Source of the DNA: Pseudothermotoga thermarum DSM 5069
Lineage (GTDB): Bacteria; Thermotogota; Thermotogae; Thermotogales; DSM-5069
Assembly: GCF_000217815.1 (NCBI RefSeq)
Contig: NC_015707.1
Location: 310,001 to 374,000, forward strand
Length of the DNA: 64,000 bases
Direction of reading: 5' to 3'
Part shown: positions 1 to 64,000 of the stretch, in pieces
Layout: the number at the start of each line of letters is the position of its first letter
Numbering within the stretch: position 1 is the first letter of the stretch
Program-made: the position numbers and the translations under genes
Notes under the pieces: generated by a model
Databases searched by the model: none
Told to the model about the DNA's origin: nothing
Seen by the model: the letters and a program-made list of their open reading frames with translations, nothing else

Positions 1-96
1 TGCTATGATGGTAAAGAAAATTAAAAGTGAGAATCCGAGGACCGCGGATGGATTTTTAAGCAAGCGCTTCAAGATTCTTTTTGTCTCAGTTTTCAT
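1..96 (-). CDS. ABC transporter permease, OppC/DppC-like (partial, N-terminus only)
   Basis: Only the first 32 codons lie in the window; the gene continues past base 1. The peptide begins MKTETKRILKRLLKNPSAVL and runs into a hydrophobic segment (GFSLLIFFTIIA). This is the usual opening of the second permease of dipeptide/oligopeptide (binding-protein-dependent) ABC transporters: a short basic cytoplasmic tail, a conserved Asn-Pro, then the first membrane helix. The ATG follows an AAGGGGG ribosome site, 12 bases after the stop of the upstream OppB-like permease, so both belong to one minus-strand operon. The remaining subunits presumably lie beyond the window. The substrate cannot be told from this fragment. 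Confidence 0.75.
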   Translation of the reverse strand, partial: MKTETKRILKRLLKNPSAVLGFSLLIFFTIIA

Positions 97-108
97 AATT
101 CATCCCCC

Positions 109-1146
109 TTAACCAAGGCGTATTCTTGGATCGACCATTGCATAGAGAATATCTATGACAAGATTCCCCAGAACAAGAATCAAAGAATAAAAGAGTGTAC
201 ATGCCATGATAGAGGCATAGTCAAGTTGTGTAGCCGCTATAGCTGTGAAGCTGCCCATACCGGTGCGGTTGAACACCATCTCAACTATTACCGTACCAGC
301 GAAAAGTTGTATAACCATCGCTCCCCCAACTGTTAAGACGGGAATCATCGCGTTTCTTTGTGCGTGTTTGTGAATCACCACGTGCTCTGGCAAACCTTTC
401 GCACGGGCGGTTCTGATATATTCTTTCGTAAGAACCTCTAGCATGCTGGAACGAGTGATTCTCAAAAGGTATGCCCACCACAACCACGATAAAGTCAAAA
501 TCGGCCCTATCATGTGCCTAAGAGCATCCAAAAATACATCAAATCGGCCATTCAGCAAAGCATCTATAGTTACCAACGATGTTATGCGCTTAAATTCAGG
601 AGACTTTACTACTTGATCAGCCCACAAGCTCAGATTTCCTGGTGGAAGCCATCCAAGAAAACTATAAAAGATCATCAGTATGAGAAGTCCAAAGACGAAA
701 TCCGGAAAACTCCAACCAATAACGGCAAAGATTCTAACAAAGTGATCAATGAATTTGTCGCGATTAACTGCTGCAATTATTCCAAGCCAAACGCCAACAA
801 AAACAACTGGAACGATTGAGTACAGAGCCAATTCTACAGTCCAGGGAAGTCTTTTTAGTATAGCGTCCTTAACAGGTTCTTTTCCAACCACCGACCAACC
901 AAGATCACCTGTTAAAGTGTTTTTGAGCCACTTCAAATACCGAGTTATCATAGGATCATTCAAGCCATACTTCTCCTTAATTTTCTCAAGTTGTTGTGGG
1001 GTAAGCTTATCTAGCACGCCAGGGTTTACATAAGCTGCCAGCAGTCTATCTGGTCCCAAGCTTTGTATCATTCCAAAGACTATCAGAGAAATTCCAAACA
1101 ATATCAAAGGCAGAAGAAGAAGTCGCCTAACTATGTACGTAAACAA
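109..1146 (-). CDS. ABC transporter permease, OppB/DppB-like
   Basis: First integral membrane subunit of a peptide- or oligosaccharide-type ABC importer, acting with the partial OppC-like permease that follows 12 bases downstream. The 345-residue protein starts (M)FTYIVRRLLLLPLILFGIS, the standard N-terminal signature of this family, and has about six membrane segments. Near the C-terminus is the binding-protein-dependent permease loop (EYIRTARAKGLPEHVV), which contacts the ATPase. I chose the TTG at 1146 because an AAGGAGGG ribosome site lies 8 bases before it; an ATG 27 bases upstream would place that site inside the gene. In Thermotogales such transporters often carry oligosaccharides rather than peptides, so the substrate is open. 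Confidence 0.88.
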   Translation of the reverse strand: MFTYIVRRLLLLPLILFGISLIVFGMIQSLGPDRLLAAYVNPGVLDKLTPQQLEKIKEKYGLNDPMITRYLKWLKNTLTGDLGWSVVGKEPVKDAILKRLPWTVELALYSIVPVVFVGVWLGIIAAVNRDKFIDHFVRIFAVIGWSFPDFVFGLLILMIFYSFLGWLPPGNLSLWADQVVKSPEFKRITSLVTIDALLNGRFDVFLDALRHMIGPILTLSWLWWAYLLRITRSSMLEVLTKEYIRTARAKGLPEHVVIHKHAQRNAMIPVLTVGGAMVIQLFAGTVIVEMVFNRTGMGSFTAIAATQLDYASIMACTLFYSLILVLGNLVIDILYAMVDPRIRLG

Positions 1147-1227
1147 CAAGTATCCCTCCTTACAAGTAATCAAGTAATAGTGAAAATAATGAAAAAATGA
1201 AACCCGCTTTTGCGTTTTTGCCAGAAA

Positions 1228-1242
1228 AAGTATATCATACTT
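1228..1242. promoter_or_regulatory. Inverted repeat upstream of the ABC permease operon (possible operator)
   Basis: AAGTAT-ATC-ATACTT, six-base perfect arms around a three-base centre, sits between the divergent permease operon and the SAM hydrolase gene. On the minus strand it contains TATGAT and TATACT, either of which could serve as a -10 box, so a protein bound here could block that promoter. No regulator gene is adjacent to say which. Confidence 0.3.
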
Positions 1243-1331
1243 CTCAGCTTAATTTGTTCCATACTAGCAGTCGAACTTTTCTTTATAGTAGTATATAGGA
1301 GAAATCGAATTCGTTTTGGAGGGGGATCAAA

Positions 1332-2111
1332 GTGATAGCCTTTCTAACCGATTGGTCTTACAAAAGTTATTATGTAGGTGTTGCCAAAGCCGTTATGAAG
1401 AGAATAAACCCTTCTGTTGAAATAATAGACATCACTCATGAAATAAACCCTTACGATGTCAGGATGGCTGCACATGTTCTTTTGAGAGCTTCTTTTGATT
1501 TTCCCGAAGGGACGATTTTTGTTGCCGTCGTTGACTATGGTGTTGGTACATCTAGAAAAGCCATCTGCATGAGAACCAAAAATGATCATTTTTACATAGG
1601 ACCAGACAACGGTATATTCACCTTCGTAGCAGATTACTACAAAGTGAAACAAGTTCGAGAACTGGATAACAAAAAGCTTCACTACGGCTCTTCTTACACA
1701 TTCCACGGAAGGGATATCTTTGCCGCTGTCGCCGCTCACTTGTCGAAAGGCTGTCCCTTTGAGGAGGTTGGAAGTGTCCTTCCAAATTTCGTGGTTTTAC
1801 CTTATAAACCAGCGGAAATATCTGAAGATTCCATCGTTGGTGAGGTTGTCTTTTTCGATGGTTTTGGAAACGTTGAAACCAACATACCGGGTGAATTTGT
1901 GGAAAGGCTTGGCTGGGAAATAGACGATGAACTTACGATAAATGGAAAGTACAAAGCCACCTATGCGAAAGCTTACGGCGATGTTCCAAAAGGATCAATC
2001 CTGGTTCACATAGATAGCTCCGGATTTTTGGAAATAGCGGCAAATCAAGCGTCTGCAAGGGATATTTTAGGTTTAAAGCAAGGTCAGCAGATCGTCATAA
2101 GGAGGAAGTAA
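1332..2111 (+). CDS. SAM hydrolase / SAM hydroxide adenosyltransferase family protein (DUF62)
   Basis: Members of this family hydrolyse S-adenosylmethionine to adenosine and methionine using a water activated by an Asp-Arg-His set; relatives halogenate SAM. The 259-residue protein keeps the likely triad: Asp68 and Arg75 in VVDYGVGTSR and His125 in FHGRDIF, plus the GPDNG motif near residue 90. Two usual motifs are altered: the N-terminal TDFG is TDWS, and DPGVG is DYGVG. The halogenase insertion loop is not evident, so hydrolase activity is the better guess. The GTG start follows a GGAGGGGG site. The gene ends one base before the DHH-CBS-CCA gene, so the two are co-transcribed. Confidence 0.85.
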   Translation: MIAFLTDWSYKSYYVGVAKAVMKRINPSVEIIDITHEINPYDVRMAAHVLLRASFDFPEGTIFVAVVDYGVGTSRKAICMRTKNDHFYIGPDNGIFTFVADYYKVKQVRELDNKKLHYGSSYTFHGRDIFAAVAAHLSKGCPFEEVGSVLPNFVVLPYKPAEISEDSIVGEVVFFDGFGNVETNIPGEFVERLGWEIDDELTINGKYKATYAKAYGDVPKGSILVHIDSSGFLEIAANQASARDILGLKQGQQIVIRRK

Positions 2112-2112
2112 A

Positions 2113-4731
2113 TTGAAGCTCATCGTGGGTCACAAAAACCCAGATTTTGATTGCTTTGCTTCTTGTGTTGCTGCAAAAAAGCTTTTTCCAGACCACACCG
2201 TTGTGATAAGTGGTTCGCCCCAACAAAATGTTTCCCAATATCTGCGTATCTATGAAGATAGATACCCTTACATCACCGAAAGCGATTTGGGCGAAGAAAA
2301 AGTTGAATCTTTGGTGATAGTTGATACTGCATCCAGAGAAAGGCTTGGACCTAAAATACAACAACTTGTTGATAAAGCTGAAAAGATTGTGATATACGAC
2401 CATCATCCGGATATCAAAGAGGTAACGATTTCAGGTGAAAAACACATTGAATCGATAGGGGCAACGGTTACTCTTCTTGTTGAGGAGATCAAAAATAAAG
2501 GTATTTCGATTGATTCAATGGATGCAACACTGTTTGCAATAGCGATTTACGAAGATACAGGCAATTTGCTTTACACAAGCACCACCGTAAGGGATTTAGA
2601 AGCTTTGAAATTTCTCTTTGAAAAAAACGCAAATCTGGCAGAAGTTGCAGAATTTGTAAGGTATGATCTGAACTACGAACAGAAGCTCATACTCGATCAG
2701 CTGATTTCAAACATAGAGCAACATAATGTCAAGCACAACGTTGTTCACGTTGCAACTGCAGAAACCGATAAATTCATTGGCGGGTTAAGTGCAGTGGTTA
2801 CCAAGCTTTGGGAACTTCAAGGCGTGGAGACTTTAATTTGCATCATCAGAACTGGTAGGAAAATACACATAATTGGCAGAACCTCATCTGAGGACATTGA
2901 CATAGGAGGATTTTTCACCGAACTGGGCGGAGGGGGTCACAGAAAAGCTGGAAGTTGCACGGTGAACCTTTCGGATGTTTTGGAAGCAAAGAGGTTAGTT
3001 CTTGAAGTAATTCAAAAGTATGTTGAAAAAGGACCTTTGGCACGTGATGTTATGTCTTCACCTGTGAGAGTTGCGTACAGCGATATGACGATCGAAGAAG
3101 TAAACAAAATTATGGAAAGAACAGGTCACAACGGGCTTCCAGTTATAGAGGGTAACAAGCTGGTGGGAATCGTCACCAAAAAAGCCGTTGACAAAGCTGT
3201 AAACCACGGGCTTTTGAAAAACCCGGTTAAATCAATAATGTCAACGAAGCTTGTGGTTGTCGATGCAGACACACCACTTAGCAAGGTCAGAAAGATAATG
3301 GCAGATTACGACATAGGAAGGATTCCCGTCATAGAGAATGGTGTTCTCGTAGGCATAATAACAAGGACAGACGTCATGAGAATGAGTTTTTCCGATGCTG
3401 TTAAAGCCAAACCAAAAAGGCCAATAACACAGCAATCAGAAAAGATTTTCCACAATGTACACGACAAAATGATCTCTTGTCTGCCAAGAGAAATATACAA
3501 CCTTCTCAAAACTTTCGGACAATTTGGTGATGAAGTAGGATTGAACGTTTATGTTGTGGGAGGATTTGTCAGGGATTTGTTGATGGACAATCCAAGCTTC
3601 GACATAGACCTTGTAGTTGAAAGAGATGGATTGAAGTTTGCCGAACACGCGGCGGAAAAGTTAAAAGCCACTTTGGTTAAGCACGATAAATTTCTCACAG
3701 CTTCCTTGTTTTTCAACGGTAGAAGGGTAGATGTTGCCACCGCGAGAATAGAATATTACGAAGCGCCGACGGAACTGCCCCAGGTGGAAATCAGCACCAT
3801 AAGAAAAGACCTTTACAGGCGTGATTTTACAATAAACGCTATGGCTATAAAGCTAAACCACAAAGATTTTGGACTTTTGCTTGATTTCTTTGGTGGGCAG
3901 GAGGACATTCAAAACAAGAAAATCAGGTGCTTGCACACACTCAGTTTCATAGAAGATCCAACGAGGATACTCAGAGCCGTTAGGTTTGAGGTTAGATTCG
4001 ATTTCACAATAGAAGAGGAAACAGAAAGATTGATGCGTGAAGCAATTCACCAAGGTTATTTGGAAAAAGTGAGTGGTCAAAGGATAAGACAAGAATTTGA
4101 AAAAATAGTTCAAGAAATTAAGGCGGTGAAGGCGATAAAAAGGCTTGCTGAATTTGACGCAATCAAAAGGACTTTTCCCGGAACTTTTTACACTGCCACG
4201 ATGGAAGAAAAACTTCGTGCATTGTTCGATTTTCTACCCTGGGCTGAGAAGCACTTTGGTCAGGTTGATAGATTTTATTCGGTAATGTTTGTTCTTCTTG
4301 AATATCACAATGAGCAACTTTTAAATGAGATCAAAGAAAGATACGGTTTATCTTTGAAATTTCTTCAACAGCTTAAACTGCTTAAAAAAATGATAATTCC
4401 ACTTTCGCAGATGATAAAACTCAGGATGAACTTTTCAGACATATACAAAGTTACACACGATATCTCACCTGAGGGATTTTGTTACATCGCATCTTACCTT
4501 GAACCTGATGATCAAGAATACCTCAAGCAATTTTTGGAAAGAGTTTCAACTGTTAAGTTGACCATCAGCGGTAAGGATTTGATCGATAAATTTGGTTTGA
4601 AGCCGTCCAAAAAATTGGGAGAGATTTTGGAATCAATCTACTGTGCAAAGCTCGATGGATTGATCGACGATTCAAATGAACTTGAGTACGTCAAATCTCT
4701 TATCGAATCAGCTTCATCTAATTCGCGATAA
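2113..4731 (+). CDS. DHH phosphoesterase - CBS pair - CCA-adding nucleotidyltransferase fusion
   Basis: An 872-residue multidomain protein. Residues 1-310 form a DHH/DHHA1 phosphoesterase of the nanoRNase/c-di-NMP phosphodiesterase type: HKNPDFD at 7, the DHHP motif at 96-99, and GGGGHRKAGS near 275. Two CBS domains follow (about 312-365 and 373-430), probably binding an adenine nucleotide. Residues about 455-870 are a poly(A)/tRNA nucleotidyltransferase: GGFVRDLL, the catalytic Asp497 and Asp499 in FDIDLVVE, the RRDFTINAMA motif and the EDPTRILRAVRF motif. The last part is the CCA-adding enzyme that matures tRNA 3' ends. The same fusion is known in Thermotoga maritima. TTG start, coupled to the upstream gene. 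Confidence 0.92.
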   Translation: MKLIVGHKNPDFDCFASCVAAKKLFPDHTVVISGSPQQNVSQYLRIYEDRYPYITESDLGEEKVESLVIVDTASRERLGPKIQQLVDKAEKIVIYDHHPDIKEVTISGEKHIESIGATVTLLVEEIKNKGISIDSMDATLFAIAIYEDTGNLLYTSTTVRDLEALKFLFEKNANLAEVAEFVRYDLNYEQKLILDQLISNIEQHNVKHNVVHVATAETDKFIGGLSAVVTKLWELQGVETLICIIRTGRKIHIIGRTSSEDIDIGGFFTELGGGGHRKAGSCTVNLSDVLEAKRLVLEVIQKYVEKGPLARDVMSSPVRVAYSDMTIEEVNKIMERTGHNGLPVIEGNKLVGIVTKKAVDKAVNHGLLKNPVKSIMSTKLVVVDADTPLSKVRKIMADYDIGRIPVIENGVLVGIITRTDVMRMSFSDAVKAKPKRPITQQSEKIFHNVHDKMISCLPREIYNLLKTFGQFGDEVGLNVYVVGGFVRDLLMDNPSFDIDLVVERDGLKFAEHAAEKLKATLVKHDKFLTASLFFNGRRVDVATARIEYYEAPTELPQVEISTIRKDLYRRDFTINAMAIKLNHKDFGLLLDFFGGQEDIQNKKIRCLHTLSFIEDPTRILRAVRFEVRFDFTIEEETERLMREAIHQGYLEKVSGQRIRQEFEKIVQEIKAVKAIKRLAEFDAIKRTFPGTFYTATMEEKLRALFDFLPWAEKHFGQVDRFYSVMFVLLEYHNEQLLNEIKERYGLSLKFLQQLKLLKKMIIPLSQMIKLRMNFSDIYKVTHDISPEGFCYIASYLEPDDQEYLKQFLERVSTVKLTISGKDLIDKFGLKPSKKLGEILESIYCAKLDGLIDDSNELEYVKSLIESASSNSR

Positions 4732-4760
4732 TTGTTAAAATTTAAACAGCGTGGTATATT
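4732..4760 (+). promoter_or_regulatory. Probable aspS promoter
   Basis: TTGTTA (-35) at 4732-4737, a 17-base spacer, and TATATT (-10) at 4755-4760. It lies between the stop of the CCA-protein gene and aspS, giving a 5' leader of roughly 27 bases. Confidence 0.5.
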
Positions 4761-4793
4761 TATAATTAAACGTCTAAGATGGGAGGAATGATT

Positions 4794-6545
4794 GTGCTGA
4801 GAACTCATACATGTGGTGAACTTAGGTTAACCGATGCTGGAAAAAGGGTGATTTTAGCCGGTTGGGTTGATCGGATCCGCGACTTGGGTGGCGTCACTTT
4901 CATAATGCTCAGAGACCGGTATGGGCAAACTCAAATTGTGGTTCCGCAGGGTTTATCCATTCCAATTAGAAGAGAGGCTGTGATAAAGGTTGAAGGAATA
5001 GTTAAAGAAAGACCTAAGGAAAACGTAAACAAAGAATTGGAAACCGGCGAGATAGAAGTGTTCGCGGAAAAAATAGAAGTACTTTCTTCCCCAACGAAGG
5101 AACTTCCATTTTATCCGAACGAAGAGCCTCTTCCCGCCGAAGAAGTTCGATTAAAGTATCGATACATAGATCTTAGGAGAAAAGAAATGATGGAAAAACT
5201 TTTGTTAAGGCACGCTGTAACGCTTTCGGTAAGAAATTACCTTTCAAAGCATGGGTTTGTCGAAGTTGAAACCCCGTTTTTGACCAAAAGCACACCTGAG
5301 GGAGCAAGGGACTTTTTGGTTCCTTGTAGGTTGAAGCCTGGCACCTTCTACGCTCTGCCCCAATCTCCTCAACTTTTCAAACAGATACTTATGGTGAGCG
5401 GACTTGATAGGTATTTTCAAATAGTAAGATGCTTCAGAGACGAAGATCTGCGTGCGGATAGACAACCGGAATTTACGCAAATAGATATCGAAATGTCTTT
5501 TGTAACCAGAGAGGACGTCTTAGAAGTCGTTGAGGGTATGTTGAAACACGTTTTCAAGGAGGTTTTGAAAGTTGACCTTCCTGAAAAATTCGACCGACTT
5601 TCCTACGACGAATGCATGAACTTTTATGGAAGTGATAAACCCGATAGAAGAATAGGCATGAAGTTTGTAGATTTAACAAATATCTTCTTGAAATCCGAGC
5701 TTCAATTTCTGCAAACCATACTGAGTTCAAATGGAGTTGTTAAAGGCTTTGTTGTAAATGGTTTTGCCCACAATATGTCACGTAAGCTCGCAGATCAATT
5801 GGAAGAAATTGCAAAAACTAAAGGGCTGGGTGGAATACTTTGGTTTTCCTTTGAGGGTAACAAGGTTGCCAGAGGAAGTTTGTTGAAGCATCTTGAGAAT
5901 GAATACAACTTAGTTGTGAAAGAGTTGAATATGAAAGAGCAAGATGTTTGCATAATGTGTGCTGGACAGCTTTCTTTGGTGAACGAAGCTTTGGGAGAAG
6001 TGAGAAAAACGATAGGCGATTTGTATTTTTCACATTTGAAGAAAGGCTTTGACATCTTTTGGGTTTTGGACTTTCCAATGTTTGAATGGAATGAAGAAGA
6101 AAAAAGATTTGTGGCGCAACATCATCCATTTACGATGCCAAATTTGGAAGATTTGGAAAAATATGCCGACAAAGATTTATCGAAGATCAGAGCTCAATCT
6201 TATGATATAGTTATAAACGGGTTTGAAGTTGGATCTGGTAGTATACGAATCCATGATGCAGAACTTCAAAAGAAAGTTTTCCAATTGATGCGGCTTAGCG
6301 AAGACGAAATAAAATTGAAGTTTGGATTTTTGCTCGAGGCATTCCAGTATGGAACACCACCACACGGTGGAATCGCTTTGGGATTGGATAGACTAGTTGC
6401 CATAATGTGCGGTGCAAGTTCAATAAGGGATGTAATAGCTTTTCCAAAGACTTCAAGCGGAACGTGTTTGTTGACTGGGGCTCCAGATGTTGTGAGCGAA
6501 AAGCAACTGAAAGAATTGAAGATAAAAATTGTAGGAGGCGATTGA
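4794..6545 (+). CDS. aspS: Aspartyl-tRNA synthetase
   Basis: Charges tRNA with aspartate in the cytoplasm. The 583-residue length is normal for the bacterial enzyme with a GAD insertion. Seen in order: an OB-fold anticodon domain ([20 protein letters not shown], residues about 20-40), class II motif 2 ([19 protein letters not shown], near 214), the GAD domain (about 280-420), and motif 3 ([10 protein letters not shown], near 525). I start at the GTG preceded by GGGAGG at 7 bases; an in-frame ATG 15 bases upstream would overlap that site. It opens a run of genes (STAS protein, cmk, ispH, rpsA, der, plsY) separated by only a few bases. Whether it also charges tRNA-Asn cannot be settled from sequence alone. 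Confidence 0.96.
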
Positions 6546-6546
6546 A

Positions 6547-6879
6547 GTGATTGGCACAAGTGTAAAATTCGAACAAATTGGTTCAAAGCTTGTTTGCAGG
6601 ATCAACGGTGATATCGATGCTTACCATTCCGCAGATGTGAAAAAAGCCATCAAAGATGAACTTGAGAAAACATCTGCCATGACCGTGATTTTGGATATGT
6701 CCCAGGTTCCATACGTTGACAGCGCGGGCCTTGGAACTATGGTCGCCCTTCTGAAGGTAGCTAGGACACTCAACAAGGAACTTGTATTGGCATCCTTGAG
6801 ACAGAACGTAAAACGTGTTTTTGAAATGACCAGGCTTGATAAAGTTTTCAAAATAACAGATACAGTCGAGGAGGTCTGA
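6547..6879 (+). CDS. Anti-sigma factor antagonist (STAS domain, SpoIIAA/RsbV-like)
   Basis: A 110-residue single STAS domain. The conserved phosphorylation-site segment is present (YVDSAGLGTMVAL, Ser near residue 60), which in SpoIIAA and RsbV is phosphorylated by a partner anti-sigma kinase and controls partner switching. The GTG start is two bases after the aspS stop and follows GGAGGCG. No GHKL-type anti-sigma kinase is in the window, so its partner must be encoded elsewhere. It lies within a translation and isoprenoid gene run with no obvious functional link. Confidence 0.88.
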   Translation: MIGTSVKFEQIGSKLVCRINGDIDAYHSADVKKAIKDELEKTSAMTVILDMSQVPYVDSAGLGTMVALLKVARTLNKELVLASLRQNVKRVFEMTRLDKVFKITDTVEEV

Positions 6880-6882
6880 ATT

Positions 6883-7557
6883 TTGATCGACCAAATTTTG
6901 ATTGCCATAGATGGGCCTGCAGGTTCTGGAAAATCAACAATTGCGAAACTTTTGGCAAAAAAATTGAGAATAAATTACTTGGACACGGGTGCGATGTACC
7001 GGGCTGTAGCCTATTATTTGAAAATGAAAGGTTATTCACCCAGCGAAGATTTGAGTGAGGAACTTGAAAAGTTGAAGATCGATTACAAAGATGGTGATTT
7101 GTACATAAACGGTATAAAAGTGGGAGAGGAGATAAGAAGCCCGGAAGTTGGAAAGCTTGCATCCGATTTTGCAAAAATTCAAACTGTTAGGGAAAGGCTT
7201 ACAAAGATTCAAAGGACCATTTGTGAAAAAGGATCGTTTGTCGTCGATGGTAGAGATATTGGGACAGTTGTTCTTCCGCATGCCGATGTCAAGATCTTTC
7301 TTACAGCTTCTTTTGAAGAAAGGGTGAAGAGGAGGTTGAAAGAACTTCAAGAAAAAGGTATACAGGCAACGTACGAACAAGTTGCTCAGGAGATGATGCA
7401 AAGAGATGAGCAAGATTCAAGCAGATCAATTGCTCCTTTGAAGCCTGCCCAAGACGCTTTCATAATAGATACAACTGGCAAAACCGTAGAGGAAGTTTTA
7501 AATCAAATTTGTGAGATAATCAGTAGGAGAGTCAAATGTGAATATTCTGGTTGCTAA
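6883..7557 (+). CDS. cmk: Cytidylate kinase
   Basis: Phosphorylates CMP and dCMP to the diphosphates using ATP. The 224-residue protein has the P-loop GPAGSGKST at residues 11-19, the CMP-contact segment LDTGAMYRAVA, and VDGRDIGTVV, all diagnostic of bacterial Cmk. The TTG start follows GAGGAGG at 8 bases. Its 3' end overlaps ispH by 20 bases. The cmk-ispH-rpsA order is common in bacteria, and here all three overlap, suggesting translational coupling. Confidence 0.96.
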   Translation: MIDQILIAIDGPAGSGKSTIAKLLAKKLRINYLDTGAMYRAVAYYLKMKGYSPSEDLSEELEKLKIDYKDGDLYINGIKVGEEIRSPEVGKLASDFAKIQTVRERLTKIQRTICEKGSFVVDGRDIGTVVLPHADVKIFLTASFEERVKRRLKELQEKGIQATYEQVAQEMMQRDEQDSSRSIAPLKPAQDAFIIDTTGKTVEEVLNQICEIISRRVKCEYSGC

Positions 7558-8380
7558 AAACGTTGGATTTTGCTTTGGTGTAAAGAGAGCTTTGGACTTG
7601 GTTCTAAAACTTCTTGAGGAAAACAAAAAAGTCTATTTATTGGGAGATTTGGTTCACAACAACAACGTGATGAATCATTTAAAACAAAAAGGTGCTGAGA
7701 CAATTTCTTTGAGTGATGTACCACATGATGCCAAAGATTCCGTTTTAGTTGTCAGGGCCCACGGTGTTCCGCCTGAGGATTTACAATTTGCAAAAATGCA
7801 TTTTGGACAGGTTGTTGACACGACTTGTCCGATCGTTCAAAGGCTTTTTCAGCTTGCCAAGAAGATGAGTGAAGAAGGTTACAAGATACTAACTTTTGGA
7901 AAGAAAGAACACCCCGAGATGATAGCGCTTAAAGGTTATGTGAAAGATGCCTTCATCGAGCAAAATCCAATAGAACTTTCTGGCAAAGTTTGTTTGCTCT
8001 CTCAGACGACGATGTCGATTGAAGAATATAAGCAATTTGCATCCAAGGTGATGGAGATTTCAAACGTGAATGAATTTAGAATGTTCAACACAATTTGTCG
8101 CGTTTCGGCAGAAAGAGAAGCTGAAACGCGCCAAATTGCACAACAAAGCGATGTTGTTATCGTTGTTGGAGGTAAGCACAGTTCCAACACAAAAAAACTT
8201 GTCGCAATTGCCGAAAAATATGCTAAGGTAATTCACGTGGAAGGAGCCGATGAAGTTGACCAAAATGATCTTTCAAATTACAAAACAATTGGTGTTGTTT
8301 CTGGTACTTCAACACCCTACGAAGATGTGAAAAAGATTATCGAAAAATTACTCAGTGGGAGGGAAAGTCATGGATATTAA
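7538..8380 (+). CDS. ispH: 4-hydroxy-3-methylbut-2-enyl diphosphate reductase
   Basis: Last enzyme of the MEP isoprenoid pathway, reducing HMBPP to IPP and DMAPP with an iron-sulfur cluster. The 280-residue protein has the three cluster cysteines: Cys12 (GFCFGV), Cys97 (TTCPIV) and Cys187 (NTICRVS). The family motifs RAHGVPP and VVGGKHSSNT are also present. The GTG start lies inside the end of cmk, and the stop lies 11 bases inside rpsA. In many Firmicutes IspH and S1 are fused into one protein; here they are separate but overlapping reading frames. IspF of the same pathway is encoded at 62710-63180. Confidence 0.96.
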   Translation: MNILVAKNVGFCFGVKRALDLVLKLLEENKKVYLLGDLVHNNNVMNHLKQKGAETISLSDVPHDAKDSVLVVRAHGVPPEDLQFAKMHFGQVVDTTCPIVQRLFQLAKKMSEEGYKILTFGKKEHPEMIALKGYVKDAFIEQNPIELSGKVCLLSQTTMSIEEYKQFASKVMEISNVNEFRMFNTICRVSAEREAETRQIAQQSDVVIVVGGKHSSNTKKLVAIAEKYAKVIHVEGADEVDQNDLSNYKTIGVVSGTSTPYEDVKKIIEKLLSGRESHGY

Positions 8381-9986
8381 GGGTATGGAAGATTTTGAAA
8401 AGTATCTGGATTGGATTGAGGTTAGACCAGGGCAAACGGTTGAGGGGACCATCACAAGGATAAGTCCTGGTGAGGGAATATACGTTGATTGTAAGGCAAA
8501 ATCGGAAGGCTTTGTTCCAATTGATGAGCTTGTTTTTCCGTTGGAAAATTACAAAGTTGGTCAAAAATTGAAACTGCAGGTTTTAAAAATTGGCGGCGAA
8601 GAAGAATCAATAACTTTGTCCGAAAAAAAGCCTTATGCTAGGATGATCAGATCTAGGATCTTGGAAGCTTACGAAAAGGGAGAAACAGTTAAAGGAAAGA
8701 TCGTTGATCAAATACAGGGAGGATACAGAGTTTTGTTGTACAACAGCATTGAAGCTTTTCTTCCAGGATCCCATTCTATGATCAAAAGAGAGGAGCCAAT
8801 TCCTCAAGAGGAACTAGATTTCTTGATTGTTGAATGCGAATTTGGTAAAAGAAGACAAAGGTTAGTCGTATCGAGAAAAGCCATTTTGGAAAAACAAAAG
8901 AAGGAATTCTTCTCAACCCACAAGGTTGGAGACGTTGTTGAAGGAATCGTTGAAAAGGTAACAGACAGCCACGCTTTGCTGAACATCAATTCTTGTATCT
9001 CCGCGATCTTGCCGCGTTCAGAAGTTTCACACGACAAGAAATTAGATCCAACGGATGTTCTCAAAAAGAACGAAAAAGTCAAGGTGAAAATAGTTGAATT
9101 GGATGAGGCTTCTTCGAAGATTGTCGTCAGTTTAAAGGCCATGGAACCAGATCCATGGGAAAACATAGCAGAAAGGTATCCTGTGGGAAAAATCGTTCAA
9201 GGCACGATAGTGAAGATAGTACCATTTGGTTTGTTTGTCAACTTAGAACCTGGAATAGATGGTTTGGTGAGAATTTCGGAAATCTTTTGGGGAAACAAGA
9301 AGGTAGACCTTCGCAAGTACTTCAAAGTTGGTGAAATGATTCAGGTTGAGGTCATAGAAGTTGATCCGCAGAACAAGAGAATAGACCTAAGTTACAAAAG
9401 AGCCAAGGGAGATCCATGGGAGAACATTTTTGAAAGGTATAAGGAAGGCGAAACAGCCGAAGGTACAATTTTAAAGGTTCTTCCAACCGGTTTGATAGTG
9501 GAATTCGAGGATGGAATAAGCGGTTTTGTTCCAAGATCTGAACTTTCGTGGGAAAAGATCAGCGATCCAACTCAGCACTTCAAAGAAGGTCAAAAGGTCA
9601 AAGTAAAAATACTGTCAATCGATGACAAGCAAAGAAGAATGAGGTTAAGTATAAAAGAACTTTTCCCAGACCCATGGCAGGATGTTTTGACCAAACTTGG
9701 TGAAAACAGAGAAGTAAATGTTGTGGTTCAATCCAAGGTAAATTCAGGGTATATTGTTAAGTTGTTGGATTACAATGTGGAAGGGTTCATGCCTGCATCA
9801 CATGCAAGTGGTGATTTAAAAGAAGGAGATAAGCTGGAAGTGTTGGTTTTAAGGTTGGTACCTGAGCGCCGAAAGATTTTGGTTAGCCAGAAGAAACTAG
9901 AGGAAAAAAGAGCTTACGAGGAATACAAGAAGAAAGAACAAGAACTTAGTGTTCAAAACACCCTTGCCAGCAAGTTGAAGAAGTGA
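8370..9986 (+). CDS. rpsA: 30S ribosomal protein S1 (six S1 domains)
   Basis: RNA-binding ribosomal protein that helps load mRNA onto the 30S subunit. The 538-residue protein contains six S1/OB repeats, recognisable by their openings: VEGTITRI, VKGKIVDQ, VEGIVEKV, VQGTIVKI, AEGTILKV, and a divergent final one (VNVVVQSK). Repeats 4 and 5 are the most canonical. The C-terminal tail is lysine-rich and charged. I use the ATG at 8370, which has GGGAGGG at 6 bases; the in-frame GTG 15 bases upstream would contain that site. It overlaps ispH by 11 bases and der by 4. Confidence 0.94.
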   Translation: MDIKGMEDFEKYLDWIEVRPGQTVEGTITRISPGEGIYVDCKAKSEGFVPIDELVFPLENYKVGQKLKLQVLKIGGEEESITLSEKKPYARMIRSRILEAYEKGETVKGKIVDQIQGGYRVLLYNSIEAFLPGSHSMIKREEPIPQEELDFLIVECEFGKRRQRLVVSRKAILEKQKKEFFSTHKVGDVVEGIVEKVTDSHALLNINSCISAILPRSEVSHDKKLDPTDVLKKNEKVKVKIVELDEASSKIVVSLKAMEPDPWENIAERYPVGKIVQGTIVKIVPFGLFVNLEPGIDGLVRISEIFWGNKKVDLRKYFKVGEMIQVEVIEVDPQNKRIDLSYKRAKGDPWENIFERYKEGETAEGTILKVLPTGLIVEFEDGISGFVPRSELSWEKISDPTQHFKEGQKVKVKILSIDDKQRRMRLSIKELFPDPWQDVLTKLGENREVNVVVQSKVNSGYIVKLLDYNVEGFMPASHASGDLKEGDKLEVLVLRLVPERRKILVSQKKLEEKRAYEEYKKKEQELSVQNTLASKLKK

Positions 9987-11299
9987 GTATGGCGGTAGTT
10001 GTTATAGCAGGAAGGACAAACGTAGGTAAATCCACCCTTTTTAACAGATTAATCGGCAAACGAAAGGCGATAACTGAAGACGCCGAGGGCGTTACTCGTG
10101 ATTCTTTGAAAGGTCTCGTCGATTACGACGGGACCGTTTTTGAATTGTACGATACCTGTGGGGTTTTCTCAGACGCCGAGGACGAAATGCTTTCTTCAAT
10201 GAGAAACAGAGCGTTCAAAACCTACGAAAAGGCCGATTTGATCCTGTTCGTTGTGGATGGGCGTGCTGGTATAACAGCCGAAGACGAATACGTTGCTGAA
10301 AAACTCAGAAAACTTGGTAAAAAGGTGATACTCGTCATAAACAAGAGTGAAAATCCAAAAGTCGTTGAAGCAAACCTAGGAGAATTTTTGAAACTTGGCT
10401 TTACAGATTACGTTATCATAAGTGCTCAACACGGCATCAACGTAGATGTCCTTTTGGATAAAATCGTTCAATATATAGGAAAACAACCGTTTGAAGAGAA
10501 AATTCAACAAAATCTTGAATGTCCGAAGATTGCTATCGTTGGAAAACCCAATGTTGGAAAATCTTCGCTGTTCAACGCCATCCTGAAGGACGATAGAGCC
10601 ACTGTAACATCGATACCTGGTACCACAAGAGATCCCGTTGATGAACTTGTTAATTTCGAAGGGAAAAGCTATGTTTTCATCGACACCGCAGGTCTTAGAA
10701 GAAAAAGCAGAATAGAATACAAAAGTTTGGAGCACTACAGTGTTGCAAGGACCATAGACGTTATAGAAGGAGCGGACGTAGTATTGCTTGTCATAGACGC
10801 AACCGAAGGTGTGACCAGGCAAGACAAAAGAATTGCCGGTTTGGCTATAAGAAGGGGCAAAGCACTTGTGATAGTAATAAACAAGTGCGATCTGGTCAAG
10901 GTATCTCAGGAAGAATACAGAAATTGGGTTTATGCGGAGGCACCGTTTTTGGACAGCTACGATGTGGTTTTCACGAGCGCTGTGAAATATTATGGTATAA
11001 AAGAACTTTTCAAAGCCATTGACGAAGCTTATTCGTCTTATTGCAGGACGGTTTCAAAAGCAGCTTTAAACAAGCTTGTTTCTCAATTACCTATACTTTC
11101 ACCTAACCTTGTTTTTGGAGAACTTAAAATTTTCTCCATCGAACAGGTTGGTACAAAGCCTCCAAAGTTTACCGTTGTTGTCAACAAGAAAGAACATGTG
11201 AATCAACAAGTGTCAAAAACCATTGAAAATCTCATAAGAGACCGTGTTGACGAGTTTAGAGGCTCTCCGTTGATTTTAACGTTTAAGGAGAGGCGATAA
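9983..11299 (+). CDS. der: Ribosome biogenesis GTPase Der (EngA)
   Basis: Double-GTPase needed for assembly of the 50S subunit. The 438-residue protein has two G domains followed by a KH-like domain (about 350-438). The first P-loop is GRTNVGKST, with Thr where Pro is usual; the second is the standard GKPNVGKSS near residue 187. DTCGVF and DTAGLRRKS are the two G3 motifs, and NKSE and NKCD are the G4 motifs. The gene starts GTG, overlapping the rpsA stop by 4 bases; an ATG 6 bases further in is an equally good start. Confidence 0.95.
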   Translation: MSMAVVVIAGRTNVGKSTLFNRLIGKRKAITEDAEGVTRDSLKGLVDYDGTVFELYDTCGVFSDAEDEMLSSMRNRAFKTYEKADLILFVVDGRAGITAEDEYVAEKLRKLGKKVILVINKSENPKVVEANLGEFLKLGFTDYVIISAQHGINVDVLLDKIVQYIGKQPFEEKIQQNLECPKIAIVGKPNVGKSSLFNAILKDDRATVTSIPGTTRDPVDELVNFEGKSYVFIDTAGLRRKSRIEYKSLEHYSVARTIDVIEGADVVLLVIDATEGVTRQDKRIAGLAIRRGKALVIVINKCDLVKVSQEEYRNWVYAEAPFLDSYDVVFTSAVKYYGIKELFKAIDEAYSSYCRTVSKAALNKLVSQLPILSPNLVFGELKIFSIEQVGTKPPKFTVVVNKKEHVNQQVSKTIENLIRDRVDEFRGSPLILTFKERR

Positions 11300-11301
11300 T
11301 T

Positions 11302-11910
11302 ATGATTCACTTACTTGCCGGGTTAATCTGCTATTTATGTGGATCCATCCCATTCAGTTATCTTTTGCCAAAGCTTAAAAAGATCGACGTGAGAACTGTG
11401 GGAAGTGGAAATGTTGGCGGAACAAACGCTTTGCGAGCGGCAGGGCCAGTTATCGGTTTTTCCTGTATGATACTGGATGCGCTAAAAGCCTTCATCCCTG
11501 TGCTTGTTTTTTCAAAGCTGAGTGGGATGGATCCTAAAGTAGTTGGAATTGCAGCAATAGCGGCCGTTCTGGGACACGATTTTCCAATTTTTTTGAAATT
11601 CAAAGGTGGTAAGGGTGTGGCAAGTACGACTGGTGTGATGTTCGCAATATGTTACCCATGTGGGTTTGTTTTCCTTGCAGTTTGGCTTTTGATTGTTTTG
11701 ACAACCAAATTTGTTTCGCTAGGTTCAATAATAGGTCTTTACACAGCTTCTTTAGTTGGCTTTTTCTTCAACACAAACTTTGGTGTTCTGTTTTTAATAC
11801 TCGCCACCATTTCAACCGTTAGACATTCGGATAACGTTGAAAGGCTTCTTCACGGTACAGAGAGAAAAACCGATCTTTTGGCGTTTTTGAAGAAGAGGCG
11901 ACCTTCTTGA
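11302..11910 (+). CDS. plsY: Acyl-phosphate:glycerol-3-phosphate acyltransferase
   Basis: Membrane enzyme that transfers the acyl group from acyl-phosphate to glycerol-3-phosphate, the first step of phospholipid synthesis. The 202-residue protein has about five membrane helices and the three conserved cytoplasmic motifs: GSIPFSYLL near residue 14, GSGNVGGTNALR near 35, and GHDFPIFLKFKGGKGVA near 92. It starts two bases after der and overlaps the next gene by 4 bases. Confidence 0.95.
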   Translation: MIHLLAGLICYLCGSIPFSYLLPKLKKIDVRTVGSGNVGGTNALRAAGPVIGFSCMILDALKAFIPVLVFSKLSGMDPKVVGIAAIAAVLGHDFPIFLKFKGGKGVASTTGVMFAICYPCGFVFLAVWLLIVLTTKFVSLGSIIGLYTASLVGFFFNTNFGVLFLILATISTVRHSDNVERLLHGTERKTDLLAFLKKRRPS

Positions 11911-13511
11911 GGAAGTTCTTTGTATTTTTGACGGTTTTGCTTTTTGTGACAGCCTTTGGAATCATCACTGAGGAACAAGCAAGGGAATATTTTTCAAAAG
12001 CCCTTATGGCTTGGTATGAGGGAGATGTGAAAAGGGCAAAGGAACTTATGGAAACGGCCACATCTGGACTTATCTACGTCACCGATATACCAGATTTTTG
12101 GTACTTCATGGCAAAGATAGACATAGATATGAGAGCAATTCAAAAAGCTCAAGAGGATTTAAAAACTATCTTGGTGATAAGTCCAGGAAAAGATGAAGTA
12201 TTATCCCTGTTGAAGGAAATCGACATCCTTCAGCGTGAATTCACTTTTACAAAGCCTGTGGTTTTGGAAAAGTTACTCTCAGCATCCGGATTTTCACACG
12301 GCATAGAGTACTTCTACTCTCCAACGGCGGCTGTATTGTACGGTGATACTGTCATAATCGCAGACCAGGCAAATCAACGCATTGTTCTGTTTAAATACGG
12401 TGCCTATACGGTGATAAAAACAACGGTGGAACCGGTTTCTTTGGAGATTTCTCCAAATGGAGAAATTTTTGCAGCGGGAAGAAAAGCCGTTGTTAAAATC
12501 GATCTAACAACTAGGGATGAAAAAGTTATCCACGATGGTTTTTCCAACGCTCTTTTGGCTGGTTTTGACAGGGTAGGAAGACTTTGGGGAAGCGATGTGA
12601 ACAGACTTTTTTTCATCGAAGACGATCAAGTGACGTTCTTAAACCTACCGGGATTTTTCGTTATTCAGGACGTTGAAATTTCCCACAATGGAATTTGGAT
12701 CTTGGATCTTTTATCTGACAAACTTATTCTTTTTGATTTTTCAGGAAAAAAGCTTGAAGAAAGGCCTGCATTGGGTGGTAGATGCTTTGAAGTCGCCATA
12801 TCTGGTGATCCGATTGTTCTAACCAAAAACAACGAATTAGTTTTGGTTGGCAAGAATCAGTTGCAAACGGTATCAAAATTGGGCGACGGAGTTGTTTTGT
12901 TTGACTATCGCTATCCGTTTTTGATCACTTTTGATTGGCACAGGCATGTTGTCGATGTTTATCCAATGAAGGGAGAAGAACCGATTTTCGTTAGGGTGGA
13001 CAGTTTGAGTTTTCTAGAGGAAACAATTCGATTGAATTTCAGAGTAGAAAACATTTTTGGTGATGCGATTCCTTTCTTGGTTGGTTTGCTTCAAGTTCGA
13101 GAAGGCGGTGGAGCGGTTTACTACGAATTTAAAATTGCTTGCACTCAGATTGAATGGTTAAACCCGCAAAAAGACTTTTTAAGTTCTGCTTTACCCTATC
13201 TTAGAAGGGGAAAAGCTTACGGTGTTCTTTTCGAAAAATCACCTGCAGATCTTTCCAGAGCAGATTTAATCACGTTGAAAGGCAAGAATGTGAGAATTTT
13301 TCTTATGGAAAAAGCGAATGATTTAATTTTGCTTACGGGCGGAGCAGGTGAAGTGAGACAAAGAAAACCGATCTGCCTTCCTTACTACACCGCAACTTTT
13401 AGAAGAACTCGTCCTATACCATCGGACATAACCCCTGTTACGGTATCTGTGAAGATCGGGAATGAAATTTATTCAGACACCGTTTATTACACAAGAGGAA
13501 TGATCCAATGA
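11907..13511 (+). CDS. Exported TPR / beta-propeller protein of unknown function
   Basis: A 534-residue protein with a short signal peptide (MRKFFVFLTVLLFVTAFG), so it probably acts outside the inner membrane. After the signal comes a TPR-like helical region (about residues 25-100, with YFSKALMAWYEGDVKRAKEL and a second repeat). Then follow repeated NHL/propeller-like strands such as YGDTVIIADQANQRIVLFK and SLEISPNGEIFAAG (about 130-370). The last part, about 380-534, is not recognised. The TTG start overlaps plsY by 4 bases, and the stop overlaps the next TPR gene by 4, so the three are coupled. It may be a scaffold for an envelope complex, but this is a guess. Confidence 0.7.
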   Translation: MRKFFVFLTVLLFVTAFGIITEEQAREYFSKALMAWYEGDVKRAKELMETATSGLIYVTDIPDFWYFMAKIDIDMRAIQKAQEDLKTILVISPGKDEVLSLLKEIDILQREFTFTKPVVLEKLLSASGFSHGIEYFYSPTAAVLYGDTVIIADQANQRIVLFKYGAYTVIKTTVEPVSLEISPNGEIFAAGRKAVVKIDLTTRDEKVIHDGFSNALLAGFDRVGRLWGSDVNRLFFIEDDQVTFLNLPGFFVIQDVEISHNGIWILDLLSDKLILFDFSGKKLEERPALGGRCFEVAISGDPIVLTKNNELVLVGKNQLQTVSKLGDGVVLFDYRYPFLITFDWHRHVVDVYPMKGEEPIFVRVDSLSFLEETIRLNFRVENIFGDAIPFLVGLLQVREGGGAVYYEFKIACTQIEWLNPQKDFLSSALPYLRRGKAYGVLFEKSPADLSRADLITLKGKNVRIFLMEKANDLILLTGGAGEVRQRKPICLPYYTATFRRTRPIPSDITPVTVSVKIGNEIYSDTVYYTRGMIQ

Positions 13512-13990
13512 GTATTGAGGAAATTTTTCAAAAAGCCGTTCAACTGTCGCAAGACGGTCAATTTGAAGAGGCAGAAAAGCTTTACAAACAATGCCTTGAA
13601 ATTGAGCCAGGACATCCTGAAATTTGGAACAATTTAGGAAACATTTACAGAAGGGTAGGGCAAATTGCCAAATCGATAGAAGCCTATCAAAAGGCTATAG
13701 AACTTGATTCTTCTTACGCTCCTGCTTATTTAAACCTTGCCTGTACGCTTTTGACAATCGATAGGTACGATATGGCAAAACTTGTGCTTTTGAAGCTGGT
13801 GAACATGAACTTTCAAGTGGCTAAATCGTTGGCGATGCTTGTGGTTTGTCACCTACAGCTGAACGAGCAAATCGAAGCTTTGAAACTTTTTAGAGAAAAC
13901 AAAGACAACCAAGAATTCTTGAACGAGCTTGAGGAGTACGGTGTTTTGAACTATTTGTTTGAGCTCGACAAACAATGGAGCATGATTTAA
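13508..13990 (+). CDS. TPR repeat protein
   Basis: A 160-residue cytoplasmic protein with at least three tetratricopeptide repeats in the first 110 residues (GQFEEAEKLYKQCLEIEPGH, then GQIAKSIEAYQKAIELDSSY). No signal peptide or enzyme domain is seen. It is coupled by an ATGA overlap to the exported propeller protein and is likely its partner or an unrelated adaptor. It ends tail to tail with the sigma factor gene, overlapping by 4 bases. Confidence 0.8.
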   Translation: MSIEEIFQKAVQLSQDGQFEEAEKLYKQCLEIEPGHPEIWNNLGNIYRRVGQIAKSIEAYQKAIELDSSYAPAYLNLACTLLTIDRYDMAKLVLLKLVNMNFQVAKSLAMLVVCHLQLNEQIEALKLFRENKDNQEFLNELEEYGVLNYLFELDKQWSMI

Positions 13991-14607
13991 TCTTCGAAGA
14001 AAAGGTTGAACAAAATTGGACTGATTTTCTCTCTGACGATCCTTTTGAATTTTTGAATTGTGTTGTCTATCTTTTTGAATTCCACATTCAGTTTTCTTCC
14101 TATTTCTTCGTAGCTTTCTCCGCTTGCCCATAGTTCCACTATTTCCTTTTCCAAATCCTTCAAGTGTTGTTTTGCTTGTTCTAGGATTATTTCTGCAACG
14201 GCAGACTTTTGGGTTGAAACAGACGAATCTTCGAAGATGTAACCAGGTTCTTCTGATTCCTCAACGTTTAGCTGATCAACGCTGACTGCGTCAGTCAGCA
14301 TTTTGTTCTTCTTGCGATTCAGGTAAGTTAAAAAGGATTTCAACTCCGATTCTATGCTTCGCCATGCAAAGGATGAAAATCCGCTCTTGTCGGGCTGATA
14401 GTAATACGCGGCTTTTATCAACCCGACCAATCCATTTTGAACGAGATCTTCAAACTGAGCCCAAGGCGCGTAGTACTTTGAAGATATTTTCACAACCATT
14501 GGGTAATATCTTTCCACGATGAGCTCTAAAGCTTCGTTGAAACCACTTTGTACAAGTTCAACTAACTCTTCCGTTTTTTTGGACCTAAGCCGATGTTTTA
14601 TCGACAA
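13987..14607 (-). CDS. RNA polymerase sigma factor, SigH (Spo0H)-like
   Basis: A 206-residue sigma-70 family member with regions 2 and 4 only. Region 2 (residues about 10-95) includes the core-binding helix FEDLVQNGLVGLIKAAYYY. Region 4 (about 145-195) has the helix-turn-helix SYEEIGRKLNVEFKKIDNTI. The pattern KKIDNTIQKFKR in the recognition helix resembles KSIDNALQRVKR of Bacillus SigH, so I place it near SigH rather than ECF factors; this is from memory of that sequence. The TTG start lies three bases after the HAD phosphatase gene stop, so the two form an operon. No anti-sigma factor is next to it. Confidence 0.82.
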   Translation of the reverse strand: MSIKHRLRSKKTEELVELVQSGFNEALELIVERYYPMVVKISSKYYAPWAQFEDLVQNGLVGLIKAAYYYQPDKSGFSSFAWRSIESELKSFLTYLNRKKNKMLTDAVSVDQLNVEESEEPGYIFEDSSVSTQKSAVAEIILEQAKQHLKDLEKEIVELWASGESYEEIGRKLNVEFKKIDNTIQKFKRIVREKISPILFNLFFED

Positions 14608-14610
14608 AGC

Positions 14611-15408
14611 TCATTCACCACTTTCTTTTTGCAAAAGTTTTGCAAGTTCACCTATATTTTCAACCACTATGTCTGGTTTAATGCTTGAATTTCGAAGATC
14701 TTCCAAAGTTGTTTCACCTGTGAGAACAAGGATGGACAGAATGCCAGACCTTCTTGCAAATTCTATATCTGTGTACAGCCTGTCACCAACCATTGCGATT
14801 TTTTCCCTTGAAACACCTGTTTTCTTCATCACCATTTCGAGCATCAAGGGGTTTGGCTTTCCCACTATGTAATCTGGAAGCCTTCCTGTGGATTTTTCAA
14901 TCAAAGCTATGTAAGAACCGGCATCCGGCAGTGGACCTTCCAAAGATGGACAGTTTATATCCGGGTGAGTTGCAACATACAAGAGATTTTTCCTCAAATA
15001 AATGCAGGCTTTTGCAAGCTTTTCGTAGTTTATCTCCGTATCGTATCCCAAAACAACTATTTCTGGATCTTCCTGAACGATTTTATGACCGTATTTTTCA
15101 AAGGTTTTTGCAAGCTTTTTTGTACCAACCAAAAATATCCTGAGTGTGCCATAACGTTCTTTCAAGAATATCCCAGTAGCATCCCCGGATGTGAAAACCT
15201 CTATCTTACCATCCAATCCCATTTTTCTAAGCTTTTCGGCGTAACTTTCAGAATCATTTGAAGAATTGTTTGTTAAAAACATAAAATTTTTGCCTTGTTT
15301 TCTTAGGGTATCTACAAATTCAATGGAACCTGGAAGCAACTTGTTTCCAAGGTAAAACGTTCCATCCATATCCAAAAGGAAAAGTTCAATGTCTTTAAGA
15401 TCTCTCAA
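14611..15408 (-). CDS. HAD-IIA family sugar phosphatase (NagD-like)
   Basis: A 265-residue HAD phosphatase. Motif I is LLDMDGTFYLGN near residue 10, motif II is FLTNNSS near 45, and motif III/IV is the segment KPNPLML to MVGDRLYTDIEFA near residues 190-220. The NagD-type C2 cap lies between. The DMDGT signature and overall layout match the Thermotoga maritima NagD-like p-nitrophenyl phosphatase. Physiological substrates of such enzymes are usually sugar or nucleotide phosphates, not known here. I start at the TTG with GAGGTG at 6 bases, rather than an in-frame TTG 18 bases upstream. Upstream gene of the sigma factor in the same operon. Confidence 0.88.
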   Translation of the reverse strand: MRDLKDIELFLLDMDGTFYLGNKLLPGSIEFVDTLRKQGKNFMFLTNNSSNDSESYAEKLRKMGLDGKIEVFTSGDATGIFLKERYGTLRIFLVGTKKLAKTFEKYGHKIVQEDPEIVVLGYDTEINYEKLAKACIYLRKNLLYVATHPDINCPSLEGPLPDAGSYIALIEKSTGRLPDYIVGKPNPLMLEMVMKKTGVSREKIAMVGDRLYTDIEFARRSGILSILVLTGETTLEDLRNSSIKPDIVVENIGELAKLLQKESGE

Positions 15409-15508
15409 CCTTATCACCTCAACCAATACGATACCAAAAAAATTGAAGAGTGCATAGCATAAAAGGTTCTGAATGACTGAGGGAATTCCGGCCTTAACAA
15501 CATTTAGT

Positions 15509-15514
15509 TATAAT
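15509..15514 (+). promoter_or_regulatory. Possible -10 box for the GH2 gene
   Basis: TATAAT at 15509-15514 lies 40 bases before the GTG start. The -35 position, 17 bases upstream, reads TTCCGG and is poor, so the promoter may need an activator or may be weak. Confidence 0.35.
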
Positions 15515-15554
15515 TTGGTAAAGTTCAGCATATTCGCATGAAGGAGGAGTGAAC

Positions 15555-17921
15555 GTGAGAAACAAACTTGTCGACGGTTGGACTTTAATCTGTGGTGAAA
15601 AGGTTGTAGAAATATCGTCTGTTCCTCATCAATCCGATATCTCTCAGGAATCTTATCCAAACGCAAGTTGCCAGCAGTTGGTTTATGAGAGAAAGCTTGT
15701 GGAACTGAAAGGAATGGATGAGCGTAAAGCGATTCTGAGATTTCACGGTGTGGATCTTCAAGCATCTGTGTTTGTGAATGGTCAAAAGCTTTTGGATCAC
15801 GAGGGTGGATATGACTTGTTTGAAGTTGATCTTTCGAATTACGTAAAATTCGACGGTAACGATTTGCTCAGACTTGTTGTTTCTGATGTGGATGTGAGAG
15901 CCGAACCACACATTGTGATGGGCAAGCAAGATTGGTATGGCAACGCAACCGGAATTGTACAAGAAGTAGAGCTGTTGGTTGTGCCGCCAGTGTACATAAG
16001 TTCAGCGAGATTCTATCCACTGGATCTTTTTGGTAGAGTAAAAGGCATAGTCGAATTTTCCGACGGGAAGGACCATGAATTCCAACTTGAAATCTATGAC
16101 TCCAAGCATAACAAGGTTTACCAAAGCAAAGAGAAGAGCAGTTGTTTCGAATTTACGATTGTCAACCCACATCTGTGGTCTATTGATGATCCACATCTGT
16201 ACAAAGCCGTTGTAACATTGGAAACGGATGGATACATCGACCGGTTTGAAACATCGTTTGGAATAAGAATCTTTCAAACCAAAGATGACAAACTTTTGTT
16301 GAACGGAGAACCTGTTTACATTTTCGGAGCTTTGGATCAAAACTTTTATCCTATAACTCATTACTGTTTGCCTGACAGAAATTCTTTGGTGTCGGAATTA
16401 CTCAAAGCCAAAGAAATGGGGCTAAACCTTTTGAGATTTCACATGAAGATACCGGATGATCTGTACTTGGAAATAGCCGATGAAATAGGACTTTTGATTT
16501 GGATAGATCTTCCTTATGCAAGGATTCTGAACGATTCTTCGAAAAACTACCTCGAAAAACTGATGGAAAACCTTTTGGTAAGGCATGCCAATCATCCAAG
16601 TTTTGTGATGCTGTCCTTGATCAACGAGAGTTGGGGAATCGATTTGTCGATTGCCGAAGAAAGACAATGGCTTAGGAAATTTTACTTTAAAGCGAAGAAG
16701 TTTGATCCTACAAGAGTTTACGTTGACAACAGTGCGTGTATAGGTAATAAACACGTTATTTCAGACGTGGATGATTATCACTTCTATAAGGCGTATCCTT
16801 ACCACAACAAGGAATGGAAAGAACAGATAAAAGATTTTGCAAGCGGAAAATTTGAGAGTTTCTACGAACCTATCGATAAGAAATTGCCAAAACTTGTTTC
16901 AGAATTTGGTATTTGGGGAATTTCTGATCCAAAAACTTGGCTGGGAAAATGGTCTGAGTTTCCAGTAACCGTTATGGGATTGACGTTTGATCAAACTCAG
17001 CCTGCCTATGCACTACAAGGAATAGCAAACTTCCACGATCTTGACGATTTGATCTATCAAGCTCAACTCACACAGTTTCTTGGGTTGAAGTATCAAATTG
17101 AAACGATCAGAATGCAGCCAGAGATATCAGGTTATGTGATCACGGAATTTTCAGACATAGCTTGGGAAGCAAACGGTTTGCTTGACTACAACAGGATGCC
17201 AAAGCATTTTTATCCTTATTTGAAGTTTTTGAACAGCAAAGTTATAGGGATTATTCCGGATCATAATTCACTTTTGATCGAAGGGGATTTTTATACTGCG
17301 CCGCTTTGTGTGATCAACAGTGATTCAAAAGTTCTGAAGGCGAGAGTCTTGGTTAGAACAGAAAAAGATGTGATTTTGGATAAGACTATCGAAGTGCAAC
17401 CTTGGGAGATTAAGGAAATTTCTTCGCTTTCATTCAAACCAGATAAGACAATTCACAACATTTATGTGGAGATATTCAGCGATGGTAAACTTATCAGCAG
17501 GAATTTTTATCCGATGCAAGTTCTTGAGAGGAAAGCAGGGACATTTTTGTTGGAGTTTGTCGACAGCGATTTTTTTGTTGAAGATGGGTTAAGAGCGGTG
17601 AGAGAAAACACAAAAGTTGGTGGTGTATTGGATTTGAAAGGGGACTGGATAGGTGCGGCGACTGTTTTCAACGTCAAAAGAAGTTTGAACATAGCTGCGT
17701 TAATATGGGGACTAAATACAATAACAAGCGAGTATCTGCTTTTAGCAGAAGAGTCAAATCACTTTAGTTCTGAACAGTCTGTGATAACGAAGGTGTATGG
17801 CTGGGGATATGCGCTCGGTTCGTTGCTTTATGTTTCCAGGAAAGATGGAGAAACAAAGGTGTTCACAACGCTTAAGGATACAGAATTGAGTCGAGTTTTG
17901 ATTGCAAATCTGATTTGTTGA
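15555..17921 (+). CDS. Glycoside hydrolase family 2 protein
   Basis: A 788-residue intracellular glycosidase (no signal peptide). It has the GH2 layout: an N-terminal jelly-roll sugar-binding domain (VFVNGQKLLDHEGGYDLFEV), an Ig-like domain, the TIM barrel (about residues 255-560), and a C-terminal beta region. The acid/base is Glu358 in INESWG and the nucleophile is Glu450 in VSEFGIWG. GH2 covers beta-galactosidases, beta-glucuronidases and beta-mannosidases, and the sequence does not tell me which. It precedes nanE, a sugar ABC transporter and a ROK kinase, which suggests it releases an N-acetylmannosamine-type sugar from an imported glycoside. The GTG start follows AAGGAGGA at 6 bases. Confidence 0.88.
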   Translation: MRNKLVDGWTLICGEKVVEISSVPHQSDISQESYPNASCQQLVYERKLVELKGMDERKAILRFHGVDLQASVFVNGQKLLDHEGGYDLFEVDLSNYVKFDGNDLLRLVVSDVDVRAEPHIVMGKQDWYGNATGIVQEVELLVVPPVYISSARFYPLDLFGRVKGIVEFSDGKDHEFQLEIYDSKHNKVYQSKEKSSCFEFTIVNPHLWSIDDPHLYKAVVTLETDGYIDRFETSFGIRIFQTKDDKLLLNGEPVYIFGALDQNFYPITHYCLPDRNSLVSELLKAKEMGLNLLRFHMKIPDDLYLEIADEIGLLIWIDLPYARILNDSSKNYLEKLMENLLVRHANHPSFVMLSLINESWGIDLSIAEERQWLRKFYFKAKKFDPTRVYVDNSACIGNKHVISDVDDYHFYKAYPYHNKEWKEQIKDFASGKFESFYEPIDKKLPKLVSEFGIWGISDPKTWLGKWSEFPVTVMGLTFDQTQPAYALQGIANFHDLDDLIYQAQLTQFLGLKYQIETIRMQPEISGYVITEFSDIAWEANGLLDYNRMPKHFYPYLKFLNSKVIGIIPDHNSLLIEGDFYTAPLCVINSDSKVLKARVLVRTEKDVILDKTIEVQPWEIKEISSLSFKPDKTIHNIYVEIFSDGKLISRNFYPMQVLERKAGTFLLEFVDSDFFVEDGLRAVRENTKVGGVLDLKGDWIGAATVFNVKRSLNIAALIWGLNTITSEYLLLAEESNHFSSEQSVITKVYGWGYALGSLLYVSRKDGETKVFTTLKDTELSRVLIANLIC

Positions 17922-18021
17922 TTCTCGAATAAACCGAAAATTTCCTTCCCAACGTAGGTTTTGTTTTTAAAAGAAGCAGTTTTTGCCTTGATATGTATTT
18001 TTTCACCTTATTTTCAACTAC

Positions 18022-18050
18022 TTGACAGAAATAATTTCCAGTTATAAAAT
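18022..18050 (+). promoter_or_regulatory. Promoter of the nanE-transporter operon
   Basis: TTGACA at 18022-18027, a 17-base spacer, and TAAAAT at 18045-18050. It lies in the 165-base gap between the GH2 gene and nanE, so the transporter and catabolic genes can be expressed separately from GH2. Confidence 0.55.
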
Positions 18051-18062
18051 CAAAATTGGAAA
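18035..18062. promoter_or_regulatory. Candidate operator overlapping the nanE promoter
   Basis: TTTCCAGTT and AATTGGAAA form an inverted repeat (eight of nine positions) separated by 10 bases, covering the -10 box and likely start site. The placement is that of a repressor site. The RpiR-family regulator at the end of the same operon is the natural candidate to bind it. Confidence 0.4.
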
Positions 18063-18086
18063 AAACTTCCAAAGGTGGTTCGAAAC

Positions 18087-18752
18087 GTGAGACAAATACC
18101 AAGGGGAATAATAATCAGCTGTCAACTTGAACCAGGCGATCCAATTGAAGATGTGTGTTTCGTTGTAAGTATGGCAAAGGCTGCGAAATATGCTGGTGCT
18201 GTGGCTATAAGGACAAACGAAGCAAAACATGTACGCGCTATTAAAGAATCCTTGGATATTCCAGTTATTGGGCTTGTGAAAGATAGAAATTATAAAGCTT
18301 TCATAACACCAACTTTTGAGCATGCAAAACAAGTTATTGAAGCAGGGGCAGATCTTGTAGCAATAGATTGTACAAGAAATGAAAGACCCGTTGAGTTGGA
18401 TAAACTGTTTGAACAAATAAGGTTAGAATTTCCCAATGTTGGAATTGTGGCAGACATCGCCGATGAGTTGGATGCAGAAAGGGTTCAAAGTCTAAAACCG
18501 GATTTCATCGCGACAACGCTTTGTGGATACACCTCTTACACCCAGGGATGGAGGATACCAAACCTTGATTTAGTTAAGAAGCTTTCAAAGAAACTGTTTA
18601 TACCAATAATTGCCGAGGGAGGATACTCAACGGTAGAAGAGGTTGAGAAAGCCTTTGAATATGGTGCTTACGCAGTCGTAATTGGCACTGCTATAACAAG
18701 ACCGTGGCTGACAATTCAAAGGTTTGTGCGTAGGGCACAACCATTCTTGTAA
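18087..18752 (+). CDS. nanE: N-acetylmannosamine-6-phosphate 2-epimerase
   Basis: Converts ManNAc-6-P to GlcNAc-6-P. The 221-residue TIM-barrel protein has the NanE hallmarks: IIISCQLEPGDP at the N-terminus, VAIRTNE, PVIGLVK with the likely catalytic Lys65, ITPT, VAIDCTRNERP, ATTLCGYTSYTQG, and IIAEGGYST with the likely acid Glu177. I start at the GTG 8 bases after GGTGG; another in-frame GTG lies 12 bases upstream within that site. It heads the operon nanE, binding protein, two permeases, ROK kinase, RpiR regulator. No N-acetylneuraminate lyase is nearby, so the pathway probably begins from free ManNAc rather than sialic acid. Confidence 0.93.
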   Translation: MRQIPRGIIISCQLEPGDPIEDVCFVVSMAKAAKYAGAVAIRTNEAKHVRAIKESLDIPVIGLVKDRNYKAFITPTFEHAKQVIEAGADLVAIDCTRNERPVELDKLFEQIRLEFPNVGIVADIADELDAERVQSLKPDFIATTLCGYTSYTQGWRIPNLDLVKKLSKKLFIPIIAEGGYSTVEEVEKAFEYGAYAVVIGTAITRPWLTIQRFVRRAQPFL

Positions 18753-18767
18753 GGGGGGTATGAAAAT

Positions 18768-20063
18768 ATGAGGAAAGTTCTAGTTGCATTTGTCCTTGCA
18801 TTTGCGATCCTTATGTTCTCCGCAACGAAAATAGTTATGGTGTACTGGCCAGGGCCAGAAAGTGAAGCTATGGAAAAGGTGGTAAGTTACTGGAATGCCA
18901 CCGAAGGAAAGAAACTTGGTATTGAAGTTGAAATCCTCAACTTTTCGAGAGAAGGTTTCTGGGAGAAGCAAGAAATTCTACTTAATGCGAGATCTTCAGA
19001 AGTAGATATAGTTTTTGTTGCTACCTACATAATCGGTAGGCTTGCTCCTCATCTGGTTCCTCTGGAGGGTTTCCAGCTTGATCCCAATGTGTTCATTGCA
19101 TCGGCTCTTGACAGCATGTCTTACGAGGGATTTCTCTACGGTTTACCTCTTGATGTGAGTAATCACTTTTTATACTATCGAAAAGACTTGATGGAAAAGC
19201 TTTTGAACGAACCAGCTTGGAGGACGAGATATGAGGAACTGTCTCAAAAATACTTAGGTAAAAAGCTGTCACCAAAGAGACCAAACGAATGGGAATGGGA
19301 TGATTACAAAGCTACAGCCATTTTCTTCACCAAAAAATATAATCCAGATTCACCAACCACTTATGGAAATGTGTTGCAAATGAAGAATCTTGTCTACAAT
19401 GTAATGATATGGAATGATGTGTTATGGTCAATGGGTGGATCTTGGTTTGATTCAACTGGTAAATTTAATATAAAAACTGAAGCAGCAAGGAAAGCAGCTG
19501 AGTTGTTTAAGACGCTTTATGATCTTGGAACAGTGCCCCCTGGTGTAACCACGTATGAGTTTGGAGAAGCTAATGAAGCATTTAAGAGTGGGAGTGTATT
19601 TATGATGATACAATGGTCTGCTGCTTATAACATACTAACTGATAAAACTCAGTCACCTTTAGTGTATGACAAGGTTGCACTTGCCCCAATTCCCGGTCCA
19701 AGACCATCTACACATGTTCATTCGCTTGGTGTAGCATTGAGCAAGTACAGCAAGAAAAAAGATGCGGCCTTGAAATTCTTGTCTTTCTTAGCAAGTGAAC
19801 AAGCAATGAAAATGTATGCTGAAAACGGGGGTATTCCACCGGTTGAGACCGTGCTCAAATCCCTCGGACATAAACGTCCAGAATTTCCTGTAATAGCAGA
19901 GCACGTTAGAAAGTATGGTTACGTTGAGGCAACTATTCCGGAGACAATGTCTATACTCGAAATAATTTCAAACAAATTGACTGCTTACTGGGCTGGACAA
20001 ATTGACTTGGATCGCACTCTTGACCAAATTCAAGCAGAAGTTGATACTCTTCTGAAAAAATAG
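18768..20063 (+). CDS. ABC transporter sugar-binding protein
   Basis: A 431-residue family-1 type solute-binding protein that captures a sugar outside the membrane and delivers it to the two permeases downstream. It has a cleavable signal peptide (MRKVLVAFVLAFAILMFSA) without a lipobox Cys, so it is periplasmic, under the toga. The mature part has the usual features of the group: an N-terminal MVYWPGPESEAMEKVV strand-helix, YGLPLDVSNHFLYYRKDLM in the hinge region, and a C-terminal region rich in aromatic residues. Strong GGGGGG-type ribosome site. A perfect hairpin follows its stop and may raise its expression over the permeases. Confidence 0.9.
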   Translation: MRKVLVAFVLAFAILMFSATKIVMVYWPGPESEAMEKVVSYWNATEGKKLGIEVEILNFSREGFWEKQEILLNARSSEVDIVFVATYIIGRLAPHLVPLEGFQLDPNVFIASALDSMSYEGFLYGLPLDVSNHFLYYRKDLMEKLLNEPAWRTRYEELSQKYLGKKLSPKRPNEWEWDDYKATAIFFTKKYNPDSPTTYGNVLQMKNLVYNVMIWNDVLWSMGGSWFDSTGKFNIKTEAARKAAELFKTLYDLGTVPPGVTTYEFGEANEAFKSGSVFMMIQWSAAYNILTDKTQSPLVYDKVALAPIPGPRPSTHVHSLGVALSKYSKKKDAALKFLSFLASEQAMKMYAENGGIPPVETVLKSLGHKRPEFPVIAEHVRKYGYVEATIPETMSILEIISNKLTAYWAGQIDLDRTLDQIQAEVDTLLKK

Positions 20064-20081
20064 AGCAAAAATTTCAAGGCA

Positions 20082-20110
20082 AAACCCCGCACAACTATTG
20101 TGCGGGGTTT
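20082..20110 (+). terminator. Intra-operon hairpin after the binding-protein gene
   Basis: AAACCCCGCACAA, a CTA loop, and TTGTGCGGGGTTT make a 13-base perfect stem 18 bases after the binding-protein stop. There is no U-tract beyond TTT, so it is probably a partial terminator or an RNA-stabilising processing hairpin that keeps the binding-protein transcript abundant relative to the permeases. Confidence 0.7.
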
Positions 20111-20133
20111 GTCATAACATAGAGGTGAGATTC

Positions 20134-21003
20134 GTGAATCCAAGATTTAGCAGAAAAGTAATAGGTTTTCTTTTCTATCTACCATTAATAGCTTTAGTAG
20201 TGGGCTTTTTTGCATACCTGCTGGCGTCTTCAATTTTTATTAGTTTTAAAAATGTCTTGTTCGGAGGCATGGCAGCCGCGAAATTTGTTGGTTTTAGCAA
20301 CTACATTGAACTGTTTTTTTCAAGAGATTTTTGGTATTCCATGAGGTTTAGTTTCATTTTTGGTATAACTACAGCATTTTTAGAATTAGCTCTTGGATTC
20401 TTGTTAGCTTACTATTTTTATTCGAAATTCCGTGGCTCAAAGTTTTTATTCACTTTTCTAATCAGTCCTATGTTTATTGCTCCTTCTCTTTTTGGCCTTA
20501 TGAACAGAATTCTTTTCAACAATTTTATCGGCCTCATTCCTGGTTATGTAAGATCTTTATTTGGAATAAGTGTTGATTTTTTTCATCCTAACAACATATT
20601 TTGGACACTTGTTGGAATAGATTTATTGCAGTGGACTCCATTTTTGTTTCTGATTATATACGCTGCCTTACTGGGAATACCAATTCAGCTAATAGAAGCA
20701 GCAAGTATAGATGGCGCAGGAAGATTTCAAAAAGTTGTAAATATTGTTCTTCCATACATCAAACCAGCGCTTATTTCTGGTGGTTTTCTTAGATTCATTG
20801 AATCATTCAGAAGTTTCGATTCCATCTATGTTTTGACAGGCGGTGGACCTGGCAGCCTCACTACAACAATAAGCATTTTTATCTATAGAACATCATTTAC
20901 AATGGGAAATCAAGGGTTATCAAGTGCTGCAGGAATTCTATTATTCTTGGTGATGCTATTTCCTTTGTTCCTTGCGTCAAAAGTAATGAGAAAAGAGTGG
21001 TGA
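20134..21003 (+). CDS. ABC sugar transporter permease (MalF/UgpA type)
   Basis: A 289-residue membrane permease with six predicted helices, first of the pair. The ATPase-contact EAA loop is AASIDGAGRFQKVVNIVLPY near residue 190. The C-terminal ILTGGGPGSLTTTISIFIYR-like segment (around 231-250) is typical of the UgpA/MalF group. The GTG start follows GAGGTGA; earlier in-frame codons lie within the preceding hairpin and have no ribosome site. As is usual in Thermotogales sugar operons, no ATPase gene is in the cluster, so a shared MsiK-type ATPase encoded elsewhere probably powers it. Confidence 0.92.
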   Translation: MNPRFSRKVIGFLFYLPLIALVVGFFAYLLASSIFISFKNVLFGGMAAAKFVGFSNYIELFFSRDFWYSMRFSFIFGITTAFLELALGFLLAYYFYSKFRGSKFLFTFLISPMFIAPSLFGLMNRILFNNFIGLIPGYVRSLFGISVDFFHPNNIFWTLVGIDLLQWTPFLFLIIYAALLGIPIQLIEAASIDGAGRFQKVVNIVLPYIKPALISGGFLRFIESFRSFDSIYVLTGGGPGSLTTTISIFIYRTSFTMGNQGLSSAAGILLFLVMLFPLFLASKVMRKEW

Positions 21004-21008
21004 TCTTA

Positions 21009-21827
21009 ATGAAACCTAAAAGAAGTTTTCTTGATTGGCTCATTATCCTTTGCGTTATCTTTATTTTCAACTTACCTTTGATAAACGTTGTGATGACCTC
21101 TCTCAAGGACAACAAAACTATTTCGCAGTCACCACCACCTTTGGTGTTTAATCCCACTATAGCTCATTATAGAGATATTTTCACTAGTTCCACTTTTTCC
21201 TTCTGGAGGTTTCTCAATAACAGTTTGCTGATAGCTTTGTTTTCCTCAGCTATAACACTTTTGTGCTGTCTTCCTGCTGCTTACGCATCCGTCAGACTTG
21301 GGCTTGGTCCAGGTTGGTTAATAAGTTTTGTGGCAAACCTTAGATCAGTTCCACTGGTGGTTTTTGCCCCATCTGTGTATGTTTTGTTTAAACAAATGAA
21401 TCTTGTAGATTCAAAACTGGGCATAATACTGATACACATACTGGTTAACTCACCAATGGCTTTGCTTTTGCTGGCAAGTTTCATGCAGGATATCCCTAAG
21501 GAAATTGAAGAAGCGGCTTATTTAGATGGAGCCAATAAATTGCTAATTCTTTTAAAGATAGTTTTTCCAATGCTTTCTTCATCAATTGCAGCAGTGTTCA
21601 TACTTAGTTTTGTGTACTCATGGAACGAGTTCTTATTTGCCCTAATACTGAGTATCAGACGTTCTACAACATTAACTGTTGGAGCAAGTTTGTTCATTAC
21701 CGCTTGGGGAGTTCAATGGGGAAGGATCGCTGCAGTTACCACACTTGCTGTTATTCCACCATTTCTGTTTGCTTTTTACGTTCAGAAGTACTTGGTAGAA
21801 GCCTTTTCGGGGGGAGTAAAGGAATGA
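21009..21827 (+). CDS. ABC sugar transporter permease (MalG/UgpE type)
   Basis: A 272-residue second permease with about six membrane helices. The EAA loop is EAAYLDGANKLLILLKIVFP near residue 160, and the C-terminal WNEFLFALILS segment is typical of MalG/UgpE. I start at the ATG at 21009, with GTGGTGA just upstream; the start is five bases after the first permease's stop. The stop overlaps the ROK kinase start (ATGA). It pairs with the permease and binding protein upstream. Confidence 0.92.
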   Translation: MKPKRSFLDWLIILCVIFIFNLPLINVVMTSLKDNKTISQSPPPLVFNPTIAHYRDIFTSSTFSFWRFLNNSLLIALFSSAITLLCCLPAAYASVRLGLGPGWLISFVANLRSVPLVVFAPSVYVLFKQMNLVDSKLGIILIHILVNSPMALLLLASFMQDIPKEIEEAAYLDGANKLLILLKIVFPMLSSSIAAVFILSFVYSWNEFLFALILSIRRSTTLTVGASLFITAWGVQWGRIAAVTTLAVIPPFLFAFYVQKYLVEAFSGGVKE

Positions 21828-22702
21828 ACAAGGTTATAGGCATCGACATTGGTGGCACTATGATCAAAGGTGGGATTGTCGAAGAAAAGATTATAAAAAC
21901 GAGGATTATCCAACCACTGGCTAAGAAGCAACCTATGGAGAGTTTGGATTCAGTAATAAAGAAACTCCTTAGAGCTGGGTATGAGCAAATCAAATGTATT
22001 GGTATAGCTACAGCTGGTAGAGTCGACTCGGACGATGGTGTTGTTCTTTATGCGTCACCGAATATTCCTAATTGGTCAAGCTTGCAACTATCAAAAATCC
22101 TGAGGAAAAGATATGATATACCATGCTACGTTATTAATGATGCTAAGGCTGCTGCTTTGGCAGAAGCTAAAATCCGAAACGTGTCGAACCTGGTCCTGCT
22201 GACAATTGGCACGGGGTTGGGTGGGGGAATAATTGTCAACGGGGAAATTCTTCAGGGTTTCAAATGGGAAGCTGGGGAAATTGGGCACACTATACTTCAT
22301 CCAAACGGCAGGCAATGCAACTGCGGAAAAAAAGGTTGTGCCGAGCAGTACATATCGATGAAGGTTCTGCACAGGTATGCGAAAGAAAGGGACAGGCACA
22401 GACTCATAGAAAGGTTTCATCAGAATGATCTGCAAATTGTTTCAGCGGTAGAAAGATTGGTTAAGGACCTGGTCATTTTGACAGACAAATTATTTTTAAC
22501 AATTGATCCTGAGTTTGTAGTAATCGGTGGAGGTTTTTGTGAATTAGGATCAAATGTGTTAGAAATCATCAGGAAACACCTAGAACCCTACGCTTCAAAG
22601 TCCCTTTACAGTCCATCACAAGTTGATCTGTCAACTCTTGGAAATGATGCTGGTATAATTGGTGCAGCTATGTACGCTGAAAGTCGAATCTCGGGAGGTT
22701 GA
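21824..22702 (+). CDS. ROK family sugar kinase, probable N-acetylmannosamine kinase
   Basis: A 292-residue ROK kinase. It has the N-terminal ATP-binding motif GIDIGGTMIKGG, the sugar-binding segment VINDAKAAALAEA, TIGTGLGGGIIVNG, and the ROK zinc site His155 with CNCGKKGC (Cys165, 167, 172). No helix-turn-helix is attached, so it is an enzyme rather than a ROK repressor. The genes next to it (nanE and a sugar importer) argue for ManNAc as substrate, making ManNAc-6-P for NanE; GlcNAc or another hexose is possible. The ATG at 21824 overlaps the permease stop by 4 bases and has a GGAGTAAAGG-type site. Longer in-frame starts run backward through the permease gene and are not credible. Confidence 0.88.
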   Translation: MNKVIGIDIGGTMIKGGIVEEKIIKTRIIQPLAKKQPMESLDSVIKKLLRAGYEQIKCIGIATAGRVDSDDGVVLYASPNIPNWSSLQLSKILRKRYDIPCYVINDAKAAALAEAKIRNVSNLVLLTIGTGLGGGIIVNGEILQGFKWEAGEIGHTILHPNGRQCNCGKKGCAEQYISMKVLHRYAKERDRHRLIERFHQNDLQIVSAVERLVKDLVILTDKLFLTIDPEFVVIGGGFCELGSNVLEIIRKHLEPYASKSLYSPSQVDLSTLGNDAGIIGAAMYAESRISGG

Positions 22703-22710
22703 CCAATTTC

Positions 22711-23535
22711 ATGGAAGATGTTCAGACCATTATAAAAGTTAACCAGAGGCTTTTTACTAAGAAAGAAAAAAAGCTTGCGGAATTTGTTATCACTCATCCA
22801 GAAGATGTTATTGATATGAGTGTAACGGAAGTAGCAGATACACTTGGTATTGGCGAGGGAACCGTGGTCCGGTTCTGTCAAAAACTCGGTTTCACCGGTT
22901 TTCACGCTTTCAAAATAGCCCTAGCAAAAAGTTTGGGAAAACAGGAAGAATTGGCAAGATCAAACGATATTTTGAATATTGTGAAAGAAAATCACATTAA
23001 AGCCATAGAAGAAACGTCCAATTTGCTTAAATTAAATGAAAAGATAGTGTACCAATGCGCCGAAAAAATAGCGAACTGTAGAAGACTTTATTTGTTGGGA
23101 GTGGGAGCCTCTGGTGTCACGGCTCTCGATGCTTACTATAAATTCATGCGAATTGGTATAGATGCAAGACACATGATGGACCCACATCTTCAGATTATGG
23201 ATTTATCAAGTTGTTGTGAAAAAGATTGTGTTCTGGCTTTTTCACAGAGTGGATCTACCGCCGTTGTTGTGGACATGGCAAAACTTGCAAAACAGAATGG
23301 AGCTTGTGTAATAGCCATTACTGGTTACAACAAATCTCCTTTAACCTCTTATGCAGATTTTATTTTGTTGACTGCGATTAGGGAAAATCCATTTCAAAGC
23401 GGGGCCATAAGGTCGAAAATAGCACAGTTACATGTTTTGGAGGTTCTATTTGAACAAACATGTTTGATTCTTTCAGATAAAGCAAGAAAAAGCATTGACC
23501 GTACAGCGCGAGCAGTAGAAGATTGGATATATTAA
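22711..23535 (+). CDS. RpiR family transcriptional regulator (HTH + SIS domain)
   Basis: A 274-residue regulator. Residues about 1-75 are the RpiR helix-turn-helix (MSVTEVADTLGIGEGTVVRF). Residues about 120-255 are an SIS sugar-phosphate domain (LYLLGVGASGVTALDAYYKF, then VLAFSQSGSTAVVVDMA). SIS regulators sense phosphosugars; ManNAc-6-P or GlcNAc-6-P would fit this operon. It likely controls the promoter at 18022-18050 through the inverted repeat there. I start at ATG 22711, 12 bases after GGGAGG; the spacing is long, but the in-frame TTG at 22699 directly abuts the site and cannot use it. Confidence 0.9.
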   Translation: MEDVQTIIKVNQRLFTKKEKKLAEFVITHPEDVIDMSVTEVADTLGIGEGTVVRFCQKLGFTGFHAFKIALAKSLGKQEELARSNDILNIVKENHIKAIEETSNLLKLNEKIVYQCAEKIANCRRLYLLGVGASGVTALDAYYKFMRIGIDARHMMDPHLQIMDLSSCCEKDCVLAFSQSGSTAVVVDMAKLAKQNGACVIAITGYNKSPLTSYADFILLTAIRENPFQSGAIRSKIAQLHVLEVLFEQTCLILSDKARKSIDRTARAVEDWIY

Positions 23536-23553
23536 TCTCTGAAGACCAGGAAC

Positions 23554-23582
23554 TTGAAAATTCCTTGATCTTCTGGTAATAT
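23554..23582 (+). promoter_or_regulatory. rpmB promoter
   Basis: TTGAAA at 23554-23559, a 17-base spacer and TAATAT at 23577-23582, about 32 bases before the rpmB start. Confidence 0.6.
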
Positions 23583-23614
23583 TGGTTGGAAAAAAACAGG
23601 AGAGGGGATCGAAG

Positions 23615-23815
23615 ATGGCAAAAAGATGCGAGATCTGCGGGAAAGGACCTGTGGCAGGTAAGACCATCAGCCATTCGAATAAGCACAACCCAAGAATGTT
23701 TAGACCGAACATCCAAAAGGTTCGAGTGAGAATGGAAGATGGCACAATCAAGACGATGAAAGTTTGTGCCAAATGCCTGAAAGCAGGCAAAGTTCAGAGG
23801 GTAACAGCAGCATGA
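23615..23815 (+). CDS. rpmB: 50S ribosomal protein L28
   Basis: A 66-residue ribosomal protein beginning [20 protein letters not shown]. It is the zinc-ribbon (C+) form, with CEIC near the start and CAKC near the end as the four metal ligands. The ATG has GAGGGG upstream; an in-frame ATG 33 bases earlier lacks one. It is a single-gene unit with its own promoter and a strong terminator. Confidence 0.97.
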
Positions 23816-23850
23816 TCGCGCGGAAAATCCCGCGCGATTTTTATTTTATT
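23815..23850 (+). terminator. Rho-independent terminator after rpmB
   Basis: ATCGCGCGG, a six-base loop, CCGCGCGAT, then TTTTATTTTATT. Nine perfect GC-rich pairs with a U-rich tail. Confidence 0.9.
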
Positions 23851-23896
23851 ACCGCTTTTTTATTTTCCTAAACTCTCACATCCAAAATTTCTTGTG

Positions 23897-23926
23897 TTGA
23901 AAATGCTTCAAAGTGTTTGCTAAAAT
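23897..23926 (+). promoter_or_regulatory. Probable apt promoter
   Basis: TTGAAA at 23897-23902, an 18-base spacer and TAAAAT at 23921-23926, about 36 bases before the apt start. Confidence 0.45.
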
Positions 23927-23961
23927 TTTCATGTGCGATACTCAAAAAGGACGGTGGAAGG

Positions 23962-24474
23962 ATGGATTTGAAAAAATTTGTAAGGGATATTCCCGATTTT
24001 CCCGTCAAAGGTATCATCTTCAGGGATGTAACACCCCTTTTAAAATCGCCACAGGCTTTCAAATTTGCGGTGGACGAGATGGCTAGGATTCTGTCAGATG
24101 TTTCTTTCGATTGCATAGTTTCGCCCGAAGCGCGTGGGTTCATCTTTGGAGCTGCCTTGGCTTACAAGTTGGGAAAAGGTTTTGTACCAGTTCGTAAACC
24201 TGGCAAGCTGCCTTACGAAACTGTATCGCTTGAGTATCAACTCGAGTATGGTACGGCACAGCTTCAGATACACGCGGATGCCATCGAGCCTGGTCAAAAA
24301 GTTCTAATAGTGGACGACGTTCTTGCTACCGGTGGAACCGCTGAAGCTATTGGTAAACTCGTGCAAAAGCTAGGCGGGCAAGTGGCAGCTATGTGTTTTC
24401 TCATAGAGTTGACTTACCTCAACCCTAGGGAAAGGTTGAAAGGTTACGATGTTCGAACTGTTCTTAAATATTGA
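23962..24474 (+). CDS. apt: Adenine phosphoribosyltransferase
   Basis: Salvages adenine with PRPP to give AMP. The 170-residue protein starts MDLKKFVRDIPDFPVKGIIF and has the PRPP-binding motif VLIVDDVLATGGTA near residue 120 and SPEARGFIFGAALAYKLG near 56. Length and motifs are fully typical. I use the ATG with GGTGG upstream; an ATG 45 bases earlier lies at the predicted promoter. It is probably the first gene of an apt-pgi-ORF-coaE transcript. Confidence 0.96.
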   Translation: MDLKKFVRDIPDFPVKGIIFRDVTPLLKSPQAFKFAVDEMARILSDVSFDCIVSPEARGFIFGAALAYKLGKGFVPVRKPGKLPYETVSLEYQLEYGTAQLQIHADAIEPGQKVLIVDDVLATGGTAEAIGKLVQKLGGQVAAMCFLIELTYLNPRERLKGYDVRTVLKY

Positions 24475-24487
24475 GAGGTGAATTGAG

Positions 24488-25843
24488 ATGCTTCGCTTTG
24501 ATTTCAGCTTTATGTTTGAACCGAATGTGAAGGGTGGAATAACAGAGGAAGAATTTGAAGAGTGTAAGCCTTTGGTGGCAAAAGCAGTTGACGCTGTGGT
24601 GAAAAGTCGCCCAGGGTTTGTGAAGGTGATACTTGACAGAAGCCATATGGACGCGATTGAGGATATCAACCAATGGGTTCTTTCTTTTAACAACTTGGTC
24701 GTGATAGGAATCGGTGGATCAAGTCTTGGTGCGGTCGCTTTGGTGAACGCTTTAACACCACCTGATTGGAATTACCTTTCAAAACAAGAAAGAAAAGGTT
24801 ACTTGAGAATATTCTTTTTGGAAAACGTTGATCCCGATCAAACCGCAGCGGTTTTGGATGAAATCGACCCACGTGAAACCCTATTCGCTGTGATTTCAAA
24901 GTCTGGATCCACAGCCGAATGTTTAGCACATTATCAAATTGTAAGAGGGTTACTTCAAATAAGAGGTTTGAAACCTTCAAACCACATTGTTTTCATAACA
25001 GACCCTAAGAAAGGCTTTTTGAGAAAGATAGCAAGTGAAGAAAAGATACTCGCACTGGAGATACCGCCTGATCTGGGTGGAAGATTCAGTGTACTTTCTC
25101 CCGTGGGACTTCTTCCAGCAAGCGCGATAGGGGTGGATGTTAAGGCCTTGATCGACGGTGCACGCGACGCTTACGTTAAATGCTCTGATCTTAAAGTAGA
25201 AGCCAACCCAGCTGCCATGATTGCCTTGTGCCACTATCTTCACAAAAAGAAGGGTAGAACGATAACCGTCATGATGCCTTATTCAAATAGGTTATACTCT
25301 CTTGCCGATTGGTTCAGACAACTTTGGGCCGAAAGTCTTGGTAAGAAATATTCGTTGTCTGGAGAGGTTGTAAACGAAGGTTTAACACCGGTGAAAGCGT
25401 TGGGAGTGGTGGATCAGCATTCTCAACTTCAACTTTACATGGAAGGACCGGATGACAAAACGATCACTTTCATAGAAGTTGAAAAATTCGACAGGGATGT
25501 GCTTATTCCTTCAATTCATACAGAGGAAGAGATAAGCTACCTTGGTGGGAAAAAGTTGGCAGATCTTTTGAAGAGTGAGTTGATTGGAACAGAAAGGTCT
25601 TTGGCTGCCAACGGCAGGCCAAGCATGCGCGTCATTTTCCCAACCATAAACGCTTACGACATTGGTCAATTCTTCATGTACTACGAATTTGCAACGGCTT
25701 TGATGGGACAGTTGTTGAACATAAATCCTTACGATCAACCTGGCGTTGAACTTGGAAAACAGATCACTTATTCTTTGATGGGTAGGAAAAATTACGAGCA
25801 CATTCAATTTCCTGAGCCTGTGAAAAGGGTTGTGATAGATTGA
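24488..25843 (+). CDS. pgi: Glucose-6-phosphate isomerase
   Basis: Interconverts glucose-6-P and fructose-6-P in glycolysis. The 451-residue length matches the short bacterial form. Motifs seen: VIGIGGSSLGAVALVNAL (first SIS half), SKSGSTAECLAHY near residue 140, the PGI signature GGRFSVLSPVGLLPASAIG near 198, and the active-site segment WAESLGKK followed by HSQLQLYMEGPDD. The ATG follows GAGGTGA. A four-base TTGA overlap couples it to a small ORF and then coaE. Confidence 0.97.
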   Translation: MLRFDFSFMFEPNVKGGITEEEFEECKPLVAKAVDAVVKSRPGFVKVILDRSHMDAIEDINQWVLSFNNLVVIGIGGSSLGAVALVNALTPPDWNYLSKQERKGYLRIFFLENVDPDQTAAVLDEIDPRETLFAVISKSGSTAECLAHYQIVRGLLQIRGLKPSNHIVFITDPKKGFLRKIASEEKILALEIPPDLGGRFSVLSPVGLLPASAIGVDVKALIDGARDAYVKCSDLKVEANPAAMIALCHYLHKKKGRTITVMMPYSNRLYSLADWFRQLWAESLGKKYSLSGEVVNEGLTPVKALGVVDQHSQLQLYMEGPDDKTITFIEVEKFDRDVLIPSIHTEEEISYLGGKKLADLLKSELIGTERSLAANGRPSMRVIFPTINAYDIGQFFMYYEFATALMGQLLNINPYDQPGVELGKQITYSLMGRKNYEHIQFPEPVKRVVID

Positions 25844-26073
25844 CGCAGTATATTAAAAGGATTTTCAATCCGCTTGAAGTTTACTTTTTTCAAGACGGTG
25901 TCTTCGGTGAAAATATTTACGTCATCGTCGTCGAGGATGCAAAGTCCATCGGTAAAAAGGTCGTGGATTTTTACAACTTGGTAGGCGACGAGATACCGCT
26001 TGTCATACTTACAAAGGAAGAATGGGAGAATTTTGACAAAGCTTTGAAGCAAAAGGGTGAAAAGATCCTTTGA
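25840..26073 (+). CDS. Small conserved protein between pgi and coaE, function unknown
   Basis: A 77-residue protein with the charged C-terminal stretch VILTKEEWENFDKALKQKGE. No signal peptide, membrane segment or metal motif is present. The strand-helix pattern DGVFGENIYVIVVEDAKSIG vaguely recalls the metal/substrate strand of nucleotidyltransferases, but catalytic Asp pairs are not evident. It is tightly coupled: the TTG start overlaps the pgi stop by 4 bases, and its stop overlaps coaE by 4. A small gene in the same place is, as I recall, present in Thermotoga, so it is likely a real lineage-specific protein. Confidence 0.7.
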   Translation: MTQYIKRIFNPLEVYFFQDGVFGENIYVIVVEDAKSIGKKVVDFYNLVGDEIPLVILTKEEWENFDKALKQKGEKIL

Positions 26074-26666
26074 GATTTGTTGTAGGCGTCACAGGAAAAA
26101 TTGGGAGTGGAAAATCCACTGTTTCAAAATTTTTGGCTAAACTTGGGGCAACTGTCATCGACGTTGATAAGGTCGCACACGAGATACTTGAAACGGAAAA
26201 TGTGAAAAGACAGATAGTCGAAGCCTTTGGAAAAGAGATACTAACCGACGGAAAAGTGAACCGAAAGAAACTTGCTGGTGTGGTTTTTTCAGATAGTTTG
26301 AAGCTAAGATTGCTTGAATCGATCGTTCATCCTGTTTTGAGAGAAGAAATAGCAAGAAGAGTGGAAAAGTTAAGGGGTTTGGTAGTTCTTGATGCCGCAA
26401 TTCTTCACAGGATTGGCTTGGACAAGCTGTGTGACTTGATAATAGTTGTCACAGCACCTTTGGATAGAATTTTTGAACGTTTGCGTGCAAAAGGTTTAAG
26501 CGAAGGGGAAATAAGGCGAAGACTGAGTTTTCAAAACGATATCCCCTTGGAAGGAATCGTCGTCGATAACGAAGGGGATTTGAATTCCCTAAGGGAAAAA
26601 GTTGAAAAGATTTACCAACAAATTTTGTTGCCAAGAATATTTTCCAAACAAGGAGGTGTTTTTTGA
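26070..26666 (+). CDS. coaE: Dephospho-CoA kinase
   Basis: Final step of coenzyme A synthesis: phosphorylates dephospho-CoA. The 198-residue P-loop kinase has VGVTGKIGSGKSTVSKFL at the N-terminus, the DVDKVAHEIL segment and FSDSLKLRLLESIVHPVL near residue 72, as in other CoaE proteins. The TTG start overlaps the upstream small ORF, and the stop shares one base with the next gene's ATG. Confidence 0.93.
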   Translation: MRFVVGVTGKIGSGKSTVSKFLAKLGATVIDVDKVAHEILETENVKRQIVEAFGKEILTDGKVNRKKLAGVVFSDSLKLRLLESIVHPVLREEIARRVEKLRGLVVLDAAILHRIGLDKLCDLIIVVTAPLDRIFERLRAKGLSEGEIRRRLSFQNDIPLEGIVVDNEGDLNSLREKVEKIYQQILLPRIFSKQGGVF

Positions 26667-27925
26667 TGAAAAAGTTCATTTTGGTGGTTGCGCTGATTTT
26701 GGCTGTCACTTTTGCCTTTGCAAAAGTCAAGGTTACTTTCTGGCATGCCATGGGAGGAGGACATGGTCAGGCCCTTCAAGAGATTGTGAATTTCTTCAAC
26801 CAACAACATCCAGACATCGAAGTTGAGGCTATCTACATAGGAAATTACTCTGCTCTTCAGCAAAAGCTTCTTGCTGCTGCACAGGCTGGCGGACTTCCTA
26901 CGATCTCACAAGCTTATTCCAACTGGACTGCAAAACTGATTTACTCGGGAATCGTTGAACCTTTAAACCGCTTCTTGAACGACCCAGTTATAGGCATGAC
27001 TAAGGCAGAGTGGGAAGATATTTGGGAACCGATGAGGCTCAATTGCATGTGGGACGATACTCTCTACGCTTTGCCTTTCAACAAGAGCATATACGTTCTT
27101 TACGTCAACACCGATGCCCTAACGCTTGCGGGGTTAAGCATACCTGAAACGATTGGAGAATTGAAAAAGGCCGCGATACTTTTGACGGAGGATTTCAACG
27201 GTGATGGAGTCATAGATCAATATGGTTTTGGATTTAGATCAACCGTCGACCACTTCCAGGTGTTCTTGGCTCTCAACGGTGGTAGCATACTTCAAAAAGG
27301 TCCAGATGGGAAATGGAAGGTAACCATCAACAGTCAGGAAGCAAGGGAAGTTCTTCAGTTCATGCTGGAGCTCAAGGACAAATACGCGCTTGTTCAAGGT
27401 GGGTATTTGGATGGACCTTTTGGCGAAGGCAAAATAGCCATGTTCATAGAAACGGTTGCAAGCAAACCATACGTTGAAAGTGCTTCAAAGGGTAAACACG
27501 ATTGGACTTGGGCACCAGTTCCTGTTTGGAAAACAAGGAACGTTCAATTCGCCGGAACCGATGTAATTATGTTCAGCACGGCAAAAGAAGAAGAAAAGAG
27601 AGCTGCTTGGGAATTCATGAAGTTCTTGGTTTCACCGGAAATCACCGCATACTGGGCTGTCAAGACAGGATATTTGCCGGTTAGAAAGAGTGCCACCCAA
27701 ACGGCAATCTGGCAAAAATTTGTGGCAGAAGATCCAAGGGCAGAAGTTCCTTTGAAACAACTGGAATACGGTGTGTTCGATCCGCAGATTGGTGTCTGGG
27801 CCGAGATCAGGACCATAGTCAACACTATGGTAAGCGATGTTCTGTTTGGAAAGAAAACAATAGAAGAAGGTTTGGCGTGGGCTGAGCAAGAGATAAAGAG
27901 AGAGCTTGAAAAAGAAGGTCTATAA
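26666..27925 (+). CDS. ABC transporter sugar-binding protein (UgpB-like), orphan
   Basis: A 419-residue extracellular solute-binding protein. The signal peptide is MKKFILVVALILAVTFAFAK, followed by the typical VTFWHAMGGGHGQALQEIV strand-helix of UgpB/MalE-type binders. A DFNGDGVIDQYG segment (near residue 180) looks like a calcium-binding EF-hand loop. No permease or ATPase genes are adjacent; the terminator right after it makes it a stand-alone partner for a transporter elsewhere. It has a strong AAGGAGGTG site with the ATG at 26666. It is the second binding protein in this window, clearly distinct from the one at 18768. Confidence 0.9.
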   Translation: MKKFILVVALILAVTFAFAKVKVTFWHAMGGGHGQALQEIVNFFNQQHPDIEVEAIYIGNYSALQQKLLAAAQAGGLPTISQAYSNWTAKLIYSGIVEPLNRFLNDPVIGMTKAEWEDIWEPMRLNCMWDDTLYALPFNKSIYVLYVNTDALTLAGLSIPETIGELKKAAILLTEDFNGDGVIDQYGFGFRSTVDHFQVFLALNGGSILQKGPDGKWKVTINSQEAREVLQFMLELKDKYALVQGGYLDGPFGEGKIAMFIETVASKPYVESASKGKHDWTWAPVPVWKTRNVQFAGTDVIMFSTAKEEEKRAAWEFMKFLVSPEITAYWAVKTGYLPVRKSATQTAIWQKFVAEDPRAEVPLKQLEYGVFDPQIGVWAEIRTIVNTMVSDVLFGKKTIEEGLAWAEQEIKRELEKEGL

Positions 27926-27932
27926 AAAACTG

Positions 27933-27963
27933 GGGGGCGCAAGCCCCCTTTAAAATAATTTTT
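27933..27963 (+). terminator. Rho-independent terminator after the orphan binding protein
   Basis: GGGGGC, a GCAA tetraloop, GCCCCC, then TTTAAAATAATTTTT. Strong six-base GC stem with a U-rich tail. Confidence 0.85.
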
Positions 27964-27980
27964 GAGAATGGAGTGAAAAG

Positions 27981-28499
27981 ATGAAGCAGCTAGATGATTT
28001 TACGGTGGATTATATGGCAATTGGCGAAGATTCGCAAAGATTTTTGGATCTGATAAAACAGTTTGAAACAGAGGTTGGAAAAGCTGTTCAAATTTCCAAC
28101 AACCCTTATTTTGGAAGGCTTCATGTGAATGTGTATGTACTCGAAAAAGATGAGTATCCAACTTTAATCGCTTGGCTTGTATTTCACGGTGAAGAAGCTT
28201 TTGATAGGCTTTTGGAAAACGGAGCAAGTTTTGGCGAAACAAAACCTTTGAAAGAGCTTGAATTGGTTGAATCTTTTAAAAACGTCAAAACATCTTTGCT
28301 TTCTTTGGACGAAGTGGACGACGAGACGAAGATGATCATAATTGGTCCAGACAGTGTAACTTGTTTTGTCGAGTTTGATAGAGTAAAAAGTATGACAAGG
28401 GATCAACTTGCAAAGTTGATCGTGGCAAACTACGTCAAGAAAGTTTTTGGTGTTGAGAATGAGTACATGGTTAGAACCGATGACATATCTTTATTTTGA
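27981..28499 (+). CDS. Hypothetical cytoplasmic protein
   Basis: A 172-residue acidic protein that I do not recognise. It has no signal peptide or membrane segment and no obvious catalytic motif. Predicted to be mixed alpha/beta, with strands such as FGRLHVNVYVLEK and TKMIIIGPDSVTCFVEFD. The ATG has GGAGTGA upstream, and base composition matches its neighbours, so it is a real gene. It stands alone between a terminator and a tRNA gene. Confidence 0.7.
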   Translation: MKQLDDFTVDYMAIGEDSQRFLDLIKQFETEVGKAVQISNNPYFGRLHVNVYVLEKDEYPTLIAWLVFHGEEAFDRLLENGASFGETKPLKELELVESFKNVKTSLLSLDEVDDETKMIIIGPDSVTCFVEFDRVKSMTRDQLAKLIVANYVKKVFGVENEYMVRTDDISLF

Positions 28500-28528
28500 A
28501 AAGACGCAATGGTATAATCTTTTCGACC

Positions 28529-28618
28529 GGAGGCGTGTCCGAACTGGCTAAGGAGCCGGTCTCGAAAACCGGTGGGCCGTTGAGGCCCTTGTGGGTTCGA
28601 GTCCCACCGCCTCCGCCA
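28529..28618 (+). tRNA. tRNA-Ser (anticodon CGA)
   Basis: A 90-base gene with a 7-bp acceptor stem (GGAGGCG/CGCCTCC), G discriminator and encoded CCA. The anticodon stem CCGGT/ACCGG holds the loop CTCGAAA, so the anticodon is CGA, reading UCG. The long variable arm (GGGCCGTTGAGGCCC) marks a type II serine tRNA. The T arm is GTGGGTTCGAGTCCCAC. A TATAAT box at 28513-28518 lies 10 bases before the gene; the -35 region is weak. Confidence 0.97.
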
Positions 28619-28637
28619 ACTTTGCGGGGTGAGTTGC

Positions 28638-29480
28638 ATGAAGGTCATAGATAGAATTGAATGGATGAAAGAAATCTCTGAATCGTTAAGAAGAGAGAAA
28701 ACCATTGGGTTTGTTCCAACGATGGGCTATCTTCATGAAGGCCATTTGTCTTTAGTTAGAAAATCTTTGGAAGAAAACGATATAACTGTTGTGAGCATTT
28801 TTGTAAATCCAACACAATTTGGGCCAAATGAGGATTATGCTAGTTATCCAAGGGATTTAAAAAGGGATCTTGCAATGTTGGAAAGAGAAGGTGTGGATTA
28901 CGTTTTTGTTCCAACAGTTGAAGAAATGTATCCTGAGGGTTATTCAACTTACGTTGTTGAAGAGAGCCTCTCAAGGTACTTGTGCGGAAAGTCAAGACCA
29001 GGGCATTTCAGAGGCGTGTGCACTGTTGTCATGAAGCTTTTTAACATCGTTAAACCTCATAGAGCATACTTTGGTCAAAAGGATGCACAGCAGTTTCGCA
29101 TAATAAGGAAGATGGTCAAAGATCTCAATATGGATGTTGAAGTCATAGAATGCCCAATAGTTCGAGACCAGGATGGGCTTGCAATGAGTTCCAGAAACGT
29201 TTATCTTACACCTGAAGAGAGGACCCAGGCTTTATCTTTGTATAGATCCCTGAAAATAGCTGAAAACCTTTACAAAATGGGTGAAAGAAATGTACACAGG
29301 ATTAAAGAGAAAATGCTTGAATACCTTTCTAGCTTTGATAAAGTGAAGATAGACTACGTTGAAATAGTAGACGAACAGACTCTTGTACCTGTTGATAAGA
29401 TTGATAAAAAAGTCATCGTTGCTGTGGCTGCGTGGGTGGGTAAAGCTCGCTTGATTGATAACACTATTTTGGGAGAATAA
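28638..29480 (+). CDS. panC: Pantothenate synthetase
   Basis: Joins pantoate and beta-alanine using ATP to make pantothenate, upstream of CoA; coaE lies 2 kb away. The 280-residue protein carries the family motifs [42 protein letters not shown] and AMSSRNVYL. The ATG follows GGGGTGA at 6 bases; a GTG nine bases earlier is in frame but lies within that site. Confidence 0.97.
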
Positions 29481-29485
29481 GAAGT

Positions 29486-29968
29486 TTGATTCTGGATGTC
29501 TTTATAATTGCACTCTTGTTATCTTTGCTGCTAAAAAGAAGAATTTTCTATTTTGACAAGCTAAAACTCAAATTGCTTTATCTTTTTCCCATTCCTTTTA
29601 TCTTGCAAATCCTGCCCTGGTTCGATCAACGTTTACTTATGATAATTTCCTATTCAATTTTGTTTTTGATTTTCATTGTCAACCGTTCTATCAAAGGTTT
29701 TAAATACATCGCTATAGGTTCTTTGATGAATGCTTTTGTGATAACTCTCAACCAAGGTAAAATGCCGGTTTACGAACCACTTGCACGCTGGCTTGAGTTA
29801 AGACCTTCCTTCAGACACACTTTTTTTCCAGAGTTCAACGTCAAGTTGGTCTTAGGAGACTGGATTCCAGTAATTCTACCATGGGGCAGAAAATTTTTGA
29901 TCAGCCCTGGGGATATTCTGATATACATCGGAACATTTGTGTTCTTTTTGACTGTGCTAGATGATTAA
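29486..29968 (+). CDS. DUF5317 family membrane protein
   Basis: A 160-residue protein with about four hydrophobic segments. The family pattern is visible: NAFVITLNQGKMPVYEP in the middle and VLGDWIPVILPWGRKFLISP followed by GDILIYIG near the end. The function of the family is unknown. TTG start five bases after panC, so probably co-transcribed. Confidence 0.75.
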   Translation: MILDVFIIALLLSLLLKRRIFYFDKLKLKLLYLFPIPFILQILPWFDQRLLMIISYSILFLIFIVNRSIKGFKYIAIGSLMNAFVITLNQGKMPVYEPLARWLELRPSFRHTFFPEFNVKLVLGDWIPVILPWGRKFLISPGDILIYIGTFVFFLTVLDD

Positions 29969-29975
29969 ATTTTGC

Positions 29976-30725
29976 TCACTTCTCAAAAGCCCCACTTGTT
30001 CGCAATTCAATTTTGAATCGATACTTGTCTCCACGGTATATTGAACGAACGTACTCAATGCACCTGTTGTTGGTAGTATAGGTATAACGTTTTCGAAGCA
30101 GTGCACATGCTCCGGGATTTACAGAAAGCAATTTGGCATCGCTCGGGGAAATTTGAGTAACCTCAAACTCCTCCAACGCTCTCAAAAGCGGAATTTTGAG
30201 TTCGTTTCTGAGAAATTCATATAGGGATTCCTTCGACATATCTTTCTTCAAAATGTTTAATATTCTAACGTCCACAGAAGTGTTCAAATAAGCGCTTTCA
30301 ATTGCCACAGGTTCGTCGTTCATATATCTAACTCGCTTTAAAAGTATTATCATCGTTCCCGGTTCTAAACCAAAAACCTCCACAAGTTCACTTGGAATTT
30401 CCACAAGTTTGTTCTCCAAAACCAAGGATCTAACGCTGAAGCCTTCTTCTTTTGCTTTATCGGTAAAACCTTTCAATACGTTCATTTGCTCTTCCTCTTT
30501 CCTTCCAGTGATAAAGGTGCCCCTTCCTTTTGCACGAGTTATAAAACCTTCAGAGCGAAGCTCTTCCAAAGCTCTTCTTATCGTCAAACGGCTGACATTG
30601 TAAATAGCAACCAATTCAGATTCGGGAGGAATTTTATCCCCAGGCTTGTAGATTCCATCCAAAATTTTCTGTTTAAGATCCCTGTATACCTTGTAATACA
30701 AAGGAACAGGATAATCCTTATCCAC
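29976..30725 (-). CDS. GntR family regulator (HutC/UTRA type)
   Basis: A 249-residue repressor-type protein: winged helix-turn-helix at residues about 5-70 (PPESELVAIYNVSRLTIRRA) and a UTRA ligand-binding domain (about 90-235; EPVAIESAYLN, then the C-terminal RCIEYVRSIYRGDKYRFKIE). In NagR/YvoA-type relatives this domain binds amino-sugar phosphates. It is the last gene of the nagZ-murQ operon, so a MurNAc- or GlcNAc-derived effector is likely. I start at the GTG 6 bases after GGGGTGA. The inverted repeat at 33193-33219 upstream of nagZ is a possible target. Confidence 0.88.
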   Translation of the reverse strand: MDKDYPVPLYYKVYRDLKQKILDGIYKPGDKIPPESELVAIYNVSRLTIRRALEELRSEGFITRAKGRGTFITGRKEEEQMNVLKGFTDKAKEEGFSVRSLVLENKLVEIPSELVEVFGLEPGTMIILLKRVRYMNDEPVAIESAYLNTSVDVRILNILKKDMSKESLYEFLRNELKIPLLRALEEFEVTQISPSDAKLLSVNPGACALLRKRYTYTTNNRCIEYVRSIYRGDKYRFKIELRTSGAFEK

Positions 30726-30755
30726 TAACAATCACCCCTAAAATGATGATACCAT

Positions 30756-31661
30756 TTATTTTTGAGCTTTCATCAATTCTATAGCTTTCCTCAGGTTCGG
30801 CTCTTTTTGTATTATCTTCTGACATTCTTCAATATCTTTACCTGTAAGGATTGTCAAAATTGCAAGTTTTACGTTGTAACCTGCACGCTCTAAGTTTTTC
30901 TCTGCAACATCGCTGTCAACCCCGGTAACACGAGATACGATATTTTTAGCTCTTTCTTTGAGTTTTTCGTTCAAGACCATAACATCCACCATCAAATTGT
31001 CGTAAACTTTACCCATCTTTACCATCACTGTTGTGCTAATCATATTGAGAACCATCTTTTGAGCTGTCCCGGCTTTCATCCTGGTACTTCCAGCAACAAC
31101 TTCCGGTCCTGTTTCAACACTTATCACGACATCGGCAAGATTGGAAAGAGTAGGTTTACCAACGTTGCAAATCAAAATTGTTTTACAACCAAGTTGCTTT
31201 GCATATCTAAGTGCTCCACCAACGTATAAAGTTCTTCCGCTTGCTGTTAACCCAACTACAATGTCTTTTGAATTCAACGAGTGCCTCTTTAAATCCTCAG
31301 CTCCAAGTTCTTCATTGTCTTCGACTCCTTCGATGGATCTTGAAAGAGCCTCATATCCTCCTGCTATAACTGGTATTACGATACCTTCTGGAAGACTATA
31401 AGTTGGAACAAGTTCAACTGCATCTATGAAAGCAACTCGGCCACTAGTTCCAGCTCCAACGTAAAAAACCCTTCCGTTTGCTTTCAAACACTCCAAAATG
31501 AGATTTACAGCTTTATCAATTTCCTTCAAAGCATCTCGAACAGCCAAGGCTACAAGCGCGTCTTCTTCGTTTATGAGCTTTAGTATCTCAATCGTTTCTT
31601 TATTGTCAAGATCTTTCGTTTTTGGATTTGGTATTTCCGTTGGCAAGTTTGATATGTTCAC
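30756..31661 (-). CDS. murQ: N-acetylmuramic acid 6-phosphate etherase
   Basis: Cleaves the lactyl ether of MurNAc-6-P to give GlcNAc-6-P and D-lactate in cell-wall recycling. The 301-residue SIS-domain protein shows the MurQ signatures: GRVFYVGAGTSGRVAFIDAVE, the segment PVIAGGYEALSRSIEGVEDN, VVGLTASGRTLYVGGAL, and GSTRMKAGTAQKMVLNMIST. The GTG start has GGAGGTG and overlaps the nagZ stop by 4 bases. The D-lactate produced could feed the Etf-linked dehydrogenase encoded next door at 33284-36415. Confidence 0.96.
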   Translation of the reverse strand: MNISNLPTEIPNPKTKDLDNKETIEILKLINEEDALVALAVRDALKEIDKAVNLILECLKANGRVFYVGAGTSGRVAFIDAVELVPTYSLPEGIVIPVIAGGYEALSRSIEGVEDNEELGAEDLKRHSLNSKDIVVGLTASGRTLYVGGALRYAKQLGCKTILICNVGKPTLSNLADVVISVETGPEVVAGSTRMKAGTAQKMVLNMISTTVMVKMGKVYDNLMVDVMVLNEKLKERAKNIVSRVTGVDSDVAEKNLERAGYNVKLAILTILTGKDIEECQKIIQKEPNLRKAIELMKAQK

Positions 31662-33169
31662 CTTAACACCTCCACCGGCAGTTTTCCCATTGGTTTTTCC
31701 TGACCAAGAAGAACTTTGAACAGAGCTTTTTGAGAAACTAATTCATAACCGTAAGAACAAAGACCTGAAGCTTCGACGATGAAACAATCGTATGGATTTC
31801 TCATGGCAACGATCAAGAGTTTCTCAAACCTCTTTCTCAAATGTTCAACAAGGCTTTTTTGCCACTGTTGCAGATGTGCATTCTCTGTGAAGACAACGCA
31901 CCTTTTACCAGAGATCTCAGGCAATGGTTGATTTTGCTGGTGAACTACAAGTTTAGCTTTGAAAACCTTGGAAAGCTCTTTTGCCACCCATGGCACACCA
32001 GGTTCAGTTTCCTCGACTTGAACAAGCCTGCTGGTTTTCACAGTTACCACGAAATCATCTTTTTCAAGTTGCACAGGAACCATTTGATCTGGATCCTTAA
32101 CCAAGGTGATCGACTTTTGTGATATTTGTTCCATTATCTTCTGATGCTGCGTCGGGTCAAAGTTAAGTTCCGCGGGAAGTTCTTTCACGCCGAACTCGTT
32201 TTTGAATCTCTTGATTCTCTCAAAACTTTCGGTAACTCGGTTCATCAGCAAAGGTTCTTTTTCGATCATTTTCATGAGATACTTCTTCGCGGCAAGTTGC
32301 AAGTCAGGTTCGTGACAAACCGTCAAAACATCCACACCAGCTTGCAAGGCTTTGACAACAGCTTCTTCGACGGAAAGGTTCTTGGTAATTCCTCCCATCA
32401 AAAGATCGTCTGCAATGATAACACCTTGAAAGTTCAACCTTTTACGAAGTAGATCTGTCACTATCTCGTGGGAAATAGTCGCTGGAATTTTCTCGTTTTG
32501 TAGCTTTGGAAGATAAATGTGTGAAGGCATTATCGATGGTATACCAGTTTTGATCAATTCGATGAATGGAACAAGTTCCCAAGAAAGCAGCTCATCAAGG
32601 CTTTTCTCCAAAACGGGCATATCAAGATGCGCATCAACGTTGACGCTGCCTTTACCTGGGAAGTGTTTCGCACAAGCAGCGACCTTTCTTGAAGCAAGCC
32701 CCTTGTAAAAAGCTTGAGCGAATCTGACTACTTTTTCTGGACTGTCGCCGAAGCTTCTGACACCGATTTCAGGGTTGTTCGGATTGTCGTTGATATCAAC
32801 AACGGGTGCAAGGTTCCAGGTGATTCCGAAAGTTCTCATTTCTTCGGCAAGGATTTGTCCGGCGACAAATGCGTTGTTATCATCTTTTGTGGCAGCCAAA
32901 GCCATTGCTCCGGGACTTACGGCAAAGCCATCTCTAAGCCTTGTTACAATTCCACCTTCTTGATCTATTGCAAAAACAACATCGTTTCCAAGAACTTTTC
33001 TTACATCCTTTACAAGTTGATACAATTGCTTCGGTGATTCGATGTTTCTGGCGAAAAGTATCACAAAACCCGGTTTTATTTCTTGCAGGTGTTTGACTGT
33101 CTTGTCGTTGAATTCTTTTCCTTCGAAACCAACCATGAAAAGTTGTCCAACAACCTCCGAAAGCGTCAT
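31658..33169 (-). CDS. nagZ: Beta-N-acetylglucosaminidase, GH3, NagZ-like
   Basis: Removes GlcNAc from GlcNAc-MurNAc compounds. The 503-residue protein has no signal peptide, so it is cytosolic. The GH3 barrel (residues 1-335) contains WNLAPVVDIN, IGVRSFGDSP, the NagZ motif KHFPG at 168-172 with the catalytic Asp179/His181 dyad in VDAH, and the nucleophile region IIADDLLMGG (Asp254/255). A second alpha/beta domain of about 160 residues follows, as in the two-domain Bacillus-type enzyme; it ends in a region with no further motif I recognise. First gene of the nagZ-murQ-gntR operon, coupled to murQ. The ATG has GGAGG at 8 bases. Confidence 0.92.
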   Translation of the reverse strand: MTLSEVVGQLFMVGFEGKEFNDKTVKHLQEIKPGFVILFARNIESPKQLYQLVKDVRKVLGNDVVFAIDQEGGIVTRLRDGFAVSPGAMALAATKDDNNAFVAGQILAEEMRTFGITWNLAPVVDINDNPNNPEIGVRSFGDSPEKVVRFAQAFYKGLASRKVAACAKHFPGKGSVNVDAHLDMPVLEKSLDELLSWELVPFIELIKTGIPSIMPSHIYLPKLQNEKIPATISHEIVTDLLRKRLNFQGVIIADDLLMGGITKNLSVEEAVVKALQAGVDVLTVCHEPDLQLAAKKYLMKMIEKEPLLMNRVTESFERIKRFKNEFGVKELPAELNFDPTQHQKIMEQISQKSITLVKDPDQMVPVQLEKDDFVVTVKTSRLVQVEETEPGVPWVAKELSKVFKAKLVVHQQNQPLPEISGKRCVVFTENAHLQQWQKSLVEHLRKRFEKLLIVAMRNPYDCFIVEASGLCSYGYELVSQKALFKVLLGQEKPMGKLPVEVLR

Positions 33170-33192
33170 ATTCCCAACCTCCTTTGTTTTTT

Positions 33193-33224
33193 TCGAAATA
33201 TATCATATCACATTTTCGAGTCAA
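33193..33224 (-). promoter_or_regulatory. nagZ operon promoter with a possible operator
   Basis: On the minus strand: TTGACT (33224-33219), a 16-base spacer, TATATT (33202-33197). An inverted repeat on TCGAAA (33193-33199 and 33212-33219, reading TCGAAAT and ATTTTCGA) straddles the -10 and touches the -35, a position suited to repression by the GntR protein of this operon. Confidence 0.45.
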
Positions 33225-33230
33225 TATGTC

Positions 33231-33258
33231 TTTACAATTGGATCTTTGATGGTATAAG
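33231..33258 (+). promoter_or_regulatory. Promoter of the etfBA-glcD operon
   Basis: TTTACA at 33231-33236, a 16-base spacer and TATAAG at 33253-33258, with the etfB ATG 26 bases downstream. It diverges from the nagZ promoter, and the two share about 60 bases. Confidence 0.5.
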
Positions 33259-33283
33259 ATATGTACAGCAAGGGGTGTGATCG

Positions 33284-34075
33284 ATGAAAATCTTGGTTCT
33301 TGCAAAACAGGTACCTGACACTGACAAGGTCAAAATAGACCCAAACACTGGCACGATGATCCGTGAAGGTCTTGATGCGGTTATGAACCCGCTGGACATG
33401 CATGCCCTTGAAGTCGCTTTGAGAATCAAAGAGACTACAGGTGCTCACATAACCGTTCTGAGCATGGGACCAGCAAAGACAGAAGAAATGCTCAAAGATT
33501 CACTGGCATTTGGCGTAGATCGAGCGATTCTTCTTACCGACGCAGCATTTGCTGGTTCTGATACATGGGCTACAAGCTATGTTCTTTCCGAAGCCGTCAA
33601 GAGGCTAAAGATTGAATACGATCTTGTCCTTTGCGGTGAAAAGGCAACCGATGGAGAGACCGGTCAGGTTGGAATAGAGTTTGGTGTTCTTTTGAATTTA
33701 CCAATTGTGACGTACGTATCTCGGATTTTTGAGGTTTCGAAAGAATTCATTGTTGTTGAAAGAACAACTGAGGAGGCCTTTGAAAAGTGGAAGGTCAAAC
33801 TCCCTGCGGTGATATCCGTTTTAAAAAGCGTTGCAGAGCCAAGATTACCAACGCTAAACGGTAAGAAGAGGGCAATGAATCAAAAGATAGAAATCTACAA
33901 CGCTCAGACACTTGGCTTTAAGCCTGAAGAGATTGGGCTGAATGGTTCACCAACCAAAGTTATCAGGGTTTGCAACACCAAACTCACCAGGAACTGTAAA
34001 CTTTTCGTTGGAAAAGAAACTACAGTTGGCGTAAGAAAAGTTGTAGAACTTTTGAAACCGTTTTTAAGGAAGTGA
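33284..34075 (+). CDS. etfB: Electron transfer flavoprotein beta subunit
   Basis: A 263-residue EtfB/FixA protein starting MKILVLAKQVPDTDKVKID. The nucleotide-binding segment reads EKATDGETGQVG (near residue 120). As I know the family, a DG(D/E)T(A/G)QVG pattern goes with the electron-bifurcating type that binds FAD, while classic AMP-binding EtfB proteins read DDDxNQTG. The neighbours are EtfA and a GlcD-type dehydrogenase, so this is probably half of the Etf module of a flavin-based dehydrogenase complex in the cytoplasm. Own promoter upstream; two bases or less separate it from etfA. Confidence 0.93.
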   Translation: MKILVLAKQVPDTDKVKIDPNTGTMIREGLDAVMNPLDMHALEVALRIKETTGAHITVLSMGPAKTEEMLKDSLAFGVDRAILLTDAAFAGSDTWATSYVLSEAVKRLKIEYDLVLCGEKATDGETGQVGIEFGVLLNLPIVTYVSRIFEVSKEFIVVERTTEEAFEKWKVKLPAVISVLKSVAEPRLPTLNGKKRAMNQKIEIYNAQTLGFKPEEIGLNGSPTKVIRVCNTKLTRNCKLFVGKETTVGVRKVVELLKPFLRK

Positions 34076-34080
34076 TGAAA

Positions 34081-35031
34081 ATGCTTATGGTGATAAGTAA
34101 CAAGGTCGATAGAAACACGATAGAACTTTTAAGCAAAGCCTGTGAACTTGCGAATAGAAAAAACTTTGAAGTGTCATTACTGTTGATGAGTGCAATTCAA
34201 GAAAAGTTAGAGCAGTTGAAAGGATATGCCGATAATGTAATTTTAATGATCTCTAAGCAATTTGAAGTTTTCTCGCTGGATCCTTTTTTGGTAAATGCCG
34301 AAATGGTTGTAAGAAAATACCGTCCAGAGATAATCCTTTCCTCTGCCACCACCTTTGGTCGAACGTTGATGCCGGCTTTGGCTGCCAAGCTAAAAACAGG
34401 TTTAACTGCTGACTGCACCGAACTTGATATCGACGAAAAAGGAAATCTTCTTCAAACACGTCCTGCAATTGGTGGAAACGTCATGGCAACCATTGTAACT
34501 TCGACAAGACCGCAGATGGCAACAGTCAGACCAAAAGTTTTTCAGATAAATCCCCCAACAAAACAAAAAACAAAGTTCATTTTTGAGCAACCAATTTTTG
34601 TAGCTGACAGATGCGAACTTATTGGATACAAGGTTCGAGAAGAGGAAGCTAAGATCGAAGAGGCGGATGTGATAATTTCAGTTGGTAAAGGCTTAAGAAG
34701 GAAAGAAAATCTTGATGTGGTTTACAAACTTGCAAAATTTGTCAACGGAGCTGTTGGTGCAACGAGGGCCGTCGTTGAAGCAAAATGGCTTTCTTTTGAT
34801 CACCAAATAGGATTAAGTGGAAAGGTTGTCAAACCGAAAATCTACATTGCGGCGGGAATATCTGGAGCTGTACAACACCTTGCGGGAATGCAGACTTCTC
34901 AAACGATCATAGCCATAAACAAAGACAGGTATGCCCCAATATTCAAAGTTGCGGATATTGGAATTGTCGCTGATGCGTATTCAATTTTGCAGCAGATTTT
35001 GGAAGCGTTGGGAGATGAGAAAAATGCGTGA
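34081..35031 (+). CDS. etfA: Electron transfer flavoprotein alpha subunit
   Basis: A 316-residue EtfA/FixB protein. The C-terminal FAD-binding domain shows VGATRAVVEAKWLSFDHQIG, the segment KPKIYIAAGISGAVQHLAGM and AINKDRYAPIFKVADIGIVA. The N-terminal half has the usual alpha/beta fold (SSATTFGRTLMPALAAKL). No N-terminal ferredoxin-like cysteine cluster is present. Start is uncertain: ATG 34081 has AAGGA at 9 bases; ATG 34075 is possible. It pairs with etfB and overlaps the dehydrogenase start by 8 bases. Confidence 0.94.
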   Translation: MLMVISNKVDRNTIELLSKACELANRKNFEVSLLLMSAIQEKLEQLKGYADNVILMISKQFEVFSLDPFLVNAEMVVRKYRPEIILSSATTFGRTLMPALAAKLKTGLTADCTELDIDEKGNLLQTRPAIGGNVMATIVTSTRPQMATVRPKVFQINPPTKQKTKFIFEQPIFVADRCELIGYKVREEEAKIEEADVIISVGKGLRRKENLDVVYKLAKFVNGAVGATRAVVEAKWLSFDHQIGLSGKVVKPKIYIAAGISGAVQHLAGMQTSQTIIAINKDRYAPIFKVADIGIVADAYSILQQILEALGDEKNA

Positions 35032-36415
35032 ATTCATAGAAAAATTGCAGCAGATAGTCGGTGTGGAAAATGTCAAAACTGATCCAGATGAACTTGAAAG
35101 GTATTCTAAGGATGAGACAAGTGAAATAGAGCATCAAACACCACTTTGTGTGGTCTTTCCAACAACGGCTGAAGAGGTCAGTCAAATAATGAAACTTGCA
35201 AACCTTTACAAAGTTCCAGTCACTCCAAGGGGCGCTGGAACAGGTTTATCGGGCGGAGCTGTACCAATAAAAGGTGGAATAGTTCTTTCGTTGGAAAAAA
35301 TGAACAGAATAGTAGAAATCGACAGGGAAAACATGGTTGCGGTTGTTGAACCTGGCGTCATAACCGATGAGATTCAAAAACTCGCCGAAGAGTATGGTTT
35401 GTTCTACGCTGGTGATCCTGCAAGCAGCGAAAGTTCATCCATCGGCGGGAACGTTGCCGAAAATGCGGGTGGAGTCAAGGTGATGAAATACGGTCCAACC
35501 AGTCACCACATTTTGGGATTGGAAGTTGTCCTACCAACTGGAGAGATAGTCAACTTCGGCGGGAAAGTTTTGAAAAACGTCATGGGTTATGACATGGTGA
35601 GGTTGTTTGTCGGAAGCGAAGGAACTCTTGGAATAGTCACCAAGATCATCGTCAGGTTGATACCAAAACCAAAGTATTTTGCAACACTGCTTGTGCCGTT
35701 TGACAACGTTGAGAGGGCAGTTCTTTCGGTGCCGAAAATTCTCTCTGAATCGGGAATTTTGCCAACTTCCATAGAGCTGATGGACAAACAATCTGCTTTG
35801 ATGGCTTCTACATTTTTGTCTGAAAACATTCCTCATCAAGACGCCGAATGCCATTTGATAATAGAAGTTGACGGAACAGACAAGGATGGACTTGCAAGAA
35901 CCTACATAAACCTTGGTGAAAAACTGCAGCAGATGGGAGCTTTGGAAGTTTACATTGCAGACAACAGGTACCAAAGGCTGAAAATCTGGAAATTCAGAAA
36001 AGCGATAGCAGAAGGAATAATTGCCTTCAGACCAAGGCATTGTATGGAAGATGTCAGCGTGCCGATCAAAGAGATACCAAAACTGATAATGAAAACCTAC
36101 GAAATCGCAGAGGAAAACAAATTAGAAGTTCTCAACTTTGGACACGTTGGAGATGGAAATGTCCATGTCACATTCTTAAAACCAGAGCAAATGAGCGAAC
36201 AACTTTGGAAAGAAAATCTTGAAAAAGCTTTGGTTGATTTGTACCAAACCACAGCTAAACTTGGAGGAACGATCACAGGTGAACATGGTATAGGCATCAA
36301 AAGGAAAAAGTACCTTAGCATTTTCATGTCGAAAAATGAGTTAGATTTGATGAAAAAACTCAAACGCATTTTTGACCCCAACAACGTGTTAAATCCAGGC
36401 AAGGTGTTTGATTAA
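35024..36415 (+). CDS. FAD-linked 2-hydroxyacid dehydrogenase (GlcD / Etf-linked lactate dehydrogenase type)
   Basis: A 463-residue flavoenzyme with an N-terminal FAD-binding (PP-loop) domain: TPRGAGTGLSGGAVPIKGG near residue 66, then AGDPASSESSSIGGNVAENA. The C-terminal FAD-oxidase domain holds the segment NFGHVGDGNVHVTFL and ends in the GEHGIGIKRKKYL motif. GlcD-family enzymes oxidise D-lactate, glycolate or related 2-hydroxyacids. No GlcF-type iron-sulfur partner follows, but EtfB and EtfA precede it, the arrangement of Acetobacterium-type confurcating lactate dehydrogenase. D-lactate from the neighbouring murQ route is one possible substrate. I start at ATG 35024 with GGAGA at 8 bases. 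Confidence 0.88.
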   Translation: MREFIEKLQQIVGVENVKTDPDELERYSKDETSEIEHQTPLCVVFPTTAEEVSQIMKLANLYKVPVTPRGAGTGLSGGAVPIKGGIVLSLEKMNRIVEIDRENMVAVVEPGVITDEIQKLAEEYGLFYAGDPASSESSSIGGNVAENAGGVKVMKYGPTSHHILGLEVVLPTGEIVNFGGKVLKNVMGYDMVRLFVGSEGTLGIVTKIIVRLIPKPKYFATLLVPFDNVERAVLSVPKILSESGILPTSIELMDKQSALMASTFLSENIPHQDAECHLIIEVDGTDKDGLARTYINLGEKLQQMGALEVYIADNRYQRLKIWKFRKAIAEGIIAFRPRHCMEDVSVPIKEIPKLIMKTYEIAEENKLEVLNFGHVGDGNVHVTFLKPEQMSEQLWKENLEKALVDLYQTTAKLGGTITGEHGIGIKRKKYLSIFMSKNELDLMKKLKRIFDPNNVLNPGKVFD

Positions 36416-36493
36416 GTCTCAAAACTGCCCCCTTAGAAGTTATTCAGCCGTAAGACATACGCTTTTCAAATTTGCTTTAAGATGTTAAAGTCG

Positions 36494-36529
36494 ACTTGCC
36501 ATCATTTTGTGGAAATGGTTAAGTTTTTT
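36494..36529 (+). terminator. Possible terminator after the etf operon
   Basis: ACTTGCCAT and ATGGTTAAGT form an imperfect stem (ACTT and CCAT blocks paired, one internal mismatch loop) with a 12-base loop, followed directly by TTTTTT. It is 78 bases beyond the dehydrogenase stop. Confidence 0.4.
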
Positions 36530-36594
36530 GATTGTCAAATTTTTTAACTAAAATCTACTAGAGTTTGTCGATAATAATTCTGCAAGAAATATGG

Positions 36595-36712
36595 TAGAAT
36601 AATAAAACAAAAGCGACATAGACTTGTGTTTCTCGGCGGTTATTATCAACCTCGGTCAAGCTAAGGCGGAGCTAATAACAAATTCTCTTCGATATCGCAG
36701 GGAGGCGTTAAG
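36595..36712 (+). promoter_or_regulatory. Extended -10 promoter and possibly structured leader of the chemoreceptor gene
   Basis: TGG-TAGAAT (box at 36595-36600) resembles an extended -10; no good -35 is seen. The leader of about 105 bases could fold: GCGA at 36613-36616 pairs with TCGC at 36695-36698, right before the GGGAGG ribosome site, and GTTATTA at 36639-36645 pairs perfectly with TAATAAC at 36673-36679, enclosing a GC-rich segment. I do not recognise it as a known riboswitch. The remaining part of the 297-base gap, 36530-36594, shows nothing more. Confidence 0.35.
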
Positions 36713-38716
36713 ATGAGATCAGTTCGTGGAAAAATGCTTGTGTTGGTGCTTCTACCGGTAGTTGTTTTGCTTGCTGTTGCGGCGTTGCTGACGTATCAAC
36801 AGGTGAATGCGAATTTCACAAAAACTGTGCAAGATCTCAGCAACGAAGTTGCTCAAAACGCAGCTGAAACGGTTGATCGCTGGATTGAGGGAATTCTCAG
36901 AGAAGTTAAGTTCCTTGCTGAAACAGATGCAGCAAGAAAAGCATTGGAAAGCGGTGATTGGAGCAATCTCATGGAATCATATTTACCTCCACGTCTTAAG
37001 ACAAGATCTCACTTTGAAGTGTTTTTCATAGCCTATCCAGATGGAACTGCCCCAACGACAGCTGGTTCAGTTGTAAATGTGGCAGACAGACAGTACTTCA
37101 TAGACATAATGAAAAACAACAAACCTTTTGCGGTAAGCAACGCTTTGATTTCAAGAGCTACCGGCGCAAAAATTTTTGTCGTTGCAGCGCCTGTCAAGTC
37201 TACAGAAGGAAAACTTCTTGGTTTGTTTGGTGCGACTGTTCTTCTTGACACTATCACGAAGATGGCTGAAAACATCAAAGTAGGTCAAGCTGGATATGGC
37301 ATGATCGTCGATTCAACTGGTTTGGTGATAGCACATCCAAACAAAGATCTTGTGATGAACCTTAACGTACTTCAATCTTCAAAGGAAGGATTCAAAGGAC
37401 TTGAAGAAGTTGGCAAGAAAATGCTTGCAGGTGAAACAGGTTATCAAAAAATAACGACAAAAGATGGAACTGTGGAATATCTTTTCTACAGCCCCATTGA
37501 AAGTGCTCAAGGTTGGTCTTTTGCAGTTGTAGTTCCAGAAAAACAAATTCTTGCGCCGGTGATGCAGACTGTTACAACGATTTTGATAATCTTTGCAGTC
37601 ATAATAGTTGTTGCAATAATTTTGATATTCCTCACGAGCAACAGCATTTCAAAGCCTTTGAAAAGCCTTGCGACAGCTGCAGAACAGTTTGGTAAAGGAG
37701 ATTTAACAGTTAAGTTTGAAGCAAAAGGTAAAGACGAGATAGCAAAGATGGCTCATGCACTTCAACAAATGGCAGATACTTTGAGAGAATCCTTCAGACA
37801 AATTAGTGAGTCATCGATGCAGGTGAACAGTTCTGCACAAAGTCTTGCAAGTACAGCCGAAGAAGTCAGTGCGACCAGTGAAGAGCTAGCAGCCCAGATG
37901 GACAATGTGAACAAGAACGCACAGAATGCATCTGCTTCGATTCAAGAAGTAACATCCGGAGTTCAAGAAGTAGCAGCAAGCGCGCAGAATGTTTCCAAGG
38001 CGGCGCAAAGTTTAACGGAGAAAGCAAGTTCAGTCAAGACAGCTGCAGACAGAGGAAACGAAGCTGTGAAAACCATAGCAAAGATGATAACAGACACAAA
38101 AGAAAGTGCTCAGAGAACAGAGAAAGTGGTTTTAGAGCTTGCGGAGAATGCCAAGAACATAGGGCAGATAGTGGAGACGATAAACAGCATAGCGGAGCAG
38201 ACGAATTTATTGGCTTTGAATGCTGCGATAGAGGCGGCTAGGGCAGGTGAAGCGGGGCGAGGCTTTGCGGTTGTAGCAGATGAGATAAGGAAATTGGCAG
38301 AAGAGAGCAAGAATGCGACGCAGAGGATAAGTGAGATATTGAGTCAGATACAACAAAGTGCACAGAAGGCAAGTGGAGAGACAGTAGAAGCAGTGAAGCA
38401 GGTGGAGAAGACAGCAGAGCAATCCGTTGTGATAGAGAAAGAACTTTCGAGCATACTGAGTGAAGTTAGAGAGATAAGCGGTATGATAGAAAGCTTAGCT
38501 GCAAGTTCGCAGCAGATGAGTGCGGCGGCGGAAGAGATGAGCAGTGCGATGGACACGGCTACAAGGTCGATAACGGACATAGCACATCAGATAGACGAGA
38601 TGTTGAGTGCGGTGAAGCAGCAAGCTGAGGCAAGTCAGCAGGTGAGTGGATCAAGTGAAGAGCTGAGTGCTATAGCAGAATCTTTGGTGGAGCAAGTGAA
38701 GAAGTTTAAAATATGA
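36713..38716 (+). CDS. Methyl-accepting chemotaxis protein with dCache sensor
   Basis: A 667-residue transmembrane chemoreceptor. Membrane helix 1 is at about residues 8-29. An extracytoplasmic dCache-like domain (about 30-280) includes [20 protein letters not shown] and [16 protein letters not shown], motifs of amino-acid- or organic-acid-binding receptors. Helix 2 is at about 285-310 ([19 protein letters not shown]), followed by HAMP (about 311-363) and the long signalling coiled coil. The hairpin tip [18 protein letters not shown] is near residue 495. From about base 38140 onward the codon choice changes (many GCG, AGG, ATA and CAG codons), suggesting that the signalling segment is shared with or copied from a paralogue. 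Strong terminator follows. Confidence 0.95.
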
Positions 38717-38735
38717 AAACCAACCTATGATCAGG

Positions 38736-38759
38736 GCGGCGCGGCTGCGCCGCTTTTTT
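38736..38759 (+). terminator. Rho-independent terminator of the chemoreceptor gene
   Basis: GCGGCGC, a GGCT loop, GCGCCGC, then TTTTTT. Seven GC pairs with a clean U-tract. Confidence 0.92.
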
Positions 38760-38822
38760 GTTGCAACAGTATTATATAAGTAATGGCAAAGGTGTTTGTT
38801 TTCAATCACCACAACGAACGCG

Positions 38823-38869
38823 ACCAACCAAGTTGGTTGGTTCTTTCAGACTGCAGTCCACTATATAGT
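38823..38869. repeat. Cluster of three perfect palindromes in a non-coding region
   Basis: Within 47 bases lie ACCAACCAA-G-TTGGTTGGT (38823-38841), GACTGCAGTC (38849-38858) and ACTATATAGT (38860-38869). They lie in the 327-base gap between two convergent chemoreceptor genes. No open reading frame is credible there; the rest of the gap (38870-39043) is AT-rich with no further structure. It could be a set of protein-binding sites, an RNA hairpin, or the remains of a mobile element. Confidence 0.45.
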
Positions 38870-39043
38870 ATACGCTCTGAAAAAATATAACATTCGTTAA
38901 TCTTTCGCTTTAATTCGGCTTTTTTGACGATTTCTTTTAAGATTTTGACCGAGTAATGATGAATTTTGAAAAAACTTGTTTTGATTTATCAAAAATGAAA
39001 AGCTACGGGTCGAAGTGCTTTAGCATAAGCAAAACTTTGAATA

Positions 39044-40327
39044 TCAAGACTTTTCAAATTCTTCTTTCATCTGTTTCTTGAGTTGCAGAAAGTACTCCAA
39101 CAACTCCAAAGACGCTTTTGCCATCGTTTCGGCAGCCTCGGGTGTAGCCTTGTCAACAAGCTCTTGACCATACTCGTGAAAGCGCCTGTGATATTCCTCT
39201 ATTGCTTTCCAAGCAGAAAGATGTCCAAACTTCTTGCCACCTTCACCATAATACCATCTTCCAAACGCACAATCCGTGTGCTTGGTAATTTTTTCACCAG
39301 ATCCAACCTTTGGTAAGAGGTTTCTTATAAACTTTGCATGATCATAAAGCCTTCCTGCAAGTGTGTGAATCGGCGTCTTTTCTTCCAAAGTTTTTAAAGG
39401 CTCTTCGAGAACTGGATTTGCAATCGATGCCACGAGACTGGCGTTTCCCGTACAACTTGCTCCGAAGTTTGCCATAGCAGCTAATTTTTGCGCCAGATTA
39501 GCCAAATCTTCCGCAGTTGTCGTTATCTCGTTGATATTCTGGGAAATTTCACTGACACTCTTGGATGCCTCAACTATTTTTTCCTTGCTTTCTTCTATGT
39601 TTTTGAAAATCGTGTCAACCTTGCTGGAATACTTACTAAAAGAATTGACAACCATTTCGTTGACGCGGTTGGCAGATTCTATAAGCTGCTTCAGCTCGTT
39701 TGTCAAAGTTTCAACCATCTTCACCGCATTCTTGGTGTTTGCAGCAAGTTTCCTGACTTCTTCCGCCACAACCGCAAAGCCCCTTCCATGTTCTCCTGCC
39801 CTTGCTGCCTCTATTGCAGCGTTCAACGCCAAAAGATTTGTCTGTTCTGCTATGTCTTCCACCTCTTTGCCTATCTCCGAAATCTTCATGAATCTTTGCC
39901 CTATTTCATTCAACTCACCTGTAACGTTCTCTATTCCTTCTGAGACTTCCGAAAAAAGCTTTTTCATCTCTTGCATCATTTCCATGTTTTGCTCGGCAAG
40001 AGCCGTCAGTTGGTGATGGAATGAATTTGTCTCTTCCACCGATGCGTTCACATTCTCAACGGAAGCAGTTAGTTCTTCAGTTGCAGATGCTTGTGTCTCA
40101 GCTTCGCTGGCGGTTTCATCAGCTTTGATCTTACTCCAAGTTGCCAAAAGCTCTGTGTGTGCCATCACAAAAGTTCCAACTGAAATGGAAAAATACAAAT
40201 CGCCTTCTGCAACAAGTTTAGACTTTGCTGCATTATCCGCTGCACTTTCTAAACTTTCTTGCGGTGATAAAATTAAGTCAGCACTAAAATTGTTTTGTGT
40301 TTGTGTTTTTCGTTTGAAGAATGCCAT
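39044..40327 (-). CDS. Soluble chemoreceptor with C-terminal CZB zinc-binding domain
   Basis: A 427-residue chemotaxis transducer without membrane segments. The MCP signalling region is in the middle, with the tip [20 protein letters not shown]. The C-terminal part is a chemoreceptor zinc-binding (CZB) domain: the motif [14 protein letters not shown] provides the Cys and one His of the zinc site, and further His residues lie in YDHAKF and [13 protein letters not shown] receptors sense zinc or oxidants such as hypochlorous acid in other bacteria. The N-terminal 90 residues are not recognised. I use the ATG at 40327 with GGAGG at 7 bases; a neighbouring ATG at 40330 is possible. Confidence 0.9.
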
Positions 40328-40440
40328 CATAACACCTCCCAGAAACGATTCACATTTATATTTAGACATTTAGTGTTCATATTTTAATTAAAGTTCTTTT
40401 GCAAAAAAAAAAAACAAAAGGTTACAAAAGGATTAGCAAC

Positions 40441-40467
40441 GTTCAATTGGATGTATGATCATTGAAC
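40441..40467. repeat. Inverted repeat in the gap upstream of the CZB chemoreceptor
   Basis: GTTCAAT and ATTGAAC separated by 13 bases. The 334-base gap (40328-40661) holds no credible gene. It also contains a 12-base A tract (40402-40413 region) and, on the minus strand, TTGCAA-N17-TATGAA as a possible promoter for the chemoreceptor. Confidence 0.3.
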
Positions 40468-40629
40468 TTAAGCCATAGATCTGAAGAGGGCTTTTTAGTG
40501 AAGGGTGCAAGTAGAAGAAAGATCTTTTTCATTAGATTAGACTTACTTTGGTTGTGACTAGTTGAATTTGTCAAAACGCATCTTCTTAAGCGAAAGCAGC
40601 TACGGAAGCTATTGACAAGTCAGATAATG

Positions 40630-40648
40630 TAACGTGAAAATCACGTTA
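40630..40648. terminator. Hairpin downstream of the nucleotidyltransferase gene
   Basis: TAACGTGA, an AAA loop, TCACGTTA: eight perfect pairs, 13 bases after the minus-strand gene stop. No U-tract follows on either strand, so it may be an RNA end-stabilising hairpin rather than a true terminator. Confidence 0.4.
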
Positions 40649-40661
40649 TCCATGCAAAAGC

Positions 40662-40967
40662 TTAACGATAAACCCACTGAACTTCTTTTTCAATCATTTT
40701 GATAAAACTTGATCCTGAAGCCTTCATTTTTTCAAATTCAAGTTGTGTGTACACAACCAGATCTACGGGAACAACCATTTGAGTCGTATCAAATTCAACA
40801 GCTCGTTTTTCAAATGGAAGTTTTGAATCTTTTACGATTATCACCACATCAAGATCGCTTCCAACACCCCAATCTCCTCGGGCATAAGAACCAAAATATC
40901 CTATTTTCACTATATCATTTCGCTTTTCAACAATTGTTTTCGCCCATTCCAGCAAGGATGAAACCAC
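40662..40967 (-). CDS. Nucleotidyltransferase domain protein (MNT)
   Basis: A 101-residue minimal nucleotidyltransferase. GYFGSYARGDWGVGSDLDVV carries the GSxARG and DxD signature, and a third acidic position is in PVDLVVY. Such proteins pair with HEPN proteins; in some pairs the MNT AMPylates or otherwise blocks its HEPN partner, a toxin-antitoxin arrangement. The HEPN gene is directly upstream. The start is uncertain: I choose GTG 40967, one base after the HEPN stop, behind AAGGA. An ATG at 41021 would overlap the HEPN gene by 53 bases. Confidence 0.85.
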   Translation of the reverse strand: MVSSLLEWAKTIVEKRNDIVKIGYFGSYARGDWGVGSDLDVVIIVKDSKLPFEKRAVEFDTTQMVVPVDLVVYTQLEFEKMKASGSSFIKMIEKEVQWVYR

Positions 40968-40968
40968 C

Positions 40969-41367
40969 TCATCCTTGTTGGGCCATCTTAGAACGGACGA
41001 ACTCAACGATCTCGCTGGCATATTTTATCGCCTCTTCACTTTGAAGAGGTCCATAGTGTTCAAAAGGTGCTCCTTCAGGATGTCCGTTTGGATATCGTGT
41101 TGGAACATAAAAATTGTCGAGTACTTTCGCTTTTTCCAAAAGATCTTCTTCAATTTGAATCTGTTGTGGCAATTCTTTAAGAAGTCTTGATACAACATAT
41201 CCCCAGACTTCTTGACCTAAGTACAAATGAAGTGCTTTAACTGCCTTTTCAGCAGCTTGATGAGCTGCAAAACAAACCCATTCGTGATCGCCGTTCTTTC
41301 TCGACATGATAGCATGATCAAGATCTCGTAAAGCCTGTTTGAGCCAATCAAAGGATCTGTTTGACAT
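40969..41367 (-). CDS. HEPN domain protein (COG2250-like)
   Basis: A 132-residue helical protein. The family pattern is visible: WVCFAAHQAAEKAVKALHLY near residue 30 and YVPTRYPNGHPEGAPFEHYG near residue 88, typical of the archaeal/thermophile HEPN group found next to minimal nucleotidyltransferases. Members may be RNases or just partners of the MNT. The ATG has GGGAG at 9 bases. It precedes the MNT gene with one base between them, so the two are translated together. Confidence 0.85.
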   Translation of the reverse strand: MSNRSFDWLKQALRDLDHAIMSRKNGDHEWVCFAAHQAAEKAVKALHLYLGQEVWGYVVSRLLKELPQQIQIEEDLLEKAKVLDNFYVPTRYPNGHPEGAPFEHYGPLQSEEAIKYASEIVEFVRSKMAQQG

Positions 41368-41381
41368 CTTGACTGACTCCC

Positions 41382-41579
41382 TTATTTTCTACTGATTCTC
41401 ACGAAATGCTCTATCGATCTATCCCACGTTTTTTCGGCATCGTTTGGAAAATAGCAAGCAGGAAGTTCTCCGTGCGATCTGTGGTAAGCCAAGCATTCAC
41501 AGCAAATGCCTTTTCTTGGACAACCAGGGTAAGAACAGTTACACCTCTTTAGGTTTTTTTCCTTGTTTACACAGTTCAT
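41382..41579 (-). CDS. Cys-rich small protein, DUF6485-like
   Basis: A 65-residue protein with eight cysteines arranged as C, CxC, C, CCxC, C ([20 protein letters not shown]), followed by [20 protein letters not shown]. The pattern matches a small family of unknown function that probably binds zinc or iron. ATG with GGAGGGA; it follows the ABC-2 permease by 13 bases and precedes the HEPN gene by 14, so all may be on one transcript. Confidence 0.8.
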
Positions 41580-41592
41580 CCAATCTCCCTCC

Positions 41593-42645
41593 TCATTCTG
41601 GTCTCAAGAATAGCTTACTCGATATCCAAAGCATTATCAAGCCGGTGAGAGCAAAGATCAGATTTATGAAAGCAAAGTATGCAAAACTCATCTCTTGTGC
41701 ACCTGCTGTGAACCTCACAACCTCTGCGGCATATTTGACGGGGAGAAAGTACGAAACGTATCTTAAAGGACGTGGAAGGAAAGTTATCGGAAAATAAACT
41801 CCCGCGAAGAACACCATGACTGTATTCAAAAGCGAAGCAGCATTTGAAGCGGCGTTTGGATTTTTCAAAAGGGCAACGAGCAAAAGCCCAACTGCCATCA
41901 TACCAAGTGTGATGAAAACAACGCTTGGTATCAACAAAAACCAGTTGAAATTCAAAGAGCTTTTAAAGAGTACTCTTGCGATAATTAGGGTAAAAATCAA
42001 AGAGATGAAACTGAGAATCATCCTAACGGTTGCAACCTCAAGTACCAAGAAAGATTTCTTCACACCTGTTAGAAATACTCTGCGTAAAACACCTGTTTTT
42101 CGATATCTTCCAAATACTGTTATCATCGAAAACATACCGTTTGAAAGCATCGACAAAGATAAAACACCTGTCAGCATGTAATCAAATTCACTCAATTGCT
42201 CTTTCCCTTTTGGTATTTCAAAAATATCAAATACAAGAAATGATTTCAGTTGATTCCTTTCTTTTTCCAAGAGCGCCTTGGTTGTGCTTTCAATTGTTTT
42301 AAGTTCGCCGATCAGTGAAGGATCTTCTCTGTAATAGATCTCGATTCGGTTGTCCTCTACATACAATGCAAAAGAGAATTTCCCATCTTTTATACCTTCT
42401 ACTATTTGCTGTTTTGAATCCAATACAACAAGATTCCAGTTTTCCACCTTTTTCAGACTGTCAACGACGGCTTGATCTGTTGTGAAGATCGCCACAGTTC
42501 TTTTTGAGCCACCTTCATTCGAGAAGATATAGCCAAACAGAATCAAAAAGATCACTGGGAAAAACACCGTGAAGAAAAGCTCCACTTTGTTCCTAAGACT
42601 TTCTTTTATGTAAGCTTTGCCGAAGGCAAAAAAACTCTCACTCAT
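41593..42645 (-). CDS. ABC-2 type transporter permease (second)
   Basis: A 350-residue membrane subunit of an ABC exporter. Layout: one N-terminal helix ([20 protein letters not shown]), a soluble loop of about 130 residues, then five helices near the C-terminus. The segment with [18 protein letters not shown] is typical of the ABC-2 family. Its ATG overlaps the first permease stop by 8 bases. With the first permease and the ATPase it would form a drug, lipid or peptide exporter; the cargo is unknown. Confidence 0.88.
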
Positions 42646-43804
42646 AGCTCATCACCTTTCTAAAGTTGAGAAGGAAAACAACCAAACCAGCGATCAGCCA
42701 AATTGCAGGAACACCCCAAAGCTGTATTGAACTGAAGTTGTAAGGACTCTGACCTATGACTGTTCTGAGATTTTCAACAAGATAAGTCGTCGGCAGTGAC
42801 AAGGCTATGTAGTTCATAATCTTTGGCATGCCGAAGTTCAGCACAGGAAAATAAAGGCCACCAAGGAACATAAGAAGCTGATAGCTTATCTGACAAAAAA
42901 CCATGGCGGTTGAGAATTTTTTGAAAAAGGAAGCTATCATCATCCCAAAAGATAGTGAAACAAGCATCGAAAAGATCAATCTGACGATGAAGTCGAGTGA
43001 TAACACCGATTTATCAACCTTGAATATCGTCAAACCAACTGAGTAAACCAACACCGCTGAAATGATCATCATGAAGGTGAAACTCAAAATCATGGAAAAG
43101 AAGTACTGTAAACCATTCGTCGGGGTTGTGTATATTCTCTTGTTGACACCTTCGGTTCTGTTGTAGATCAAGTTGAGCGAGAGGTTGAAGATACCTATGG
43201 AAAGTATCGCCATCAGGATTATTCCTGGAAAAATGTAGTTGTTGTAGTTGAACTTCGACGCTTGCCTTTGAACTGGGATTGACTGGATGACGAATTCTTC
43301 GTAAGGTCTGTTCAGTCTGGCAAAGCTTTGTCTTCCCATTTCAAGGTCAATCTGCTGAAGAACATTCTCAAGAATCTGCGTAGCTAAGGAGGATTCAAAT
43401 GTGTTTGAGATTTTGTAAAGTTCAACCTTAGCAGGCGATTGTGCAAACAAAGCTCTGAACATGGCGGCGTTGAAACCAGAGGGAACGTTCAATATACAAT
43501 CGATTTTTCCCTTCTTTAAGGCATCAATTGCTTCTTCAATCGATTGAAAACGGTTTATCGAGAAAGGTTCGGGATTCAACTGTGCAAGAACTTCATCCAA
43601 GATCTTGCCAAAACCGGCCGGACTTTCATTCCAAACAAGTCCAAGTCTAAAGTTTATCGAACTTGGGTTTTCCGAATACATACCAGAAAAAACGGATACG
43701 AGGATGAAAAACAGTATCAATGGAAAAATGAAGGACCAGAAAATGCCGTTGAATTCGCGTGTTTCGTTCAAAAATATGGCTTTGGCGAATTTGAAAATTT
43801 TCAT
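42638..43804 (-). CDS. ABC-2 type transporter permease (first)
   Basis: A 388-residue membrane protein of the YhgE/NatB-like ABC-2 layout: an N-terminal helix (FWSFIFPLILFFILVSVFSG), a large extracytoplasmic loop (about 45-190), then five C-terminal helices including MFLGGLYFPVLNFGMP. It pairs with the second permease as a heterodimer. ATG with GAGGTGA; 9 bases after the ATPase gene. Confidence 0.88.
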   Translation of the reverse strand: MKIFKFAKAIFLNETREFNGIFWSFIFPLILFFILVSVFSGMYSENPSSINFRLGLVWNESPAGFGKILDEVLAQLNPEPFSINRFQSIEEAIDALKKGKIDCILNVPSGFNAAMFRALFAQSPAKVELYKISNTFESSLATQILENVLQQIDLEMGRQSFARLNRPYEEFVIQSIPVQRQASKFNYNNYIFPGIILMAILSIGIFNLSLNLIYNRTEGVNKRIYTTPTNGLQYFFSMILSFTFMMIISAVLVYSVGLTIFKVDKSVLSLDFIVRLIFSMLVSLSFGMMIASFFKKFSTAMVFCQISYQLLMFLGGLYFPVLNFGMPKIMNYIALSLPTTYLVENLRTVIGQSPYNFSSIQLWGVPAIWLIAGLVVFLLNFRKVMSYE

Positions 43805-43813
43805 GCGATCACC

Positions 43814-44725
43814 TCAATCTCTGAGAAGGCGACCCGTTAACTTCAGAAAAACATCCTCTAGATTTGATCGTCTTATCACGATGTTGTCGATTTTCAACTG
43901 CAACGTTTTGGATAGATCGAAAAGTTTGTGCAAGACTTCTTCCACATTTTTCGCAGGAATTTGAAGCTTGTCGTGGTTCAACAGCACCGTACCTTCCAGT
44001 TTTTCCAAAAGCTTTTCAGGTTGATCAGTCCAAAATTCTACGTAGCTTTCCATGTCAAGTGAATTTATCAGTTGATCCACAGTCCCTTCGGCGATGATCT
44101 TTCCATGGTCCATTATCAAGACATGATCTGCCAGTTTTTCGGCTTCTTCCATGTAGTGGGTTGTGAGAAAGATGGTTTTGCCAGATTTTCTGAGATCTTC
44201 AACTATTTGCCAAACGTGTCTTCTTGCCTGTGGATCCAAACCGGTCGTCGGTTCGTCAAGAAAAACGATCTTCGGATCGTTGACTAACGCAACGGCAAGA
44301 CTGAGTCTTTGAAGCTGTCCACCAGACAATTCTTTGATTTTGGCTTTTGCTTTCTCTTCGAGTGCGACGAGCTCTATGAGTGATTTTATCCTTTGCTTGT
44401 CAACTTTCTTGTTGTAAAGTGCCGCAAAAAGTTCTAGGGTTTCATAAACCGTTAAGTACTCAAAAAATGCCGTTTTTTGAAGCTGAACGCCGATCATTTG
44501 CTTGATAGTCTCGTCGATTTCTTCAACCTTTTTGCCAAAGTAATATATTTCCCCAGAATCTTTCTTTCTAAGTCCTTCGAGTATTTCAATCGTTGTTGTC
44601 TTTCCTGCTCCGTTTGGTCCAAGCATGGCGACAACGGTTCCTTCTTCCACTTCAAAACTTATCCCATCCACGGCTTTAACTTGTCCGTAATATTTTTTAA
44701 GCTCTTTCACTGCTATTACTTTCAC
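43814..44725 (-). CDS. ABC transporter ATP-binding protein (ABC-2 exporter)
   Basis: A 303-residue ATPase that powers the two permeases downstream. Walker A is GPNGAGKTTT near residue 37, the signature motif is ELSGGQLQRLSLA, Walker B is IVFLDEPTTGLDPQARR, and the H-loop is FLTTHYMEEAEKLAD. The C-terminal 80 residues are the extension common to drug exporter ATPases. I start at the GTG with GGAGGGA at 5 bases; the earlier in-frame ATG at 44761 has no site. First gene of a transporter operon that continues to the HEPN/MNT pair. Confidence 0.93.
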   Translation of the reverse strand: MKVIAVKELKKYYGQVKAVDGISFEVEEGTVVAMLGPNGAGKTTTIEILEGLRKKDSGEIYYFGKKVEEIDETIKQMIGVQLQKTAFFEYLTVYETLELFAALYNKKVDKQRIKSLIELVALEEKAKAKIKELSGGQLQRLSLAVALVNDPKIVFLDEPTTGLDPQARRHVWQIVEDLRKSGKTIFLTTHYMEEAEKLADHVLIMDHGKIIAEGTVDQLINSLDMESYVEFWTDQPEKLLEKLEGTVLLNHDKLQIPAKNVEEVLHKLFDLSKTLQLKIDNIVIRRSNLEDVFLKLTGRLLRD

Positions 44726-44832
44726 ATTCTTCCCTCCATGTGATATAATAACGTAAAGCAACTAAATGGTTTCAAAGCTTGAATTTTCGTCACAACAATT
44801 TTATGACTTTGGAATCTGAAGGGGAGTTAAAA

Positions 44833-45084
44833 ATGTTGGTGCAGGTTGTCAAAGGAGTTTTTGTCAACAGGGATCGAGTCAAGGCGATAATACCAATAGA
44901 CGAAATCACTGCGAAGAACATCAAAGACGTTGCAAGTTATTCGAACAAGATGATCAACTTGACTTACGGTGCCCAAGCAAGATCTGCGTTGATCATCGAC
45001 AGTGGACACATTTTGATCCTTGGTGAAAAACCTCAAAAGGTGAGGCAAAAACTCTTTAAAAAGAAAGATTCGGGTCGGCGTTGA
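44833..45084 (+). CDS. RemA-like DNA-binding regulator (DUF370)
   Basis: An 83-residue protein with the DUF370 pattern: NRDRVKAIIPIDEITAKNIK, LTYGAQARSALIIDSGHILI, and a basic tail. In Bacillus, RemA forms a ring that wraps DNA and activates biofilm matrix genes; here the targets are unknown. The ATG has GGGGAG at 6 bases. A possible promoter, TTGAAT-N17-TATGAC, begins about 50 bases upstream. The last 29 bases overlap, tail to tail, the end of tsaD on the other strand. Confidence 0.8.
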   Translation: MLVQVVKGVFVNRDRVKAIIPIDEITAKNIKDVASYSNKMINLTYGAQARSALIIDSGHILILGEKPQKVRQKLFKKKDSGRR

Positions 45085-46048
45085 CATCCAAATTGCAGAA
45101 CATTTCTCTTTCGAAAAGTTCTACTCCTGCTCTGGCTATCATCGCAGCGTTGTCTGTACACAAGCTTTTTGGGGGAATGTAGATCTCAAGACCTAGTTCT
45201 TGGGCTTTCTTTTCGAACTCTAAGCGAAGTAGTTCGTTTGCTGCAACTCCTCCACTTACAACGATTCTTCTACAGCGTTCTTGTTTTGCAGCACTTACGG
45301 TTTTTTCAACTAGTACTTCCACCACGGCTTTTTGAAAAGAGGCGGCGACGTCTTTTTTTGAAACGTTCGGATTTTTGGAAAGCGTGTACAAAACAGCCGT
45401 TTTTAAACCGGCAAAGCTGAAGTTCAAGTTTCCTTTTTCCATCAAAGCCTTTGGAAAGTCGAATTTGTTTGGATCACCGGTTTTTGCCAGTTTTTCTATG
45501 GCGGGTCCACCGGGATACCCTGCATCCAAAAGCCTTGCGACTTTGTCGAAAGCTTCACCAGCGGCATCGTCAACTGTTCTACCAAGTACCTTTGGTTTTA
45601 GAAAATCTTCCGAAAAATACATCAACTCCGTATGCCCACCTGAAACTATCAAAGCGATGAATGGAGTACTTAAGGTAGGATAAGCAAGCTTTGCAGCGTA
45701 GACATGACCAAGAAGGTGGTTCACACCGATAAGCGGTTTTTTCAAAGCTAAAGAAAGCCCTTTTGCAAAGGAAAGACCAACCAAAAGCGCTCCTATCAAA
45801 CCTGGTCCTACGGTGACTGCAACTGCATCCAAGGCAAGCAAATCAATCTTTGCCTGCTTGACAGCTTGATCAAATATCACAGGCAGGTTTTTCAAGTGAT
45901 GTCTTGCCGCAAGCTCTGGCACCACTCCTCCAAAGGGGGCGTGGATGGATATCTGAGAAAGAACAACGTTGGACAGAATTTCGTTGTCTTTGACTATGGC
46001 AACCGATGTTTCATCACAGGAAGTTTCAACGGCAAGTACTGTTGGCAC
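45056..46048 (-). CDS. tsaD: tRNA N6-adenosine threonylcarbamoyltransferase
   Basis: Catalytic subunit for t6A modification at position 37 of ANN-decoding tRNAs. The 330-residue ASKHA-fold protein begins VLAVETSCDETSVAIV, has the metal-binding ARHHLKNLP and NHLLGHVYAA, then VSGGHTELMYF and VVSGGVAANELLRLEF. Length is normal. GTG start, immediately after the clpX stop (TAG-GTG). Co-directional with clpX upstream. Confidence 0.96.
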   Translation of the reverse strand: MPTVLAVETSCDETSVAIVKDNEILSNVVLSQISIHAPFGGVVPELAARHHLKNLPVIFDQAVKQAKIDLLALDAVAVTVGPGLIGALLVGLSFAKGLSLALKKPLIGVNHLLGHVYAAKLAYPTLSTPFIALIVSGGHTELMYFSEDFLKPKVLGRTVDDAAGEAFDKVARLLDAGYPGGPAIEKLAKTGDPNKFDFPKALMEKGNLNFSFAGLKTAVLYTLSKNPNVSKKDVAASFQKAVVEVLVEKTVSAAKQERCRRIVVSGGVAANELLRLEFEKKAQELGLEIYIPPKSLCTDNAAMIARAGVELFEREMFCNLDVNADPNLSF

Positions 46049-47263
46049 CTATGCTATCTCCCTCATCACCAGTCTTGGTTTTTCTTTTCCTTCGACGACT
46101 TCTTTCGTTATTATGACCTTTTCGACATTTCTGTTTGAAGGTACTTCGAACATTACATCGATCATGATTTCTTCTATCACGCTTTTCAACGCCCTTGCAC
46201 CCGTACCTCTTGCCAAAGCCTTTCGAGCTATGGCATAAAGGGCATCCTTTGTTATTTCAAGCTGTATGTTGTCTATCTCAAGAAGTTTTCTGTACTGCTT
46301 GACAATGGCGTTCTTGGGTTCTTCCAGGATTCTAACCAAATCTTCCTCGGTCAAATCGCTCAACGGAGCTATAACTGGAAATCTTCCAACGAACTCGGGG
46401 ATCATACCGTACTGAACCAGATCATCTGGCGTAACGTGCGCTAGAATTTCTCCTAGTCTCATTTGTTTCTTACTTTTTATCTCCGCACCAAATCCCATCG
46501 AAGAGCTCATGATCCTTCGCTTGATTATTTCCTCAAGCCCATCGAAAGCCCCACCGACTATGAAGAGAATGTTCGTCGTGTCCACCTTGATGAATTCTTG
46601 GTATGGATGCTTTCTACCGCCTTGCGGTGGTACGTTGGCTATGGTACCTTCGACGATTTTCAACAAAGCCTGTTGAACACCTTCTCCAGAAACGTCTCTT
46701 GTGATAGATGGATTTGGCGATTTTCTGGCGATCTTGTCTATTTCGTCTATGTAAATTATTCCGTATTGAGCGCGCTCTATATCAAAGTTTGCAGCTTCAA
46801 GAAGCCTTAAAACAACATTTTCTACGTCTTCTCCCACGTAGCCAGCCTCAGTCAACGGTGTGGCATCTGCAATTGCAAACGGCACATCCAAGATCTTTGC
46901 CAAAACTCTTGCGATAAGGGTTTTACCGCTACCAGTTGGACCGATCAACATGATGTTGGATTTTTCTATCTCAACATCGTCACATTCTGCAAGGTGAAAT
47001 ACCCTTTTGTAATGGTTGTAAACCGCGACGGAAACGACTTTTTTCGCATATTCTTGACCTATGACGTATTTGTCAAGCTCTGCCTTTATTTGAGCTGGTG
47101 TTGGAAGCTGACGTGGTCCTCCTCTTTTTATTCTTTTGTCGGTTTTCAAAAGGTCGTGGAAAAGTTCAACACATTCGCTGCATATGTAAGCAGATGGTCC
47201 AGCTATTAACTTACCAACTGTGCTTGCAGGTCTTCCACAAAAGGAACAAAACTTTTCCGGCAA
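46049..47263 (-). CDS. clpX: ATP-dependent Clp protease ATP-binding subunit ClpX
   Basis: AAA+ unfoldase that feeds ClpP. The 404-residue protein has an N-terminal zinc finger (CSFCGRPAS ... CSEC), Walker [12 protein letters not shown] near residue 105, the pore loop GYVGED, Walker [12 protein letters not shown], and [17 protein letters not shown] start with GGAGGGG at 7 bases. clpP is not adjacent, unlike in many bacteria. Confidence 0.97.
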
Positions 47264-47353
47264 CTTTTGACCCCTCCATTTGAAAATTTTCCAAATTTCA
47301 TTTTAGTATGTTTTTGCAACTTTTTAGTTAATGAATTTTCACAAGTTTTCGTC

Positions 47354-48520
47354 TCACATTTGGCTTTGTTCGATGTTCCAAAGTTTAACCGATAGATCTT
47401 CCTGCTTTTGCCAAAAACCGTCTAGCAATCCTTTAAAGGAAAGTCTTCCAAGTTCTTTTTTGAGCCATTCTGGTACAACGGCTGGACCGCTTTTTGCCAA
47501 AGCCGTTCCCGGTAGCGGCATGAAGGTGTGGGCATGGATTTTGCAGCCCACTTTGATGAGTTTTTTGATCATCTCAAGCGTTTGTTTTCTATCTTCGTCG
47601 GTTTCAAAAGGAAACCCAAAGATGAAGTCAACCGATGGCTGAAATCCATTTTGCAGTATTATTTCGACCGCTTCAAACACCTTTTTAGAATCGTGACCAC
47701 GTTTTATTTTCTTAAGAATCTCATCGCTTCCGCTTTGCGCACCTATCTTTATAGATTTGTTGTTCACGTATTTTTTTATCACTTTCATCATTTCGTCGGT
47801 GACAGACTCGGGTCTGACGTCCGAAGGGAAAGTTCCAAAGTATATTTCTCGAATGCCGACTTTTTTCAGGCTGAACAAAAGTTCATCAACCAAAGGGGGG
47901 TTTGGTGTTATCCCGTCTTTTGAACCGTATCCAAAGGCATTTGGTGATATGAACCTAACGATGTACTTTCCTTTTTCAACCCCAAGTTTGCTGTAGTAAA
48001 CTATGCTTTCAACGCTTCTGTGCCTAGGTTTTCTACCGGATATCAACGGTGTTGCACAGTAGGCGCATGAAAATGGGCATCCTCTTGTGATTTCGATCGG
48101 CATGAAAAGATTCATATCCGCACAGAAGGGTGGATAGTCGTCGAGGTTTACTCTGTCAGTTATTCCATCGAAAATCTTGTTGTCTTTTCCAAGAAGAAAA
48201 TCAAGCAAGTTTTTCTCTCCATCACCAAGAAAAACTGCGTCGAAACCAAGTTTTATGCAATCTCTAGCCGCCGCGGTTACGTGTGGCCCACCGGCTATCA
48301 CTTTGTACCCTTTGGCTTTTAAAGTTTCAACCTCTTTTTTCACCCAATCGACGTCGAAGGACATAAAAGAATAGGCAACGATAGAATCGGTTGGATATGA
48401 GAGAATTTCCTTCAAACTTTTTGCAAGGTGGATTTTCACATCCACCTTGTTGTATATCGCGGCAATCAATGGTATTACGCTGTAGCGGTTTGTCTTTGTC
48501 AGGCGAAAGATGAGGTTCAA
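47354..48520 (-). CDS. B12-binding / radical SAM protein (MJ_1487-like)
   Basis: A 388-residue protein with an N-terminal cobalamin-binding-like alpha/beta domain (about 1-120; VIAGGPHVTAAARDCIKLGF, without the DxHxxG base-off motif) and a radical SAM domain. The Fe-S motif is CPFSCAYC (CxxxCxxC) near residue 148, followed by SGSDEILKKIKRGHD and GFPFETDEDRKQTL. The reaction is unknown; the family is spread among methanogens and thermophiles. TTG start with GGGGG at 9 bases. It is 4 bases downstream of holA. Confidence 0.85.
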   Translation of the reverse strand: MNLIFRLTKTNRYSVIPLIAAIYNKVDVKIHLAKSLKEILSYPTDSIVAYSFMSFDVDWVKKEVETLKAKGYKVIAGGPHVTAAARDCIKLGFDAVFLGDGEKNLLDFLLGKDNKIFDGITDRVNLDDYPPFCADMNLFMPIEITRGCPFSCAYCATPLISGRKPRHRSVESIVYYSKLGVEKGKYIVRFISPNAFGYGSKDGITPNPPLVDELLFSLKKVGIREIYFGTFPSDVRPESVTDEMMKVIKKYVNNKSIKIGAQSGSDEILKKIKRGHDSKKVFEAVEIILQNGFQPSVDFIFGFPFETDEDRKQTLEMIKKLIKVGCKIHAHTFMPLPGTALAKSGPAVVPEWLKKELGRLSFKGLLDGFWQKQEDLSVKLWNIEQSQM

Positions 48521-48524
48521 CCGT

Positions 48525-49469
48525 TTAAACCCCCATGTAGGTGAAAAACCAACTTAAGAACATTTCGAAAATCAAAAGGGGTCTGGTGGAGGTTTTTACC
48601 TCAAGGTCAACCAAATACAACCTTAGGAAGACTTCCTCAAGTTTTTCTGGGGTGTAAATCTCAACGTGGTTCACGGCAGTGTGTGATTGTGCTTTGAACT
48701 CGAATCCAAGAAATTTTGCAAGTCGTGGTATCGGCATAGAAAGGATGGTTGAATAATTTTTCAAATCCGGCCAAGTGTATTTGCTTTTTCGCTGAACTGA
48801 GATGATTACCTTGAAAAGATCCAAGAAGTGTTTTGCCAAAGCCGCACAGATCAGAATTGGTTCGTACTCTTCAAAACATCCTTTGGCAAGCTTGAAAGCT
48901 TCCACTTTGTTCAAACTCGATATGGCAAAGCACAATTCGTCTATCTGCGCCTTCGAATAATCAAAGGTGATTTTTTCCACTAGCTCTTCATCGACAAATT
49001 GGCCAACGTTGCTGAGTTTTTCTATTTCCCTTTCTATCACAAGATCGTTGAAGCCTGTTAGCTTCAAAAACTTTCTAACGGCTTTTTCGTCAAATTTCAA
49101 GCCGTGTTTTGCAAACCTTTTTTTGGTGTACTCTAACCACTCTTCATCTTGCCAAGGTTTTGGAAGCTCAAGGAGAACCGTTTCAACGTCCTTTATAGGC
49201 TGAAGCGTTCGAATCACAACTTTCACACTTGGATTTTTAACGGCTTCCTTGATGAAAGAATCTTTTTCCGATTTTTTCCAATCGTCGAAATCGACGACGT
49301 CTATCAGACAATTTGGAATTAAGAAATTCGCTTGTTGAAGCATTGCAAAGGCTTTTTCGGCCTGCGAGGAATCCACAGGTATCCTCTGCAGTTTTTCTTT
49401 TTCACAAAGATTTTTCACGTACTCATCCTTCAAGACTTGAGCATCTCCAGCTAGGCAAATAAGCGCCAT
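48525..49469 (-). CDS. holA: DNA polymerase III delta subunit (HolA-like)
   Basis: A 314-residue protein with the HolA pattern but divergent: an N-terminal P-loop-like opening (LICLAGDAQVLKDEYVKNL), a helical middle, and the C-terminal LVDLEVKTSTRPLLIFEMFL typical of delta clamp-loader subunits. Delta opens the sliding clamp. The call rests mainly on the C-terminal motif and length. ATG start with AAGGTGA. It follows nadE by 13 bases. Confidence 0.75.
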   Translation of the reverse strand: MALICLAGDAQVLKDEYVKNLCEKEKLQRIPVDSSQAEKAFAMLQQANFLIPNCLIDVVDFDDWKKSEKDSFIKEAVKNPSVKVVIRTLQPIKDVETVLLELPKPWQDEEWLEYTKKRFAKHGLKFDEKAVRKFLKLTGFNDLVIEREIEKLSNVGQFVDEELVEKITFDYSKAQIDELCFAISSLNKVEAFKLAKGCFEEYEPILICAALAKHFLDLFKVIISVQRKSKYTWPDLKNYSTILSMPIPRLAKFLGFEFKAQSHTAVNHVEIYTPEKLEEVFLRLYLVDLEVKTSTRPLLIFEMFLSWFFTYMGV

Positions 49470-49482
49470 TTATGTTCACCTT

Positions 49483-51048
49483 CTAAAGTTTTCTGAAAAA
49501 GTTACTCATTGGAAGGTTTAACTCATAGCCCAAGGTGACCTTACTCAATTTTATCACCGGTGGAAGTTGCTTTCTTTTGTATTCGCTTGTTCTCAGCATA
49601 TTGTAGACTTCTTCGACTGTTTTTTCATCGAACCCCAGTTCAACTATTTGGTCCTTACTTTTTCCTTCTTCTATGTATAGTCGAAGTATTGAGTCTAGTA
49701 CATCGTAAGGAGGAAGTTTTTCCTGATCGTACTGTCCAGGCCTTAACTCGGCTGTCGGTGGTTTTATAAAAACTCTTTCTGGTATGACCTTTTTTACATT
49801 TTCGTTGTACCACCTTGCGACTTTGTACACATCGGTTTTGTAAAGATCTCCGATGACTTCCAACGCGCCAACGGTATCACCGTAAAGTGTACAATAACCA
49901 ACAGAAGCTTCGCTTTTGTTACCGGTTGCAAGTATCATCCAACCAAACCTGTTTGACAGCGTCATGAGTATGGTTCCCCTGATCCTCGATTGCAAATTTT
50001 CTTCGGCAACGGTTAATCTGTCATCCTTCACTATTTCTCTCAAGCTTTCAACGAAGGTTTCAAAAATAGGTTTTATTGGAACTGTGAAAATTTTTATACC
50101 AAGGTTTTCAGCCAAAGTTAAAGCATCTTCTATGCTTTCTTTGGATGTGAATTGTGATGGCATCAAGATTCCAAAGACGTTTTCCTTTCCCAAAGCTTCA
50201 ACGGCTATTACTGCAACAAGCGAAGAGTCGATCCCTCCGCTCAGTCCAACTGCTGCTTGCAAAAAGCCGTTCTTTCTAGCGTAGTCTCTTACACCAACCT
50301 TTAACGCGTTGAAAATTTGTTCTTCAAAAGATGAGAAAGAGTTGTTGGAAAATTTTTCATCGGTATCGACAACAAAAATGGTTTCTTCAAATTGTGGTGC
50401 TTTTTCATAAGTTTGATCAAACTTGACAGCAAAGCTTTGTCCGTCAAATACTAAACCGTCCTGTGCTCCGGCAAGGTTGACTTGAACAACCGTTGAGTTG
50501 CACTTAGCTGCAACTTTTTTAAGGAAAGAGAGTGCCTCAAAACCACAATCAGCGTGGTAAATCCGCACGCAGGGATTTATCATCAAACTTTTGGTTGGAC
50601 CTTCTTCTAACTTATCTGTATCGACGCAAACAAAAAGCTTTTCATTTTCATAGTCTATTGTAAGGAAAGGCGTTCCTTTAGTGAAATAAATGTTTTCGTC
50701 GAAAAAAGGATATTTTTCAAGATTTGCTTTACCGCAGAATCCCAAGATTTTTCCTCTTTTTATCGCTAAGCATCCGACTTGACGTTTTTCTTCAACGACA
50801 AAGGGTGTACCAAGGATTACCAAACAATCACTGTCAGAAGTTTGTTGAACCACCGCTTGTAAATTTTTCTGAAGCTGTTTCCATAAACTGTCGTATTTAA
50901 GCAAATCCTTTGGTGGAAAACCAGTGGTGCTGTAAAGTGGAAAAACCACAATTTCTTCCTTTGCTTCAGCTATGATTTTTGTTATTTTTTGAAAGTTTGC
51001 TTCCAAATCCCCCAAAACGGCATTGATTTGGCCAACGGTGATCTTCAC
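49483..51048 (-). CDS. nadE: NAD synthetase with degenerate glutaminase domain
   Basis: Amidates nicotinic acid adenine dinucleotide to NAD. The 521-residue protein has an N-terminal nitrilase-type glutaminase domain (about 1-240) and the C-terminal synthetase with VGLSGGIDSSLVAVIA (residues about 267-282) and ATGNKSEASVGYCTLYGD. The glutaminase domain is odd: the catalytic Glu of the FPE motif is Leu38 (VVFPLYSTTGF), and the CEDxW motif reads CVDTD (Cys141). Lys107 and the Cys appear retained. It is also shorter than usual (about 540-580). It may depend on free ammonia or use an altered mechanism. GTG start with GGTG. Confidence 0.9.
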   Translation of the reverse strand: MKITVGQINAVLGDLEANFQKITKIIAEAKEEIVVFPLYSTTGFPPKDLLKYDSLWKQLQKNLQAVVQQTSDSDCLVILGTPFVVEEKRQVGCLAIKRGKILGFCGKANLEKYPFFDENIYFTKGTPFLTIDYENEKLFVCVDTDKLEEGPTKSLMINPCVRIYHADCGFEALSFLKKVAAKCNSTVVQVNLAGAQDGLVFDGQSFAVKFDQTYEKAPQFEETIFVVDTDEKFSNNSFSSFEEQIFNALKVGVRDYARKNGFLQAAVGLSGGIDSSLVAVIAVEALGKENVFGILMPSQFTSKESIEDALTLAENLGIKIFTVPIKPIFETFVESLREIVKDDRLTVAEENLQSRIRGTILMTLSNRFGWMILATGNKSEASVGYCTLYGDTVGALEVIGDLYKTDVYKVARWYNENVKKVIPERVFIKPPTAELRPGQYDQEKLPPYDVLDSILRLYIEEGKSKDQIVELGFDEKTVEEVYNMLRTSEYKRKQLPPVIKLSKVTLGYELNLPMSNFFRKL

Positions 51049-51054
51049 GGCTTT

Positions 51055-54000
51055 TCACCATTCCTTTTTTATACTTTTAACCTGTGAAACGAGTGAATCT
51101 ATTCTAGCCTCAACAGAAGGTGAAAATGGATTGCCATCGACTTCTATGGCGATGAACGGTAGTGGTTTATTTTCCAACTTACCTTTTTCTTCCAAAGCTT
51201 TCTTTATTATGGCTTCGGCGATTCTGCTTGGCATACACGCAAATGGTCCTATCAATATGACTCCATCGTAATATTCTCCTACTTCGGTGATGGTTGCACC
51301 GATTGTTAAGATTGCTTCTCCAGTCAAGCTTGGATTGAGGTATTTGGATGCAGCCTCAACCAGGTGTTTTACATCCACCATCCTGGTATCGGATATACCT
51401 GCGGATGCAAAGATTGACTTGACGCGCCATTCGAAGAACTTTTTCACCCAGACTTCGACAAGTTTTTTGAGCCTTTGAAGCCAGGTAGAGTTTTTGCTTG
51501 TGAGTTTTTTCAAGAATATGTAATCGGTGTAATAAATCCACTCATGCACTGGAGAAATTTGGAGAATCACGCCTTCCTCGGCGAAAATCTTTTCAAGGTT
51601 TTTCCGGCTGAACTCGTCCCACCTTACATAGATTTCACCGGTGAGCAAAACCTTTGGTGCTTCTTGGTAGTCTTTTGACAGATTCAAACTCTTGAGATCT
51701 TTTGCGATCAACTTCAAGGTTTTGAATATCTTAGGAATACTTTCGCTTTTCAAGGCGTTCAGTATCATTTTCTCGTGCTTGGCTATCAAAGCTGCTCTTT
51801 TTTCTTCGTCTTTGCAAAGTGTTAGCAGAGCGTTCTTTATGTTCGAATAAACGTCGGCTATCAGTATGGCTATCCAGGCTCTCAAGGTGAACTTTATCCC
51901 CAAACCGCCGTAGGCGTTTTCAGAATTTAAAGAGAGCAAAGCAACATCTTGTGCGTTGTTCTCTTTAAGCCAAGTTTTCATAAAGATACTGTATTGGCCA
52001 AATCTGCATGGGCCACTTGTCGTTGGCATGAAGTACAGTGTTAACTCAGAATCTGGACGTTCTGAAAGATACCTTATCAAACTTCCCAGAGTGAGTTGTA
52101 GCGGCAGACATTCTTTTGCAAGTGAATTCCCCCTTCCTATTTTGTATTCAATCTCACCCATCGGTGGACAAACATACGTCTTTATGCCGAATTTTTCGAA
52201 AACTGAAGCCAAACATGACGCTCCAAAGGCTCCCATTGTTGGAAAGACCAACCTGACCCTTTCGTCAGTCCACGGTATCGTTTGACCGTTTTTCTTGATG
52301 AAAACGCCGGATTTGTCAATCCGCACATCCATGAATTTCTTGGATTCAACATCATTTTTGATGCCTTTTTCCCTGCGCAGGTTGATGATGTCGAAAAACG
52401 CTTCGAGCCTGGTTTCAATACCTGTGTCTGAACTGTGACTGTCAAGTTCGAGTATCAAAGCCGGTTTTCCTTTCATGATGTATTTGAAGTAAGTGAGCAC
52501 GAAAGAATCCGGACCGCAGCTGAAGTTGGTTATGTAAACCGGATACAGGTTTGGATGTTTTTTGACAAACCTTGCGGCTTTTAGTATCATCTCGCCCCAT
52601 GCCCAGTACATGTTTTCAAAACCTTCTTCTTCCTCGAAAGGCAAAGCGTCAAAGCTTATCACTGGATAACCGTAGCTTGCAATCTTCTTTGTAACGTTCA
52701 AATTTGCAAACCTTGAAAAAGCGTTGTAAGACCTTCCAAAGATTACTATCCCAACTTTGTCTTCCGTTTCTTTTAAAAATCTTCTCCCAAGTTCTTTTAA
52801 CTTTTCCTCATACTCGCGTTGTTTTTGAACGGCTTTTAAAAACGCCTGTTTAACCTGTGATCTGTCTATTCCAAGTGGTTTGAACATCTCAACCAATTCT
52901 TGTAGGATTTTTTCATCTGGATCGGTGAAGTCAATTCTGCAGGTTAAAATTTTGAATTTCTCAAGGTTTGGTAAATCGGCTAAAAGCCAGTCAAGTTCAC
53001 TTTGCACAAACGGACATACAGAACCTTTCGTTGGAGAATTTTTCACTTTCAAAGCACGGATCCTTGGTACAAATATGTAATCGGGATTTTTCTTCATCAA
53101 AGAAAGCATAAAGCCATGTGACAATTCAACGGGAAAACAAAATTCTGACCCCATGTAGTCTGCTGCGTTTTCCTCTGGTTTATCCGGTAAAATCACTTCG
53201 AAGCCAAGTTCCGTGAACAAAGTGGAGAAGAATGGGAAATAACTGTTCATGACGAACGAGCGACTAATGCCAACGGAAGCTTTTCTTTGTTTTGGTTTTT
53301 CGGTTTGAAACAGCGTTTCCTCTCTAAGTTCTGTGTAATCAACTGCCTGATCGCGGTCGTGTATTCTTATAGTTTCGTACTTGTTGCATGCCCCACCGAA
53401 TGGTATCTTTTTTCCGTCTATTTCAAGCACTGTTATTGTGCACTTTCTATCGCACTTTGTGCTTCCCCCACTGCAAACAAATGGTTTAAGATACTTCACA
53501 TCTCTAGCTATAAGTTCGTCAAGGTTGAAAAGCTGCTTTTGCAAAACACCTTTTTCGATATTTTCCAAAGTTATTAGTGCCACCCCATAAGCACCCATGA
53601 GCCCAGGTTCTGGTGGAACTATCACCTCTTTTCCGGTTAAAGCTGCCATGGCGTACGGTACCGCTTTGTTGTAACACGTTCCACCTTGAACGAACAGTTT
53701 TTTACCAACAGGTCTGTTGCCCTTGACCCTGTTGATGTAATTCATGCACACCGAGTAAACCAATCCGGCGCATATGTCTTCACGGCTTATGCCTTCTTGA
53801 ATGGCTGTTTTTATGTCACTGCCTATGAACGCTGCACATTGATCGCTAAAATTGGGTGGATTTGTGGCTTTCAACGCATAATCGGCTATTTCGGTGTAGT
53901 GTATGTTGAGCGATTCTTTTGCTGCTTCTTCCAAAAACGAGCCAGTTCCAGCTGAACAAGCCTCGTTCATGGCGTAATCATATGGAATGCCATCGCTTAA

Positions 54001-55197
54001 ATAGGTGTATTTTGCATCTTGACCGCCTATTTCAAATATCGTATCGACGTCTTTGTCAAAGAAGGCCGCTGCCTTTGCGTGTGCCATTATCTCGTTGTAT
54101 ATGGCTTTCGTTTGTGCATGCAAGCCAACAATTTTTCTACCAGATCCTGTAATACCAACGCCGACGATTTTTATGGGAACGTTGATTTGCTTTCTTATTT
54201 CTTCATAGCACCTTTTCGCCGCTCCAATTGGATCACCAAGGGTTCTAAGGTAGCTGCTGGCGACGATCTTTTTGTCCTTAACCTTTATAAGAACAGCTTT
54301 TGTCGTTGTAGAACCAACGTCCACACCGAGTATGCATTCGTCGTCCTTTTCAAGCACCCCGCGTTCCATTTGCTTGAAGTGAACGAAAGATTCAAAATCC
54401 GTCAAGGGTTCTAGTCTGCTAAAAGTGGAAGGCAATTTTGTTGGAATCAAGGTGGATTTTTTCACAGGTGTTTTGACGTTTTCCTTAGCCCACAGGTAAG
54501 CTCCCAATGCTTCAAAGTAAGTTGATTCGTTTGGAATGGTGATTTCAAGTGAGCCGTTGAGATGTTTTAACATCAACTTGTTTTTGGAGGCACCACCAAC
54601 CATCAAAATTTTCTTCACTTTAGCAACGTGTGCAAGTTGTAAAATCTTGTCAGCCATTACTTTACCAAGACCGTTCAAAACGGCTTCCTTTGGTATTCCC
54701 CTGTTCAAAGCATGCGTGCAATCGCTTTTGCAAAAAACTGTGCAACGAGTTGACAGTCTGTAAGTAGCGTCGGAGTGGTTAAAGTTATCAAGTTCTGAAA
54801 GATCTATACCCATTCTCTTGAGTTGTTGGACAAAAAAATCTCCCGTGCCAGAGGCGCATTTGCTGCCAGTGTAAACTCCAACGATGTTTCCGCGTTTGTC
54901 GAGTTTGTACAGTATGAAATTCTCTCCACCTGCGGTCACTATTGCCTCATGCTCTCCGTACTTTGATTTCAAATAGTTGTAAGCCCTCAAGCAAGCTTCT
55001 GTTTCGGATATCCTCGGGGCGTTGAAAAATTTTCTCAATTTTCTTCCAGTCACAGCGATGAACAAGTCTTCGGGCAAATTTTCCAATATTTGTCTTACAA
55101 CTTTTATGGGATCACCGTTGTGGGGAATCCAGATTTTTGGTCCAGAATCCGAATAAGCGGATATGCTACTTGATCCGACGCACAGCCCTATTTTCAT
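51055..55197 (-). CDS. Acyl-CoA dehydratase activase-related fusion protein (two ASKHA domains + DUF2229)
   Basis: A very large 1380-residue protein. Residues about 1-255 and 290-560 are two BadF/BcrA-type ASKHA ATPase domains, each with an Fe-S Cys motif (YTGSKCASGTGDFFVQQL; NEACSAGTGSFLEEAAKESL) and DVGSTTTKAVLIKV as the second phosphate-binding motif. These resemble the activators (archerases) that pump electrons into 2-hydroxyacyl-CoA dehydratases. The remainder (about 590-1380) is the DUF2229/COG3580-3581 region, with conserved Cys in SGGSTKCDRKC, FCFPVELSHGF and NFSCGPDSF, similar to the dehydratase-like subunits. The substrate is unknown. ATG at 55197, behind GGAGGGGA. Confidence 0.85.
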   Translation of the reverse strand: MKIGLCVGSSSISAYSDSGPKIWIPHNGDPIKVVRQILENLPEDLFIAVTGRKLRKFFNAPRISETEACLRAYNYLKSKYGEHEAIVTAGGENFILYKLDKRGNIVGVYTGSKCASGTGDFFVQQLKRMGIDLSELDNFNHSDATYRLSTRCTVFCKSDCTHALNRGIPKEAVLNGLGKVMADKILQLAHVAKVKKILMVGGASKNKLMLKHLNGSLEITIPNESTYFEALGAYLWAKENVKTPVKKSTLIPTKLPSTFSRLEPLTDFESFVHFKQMERGVLEKDDECILGVDVGSTTTKAVLIKVKDKKIVASSYLRTLGDPIGAAKRCYEEIRKQINVPIKIVGVGITGSGRKIVGLHAQTKAIYNEIMAHAKAAAFFDKDVDTIFEIGGQDAKYTYLSDGIPYDYAMNEACSAGTGSFLEEAAKESLNIHYTEIADYALKATNPPNFSDQCAAFIGSDIKTAIQEGISREDICAGLVYSVCMNYINRVKGNRPVGKKLFVQGGTCYNKAVPYAMAALTGKEVIVPPEPGLMGAYGVALITLENIEKGVLQKQLFNLDELIARDVKYLKPFVCSGGSTKCDRKCTITVLEIDGKKIPFGGACNKYETIRIHDRDQAVDYTELREETLFQTEKPKQRKASVGISRSFVMNSYFPFFSTLFTELGFEVILPDKPEENAADYMGSEFCFPVELSHGFMLSLMKKNPDYIFVPRIRALKVKNSPTKGSVCPFVQSELDWLLADLPNLEKFKILTCRIDFTDPDEKILQELVEMFKPLGIDRSQVKQAFLKAVQKQREYEEKLKELGRRFLKETEDKVGIVIFGRSYNAFSRFANLNVTKKIASYGYPVISFDALPFEEEEGFENMYWAWGEMILKAARFVKKHPNLYPVYITNFSCGPDSFVLTYFKYIMKGKPALILELDSHSSDTGIETRLEAFFDIINLRREKGIKNDVESKKFMDVRIDKSGVFIKKNGQTIPWTDERVRLVFPTMGAFGASCLASVFEKFGIKTYVCPPMGEIEYKIGRGNSLAKECLPLQLTLGSLIRYLSERPDSELTLYFMPTTSGPCRFGQYSIFMKTWLKENNAQDVALLSLNSENAYGGLGIKFTLRAWIAILIADVYSNIKNALLTLCKDEEKRAALIAKHEKMILNALKSESIPKIFKTLKLIAKDLKSLNLSKDYQEAPKVLLTGEIYVRWDEFSRKNLEKIFAEEGVILQISPVHEWIYYTDYIFLKKLTSKNSTWLQRLKKLVEVWVKKFFEWRVKSIFASAGISDTRMVDVKHLVEAASKYLNPSLTGEAILTIGATITEVGEYYDGVILIGPFACMPSRIAEAIIKKALEEKGKLENKPLPFIAIEVDGNPFSPSVEARIDSLVSQVKSIKKEW

Positions 55198-55204
55198 CGT
55201 TCGG

Positions 55205-56512
55205 CTATCCCCTCCTTGAGTCCAAGCTTTTGACAAGCTCGGCCAAATGGTTTGCAGTAGCTGAAATCCATTTTTCATCGGGTCCCTCTACCATAATTCT
55301 TATCACTTTCTCCGTGCCAGATGGTCGTATCACAATTCTGTAACCAGGTTTTCTCAGCAGAGCAACTTCTTTGGAAAGTTCTTCGCTCTCTGCAACTGAT
55401 TTATCCTCAACTTCAACGTTTATCATAACCTGAGGGAAATCTAGGACAAGTTGTTCCAACTCGTTTGCATTTTTTCCAAGTTTGACCATTGTCGAAAGAA
55501 ATTCAAGGGCAGTTATCAAGCCATCGCCGGTAGTTGAACGGTCTAGAAAGATTATATGACCGGATCTTTCTCCACCGAGGTTTGCTCCAACTTCAAGCAT
55601 TTTCTCAAGCACGTACTTGTCACCAACCTTTGTTCTTAAAAATTTTATTCCGCGTTCTGTCAAAAAACTTTCAAGTCCAACGTTGCTCATTATCGTTCCA
55701 ACAACTGTATCGTTGGATAGACGTCCTTCTTGTTTCATCCTCACTGCGGTTATTCCCATTATTTTATCGCCGTTTATTTCTTTACCCCCTGGTGTTAACA
55801 GTATGCACCTGTCGGCATCGCCATCGTGAAGAATGCCAAGGTCATAATCGTAAACGTACCTAGCCAAAAAGGATGGGTGCAAAGATCCACAACCATCGTT
55901 TATGTTTCGACCATCTGGATTGTTCGCATACACATCAACTTTTAAACCAAGTTCGCGAAGAACCCTAGGGGTGGTTTTGTAAGCCGAACCATTTGCCGCA
56001 TCGACGGCTATTTTTAAACCGCGAAAATCGATATTTTCGTACATTTTTTTAATTGCTTGAACGTAAATTTCCTCAGCTTCTGGAAATTCCAAAATCTTTC
56101 CCTTCAAATGTCGGCTAGCCCGCAAGTCCAAGTTTTCAATTATTTTTTGTATTTCGTCTTCTTCCTCATCTGGAAGTTTGTAACCAAGCTTTAGTATCTT
56201 TATGCCATTGTATTGATAAGGATTGTGTGAAGCTGATATAACCACTGCTAAACATTCCAGCTTTTTCGTGAGCAAGGCAGCTGCAGGAGTTGGAAGAACT
56301 CCTGCAAGCAGAATTGTCAAATCACTTTCCATCAATCCAGAAACCAAAGCTTTTTGGAGCGGCTCACCCGATTCTCTGGTGTCCCTGACGATCAAAAACT
56401 TTTGTCCAGAATATTTTTGTCCAAGCACTTTACCAACTTTGTAGGCTAATTCTTCGGTTAAATCTTGGTTAAATATTCCCCTTATTCCATCCGTACCAAA
56501 AAGTCGGCTCAT
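55205..56512 (-). CDS. glmM: Phosphoglucosamine mutase
   Basis: Interconverts glucosamine-6-P and glucosamine-1-P on the way to UDP-GlcNAc. The 435-residue protein has FGTDGIRG at the N-terminus, the phosphoserine loop ISASHNP with Ser95, the metal-binding loop DGDADRCI and the sugar-specificity loop GGERSGHI, ending in the phosphate-binding RPSGTEKVIRI. Fully typical. ATG start, overlapping the TPR-protein stop by 4 bases. Confidence 0.95.
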   Translation of the reverse strand: MSRLFGTDGIRGIFNQDLTEELAYKVGKVLGQKYSGQKFLIVRDTRESGEPLQKALVSGLMESDLTILLAGVLPTPAAALLTKKLECLAVVISASHNPYQYNGIKILKLGYKLPDEEEDEIQKIIENLDLRASRHLKGKILEFPEAEEIYVQAIKKMYENIDFRGLKIAVDAANGSAYKTTPRVLRELGLKVDVYANNPDGRNINDGCGSLHPSFLARYVYDYDLGILHDGDADRCILLTPGGKEINGDKIMGITAVRMKQEGRLSNDTVVGTIMSNVGLESFLTERGIKFLRTKVGDKYVLEKMLEVGANLGGERSGHIIFLDRSTTGDGLITALEFLSTMVKLGKNANELEQLVLDFPQVMINVEVEDKSVAESEELSKEVALLRKPGYRIVIRPSGTEKVIRIMVEGPDEKWISATANHLAELVKSLDSRRG

Positions 56513-57054
56513 TTTGCTCCCCCTTTCAAGATTTTATCAGCTTTGTCGTGATCTCCCTGTTTTTTGTAAATTTCTGCAAGCAATTCCATAACCTTTTTCT
56601 TGAAAGGTGTATTTGGCATATTTTCTATTGATTGTTCTAACACAAGACGTGCTTCGCCCAAGCGATTGGCGTTGGTCAAGGAAACGCACAGCAAATAAAG
56701 AATTTCTGAAGATTTTGGATCGTTGCTCTCAATTTGCTCCAAAGCTTTTTTGAACAAATCGGCAGCTTCAGCGTAGTTTCCTAAGTTGAAATGATAAACG
56801 GCGTTTGCGTAATAATCGAGAAATAACCTTTTTTGAAGATCTTTTTTCAAGTACAAAAGTTCGTTCAATCGGTTTTGCTCGACGTAATTTGAAAATTCGG
56901 GGTACTTTCCCATGGCAAAAAGTTCATACGCTTTTATGATCCTCTTCATCCTATTAATTTGAGCATACTGTTCTTTGCAGATGTAAAAGGATATCAAAAA
57001 CATCGAAGCAAAAATCGTTAACAATACCAGAAAAAACCTTTCTCTGTTTTTCAC
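56509..57054 (-). CDS. Membrane-anchored TPR protein
   Basis: A 181-residue protein. An N-terminal signal anchor (FFLVLLTIFASMFLISFYIC) is followed by a periplasmic or cytoplasmic helical part with TPR repeats (YHFNLGNYAEAADLFKKALE; LTNANRLGEARLVLEQSI; YKKQGDHDKADKIL). I choose the GTG at 57054, which overlaps the upstream YigZ-like gene stop by GTGA; longer in-frame starts would run through that gene. Function unknown. Confidence 0.72.
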   Translation of the reverse strand: MKNRERFFLVLLTIFASMFLISFYICKEQYAQINRMKRIIKAYELFAMGKYPEFSNYVEQNRLNELLYLKKDLQKRLFLDYYANAVYHFNLGNYAEAADLFKKALEQIESNDPKSSEILYLLCVSLTNANRLGEARLVLEQSIENMPNTPFKKKVMELLAEIYKKQGDHDKADKILKGGAK

Positions 57055-57656
57055 ACGACCACCCATTCTTTTGCTTTCAAAGTTACTTTTTGCAGCACAT
57101 CGTTTAGAGGTGATGAAGCTAGAAAATCTATCTTGGCCTTTTCTGTGTACTCTATGTTTTTGACAATACACGAAAATTTTCTCAGCTTTTCCAGATACCC
57201 AGAAAGTTCCTCATAATAGCACTCAATTTGGTAGTGAAGCATTCTTTGTAGCTTCACAATTTTGGCTTTTTCTATGACGATCACCGTAGCGGTTTTGTAA
57301 GCTTGTATCAAGCCAGGTATACCCAATTTCACACCACCGAAGTATCTTACAACCACGCACAAAACATTTGCAAGATTGCGCGATTTCAAAACGTTCAAAA
57401 TTTGCAAACCTGCGCTGCCTTTAGGTTCCCCTGCGTCTGACCAGCTTTCTTGTAAATCGTCTTCAACAATTCGAAAAGCCCAGCAAACGTGTGTTGCATC
57501 CGGATATTGTTTTCGAATTTCTCTTACCTTTTCAATGGCTTGCTTCTGGGAATCACACCTTAAAAGATAAGAATAGAAGGTTGATTTCTTTTCGGTGAAT
57601 TTACCCTCGACGGGTTCTAAGATGGATAGGACAAAGGTTTGACCGTTGTTCACCAT
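57051..57656 (-). CDS. YigZ / IMPACT family protein
   Basis: A 201-residue UPF0029 protein. The N-terminal domain carries the family motif: DATHVCWAFRIVEDDLQESW, SDAGEPKGSAGLQIL and VVVRYFGGVKLGIPGLIQAY. A C-terminal alpha/beta domain follows. The role of bacterial members is not settled (relatives affect translation stress responses). The start (ATG 57656) overlaps the murB stop by 7 bases. Confidence 0.9.
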   Translation of the reverse strand: MVNNGQTFVLSILEPVEGKFTEKKSTFYSYLLRCDSQKQAIEKVREIRKQYPDATHVCWAFRIVEDDLQESWSDAGEPKGSAGLQILNVLKSRNLANVLCVVVRYFGGVKLGIPGLIQAYKTATVIVIEKAKIVKLQRMLHYQIECYYEELSGYLEKLRKFSCIVKNIEYTEKAKIDFLASSPLNDVLQKVTLKAKEWVVV

Positions 57657-58501
57657 ATTTCCACCTCTGGCTCCAAATCCACGTTGTAAGCTTCTTTAAC
57701 TTTTTGGCGTATGAAGTTTATCAAAGCTTTTACATCGTTCGCGGAAGCATTTCCAACGTTGACGATGAACCCAGCGTGTTTTTTTGAAATCTCAGCCCCA
57801 CCTATCCTTAGTCCTTTCAAACCAAGACTTTCCACGGCTTTTCCGACGTAAAAGTCTGGCTTTGGTCTTTTGAAAACGCTTCCTGCGCTTGGTAAATCCA
57901 AAGGTTGTGTTTGCAAACGCTTTTTGTAGATTTCACCCATTCGTTTGGCTATTTGCTTTGGATCATCGAATTTTAAGCGAAATCCCACCTTTAAAATTAG
58001 CCAGTTTGTTTTCTGAAAGATACTTTTTCTGTAAGAAAATTCAAGCTCATCTCTTTGCAAAGTTAATACTTTTTCACCATCGAAAACTTCAACAAAATCA
58101 ACCAATTGCCCTATTTCTCCCCCAAAAGCCCCAGCGTTCATGTAAACAGCTCCACCTACAGTTCCAGGTATGCCGTAGGCAAATTCCAAGCCAGAAAGCC
58201 CGTATTGACAGGCGAATTTGCAAAGACTGTTTAAAAGAGTCCCTGCTTCGCACACAACTTTTCCATCCTCAAGCAGATAGATTCTTTTCAAATCCAAAGT
58301 CGTTATAACAGCTTCAACTCCTTCATCCGGTGCGATGACGTTTGTACCTTTTCCGAGGATTTTGGAATGTGGAAGTTGTTTATAACAGCAAATCAACGAA
58401 TCTATGCTTTGTGGTCTTGCAAATATTTTTGCAGGTCCCCCCACTTTCATGCTTGTGTGCAAACTCAACGGTTCGTTGAAGGTGAATTTGCACAATTTCA
58501 T
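57650..58501 (-). CDS. murB: UDP-N-acetylenolpyruvoylglucosamine reductase
   Basis: Reduces UDP-GlcNAc-enolpyruvate to UDP-MurNAc, using FAD and NADPH. The 283-residue protein has the FAD-binding segment LGKGTNVIAPDEGVEAVI and the segment YGIPGTVGGAVYMNAGAFGG, plus the catalytic-serine motif LPSAGSVFKRP and the C-terminal GGAEISKKHAGFIVN. It resembles the shorter (type II) MurB. ATG start. Follows the GDPD gene by 6 bases. Confidence 0.95.
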   Translation of the reverse strand: MKLCKFTFNEPLSLHTSMKVGGPAKIFARPQSIDSLICCYKQLPHSKILGKGTNVIAPDEGVEAVITTLDLKRIYLLEDGKVVCEAGTLLNSLCKFACQYGLSGLEFAYGIPGTVGGAVYMNAGAFGGEIGQLVDFVEVFDGEKVLTLQRDELEFSYRKSIFQKTNWLILKVGFRLKFDDPKQIAKRMGEIYKKRLQTQPLDLPSAGSVFKRPKPDFYVGKAVESLGLKGLRIGGAEISKKHAGFIVNVGNASANDVKALINFIRQKVKEAYNVDLEPEVEIW

Positions 58502-58507
58502 AAAAAA

Positions 58508-59212
58508 CTACACCTTTCTTGTGTGATTTACAAAACTTTCAACATCATCGGTGATAACTGCATCTATGAAATCCTTTATTCTGTCGAATTTTTCAAGATC
58601 GTTGAGTGTCCAGATGAAGATTTTGACTTTTTGTTCTTTTATCATTTTGCAAATGTGGGCAAATATTTCAGGATAATCTGCTAGTTGATGCGGCAAATGC
58701 ATCGAATAAGGTTTTCCTGTAAGAAGTTTTGCGATCAAACCTAAAGGATCGTTTCTCAGCTCTTCGCCCACCAGAAAACCAAACTTCAGATTTTTGTACC
58801 TTTCAATCAAATCAAAAATCAAGCTGTGGTCAAAAGAAGATATCACCGTTTCTTCCTCTAAACCATACTTTTTTATCAAAGCTATTGCTTGATCAGCGGC
58901 TTCTTTTTCCTTCAGCTCTGCGTTCAGTATTTTCCCTTTTGGAAATATCTCCAAAACTTCCTCAAATGTTGGTACTCTTTCTCCTTCGAAAGTGTATCTG
59001 CTTAACTCTTGAAAAGTTAGTTCTTTGATTTTCTTTGAAACACCGCAGAAATTTTCAAGGTTATCGTCGTGGATCACTACCACAACCCCATCTTTGGTTG
59101 TTCTCAAATCCAGTTCTATTCCATCGGCACTGAATTCAAAAGCTTTTTTGAAAGCGGTAAGTGTGTTTTCCTTGAATTTTTTCGAATATCCCCTATGGCC
59201 AATTATCACCAT
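58508..59212 (-). CDS. Glycerophosphodiester phosphodiesterase
   Basis: Hydrolyses glycerophosphodiesters to glycerol-3-P and an alcohol. The 234-residue TIM-barrel protein has the catalytic HRGYSKKFKENTLTAFKKAF (His6, Arg7, Glu15 region), ELDLRTTKDGVVVVIHDDNL and NAELKEKEA motifs. No signal peptide, so it is cytosolic. Its start overlaps the lipoprotein stop by 7 bases. Confidence 0.93.
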   Translation of the reverse strand: MVIIGHRGYSKKFKENTLTAFKKAFEFSADGIELDLRTTKDGVVVVIHDDNLENFCGVSKKIKELTFQELSRYTFEGERVPTFEEVLEIFPKGKILNAELKEKEAADQAIALIKKYGLEEETVISSFDHSLIFDLIERYKNLKFGFLVGEELRNDPLGLIAKLLTGKPYSMHLPHQLADYPEIFAHICKMIKEQKVKIFIWTLNDLEKFDRIKDFIDAVITDDVESFVNHTRKV

Positions 59213-59688
59213 CCAAACCTACCTCCTATTCTCGAGTAAACATCCATAACTTGTGAGGCAAAGGTCTCGGTATCTTCCCTTCCCTCAGCTATGAACAGCC
59301 AACGGTTTTTCCACCACACCACGATTTCCTTCCCCGATTTTCTTGTGCTGTACAAACCACTGGTTGGAAAATCAAGATAGGTTCTAGAACTCCAAATACC
59401 AAAGTTTTTGACAATTTTACTCCAATACTTTCTGGGAGATTCTCCTTGGAACTTGAAGGCGTAAAGTAAAAATTGTTTGTTGTCCTTGATGTACAGAGCC
59501 ACCATTCCTTTCATCTGCACATCTTCATACCCGTCGATTTCTTCTATTAGAACCAAGCGATAGTGGTTTTGAACTATCCTAAGTGCCGATGATGCGGAAA
59601 AAGCATCCGGTGGCACATGAACAGGTCTTATCATGCATCCAGAAAGTAAAGAAGCAAAAACCGCGACAATTATGATCAACTTTTTCAT
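59206..59688 (-). CDS. Lipoprotein of unknown function
   Basis: A 160-residue protein with a lipoprotein signal: MKKLIIIVAVFASLLSGC, lipobox LSGC with Cys18. The mature part is Trp- and Tyr-rich near the end (VVWWKNRWLFIAEG) and has predicted beta strands like LVLIEEIDGYEDVQMKG. I do not recognise the family. ATG with AGGAGGTG, directly abutting the metallo-hydrolase gene. Confidence 0.8.
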   Translation of the reverse strand: MKKLIIIVAVFASLLSGCMIRPVHVPPDAFSASSALRIVQNHYRLVLIEEIDGYEDVQMKGMVALYIKDNKQFLLYAFKFQGESPRKYWSKIVKNFGIWSSRTYLDFPTSGLYSTRKSGKEIVVWWKNRWLFIAEGREDTETFASQVMDVYSRIGGRFGW

Positions 59689-60303
59689 TCACAACACCTC
59701 CTTGAGAAAAGGATTGTTTGATAAAACTTCTTTTATCGTTCCCCATTCCATGTGACCAGGTAGTATCAATTCTTCTTCTCTTGCTGAACGAAAAATTTTG
59801 ACCAAACGTTTCAACGTTTCCAACATAGTTTTTCCATCTGAGCCAGGTAAATCAGTTCTTCCTATGCTGTCGAAAAATATTGTGTCTCCGGTAAACCATA
59901 GGTCGTTGACTTTGTAGACAACAGATCCTGGAGTGTGACCTGGAGTTTTGATAACCTGAAAAGAGATTTCAGCGATTTCTAATTTTTCTTGTAATATTTC
60001 AAAAGCACCATTGTAAGTGAATCTTGTTGAGAATAAAACTGAAAGGTTTTTTTCCGGATCTTTCAAAGCTTGCGAGTCTTCTTTCGAAACGAAAACTTTT
60101 TGCACCTTTAGCTCCTTCAAACCATATATGTGGTCAAAATGGGTGTGTGTCAGCAATACTACGCATTCTTCTTCGACAAAATTACTTATTCCATACCCTG
60201 GATCTATCACCACAACGGGATTTGTGTTGAAAAAGTAAGTATTTGTGCCGATCGGACCGGTTTGAACCAAAAACAAGTTATCCTTTATTTTTATTGGTTT
60301 CAT
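59689..60303 (-). CDS. Metallo-beta-lactamase fold hydrolase (glyoxalase II-like)
   Basis: A 204-residue metallo-hydrolase. The zinc motif is LTHTHFDHIYG near residue 52, with further ligands in TPGHTPGSVVY, FTGDTIFFDSIGRTDLPGSD and LPGHMEW. The layout resembles hydroxyacylglutathione hydrolase-like proteins of thermophiles, with unknown substrate. ATG with GGAGA; the promoter region is shared with the divergent PLD gene. Confidence 0.9.
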   Translation of the reverse strand: MKPIKIKDNLFLVQTGPIGTNTYFFNTNPVVVIDPGYGISNFVEEECVVLLTHTHFDHIYGLKELKVQKVFVSKEDSQALKDPEKNLSVLFSTRFTYNGAFEILQEKLEIAEISFQVIKTPGHTPGSVVYKVNDLWFTGDTIFFDSIGRTDLPGSDGKTMLETLKRLVKIFRSAREEELILPGHMEWGTIKEVLSNNPFLKEVL

Positions 60304-60319
60304 CGATTTTTTCTCCTTT

Positions 60320-60335
60320 TGCTATAATGTTCCTA
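60320..60335 (+). promoter_or_regulatory. Extended -10 promoter, probably giving a leaderless transcript
   Basis: TGC-TATAAT (box at 60323-60328) ends only 6 bases before the ATG of the PLD gene at 60335. Transcription from it would begin at or within a base of the A of the ATG. No ribosome-binding sequence lies between. Confidence 0.5.
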
Positions 60336-61231
60336 TGAAAGTTGTTTTGCCATTGATAATGATATCACTTGTCGGATTTTCCGTTAACATTTTGTTCACC
60401 CCATTGGAGGATGTCTCCAAAATAGTTGATTTGATCAACTCCGCTGAGAACAACGTCTTCATCGTGACTTACTCGATTGATCATCCACTCATCGTTGAAA
60501 GTTTGCAAAGTGCATGGAACCGTGGGGTAAACGTCAAGGTAATTTGTGAAACTTTGCTTTTAAACGTTAGTTTTCCGATAATGTTGGATGTGGAAAGTTC
60601 CTTGATGCACATGAAGTTCATGGTTGTGGATAGTTCAATTCTTGCTTTGGGATCGGCGAATTTTACGACAAACAGCCTTCATACGTCTTACAATGACATT
60701 TTGATCTTTCAAGACGAATTTTTAGCCACAAAATTCGAGGATTTTTTCGATGAACTTTGGCATGGAAACGTTCAACCTTTCGAAGTTCATCTTGGAAAAA
60801 TTTACATAACAAATCATCAGCTTGAAAAAACCGTTCTTTTTGAACTTTCAAAAGCCAAAAAATCTATCAAGGTGATGATGTTTGCCCTTAGCCATCCAAA
60901 GGTTTGGTCGACTTTGAAAGTTCTTGCTTCAAAAGGTGTAAGGGTGGATATTCTGGTCGACAGATGGTTTTTCAAAAATTCCTCTCTTTCCAAGATGCCT
61001 TTTTCTTGCTTCAACTTAAAAGTCTACAACGACTTTACCGTTCACAGCAAACTGTTTATAATTGACGAAGAAACAGTTATAACTGGCTCAGCCAACGCGA
61101 CCGTCAGTAGTTACAACGCAAATGCTGAAATGCTTGCTGTGATAAAAGATAAAAAGATTGTGGAAAAATATCTGAAGTATTTTGAAAACGTATGGCAAGG
61201 AGGAGAAAGCGTTGAAGATCTTCGTTTTTGA
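60335..61231 (+). CDS. Exported PLD-family phosphodiesterase/transphosphatidylase-like protein
   Basis: A 298-residue protein with an N-terminal signal or anchor (VVLPLIMISLVGFSVNILF) and two HKD domains: HMKFMVVDSSILALGSANF (near residue 92) and HSKLFIIDEETVITGSANA (near 230). The pair of HxKxxxxD motifs makes it an active-looking phospholipase D superfamily enzyme: a nuclease, cardiolipin synthase-like or phospholipase. With a signal and no further membrane helices it would act outside. No ribosome site is seen; the start sits at the predicted transcription start. Overlaps the HAD gene by 20 bases. Confidence 0.88.
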   Translation: MKVVLPLIMISLVGFSVNILFTPLEDVSKIVDLINSAENNVFIVTYSIDHPLIVESLQSAWNRGVNVKVICETLLLNVSFPIMLDVESSLMHMKFMVVDSSILALGSANFTTNSLHTSYNDILIFQDEFLATKFEDFFDELWHGNVQPFEVHLGKIYITNHQLEKTVLFELSKAKKSIKVMMFALSHPKVWSTLKVLASKGVRVDILVDRWFFKNSSLSKMPFSCFNLKVYNDFTVHSKLFIIDEETVITGSANATVSSYNANAEMLAVIKDKKIVEKYLKYFENVWQGGESVEDLRF

Positions 61232-62033
61232 CTTAGATGGGACGATATTGCAAGATTCTCATCAGATTCATCCCGAAAGTTATAGAGCCATAAAAGAGTT
61301 GATAAAGTGTGGAAAAGAAATTGTTTTTGCCAGTGGAAGGATGTTACCGTCCATTCAAAAGCTTCTTTCAAAGTACTTTGAGAAAGAGTTTCCAATCATT
61401 GCGTACAACGGAACTGTTGTTTGGTTGCCCGGCGTTGGAAAAATATTGGATGTGAAGGTCGACACAAAGGATGCAATCGAGGTCATAAATTATTTAAGAG
61501 AGCTCAAAATTCACAGGCAAGCTTACATAAACGACAAGTTGGTTGTTGAGGAAGACAACGAGTATGCTAGAGCTTACAGCGAACATTCTCAAGTTGAGCT
61601 TGTGGTTGTGGACGATCTTGTGGATGAGGTAAAAAAGCACGGGACAAGTAAGCTTCTTGCGATAGCAGAACCGCATGTTTTAGATTCGATTATTCCAGAA
61701 CTTCGTGAAAAATTTCCAAATCTAAAGATTTTCAAATCTTTCGATACTTATCTTGACTTTGTACCAGCCGGGTACGATAAAGGATATGCGTTGAAATTGA
61801 TTGCTCAAGTTAAAAAATGGGATTTAAGTCAAGCAGTGGCTTTTGGGGACAACGACAACGATATTCCGCTTTTTGAAGCAGTTGGTTACTCTGTTGCCGT
61901 TGAAAATGCCACCGATGGATTGAAGGAGGTTGCCGACGTTGTTGTCAAAAGTAACAAAGACGGTGGTCCTGGTAGTTTTATCCTTGACATGTTGGACAAT
62001 GGCAAATGGGATTGTGATATCCAAAAATCTTGA
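61212..62033 (+). CDS. Cof-like HAD-IIB phosphatase
   Basis: A 273-residue sugar-phosphatase-type HAD protein. Motif I is IFVFDLDGTILQDSHQIHPE, motif II FASGRMLPSIQKLL, and motif III/IV DKGYALKLIAQVKKWD to VAFGDNDNDIPLFEAVGYSV. The IIB cap is in between. Substrate unknown. I use the TTG at 61212 with AAGGAGGAG at 6 bases; an in-frame start 30 bases earlier contains the ribosome site. It overlaps the PLD gene by 20 bases. Confidence 0.9.
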   Translation: MKIFVFDLDGTILQDSHQIHPESYRAIKELIKCGKEIVFASGRMLPSIQKLLSKYFEKEFPIIAYNGTVVWLPGVGKILDVKVDTKDAIEVINYLRELKIHRQAYINDKLVVEEDNEYARAYSEHSQVELVVVDDLVDEVKKHGTSKLLAIAEPHVLDSIIPELREKFPNLKIFKSFDTYLDFVPAGYDKGYALKLIAQVKKWDLSQAVAFGDNDNDIPLFEAVGYSVAVENATDGLKEVADVVVKSNKDGGPGSFILDMLDNGKWDCDIQKS

Positions 62034-62718
62034 AAGATGTACCGAAGGCTGCATACTTGATCTTCCATTGCATGAAATTTTGAAAGATGTCTCGCTTCTT
62101 GCGCTTGGTTGCAACCAAAACCTGGAGATTGCCAGAGAAGTTGGTTACGTGGTTGGGATGATCGCAAGATCTTACGGTTATAGATATGTTGTCTTTGGAA
62201 CGATGGACGTTTTGGATCCACTAGATCCAGATCCACTTGGAAAAATTTCAAGATCACCTTATATCAGCTCGCAAGTTATCATCAACCTTGCGGATGGATT
62301 GGTCAACAGCGGGGTTTTACCGATACTTAGGGCATCTGGGAAAATCAGCCAAGATTTGGTTAAAACACTCATTTCAAGAAAAGCAATTTATCCTGTTTTT
62401 GTGGAAGAACCCAGTTTAGCGTATGAACTTGAAAGACTCGGATATAAAGCAACTTTTGTTTTTCCGGATGGATCGATAAAAGGCAGGTTACCAGTAATTG
62501 AAACTTTGCTTGAAGTTGACCTTTCCGAAGTTGAAAATGTTCGCAGAAAAGCGTTGTCAGGAGCCGTTGTTCTACTTGGAAGATCAAGTGAAAAGATTCA
62601 TATAAACAAACCTTTTGAAAAATCTGGGGTTTTGATTTTTTCAGATGAAGATTGGTTGTTGGAGCTCGCAAAACAAGTTTTACAGGGAGTTAGATCACCA
62701 ACTGGCCGGTTACCTTGA
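61999..62718 (+). CDS. Conserved hypothetical protein, resembling a degenerate GH3 barrel
   Basis: A roughly 239-residue protein. The segment ARSYGYRYVVFGTMDVLDPL followed by ISRSPYISSQVIINLADGLV and NSGVLPILRA has the order of GH3/NagZ strands (APVADVN, RSFG, AFVRGL), but the KHFPG motif and the Asp nucleophile region are missing. I infer a catalytically dead or re-purposed half barrel; this is weak. Start unclear: ATG 61999 overlaps the HAD stop by 35 bases and lacks a good ribosome site; GTG 62014 is also possible. The end overlaps ispF tail to tail by 9 bases. Confidence 0.6.
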   Translation: MANGIVISKNLERCTEGCILDLPLHEILKDVSLLALGCNQNLEIAREVGYVVGMIARSYGYRYVVFGTMDVLDPLDPDPLGKISRSPYISSQVIINLADGLVNSGVLPILRASGKISQDLVKTLISRKAIYPVFVEEPSLAYELERLGYKATFVFPDGSIKGRLPVIETLLEVDLSEVENVRRKALSGAVVLLGRSSEKIHINKPFEKSGVLIFSDEDWLLELAKQVLQGVRSPTGRLP

Positions 62719-63180
62719 AAGAAGACAAATTGCATAGCAAGAAATACCATCTTTTGCTTCAAAACCAAGGTTGTTCCCGCTTTTGAATTTAACGCTCACT
62801 TGGTCTTCGTTTACATTCAACGCTGCTGCCAAAGATTGAACCATTTTTTCTCTTAAGTTGGAAAGCTTTATCTTCCCGCAGATCACCGTTGTGTCAACGT
62901 TTACTATCTTCCAACCGAGTTTTTCGATTAGCCGAGATATTTTCTCAAGCATCTTTATACTCGATGAACCAACTGGCGTGGTTTCTTCTGGAAAATGTTG
63001 CCCTATATCTCCAAGACAGGTTGCTCCGAGCAAGGCGTCTATCAAAGCATGACATACCACATCCGCATCCGAATGACCATCCAAACCAAAGGATGACTCA
63101 ACTTCTACACCAGCCAAGATCAACTTTCTTCCCTCTTTAAAAGGGTGTCTATCCACACCGAATCCAATTCTCAGTTCCAA
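62710..63180 (-). CDS. ispF: 2-C-methyl-D-erythritol 2,4-cyclodiphosphate synthase
   Basis: Fifth step of the MEP isoprenoid route, forming the cyclic diphosphate. The 156-residue protein has the zinc ligands GFGVDRHPF (Asp9, His11) and the motifs GLDGHSDADVVCHALIDALL and LGDIGQHFPE. TTG start three bases downstream of dnaB; GGAG lies 10 bases upstream of the start. Confidence 0.96.
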   Translation of the reverse strand: MELRIGFGVDRHPFKEGRKLILAGVEVESSFGLDGHSDADVVCHALIDALLGATCLGDIGQHFPEETTPVGSSSIKMLEKISRLIEKLGWKIVNVDTTVICGKIKLSNLREKMVQSLAAALNVNEDQVSVKFKSGNNLGFEAKDGISCYAICLLSR

Positions 63181-63182
63181 CT

Positions 63183-64000
63183 TTACTCAACTCCATGCTC
63201 AATTTCGTAGAAAGAAGCCGTCTGTGGTTCAAACATTAAAATGACCGTTCCAATAGGACCATTTCTTTGTTTACCTATGATTATCTCCGCCTCATGTGGT
63301 TCGTGTATTTTTTCAGTCTTCTTGTAATATTCCTCTCGGTAGATGAAGATGACGGTGTCAGCATCTTGCTCAATTGCACCAGATTCTCTCAAATCGCTCA
63401 ACCTTGGTCTTTTATCTTCCCTTGTTTCGACGGCTCTTGAAAGTTGCGATAAAGCCACCACGACTATATCCAGTTCTCTTGCCAAAAGTTTTAAGGAACG
63501 GGATATTTCCGAGATTTCTTGTTGCCTACTTTCGGCATTTTTACCGCGTATGTGCATCAACTGAAGGTAATCCACAAAAATTGCCTCAACGTTGTATTCT
63601 CTTTTCATGCGCCTAGCCTTTGCCCTTAAAGTCCTTGGATCCAAGGAAGGCTCGTCATCAACGATGATGTTTGCCTTGTAAAGGTTGGAGGCGGCTATCG
63701 TAAGTCTGTTCCATTCTTCGTTGGTCAGATAGCCTGTCCTAAGTTTGTGTAAATCAACATGTGCTTCGCTGCACAAAAGTCTTTGCGCAAGTTGTTCTTT
63801 TGACATTTCTAAGCTGAATATGCCAACTGGAATGTTGAACTTAACAGCCATGTTCTTGGCTATTGTCAAAGCAAAGGCGGTTTTACCTACCGAAGGTCTT
63901 GCAGCTACAACAACAAGATCTGATTTGTGAAAACCAGTCGTTTGCCTGTCGAGACTCTTTAAACCCGTTGGTAGTCCGCTTACAACCGCGCCTGGTTCAA
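63183..64000 (-). CDS. dnaB: Replicative DNA helicase DnaB (partial, C-terminal part)
   Basis: The gene enters from beyond base 64000; the last 272 codons are in the window. The RecA-like helicase domain is visible, starting with EPGAVVSGLPTGLKSLDRQT in frame up to the window edge, then Walker A ARPSVGKTAFAL, the segment VGIFSLEMSKEQLAQRLL, the Walker B region VEAIFVDYLQLMHI, ALSQLSRAVETREDKRP and LRESGAIEQDADTVIFIYR. Unwinds DNA at the replication fork. ispF follows two bases later. Confidence 0.96.
   Translation of the reverse strand, partial: EPGAVVSGLPTGLKSLDRQTTGFHKSDLVVVAARPSVGKTAFALTIAKNMAVKFNIPVGIFSLEMSKEQLAQRLLCSEAHVDLHKLRTGYLTNEEWNRLTIAASNLYKANIIVDDEPSLDPRTLRAKARRMKREYNVEAIFVDYLQLMHIRGKNAESRQQEISEISRSLKLLARELDIVVVALSQLSRAVETREDKRPRLSDLRESGAIEQDADTVIFIYREEYYKKTEKIHEPHEAEIIIGKQRNGPIGTVILMFEPQTASFYEIEHGVE

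Follow-up and report, generated by a model that had tools for sequence, protein, structure and literature searches.

A probable N-acetylmannosamine operon without a sialate lyase and a probably independent furanosidase-type GH2 gene in Pseudothermotoga thermarum

A glycosidase gene that lies directly ahead of genes for the use of N-acetylmannosamine (ManNAc), and is read in the same direction, raises the question whether the enzyme releases the sugar that its neighbours consume. Such a locus is found in Pseudothermotoga thermarum DSM 5069, in the stretch of 64 kb analysed here as the window (G000:C1:310001-374000, from a genome of one contig, C1, with 2,039,943 bases). It holds genes for a GH2 glycosidase, NanE, a sugar-binding protein (SBP), two ABC permeases, a ROK kinase and an RpiR regulator, and all seven open reading frames were located on the + strand, in agreement with the co-directional order described in the original prediction. 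The accompanying proposal, that the GH2 enzyme releases ManNAc for the operon, is not supported: elsewhere the gene occurs in LacI-ABC operons and in genomes without NanE, and its sequence is of furanosidase type. We consider it quite probable that the locus is made up of two independent units, a ManNAc operon (18022-23535) and an unrelated furanosidase-type GH2 gene.

The first gene of the operon encodes NanE, the N-acetylmannosamine-6-phosphate 2-epimerase (225 aa, 18075..18752, + strand), which reaches 219 bits against a cut-off of 189 bits in the NCBIfam subfamily of putative ManNAc-6-phosphate epimerases and 153 bits in Pfam, and has 1Y0E and 6VVA as its best structures. It is followed by a CUT1-family sugar-binding protein (SBP_bac_1/8, 18768..20063, +), identified by domain profiles and by orthologues 79-82% identical in the same operon of four genomes, and by two permeases with BPD_transp_1 domain profiles, A (20098..21003, +) and B (20997..21827, +). 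A strong hairpin between the SBP and permease genes (20077..20113, +; -24.9 kcal/mol, z -6.2) probably uncouples SBP from permease expression and, because it overlaps the first listed start of permease A, the TTG at 20098, the real start of this gene is probably further downstream. The ROK kinase (21824..22702, +) is a probable N-acetylmannosamine kinase of NanK-like type. Its membership of the ROK family is certain, its best solved match is the ManNAc kinase 6JDB, and it shows homology to the ROK part of fused NanE-ROK proteins, whose presence in 12 other Thermotogota genomes gives independent support to the kinase assignment. The NanR-like RpiR-family regulator (22699..23535, +) is the last gene, and a terminator-like hairpin lies 3' of the operon (23814..23839, +).

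The score of NanE above its subfamily cut-off, the proximity of the ROK protein to a ManNAc kinase and the fusions together support the originally proposed path through kinase and epimerase. In the route that we favour, ManNAc itself or a small compound containing it would enter through the SBP and the two permeases, together with an ATPase whose gene lies elsewhere, the ROK kinase would convert ManNAc to ManNAc-6-phosphate, NanE would turn this into GlcNAc-6-phosphate, and NagA and a deaminase would take the product into glycolysis, the whole route being free of sialic acid. A NagA gene is present elsewhere in the genome (C1:1990953-1992050), and the deacetylation step that follows GlcNAc-6-phosphate therefore exists. 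No profile predicts a substrate for the transporter and a literature search for a ManNAc-uptake ABC transporter returned nothing; the SBP is likely to be a receptor for ManNAc or a ManNAc-saccharide.

The operon has a promoter of its own, TTGACA-17 nt-TAAAAT (18022..18050, +), the best in the region with 11 of 12 matches, and two predicted, unstranded NanR-type operators. Operator 1, CAGAAATAATTTCCA (18026..18040), overlaps the -35/-10 spacer, and operator 2, TGGAAAAAACTTCCA (18057..18071), lies 31 bp downstream of it. The arrangement TTGACwGAGATnATCTCCA followed by TGGAGAnnnTCTCCA recurs ahead of NanE in each of the seven family genomes that carry this gene. When the matrix is built without the window genome, no site in the 64 kb of the window scores higher than operator 1, and the two operators form the window's only pair at 31 bp spacing. 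Similar operator pairs precede NanE in G012, G013 and G015, other cluster types among them. A genome-wide operator search with one mismatch gave about 50-100 matches per genome and no clear extra regulon members. A lone NanR-operator-like site upstream of the GH2 operon of G010 was also considered and rejected, this genome being without NanE and its relatives without the site.

The RpiR protein, for which these near-palindromic sites at the nanE promoter are the predicted targets, combines HTH_6 and SIS domains. Its best solved match is 4IVN, which we take to be NanR of Vibrio vulnificus, an RpiR-type regulator. The protein would sense the pathway, probably through ManNAc-6-phosphate, and control the promoter via the two palindromic operators. 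NanR of Streptococcus pneumoniae, a member of the same family, binds ManNAc-6-phosphate and not GlcNAc-6-phosphate (PMC12713135). The sugar-contacting Arg of NanR aligns with R151 of the window protein and is also found in other RpiR regulators; since the sugar-contacting residues are not diagnostic by sequence alone, the effector is one that we infer.

The lack of a sialate lyase, NanA, noted originally for the locus, extends to the whole genome. A genome-wide search for the DHDPS/NanA family gives one gene only, and it is dapA and not nanA: it reaches 353 bits with the dapA profile (cut-off 206) and 118 bits with that of nanA (cut-off 382). No NanA above the cut-off occurs in 11 related or operon-bearing genomes, no NanA-like gene is present in 20 NanE neighbourhoods compared with a dapA/nanA reference, and the operon itself includes no sialidase or sialate transporter gene. 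The use of ManNAc free of sialate, by a kinase/epimerase operon without the lyase, is supported by these comparisons. The operon resembles the nan operons of S. pneumoniae and V. vulnificus in its NanE, NanK-like ROK and NanR-like RpiR proteins, and in having a sugar importer, one promoter and palindromic operators. The nan operons, however, have NanA-NanK-NanE whereas the window genome is without NanA, and the importer and operator sequences of the window operon are the lineage's own.

Two other readings of the operon have to be weighed against ManNAc use of this kind. It might be a remnant of sialic-acid catabolism that has lost its lyase and now either serves cross-fed ManNAc or has no function, and it is true that CUT1-type importers and RpiR-type NanR proteins also serve sialate operons elsewhere (general knowledge; PMC12713135). 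We regard a remnant as unlikely, given that the 11 genomes tested have no NanA above the cut-off and the 20 neighbourhoods no NanA-family gene at all; active selection is indicated, moreover, because all genes of the operon are intact and its operators are conserved across genera. Slightly less doubtful, though still rather improbable, is an operon for another N-acylated amino sugar, or for ManNAc and GlcNAc together, in which the specificity of NanE and ROK would be shifted or broad. The NanE score above its subfamily cut-off, the ManNAc kinase as best solved match of ROK, the existence of NanE-ROK fusions and the closeness of 4IVN to the regulator all speak against this second reading, while it gains from the ROK protein, which reaches none of the curated kinase-equivalog cut-offs, that of NanK included, and from G029, a genome without NanE in which the same SBP family adjoins a SIS-domain sugar-phosphate enzyme.

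The GH2 gene (788 aa, 15555..17921, +) is an orphan of group III (furanosidase) type outside the ManNAc operon. Its start at 15555 agrees with a Shine-Dalgarno sequence and with the N-termini of orthologues, and with this start the catalytic residues named originally are correct, E358 being the acid/base ('INE') and E450 the nucleophile ('SEFG'). No signal peptide is apparent. The protein has T530 at the position of the -1 Trp, and N540. Orthologues, the more distant G059 and rhizobial relatives retain the Thr motif (ITEFSD or close variants). Replacement of the -1 Trp by Thr is the hallmark of the GH2 group III furanosidases, and the GH2 activities on C2-modified sugars all belong to group II (PMC12243196). 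A profile of eight GH2 orthologues has as best matches 9J6N/9J6M, a GH2_18 beta-D-galactofuranosidase, 7SF2, and 7XYR of GH2_19. The window enzyme is thus alike to the GH2_18 and GH2_19 furanosidases in the Thr for the -1 Trp, in the NE and SEFG motifs and in its closest structures, and most members of GH2_19 are likewise without a secretion signal; it differs from both in being about 790 aa long, with additional C-terminal sequence, and its placement is one at group level. Among the three GH2 matches in the genome, it is the only one shown with the group III hallmark, the others having either Trp at this column or a group I-type SHY motif in an alignment that ends short of the column.

Identification as a beta-mannosidase, an activity that belongs to group II, was suggested by a Thermotoga maritima enzyme and rejected: PF02837 outscores PF22666, there is no Mannosidase_ig domain, and the beta-mannosidase 5N6U matches the orthologue profile far below the group III structures. 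A structure prediction from two sequences reached a pLDDT of 47 and was discarded. A GH2 alpha-L-arabinofuranosidase, TtAFase, has been reported from Thermotoga thermarum (Shi et al. 2014, cited in PMC4560423). Its source is probably the same species as the window genome, and TtAFase very likely corresponds to the window GH2 gene. From its sequence, the window GH2 is most likely a group III furanosidase, and it would act in the cytoplasm as an enzyme of the alpha-L-arabinofuranosidase and/or beta-D-galactofuranosidase type. More distant, plasmid-borne relatives (30-36% identity) lie beside CUT1 ABC genes and LacI in Rhizobium, with CUT1 ABC genes, arabinofuranosidase, GH43 and galactonate dehydratase genes and IclR regulators in haloarchaea, and near UDP-galactopyranose mutase in Azospirillum; NanE is absent from the annotated regions around the relatives in all three.

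Comparison of related genomes separates the two units further. The order NanE-SBP-permease-permease-ROK-RpiR recurs gene for gene in G002, G004, G005 and G008, with 53-82% protein identity and always without GH2, so that the proposed search for the same gene set in relatives had a divided outcome: the six-gene operon is there in four genomes, but GH2 is never beside NanE. Nine further members of the family carry GH2 orthologues (50-56% identity). The distance between GH2 and NanE exceeds 0.7 Mb in G007 and G008; in G002 and G004 it is 14-20 kb, filled by unrelated genes, while G005 and G009 have the two on different contigs, and G003, G006 and G010 have GH2 and no NanE. Directly 5' of GH2, eight of the nine relatives carry an SBP-permease-permease trio, which is absent from G004, where the GH2 frame also contains one stop. 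In most relatives, GH2 is directly followed by a gene sized like the LacI regulator identified in G010, except that the contig of G006 ends at GH2 and that another gene lies between GH2 and the LacI-sized gene in G002. The promoter of the GH2 operon carries AACGATAACGTTATCGTT or a near-copy, a predicted LacI-type operator, in four relatives, and variants with AACGATAACGTTATCGTT half-sites occur in G003, G005 and G006.

In these relatives the GH2 gene thus belongs to an ABC operon under presumed LacI control that would serve the uptake of oligosaccharides, and in the window genome it would have become detached from this operon. Upstream of the window GH2 there is no operator of the AACGATAACGTTATCGTT type, nor one of the NanR type (best score -0.6), and nothing in the window genome is orthologous to the SBP of the GH2 operons (best 26-28% identity). 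A LacI protein sharing 51% identity with that of the GH2 operons is encoded at the end of another ABC operon (C1:1395073). The window GH2 is an orphan, separated from its usual importer operon. Between GH2 and NanE lie 153 nt that hold the strong promoter, which bears out the original remark that position alone ties GH2 to the operon.

Could the GH2 enzyme nonetheless be an intracellular exo-beta-N-acetylmannosaminidase, acting on disaccharides from the adjacent transporter and feeding ROK and NanE? It stands directly upstream of the operon and in the same direction, it has been orphaned from its usual transporter and, its own importer having been lost, could use the neighbouring one, and the covalent double-displacement mechanism of GH2 enzymes does not require a 2-acetamido group. 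A same-type GH2, furthermore, lies inside the NanE operon of G059, between DUF4434 and OppB. The orthologues with the same active-site motifs are, however, found in NanE-less genomes and LacI-ABC operons, and the promoter and operators are placed between GH2 and NanE, with none preceding GH2. The hallmark at T530 also sets GH2 apart from group II, the group that holds all of the C2-modified activities (PMC12243196). A literature search for N-acetylmannosaminidase found nothing. The activity is therefore very unlikely in our judgement, since the enzyme belongs by sequence to group III, TtAFase has been reported, and regulation and context are separate, and the beta-N-acetylmannosaminidase of the original prediction is not sustained.

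The distant relative G059 provides one independent case of GH2 and NanE in the same operon. Its GH2 shares 34% identity and the same motifs, is joined to the family clade in a midpoint-rooted tree (support 99/99), and lies in a NanE-ROK-RpiR operon, of which G048 has the same type without GH2. In view of this case a functional link may exist, GH2 for example taking a furanose cap off a glycan that contains ManNAc, but the separate regulation and context seen within the family carry more weight. A bolder view, to which we give very little credence, is that the GH2 lineage was recruited at least twice, in the window genome and in G059, into NanE operons, where it frees or uncaps ManNAc from a bacterial surface glycan. 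If true, this would amount to a sialate-independent pathway from glycan to ManNAc with a so far undescribed GH2 activity.

Beyond the two units of the window, NanE is found in 34 of 103 Thermotogota genomes, fused to the ROK kinase domain in 12 of them, and a sialate-free ManNAc module that is widespread in the Thermotogota is supported. The gene nanE has been taken as representative of the nan cluster, and just 16.6% of the nanE genes in that study lay in a full cluster (PMC10570557). Because the Thermotogota have a conserved NanE-NanK-NanR module without the lyase, a nanE match in their habitats does not necessarily point to sialic acid, and another source of ManNAc must exist. NanE occurs in three recurring arrangements, the first being that of the window. 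The second joins NanE(-ROK) to a PF12831 FAD oxidoreductase (13 genomes), a CUT1 importer, and GHL10 and/or DUF4127, with RpiR adjacent in many of these clusters. Cwp19, a GHL10 enzyme, is reported to be a lytic transglycosylase (PMC6016235) and, by analogy, a cell-wall origin of the sugar is a reasonable idea; a literature search for DUF4127 found nothing. The third arrangement combines NanE-ROK-RpiR with SBP_bac_5, a PF02522 acetyltransferase and DUF4434, and includes the rest of an Opp-type importer in two genomes. The recurring partners, namely the PF12831 oxidoreductase, GHL10, DUF4127, PF02522 and DUF4434, are candidates for the source of ManNAc.

A conserved cluster that joins NanE, either alone or fused to the ROK kinase, to a PF12831 FAD oxidoreductase was found in 13 Thermotogota genomes (G007, G012, G013, G015, G063, G093, G094, G033, G067, G027, G028, G090 and G070; stretches L031, L119-L121, L124-L129 and L134-L136), and no description of its function was found in the literature searched. 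Nearly all of these clusters contain a CUT1 sugar importer together with GHL10 and/or DUF4127, many have an adjoining RpiR gene, and some carry the NanR-type operator pair of the window's ManNAc operon. NanE-ROK fusions also occur in operons with SBP_bac_5, DUF4434 and an aminoglycoside-acetyltransferase-like PF02522 gene in G059 (L137:486-12473), G048 (L138) and G055 (L139); those of G048 and G059 additionally encode Opp-type permeases, before which a GH2 gene is inserted in G059. In G004 the GH2 orthologue (L030:8142-10385) may be decaying, since its reading frame is interrupted by a single TGA and the neighbouring ABC trio is missing.

Within the ManNAc operon itself, a very stable hairpin (20077-20113; -24.9 kcal/mol, z -6.2) lies between the sugar-binding protein gene and the first permease gene, overlapping the permease start as set by the longest ORF. 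About 6 kb separates this operon from a peptidoglycan-recycling unit (29976-33169, minus strand), in which a NagZ-like GH3, the MurNAc-6-P etherase MurQ and a GntR/UTRA regulator form one operon, and GlcNAc-6-P is another of its products. The window also holds a UgpB-like sugar-binding protein gene (26663-27925, plus strand), for which the ORF lists show no neighbouring permease gene. Elsewhere in the same genome, the L093 locus (C1:1386000-1402000) encodes a protein of 1257 aa in which blocks of sequence are repeated, a permease that is probably of the gluconate type and a CUT1 ABC trio; it also has a LacI gene, accompanied by a perfect CGGTAACGTTACCG operator.
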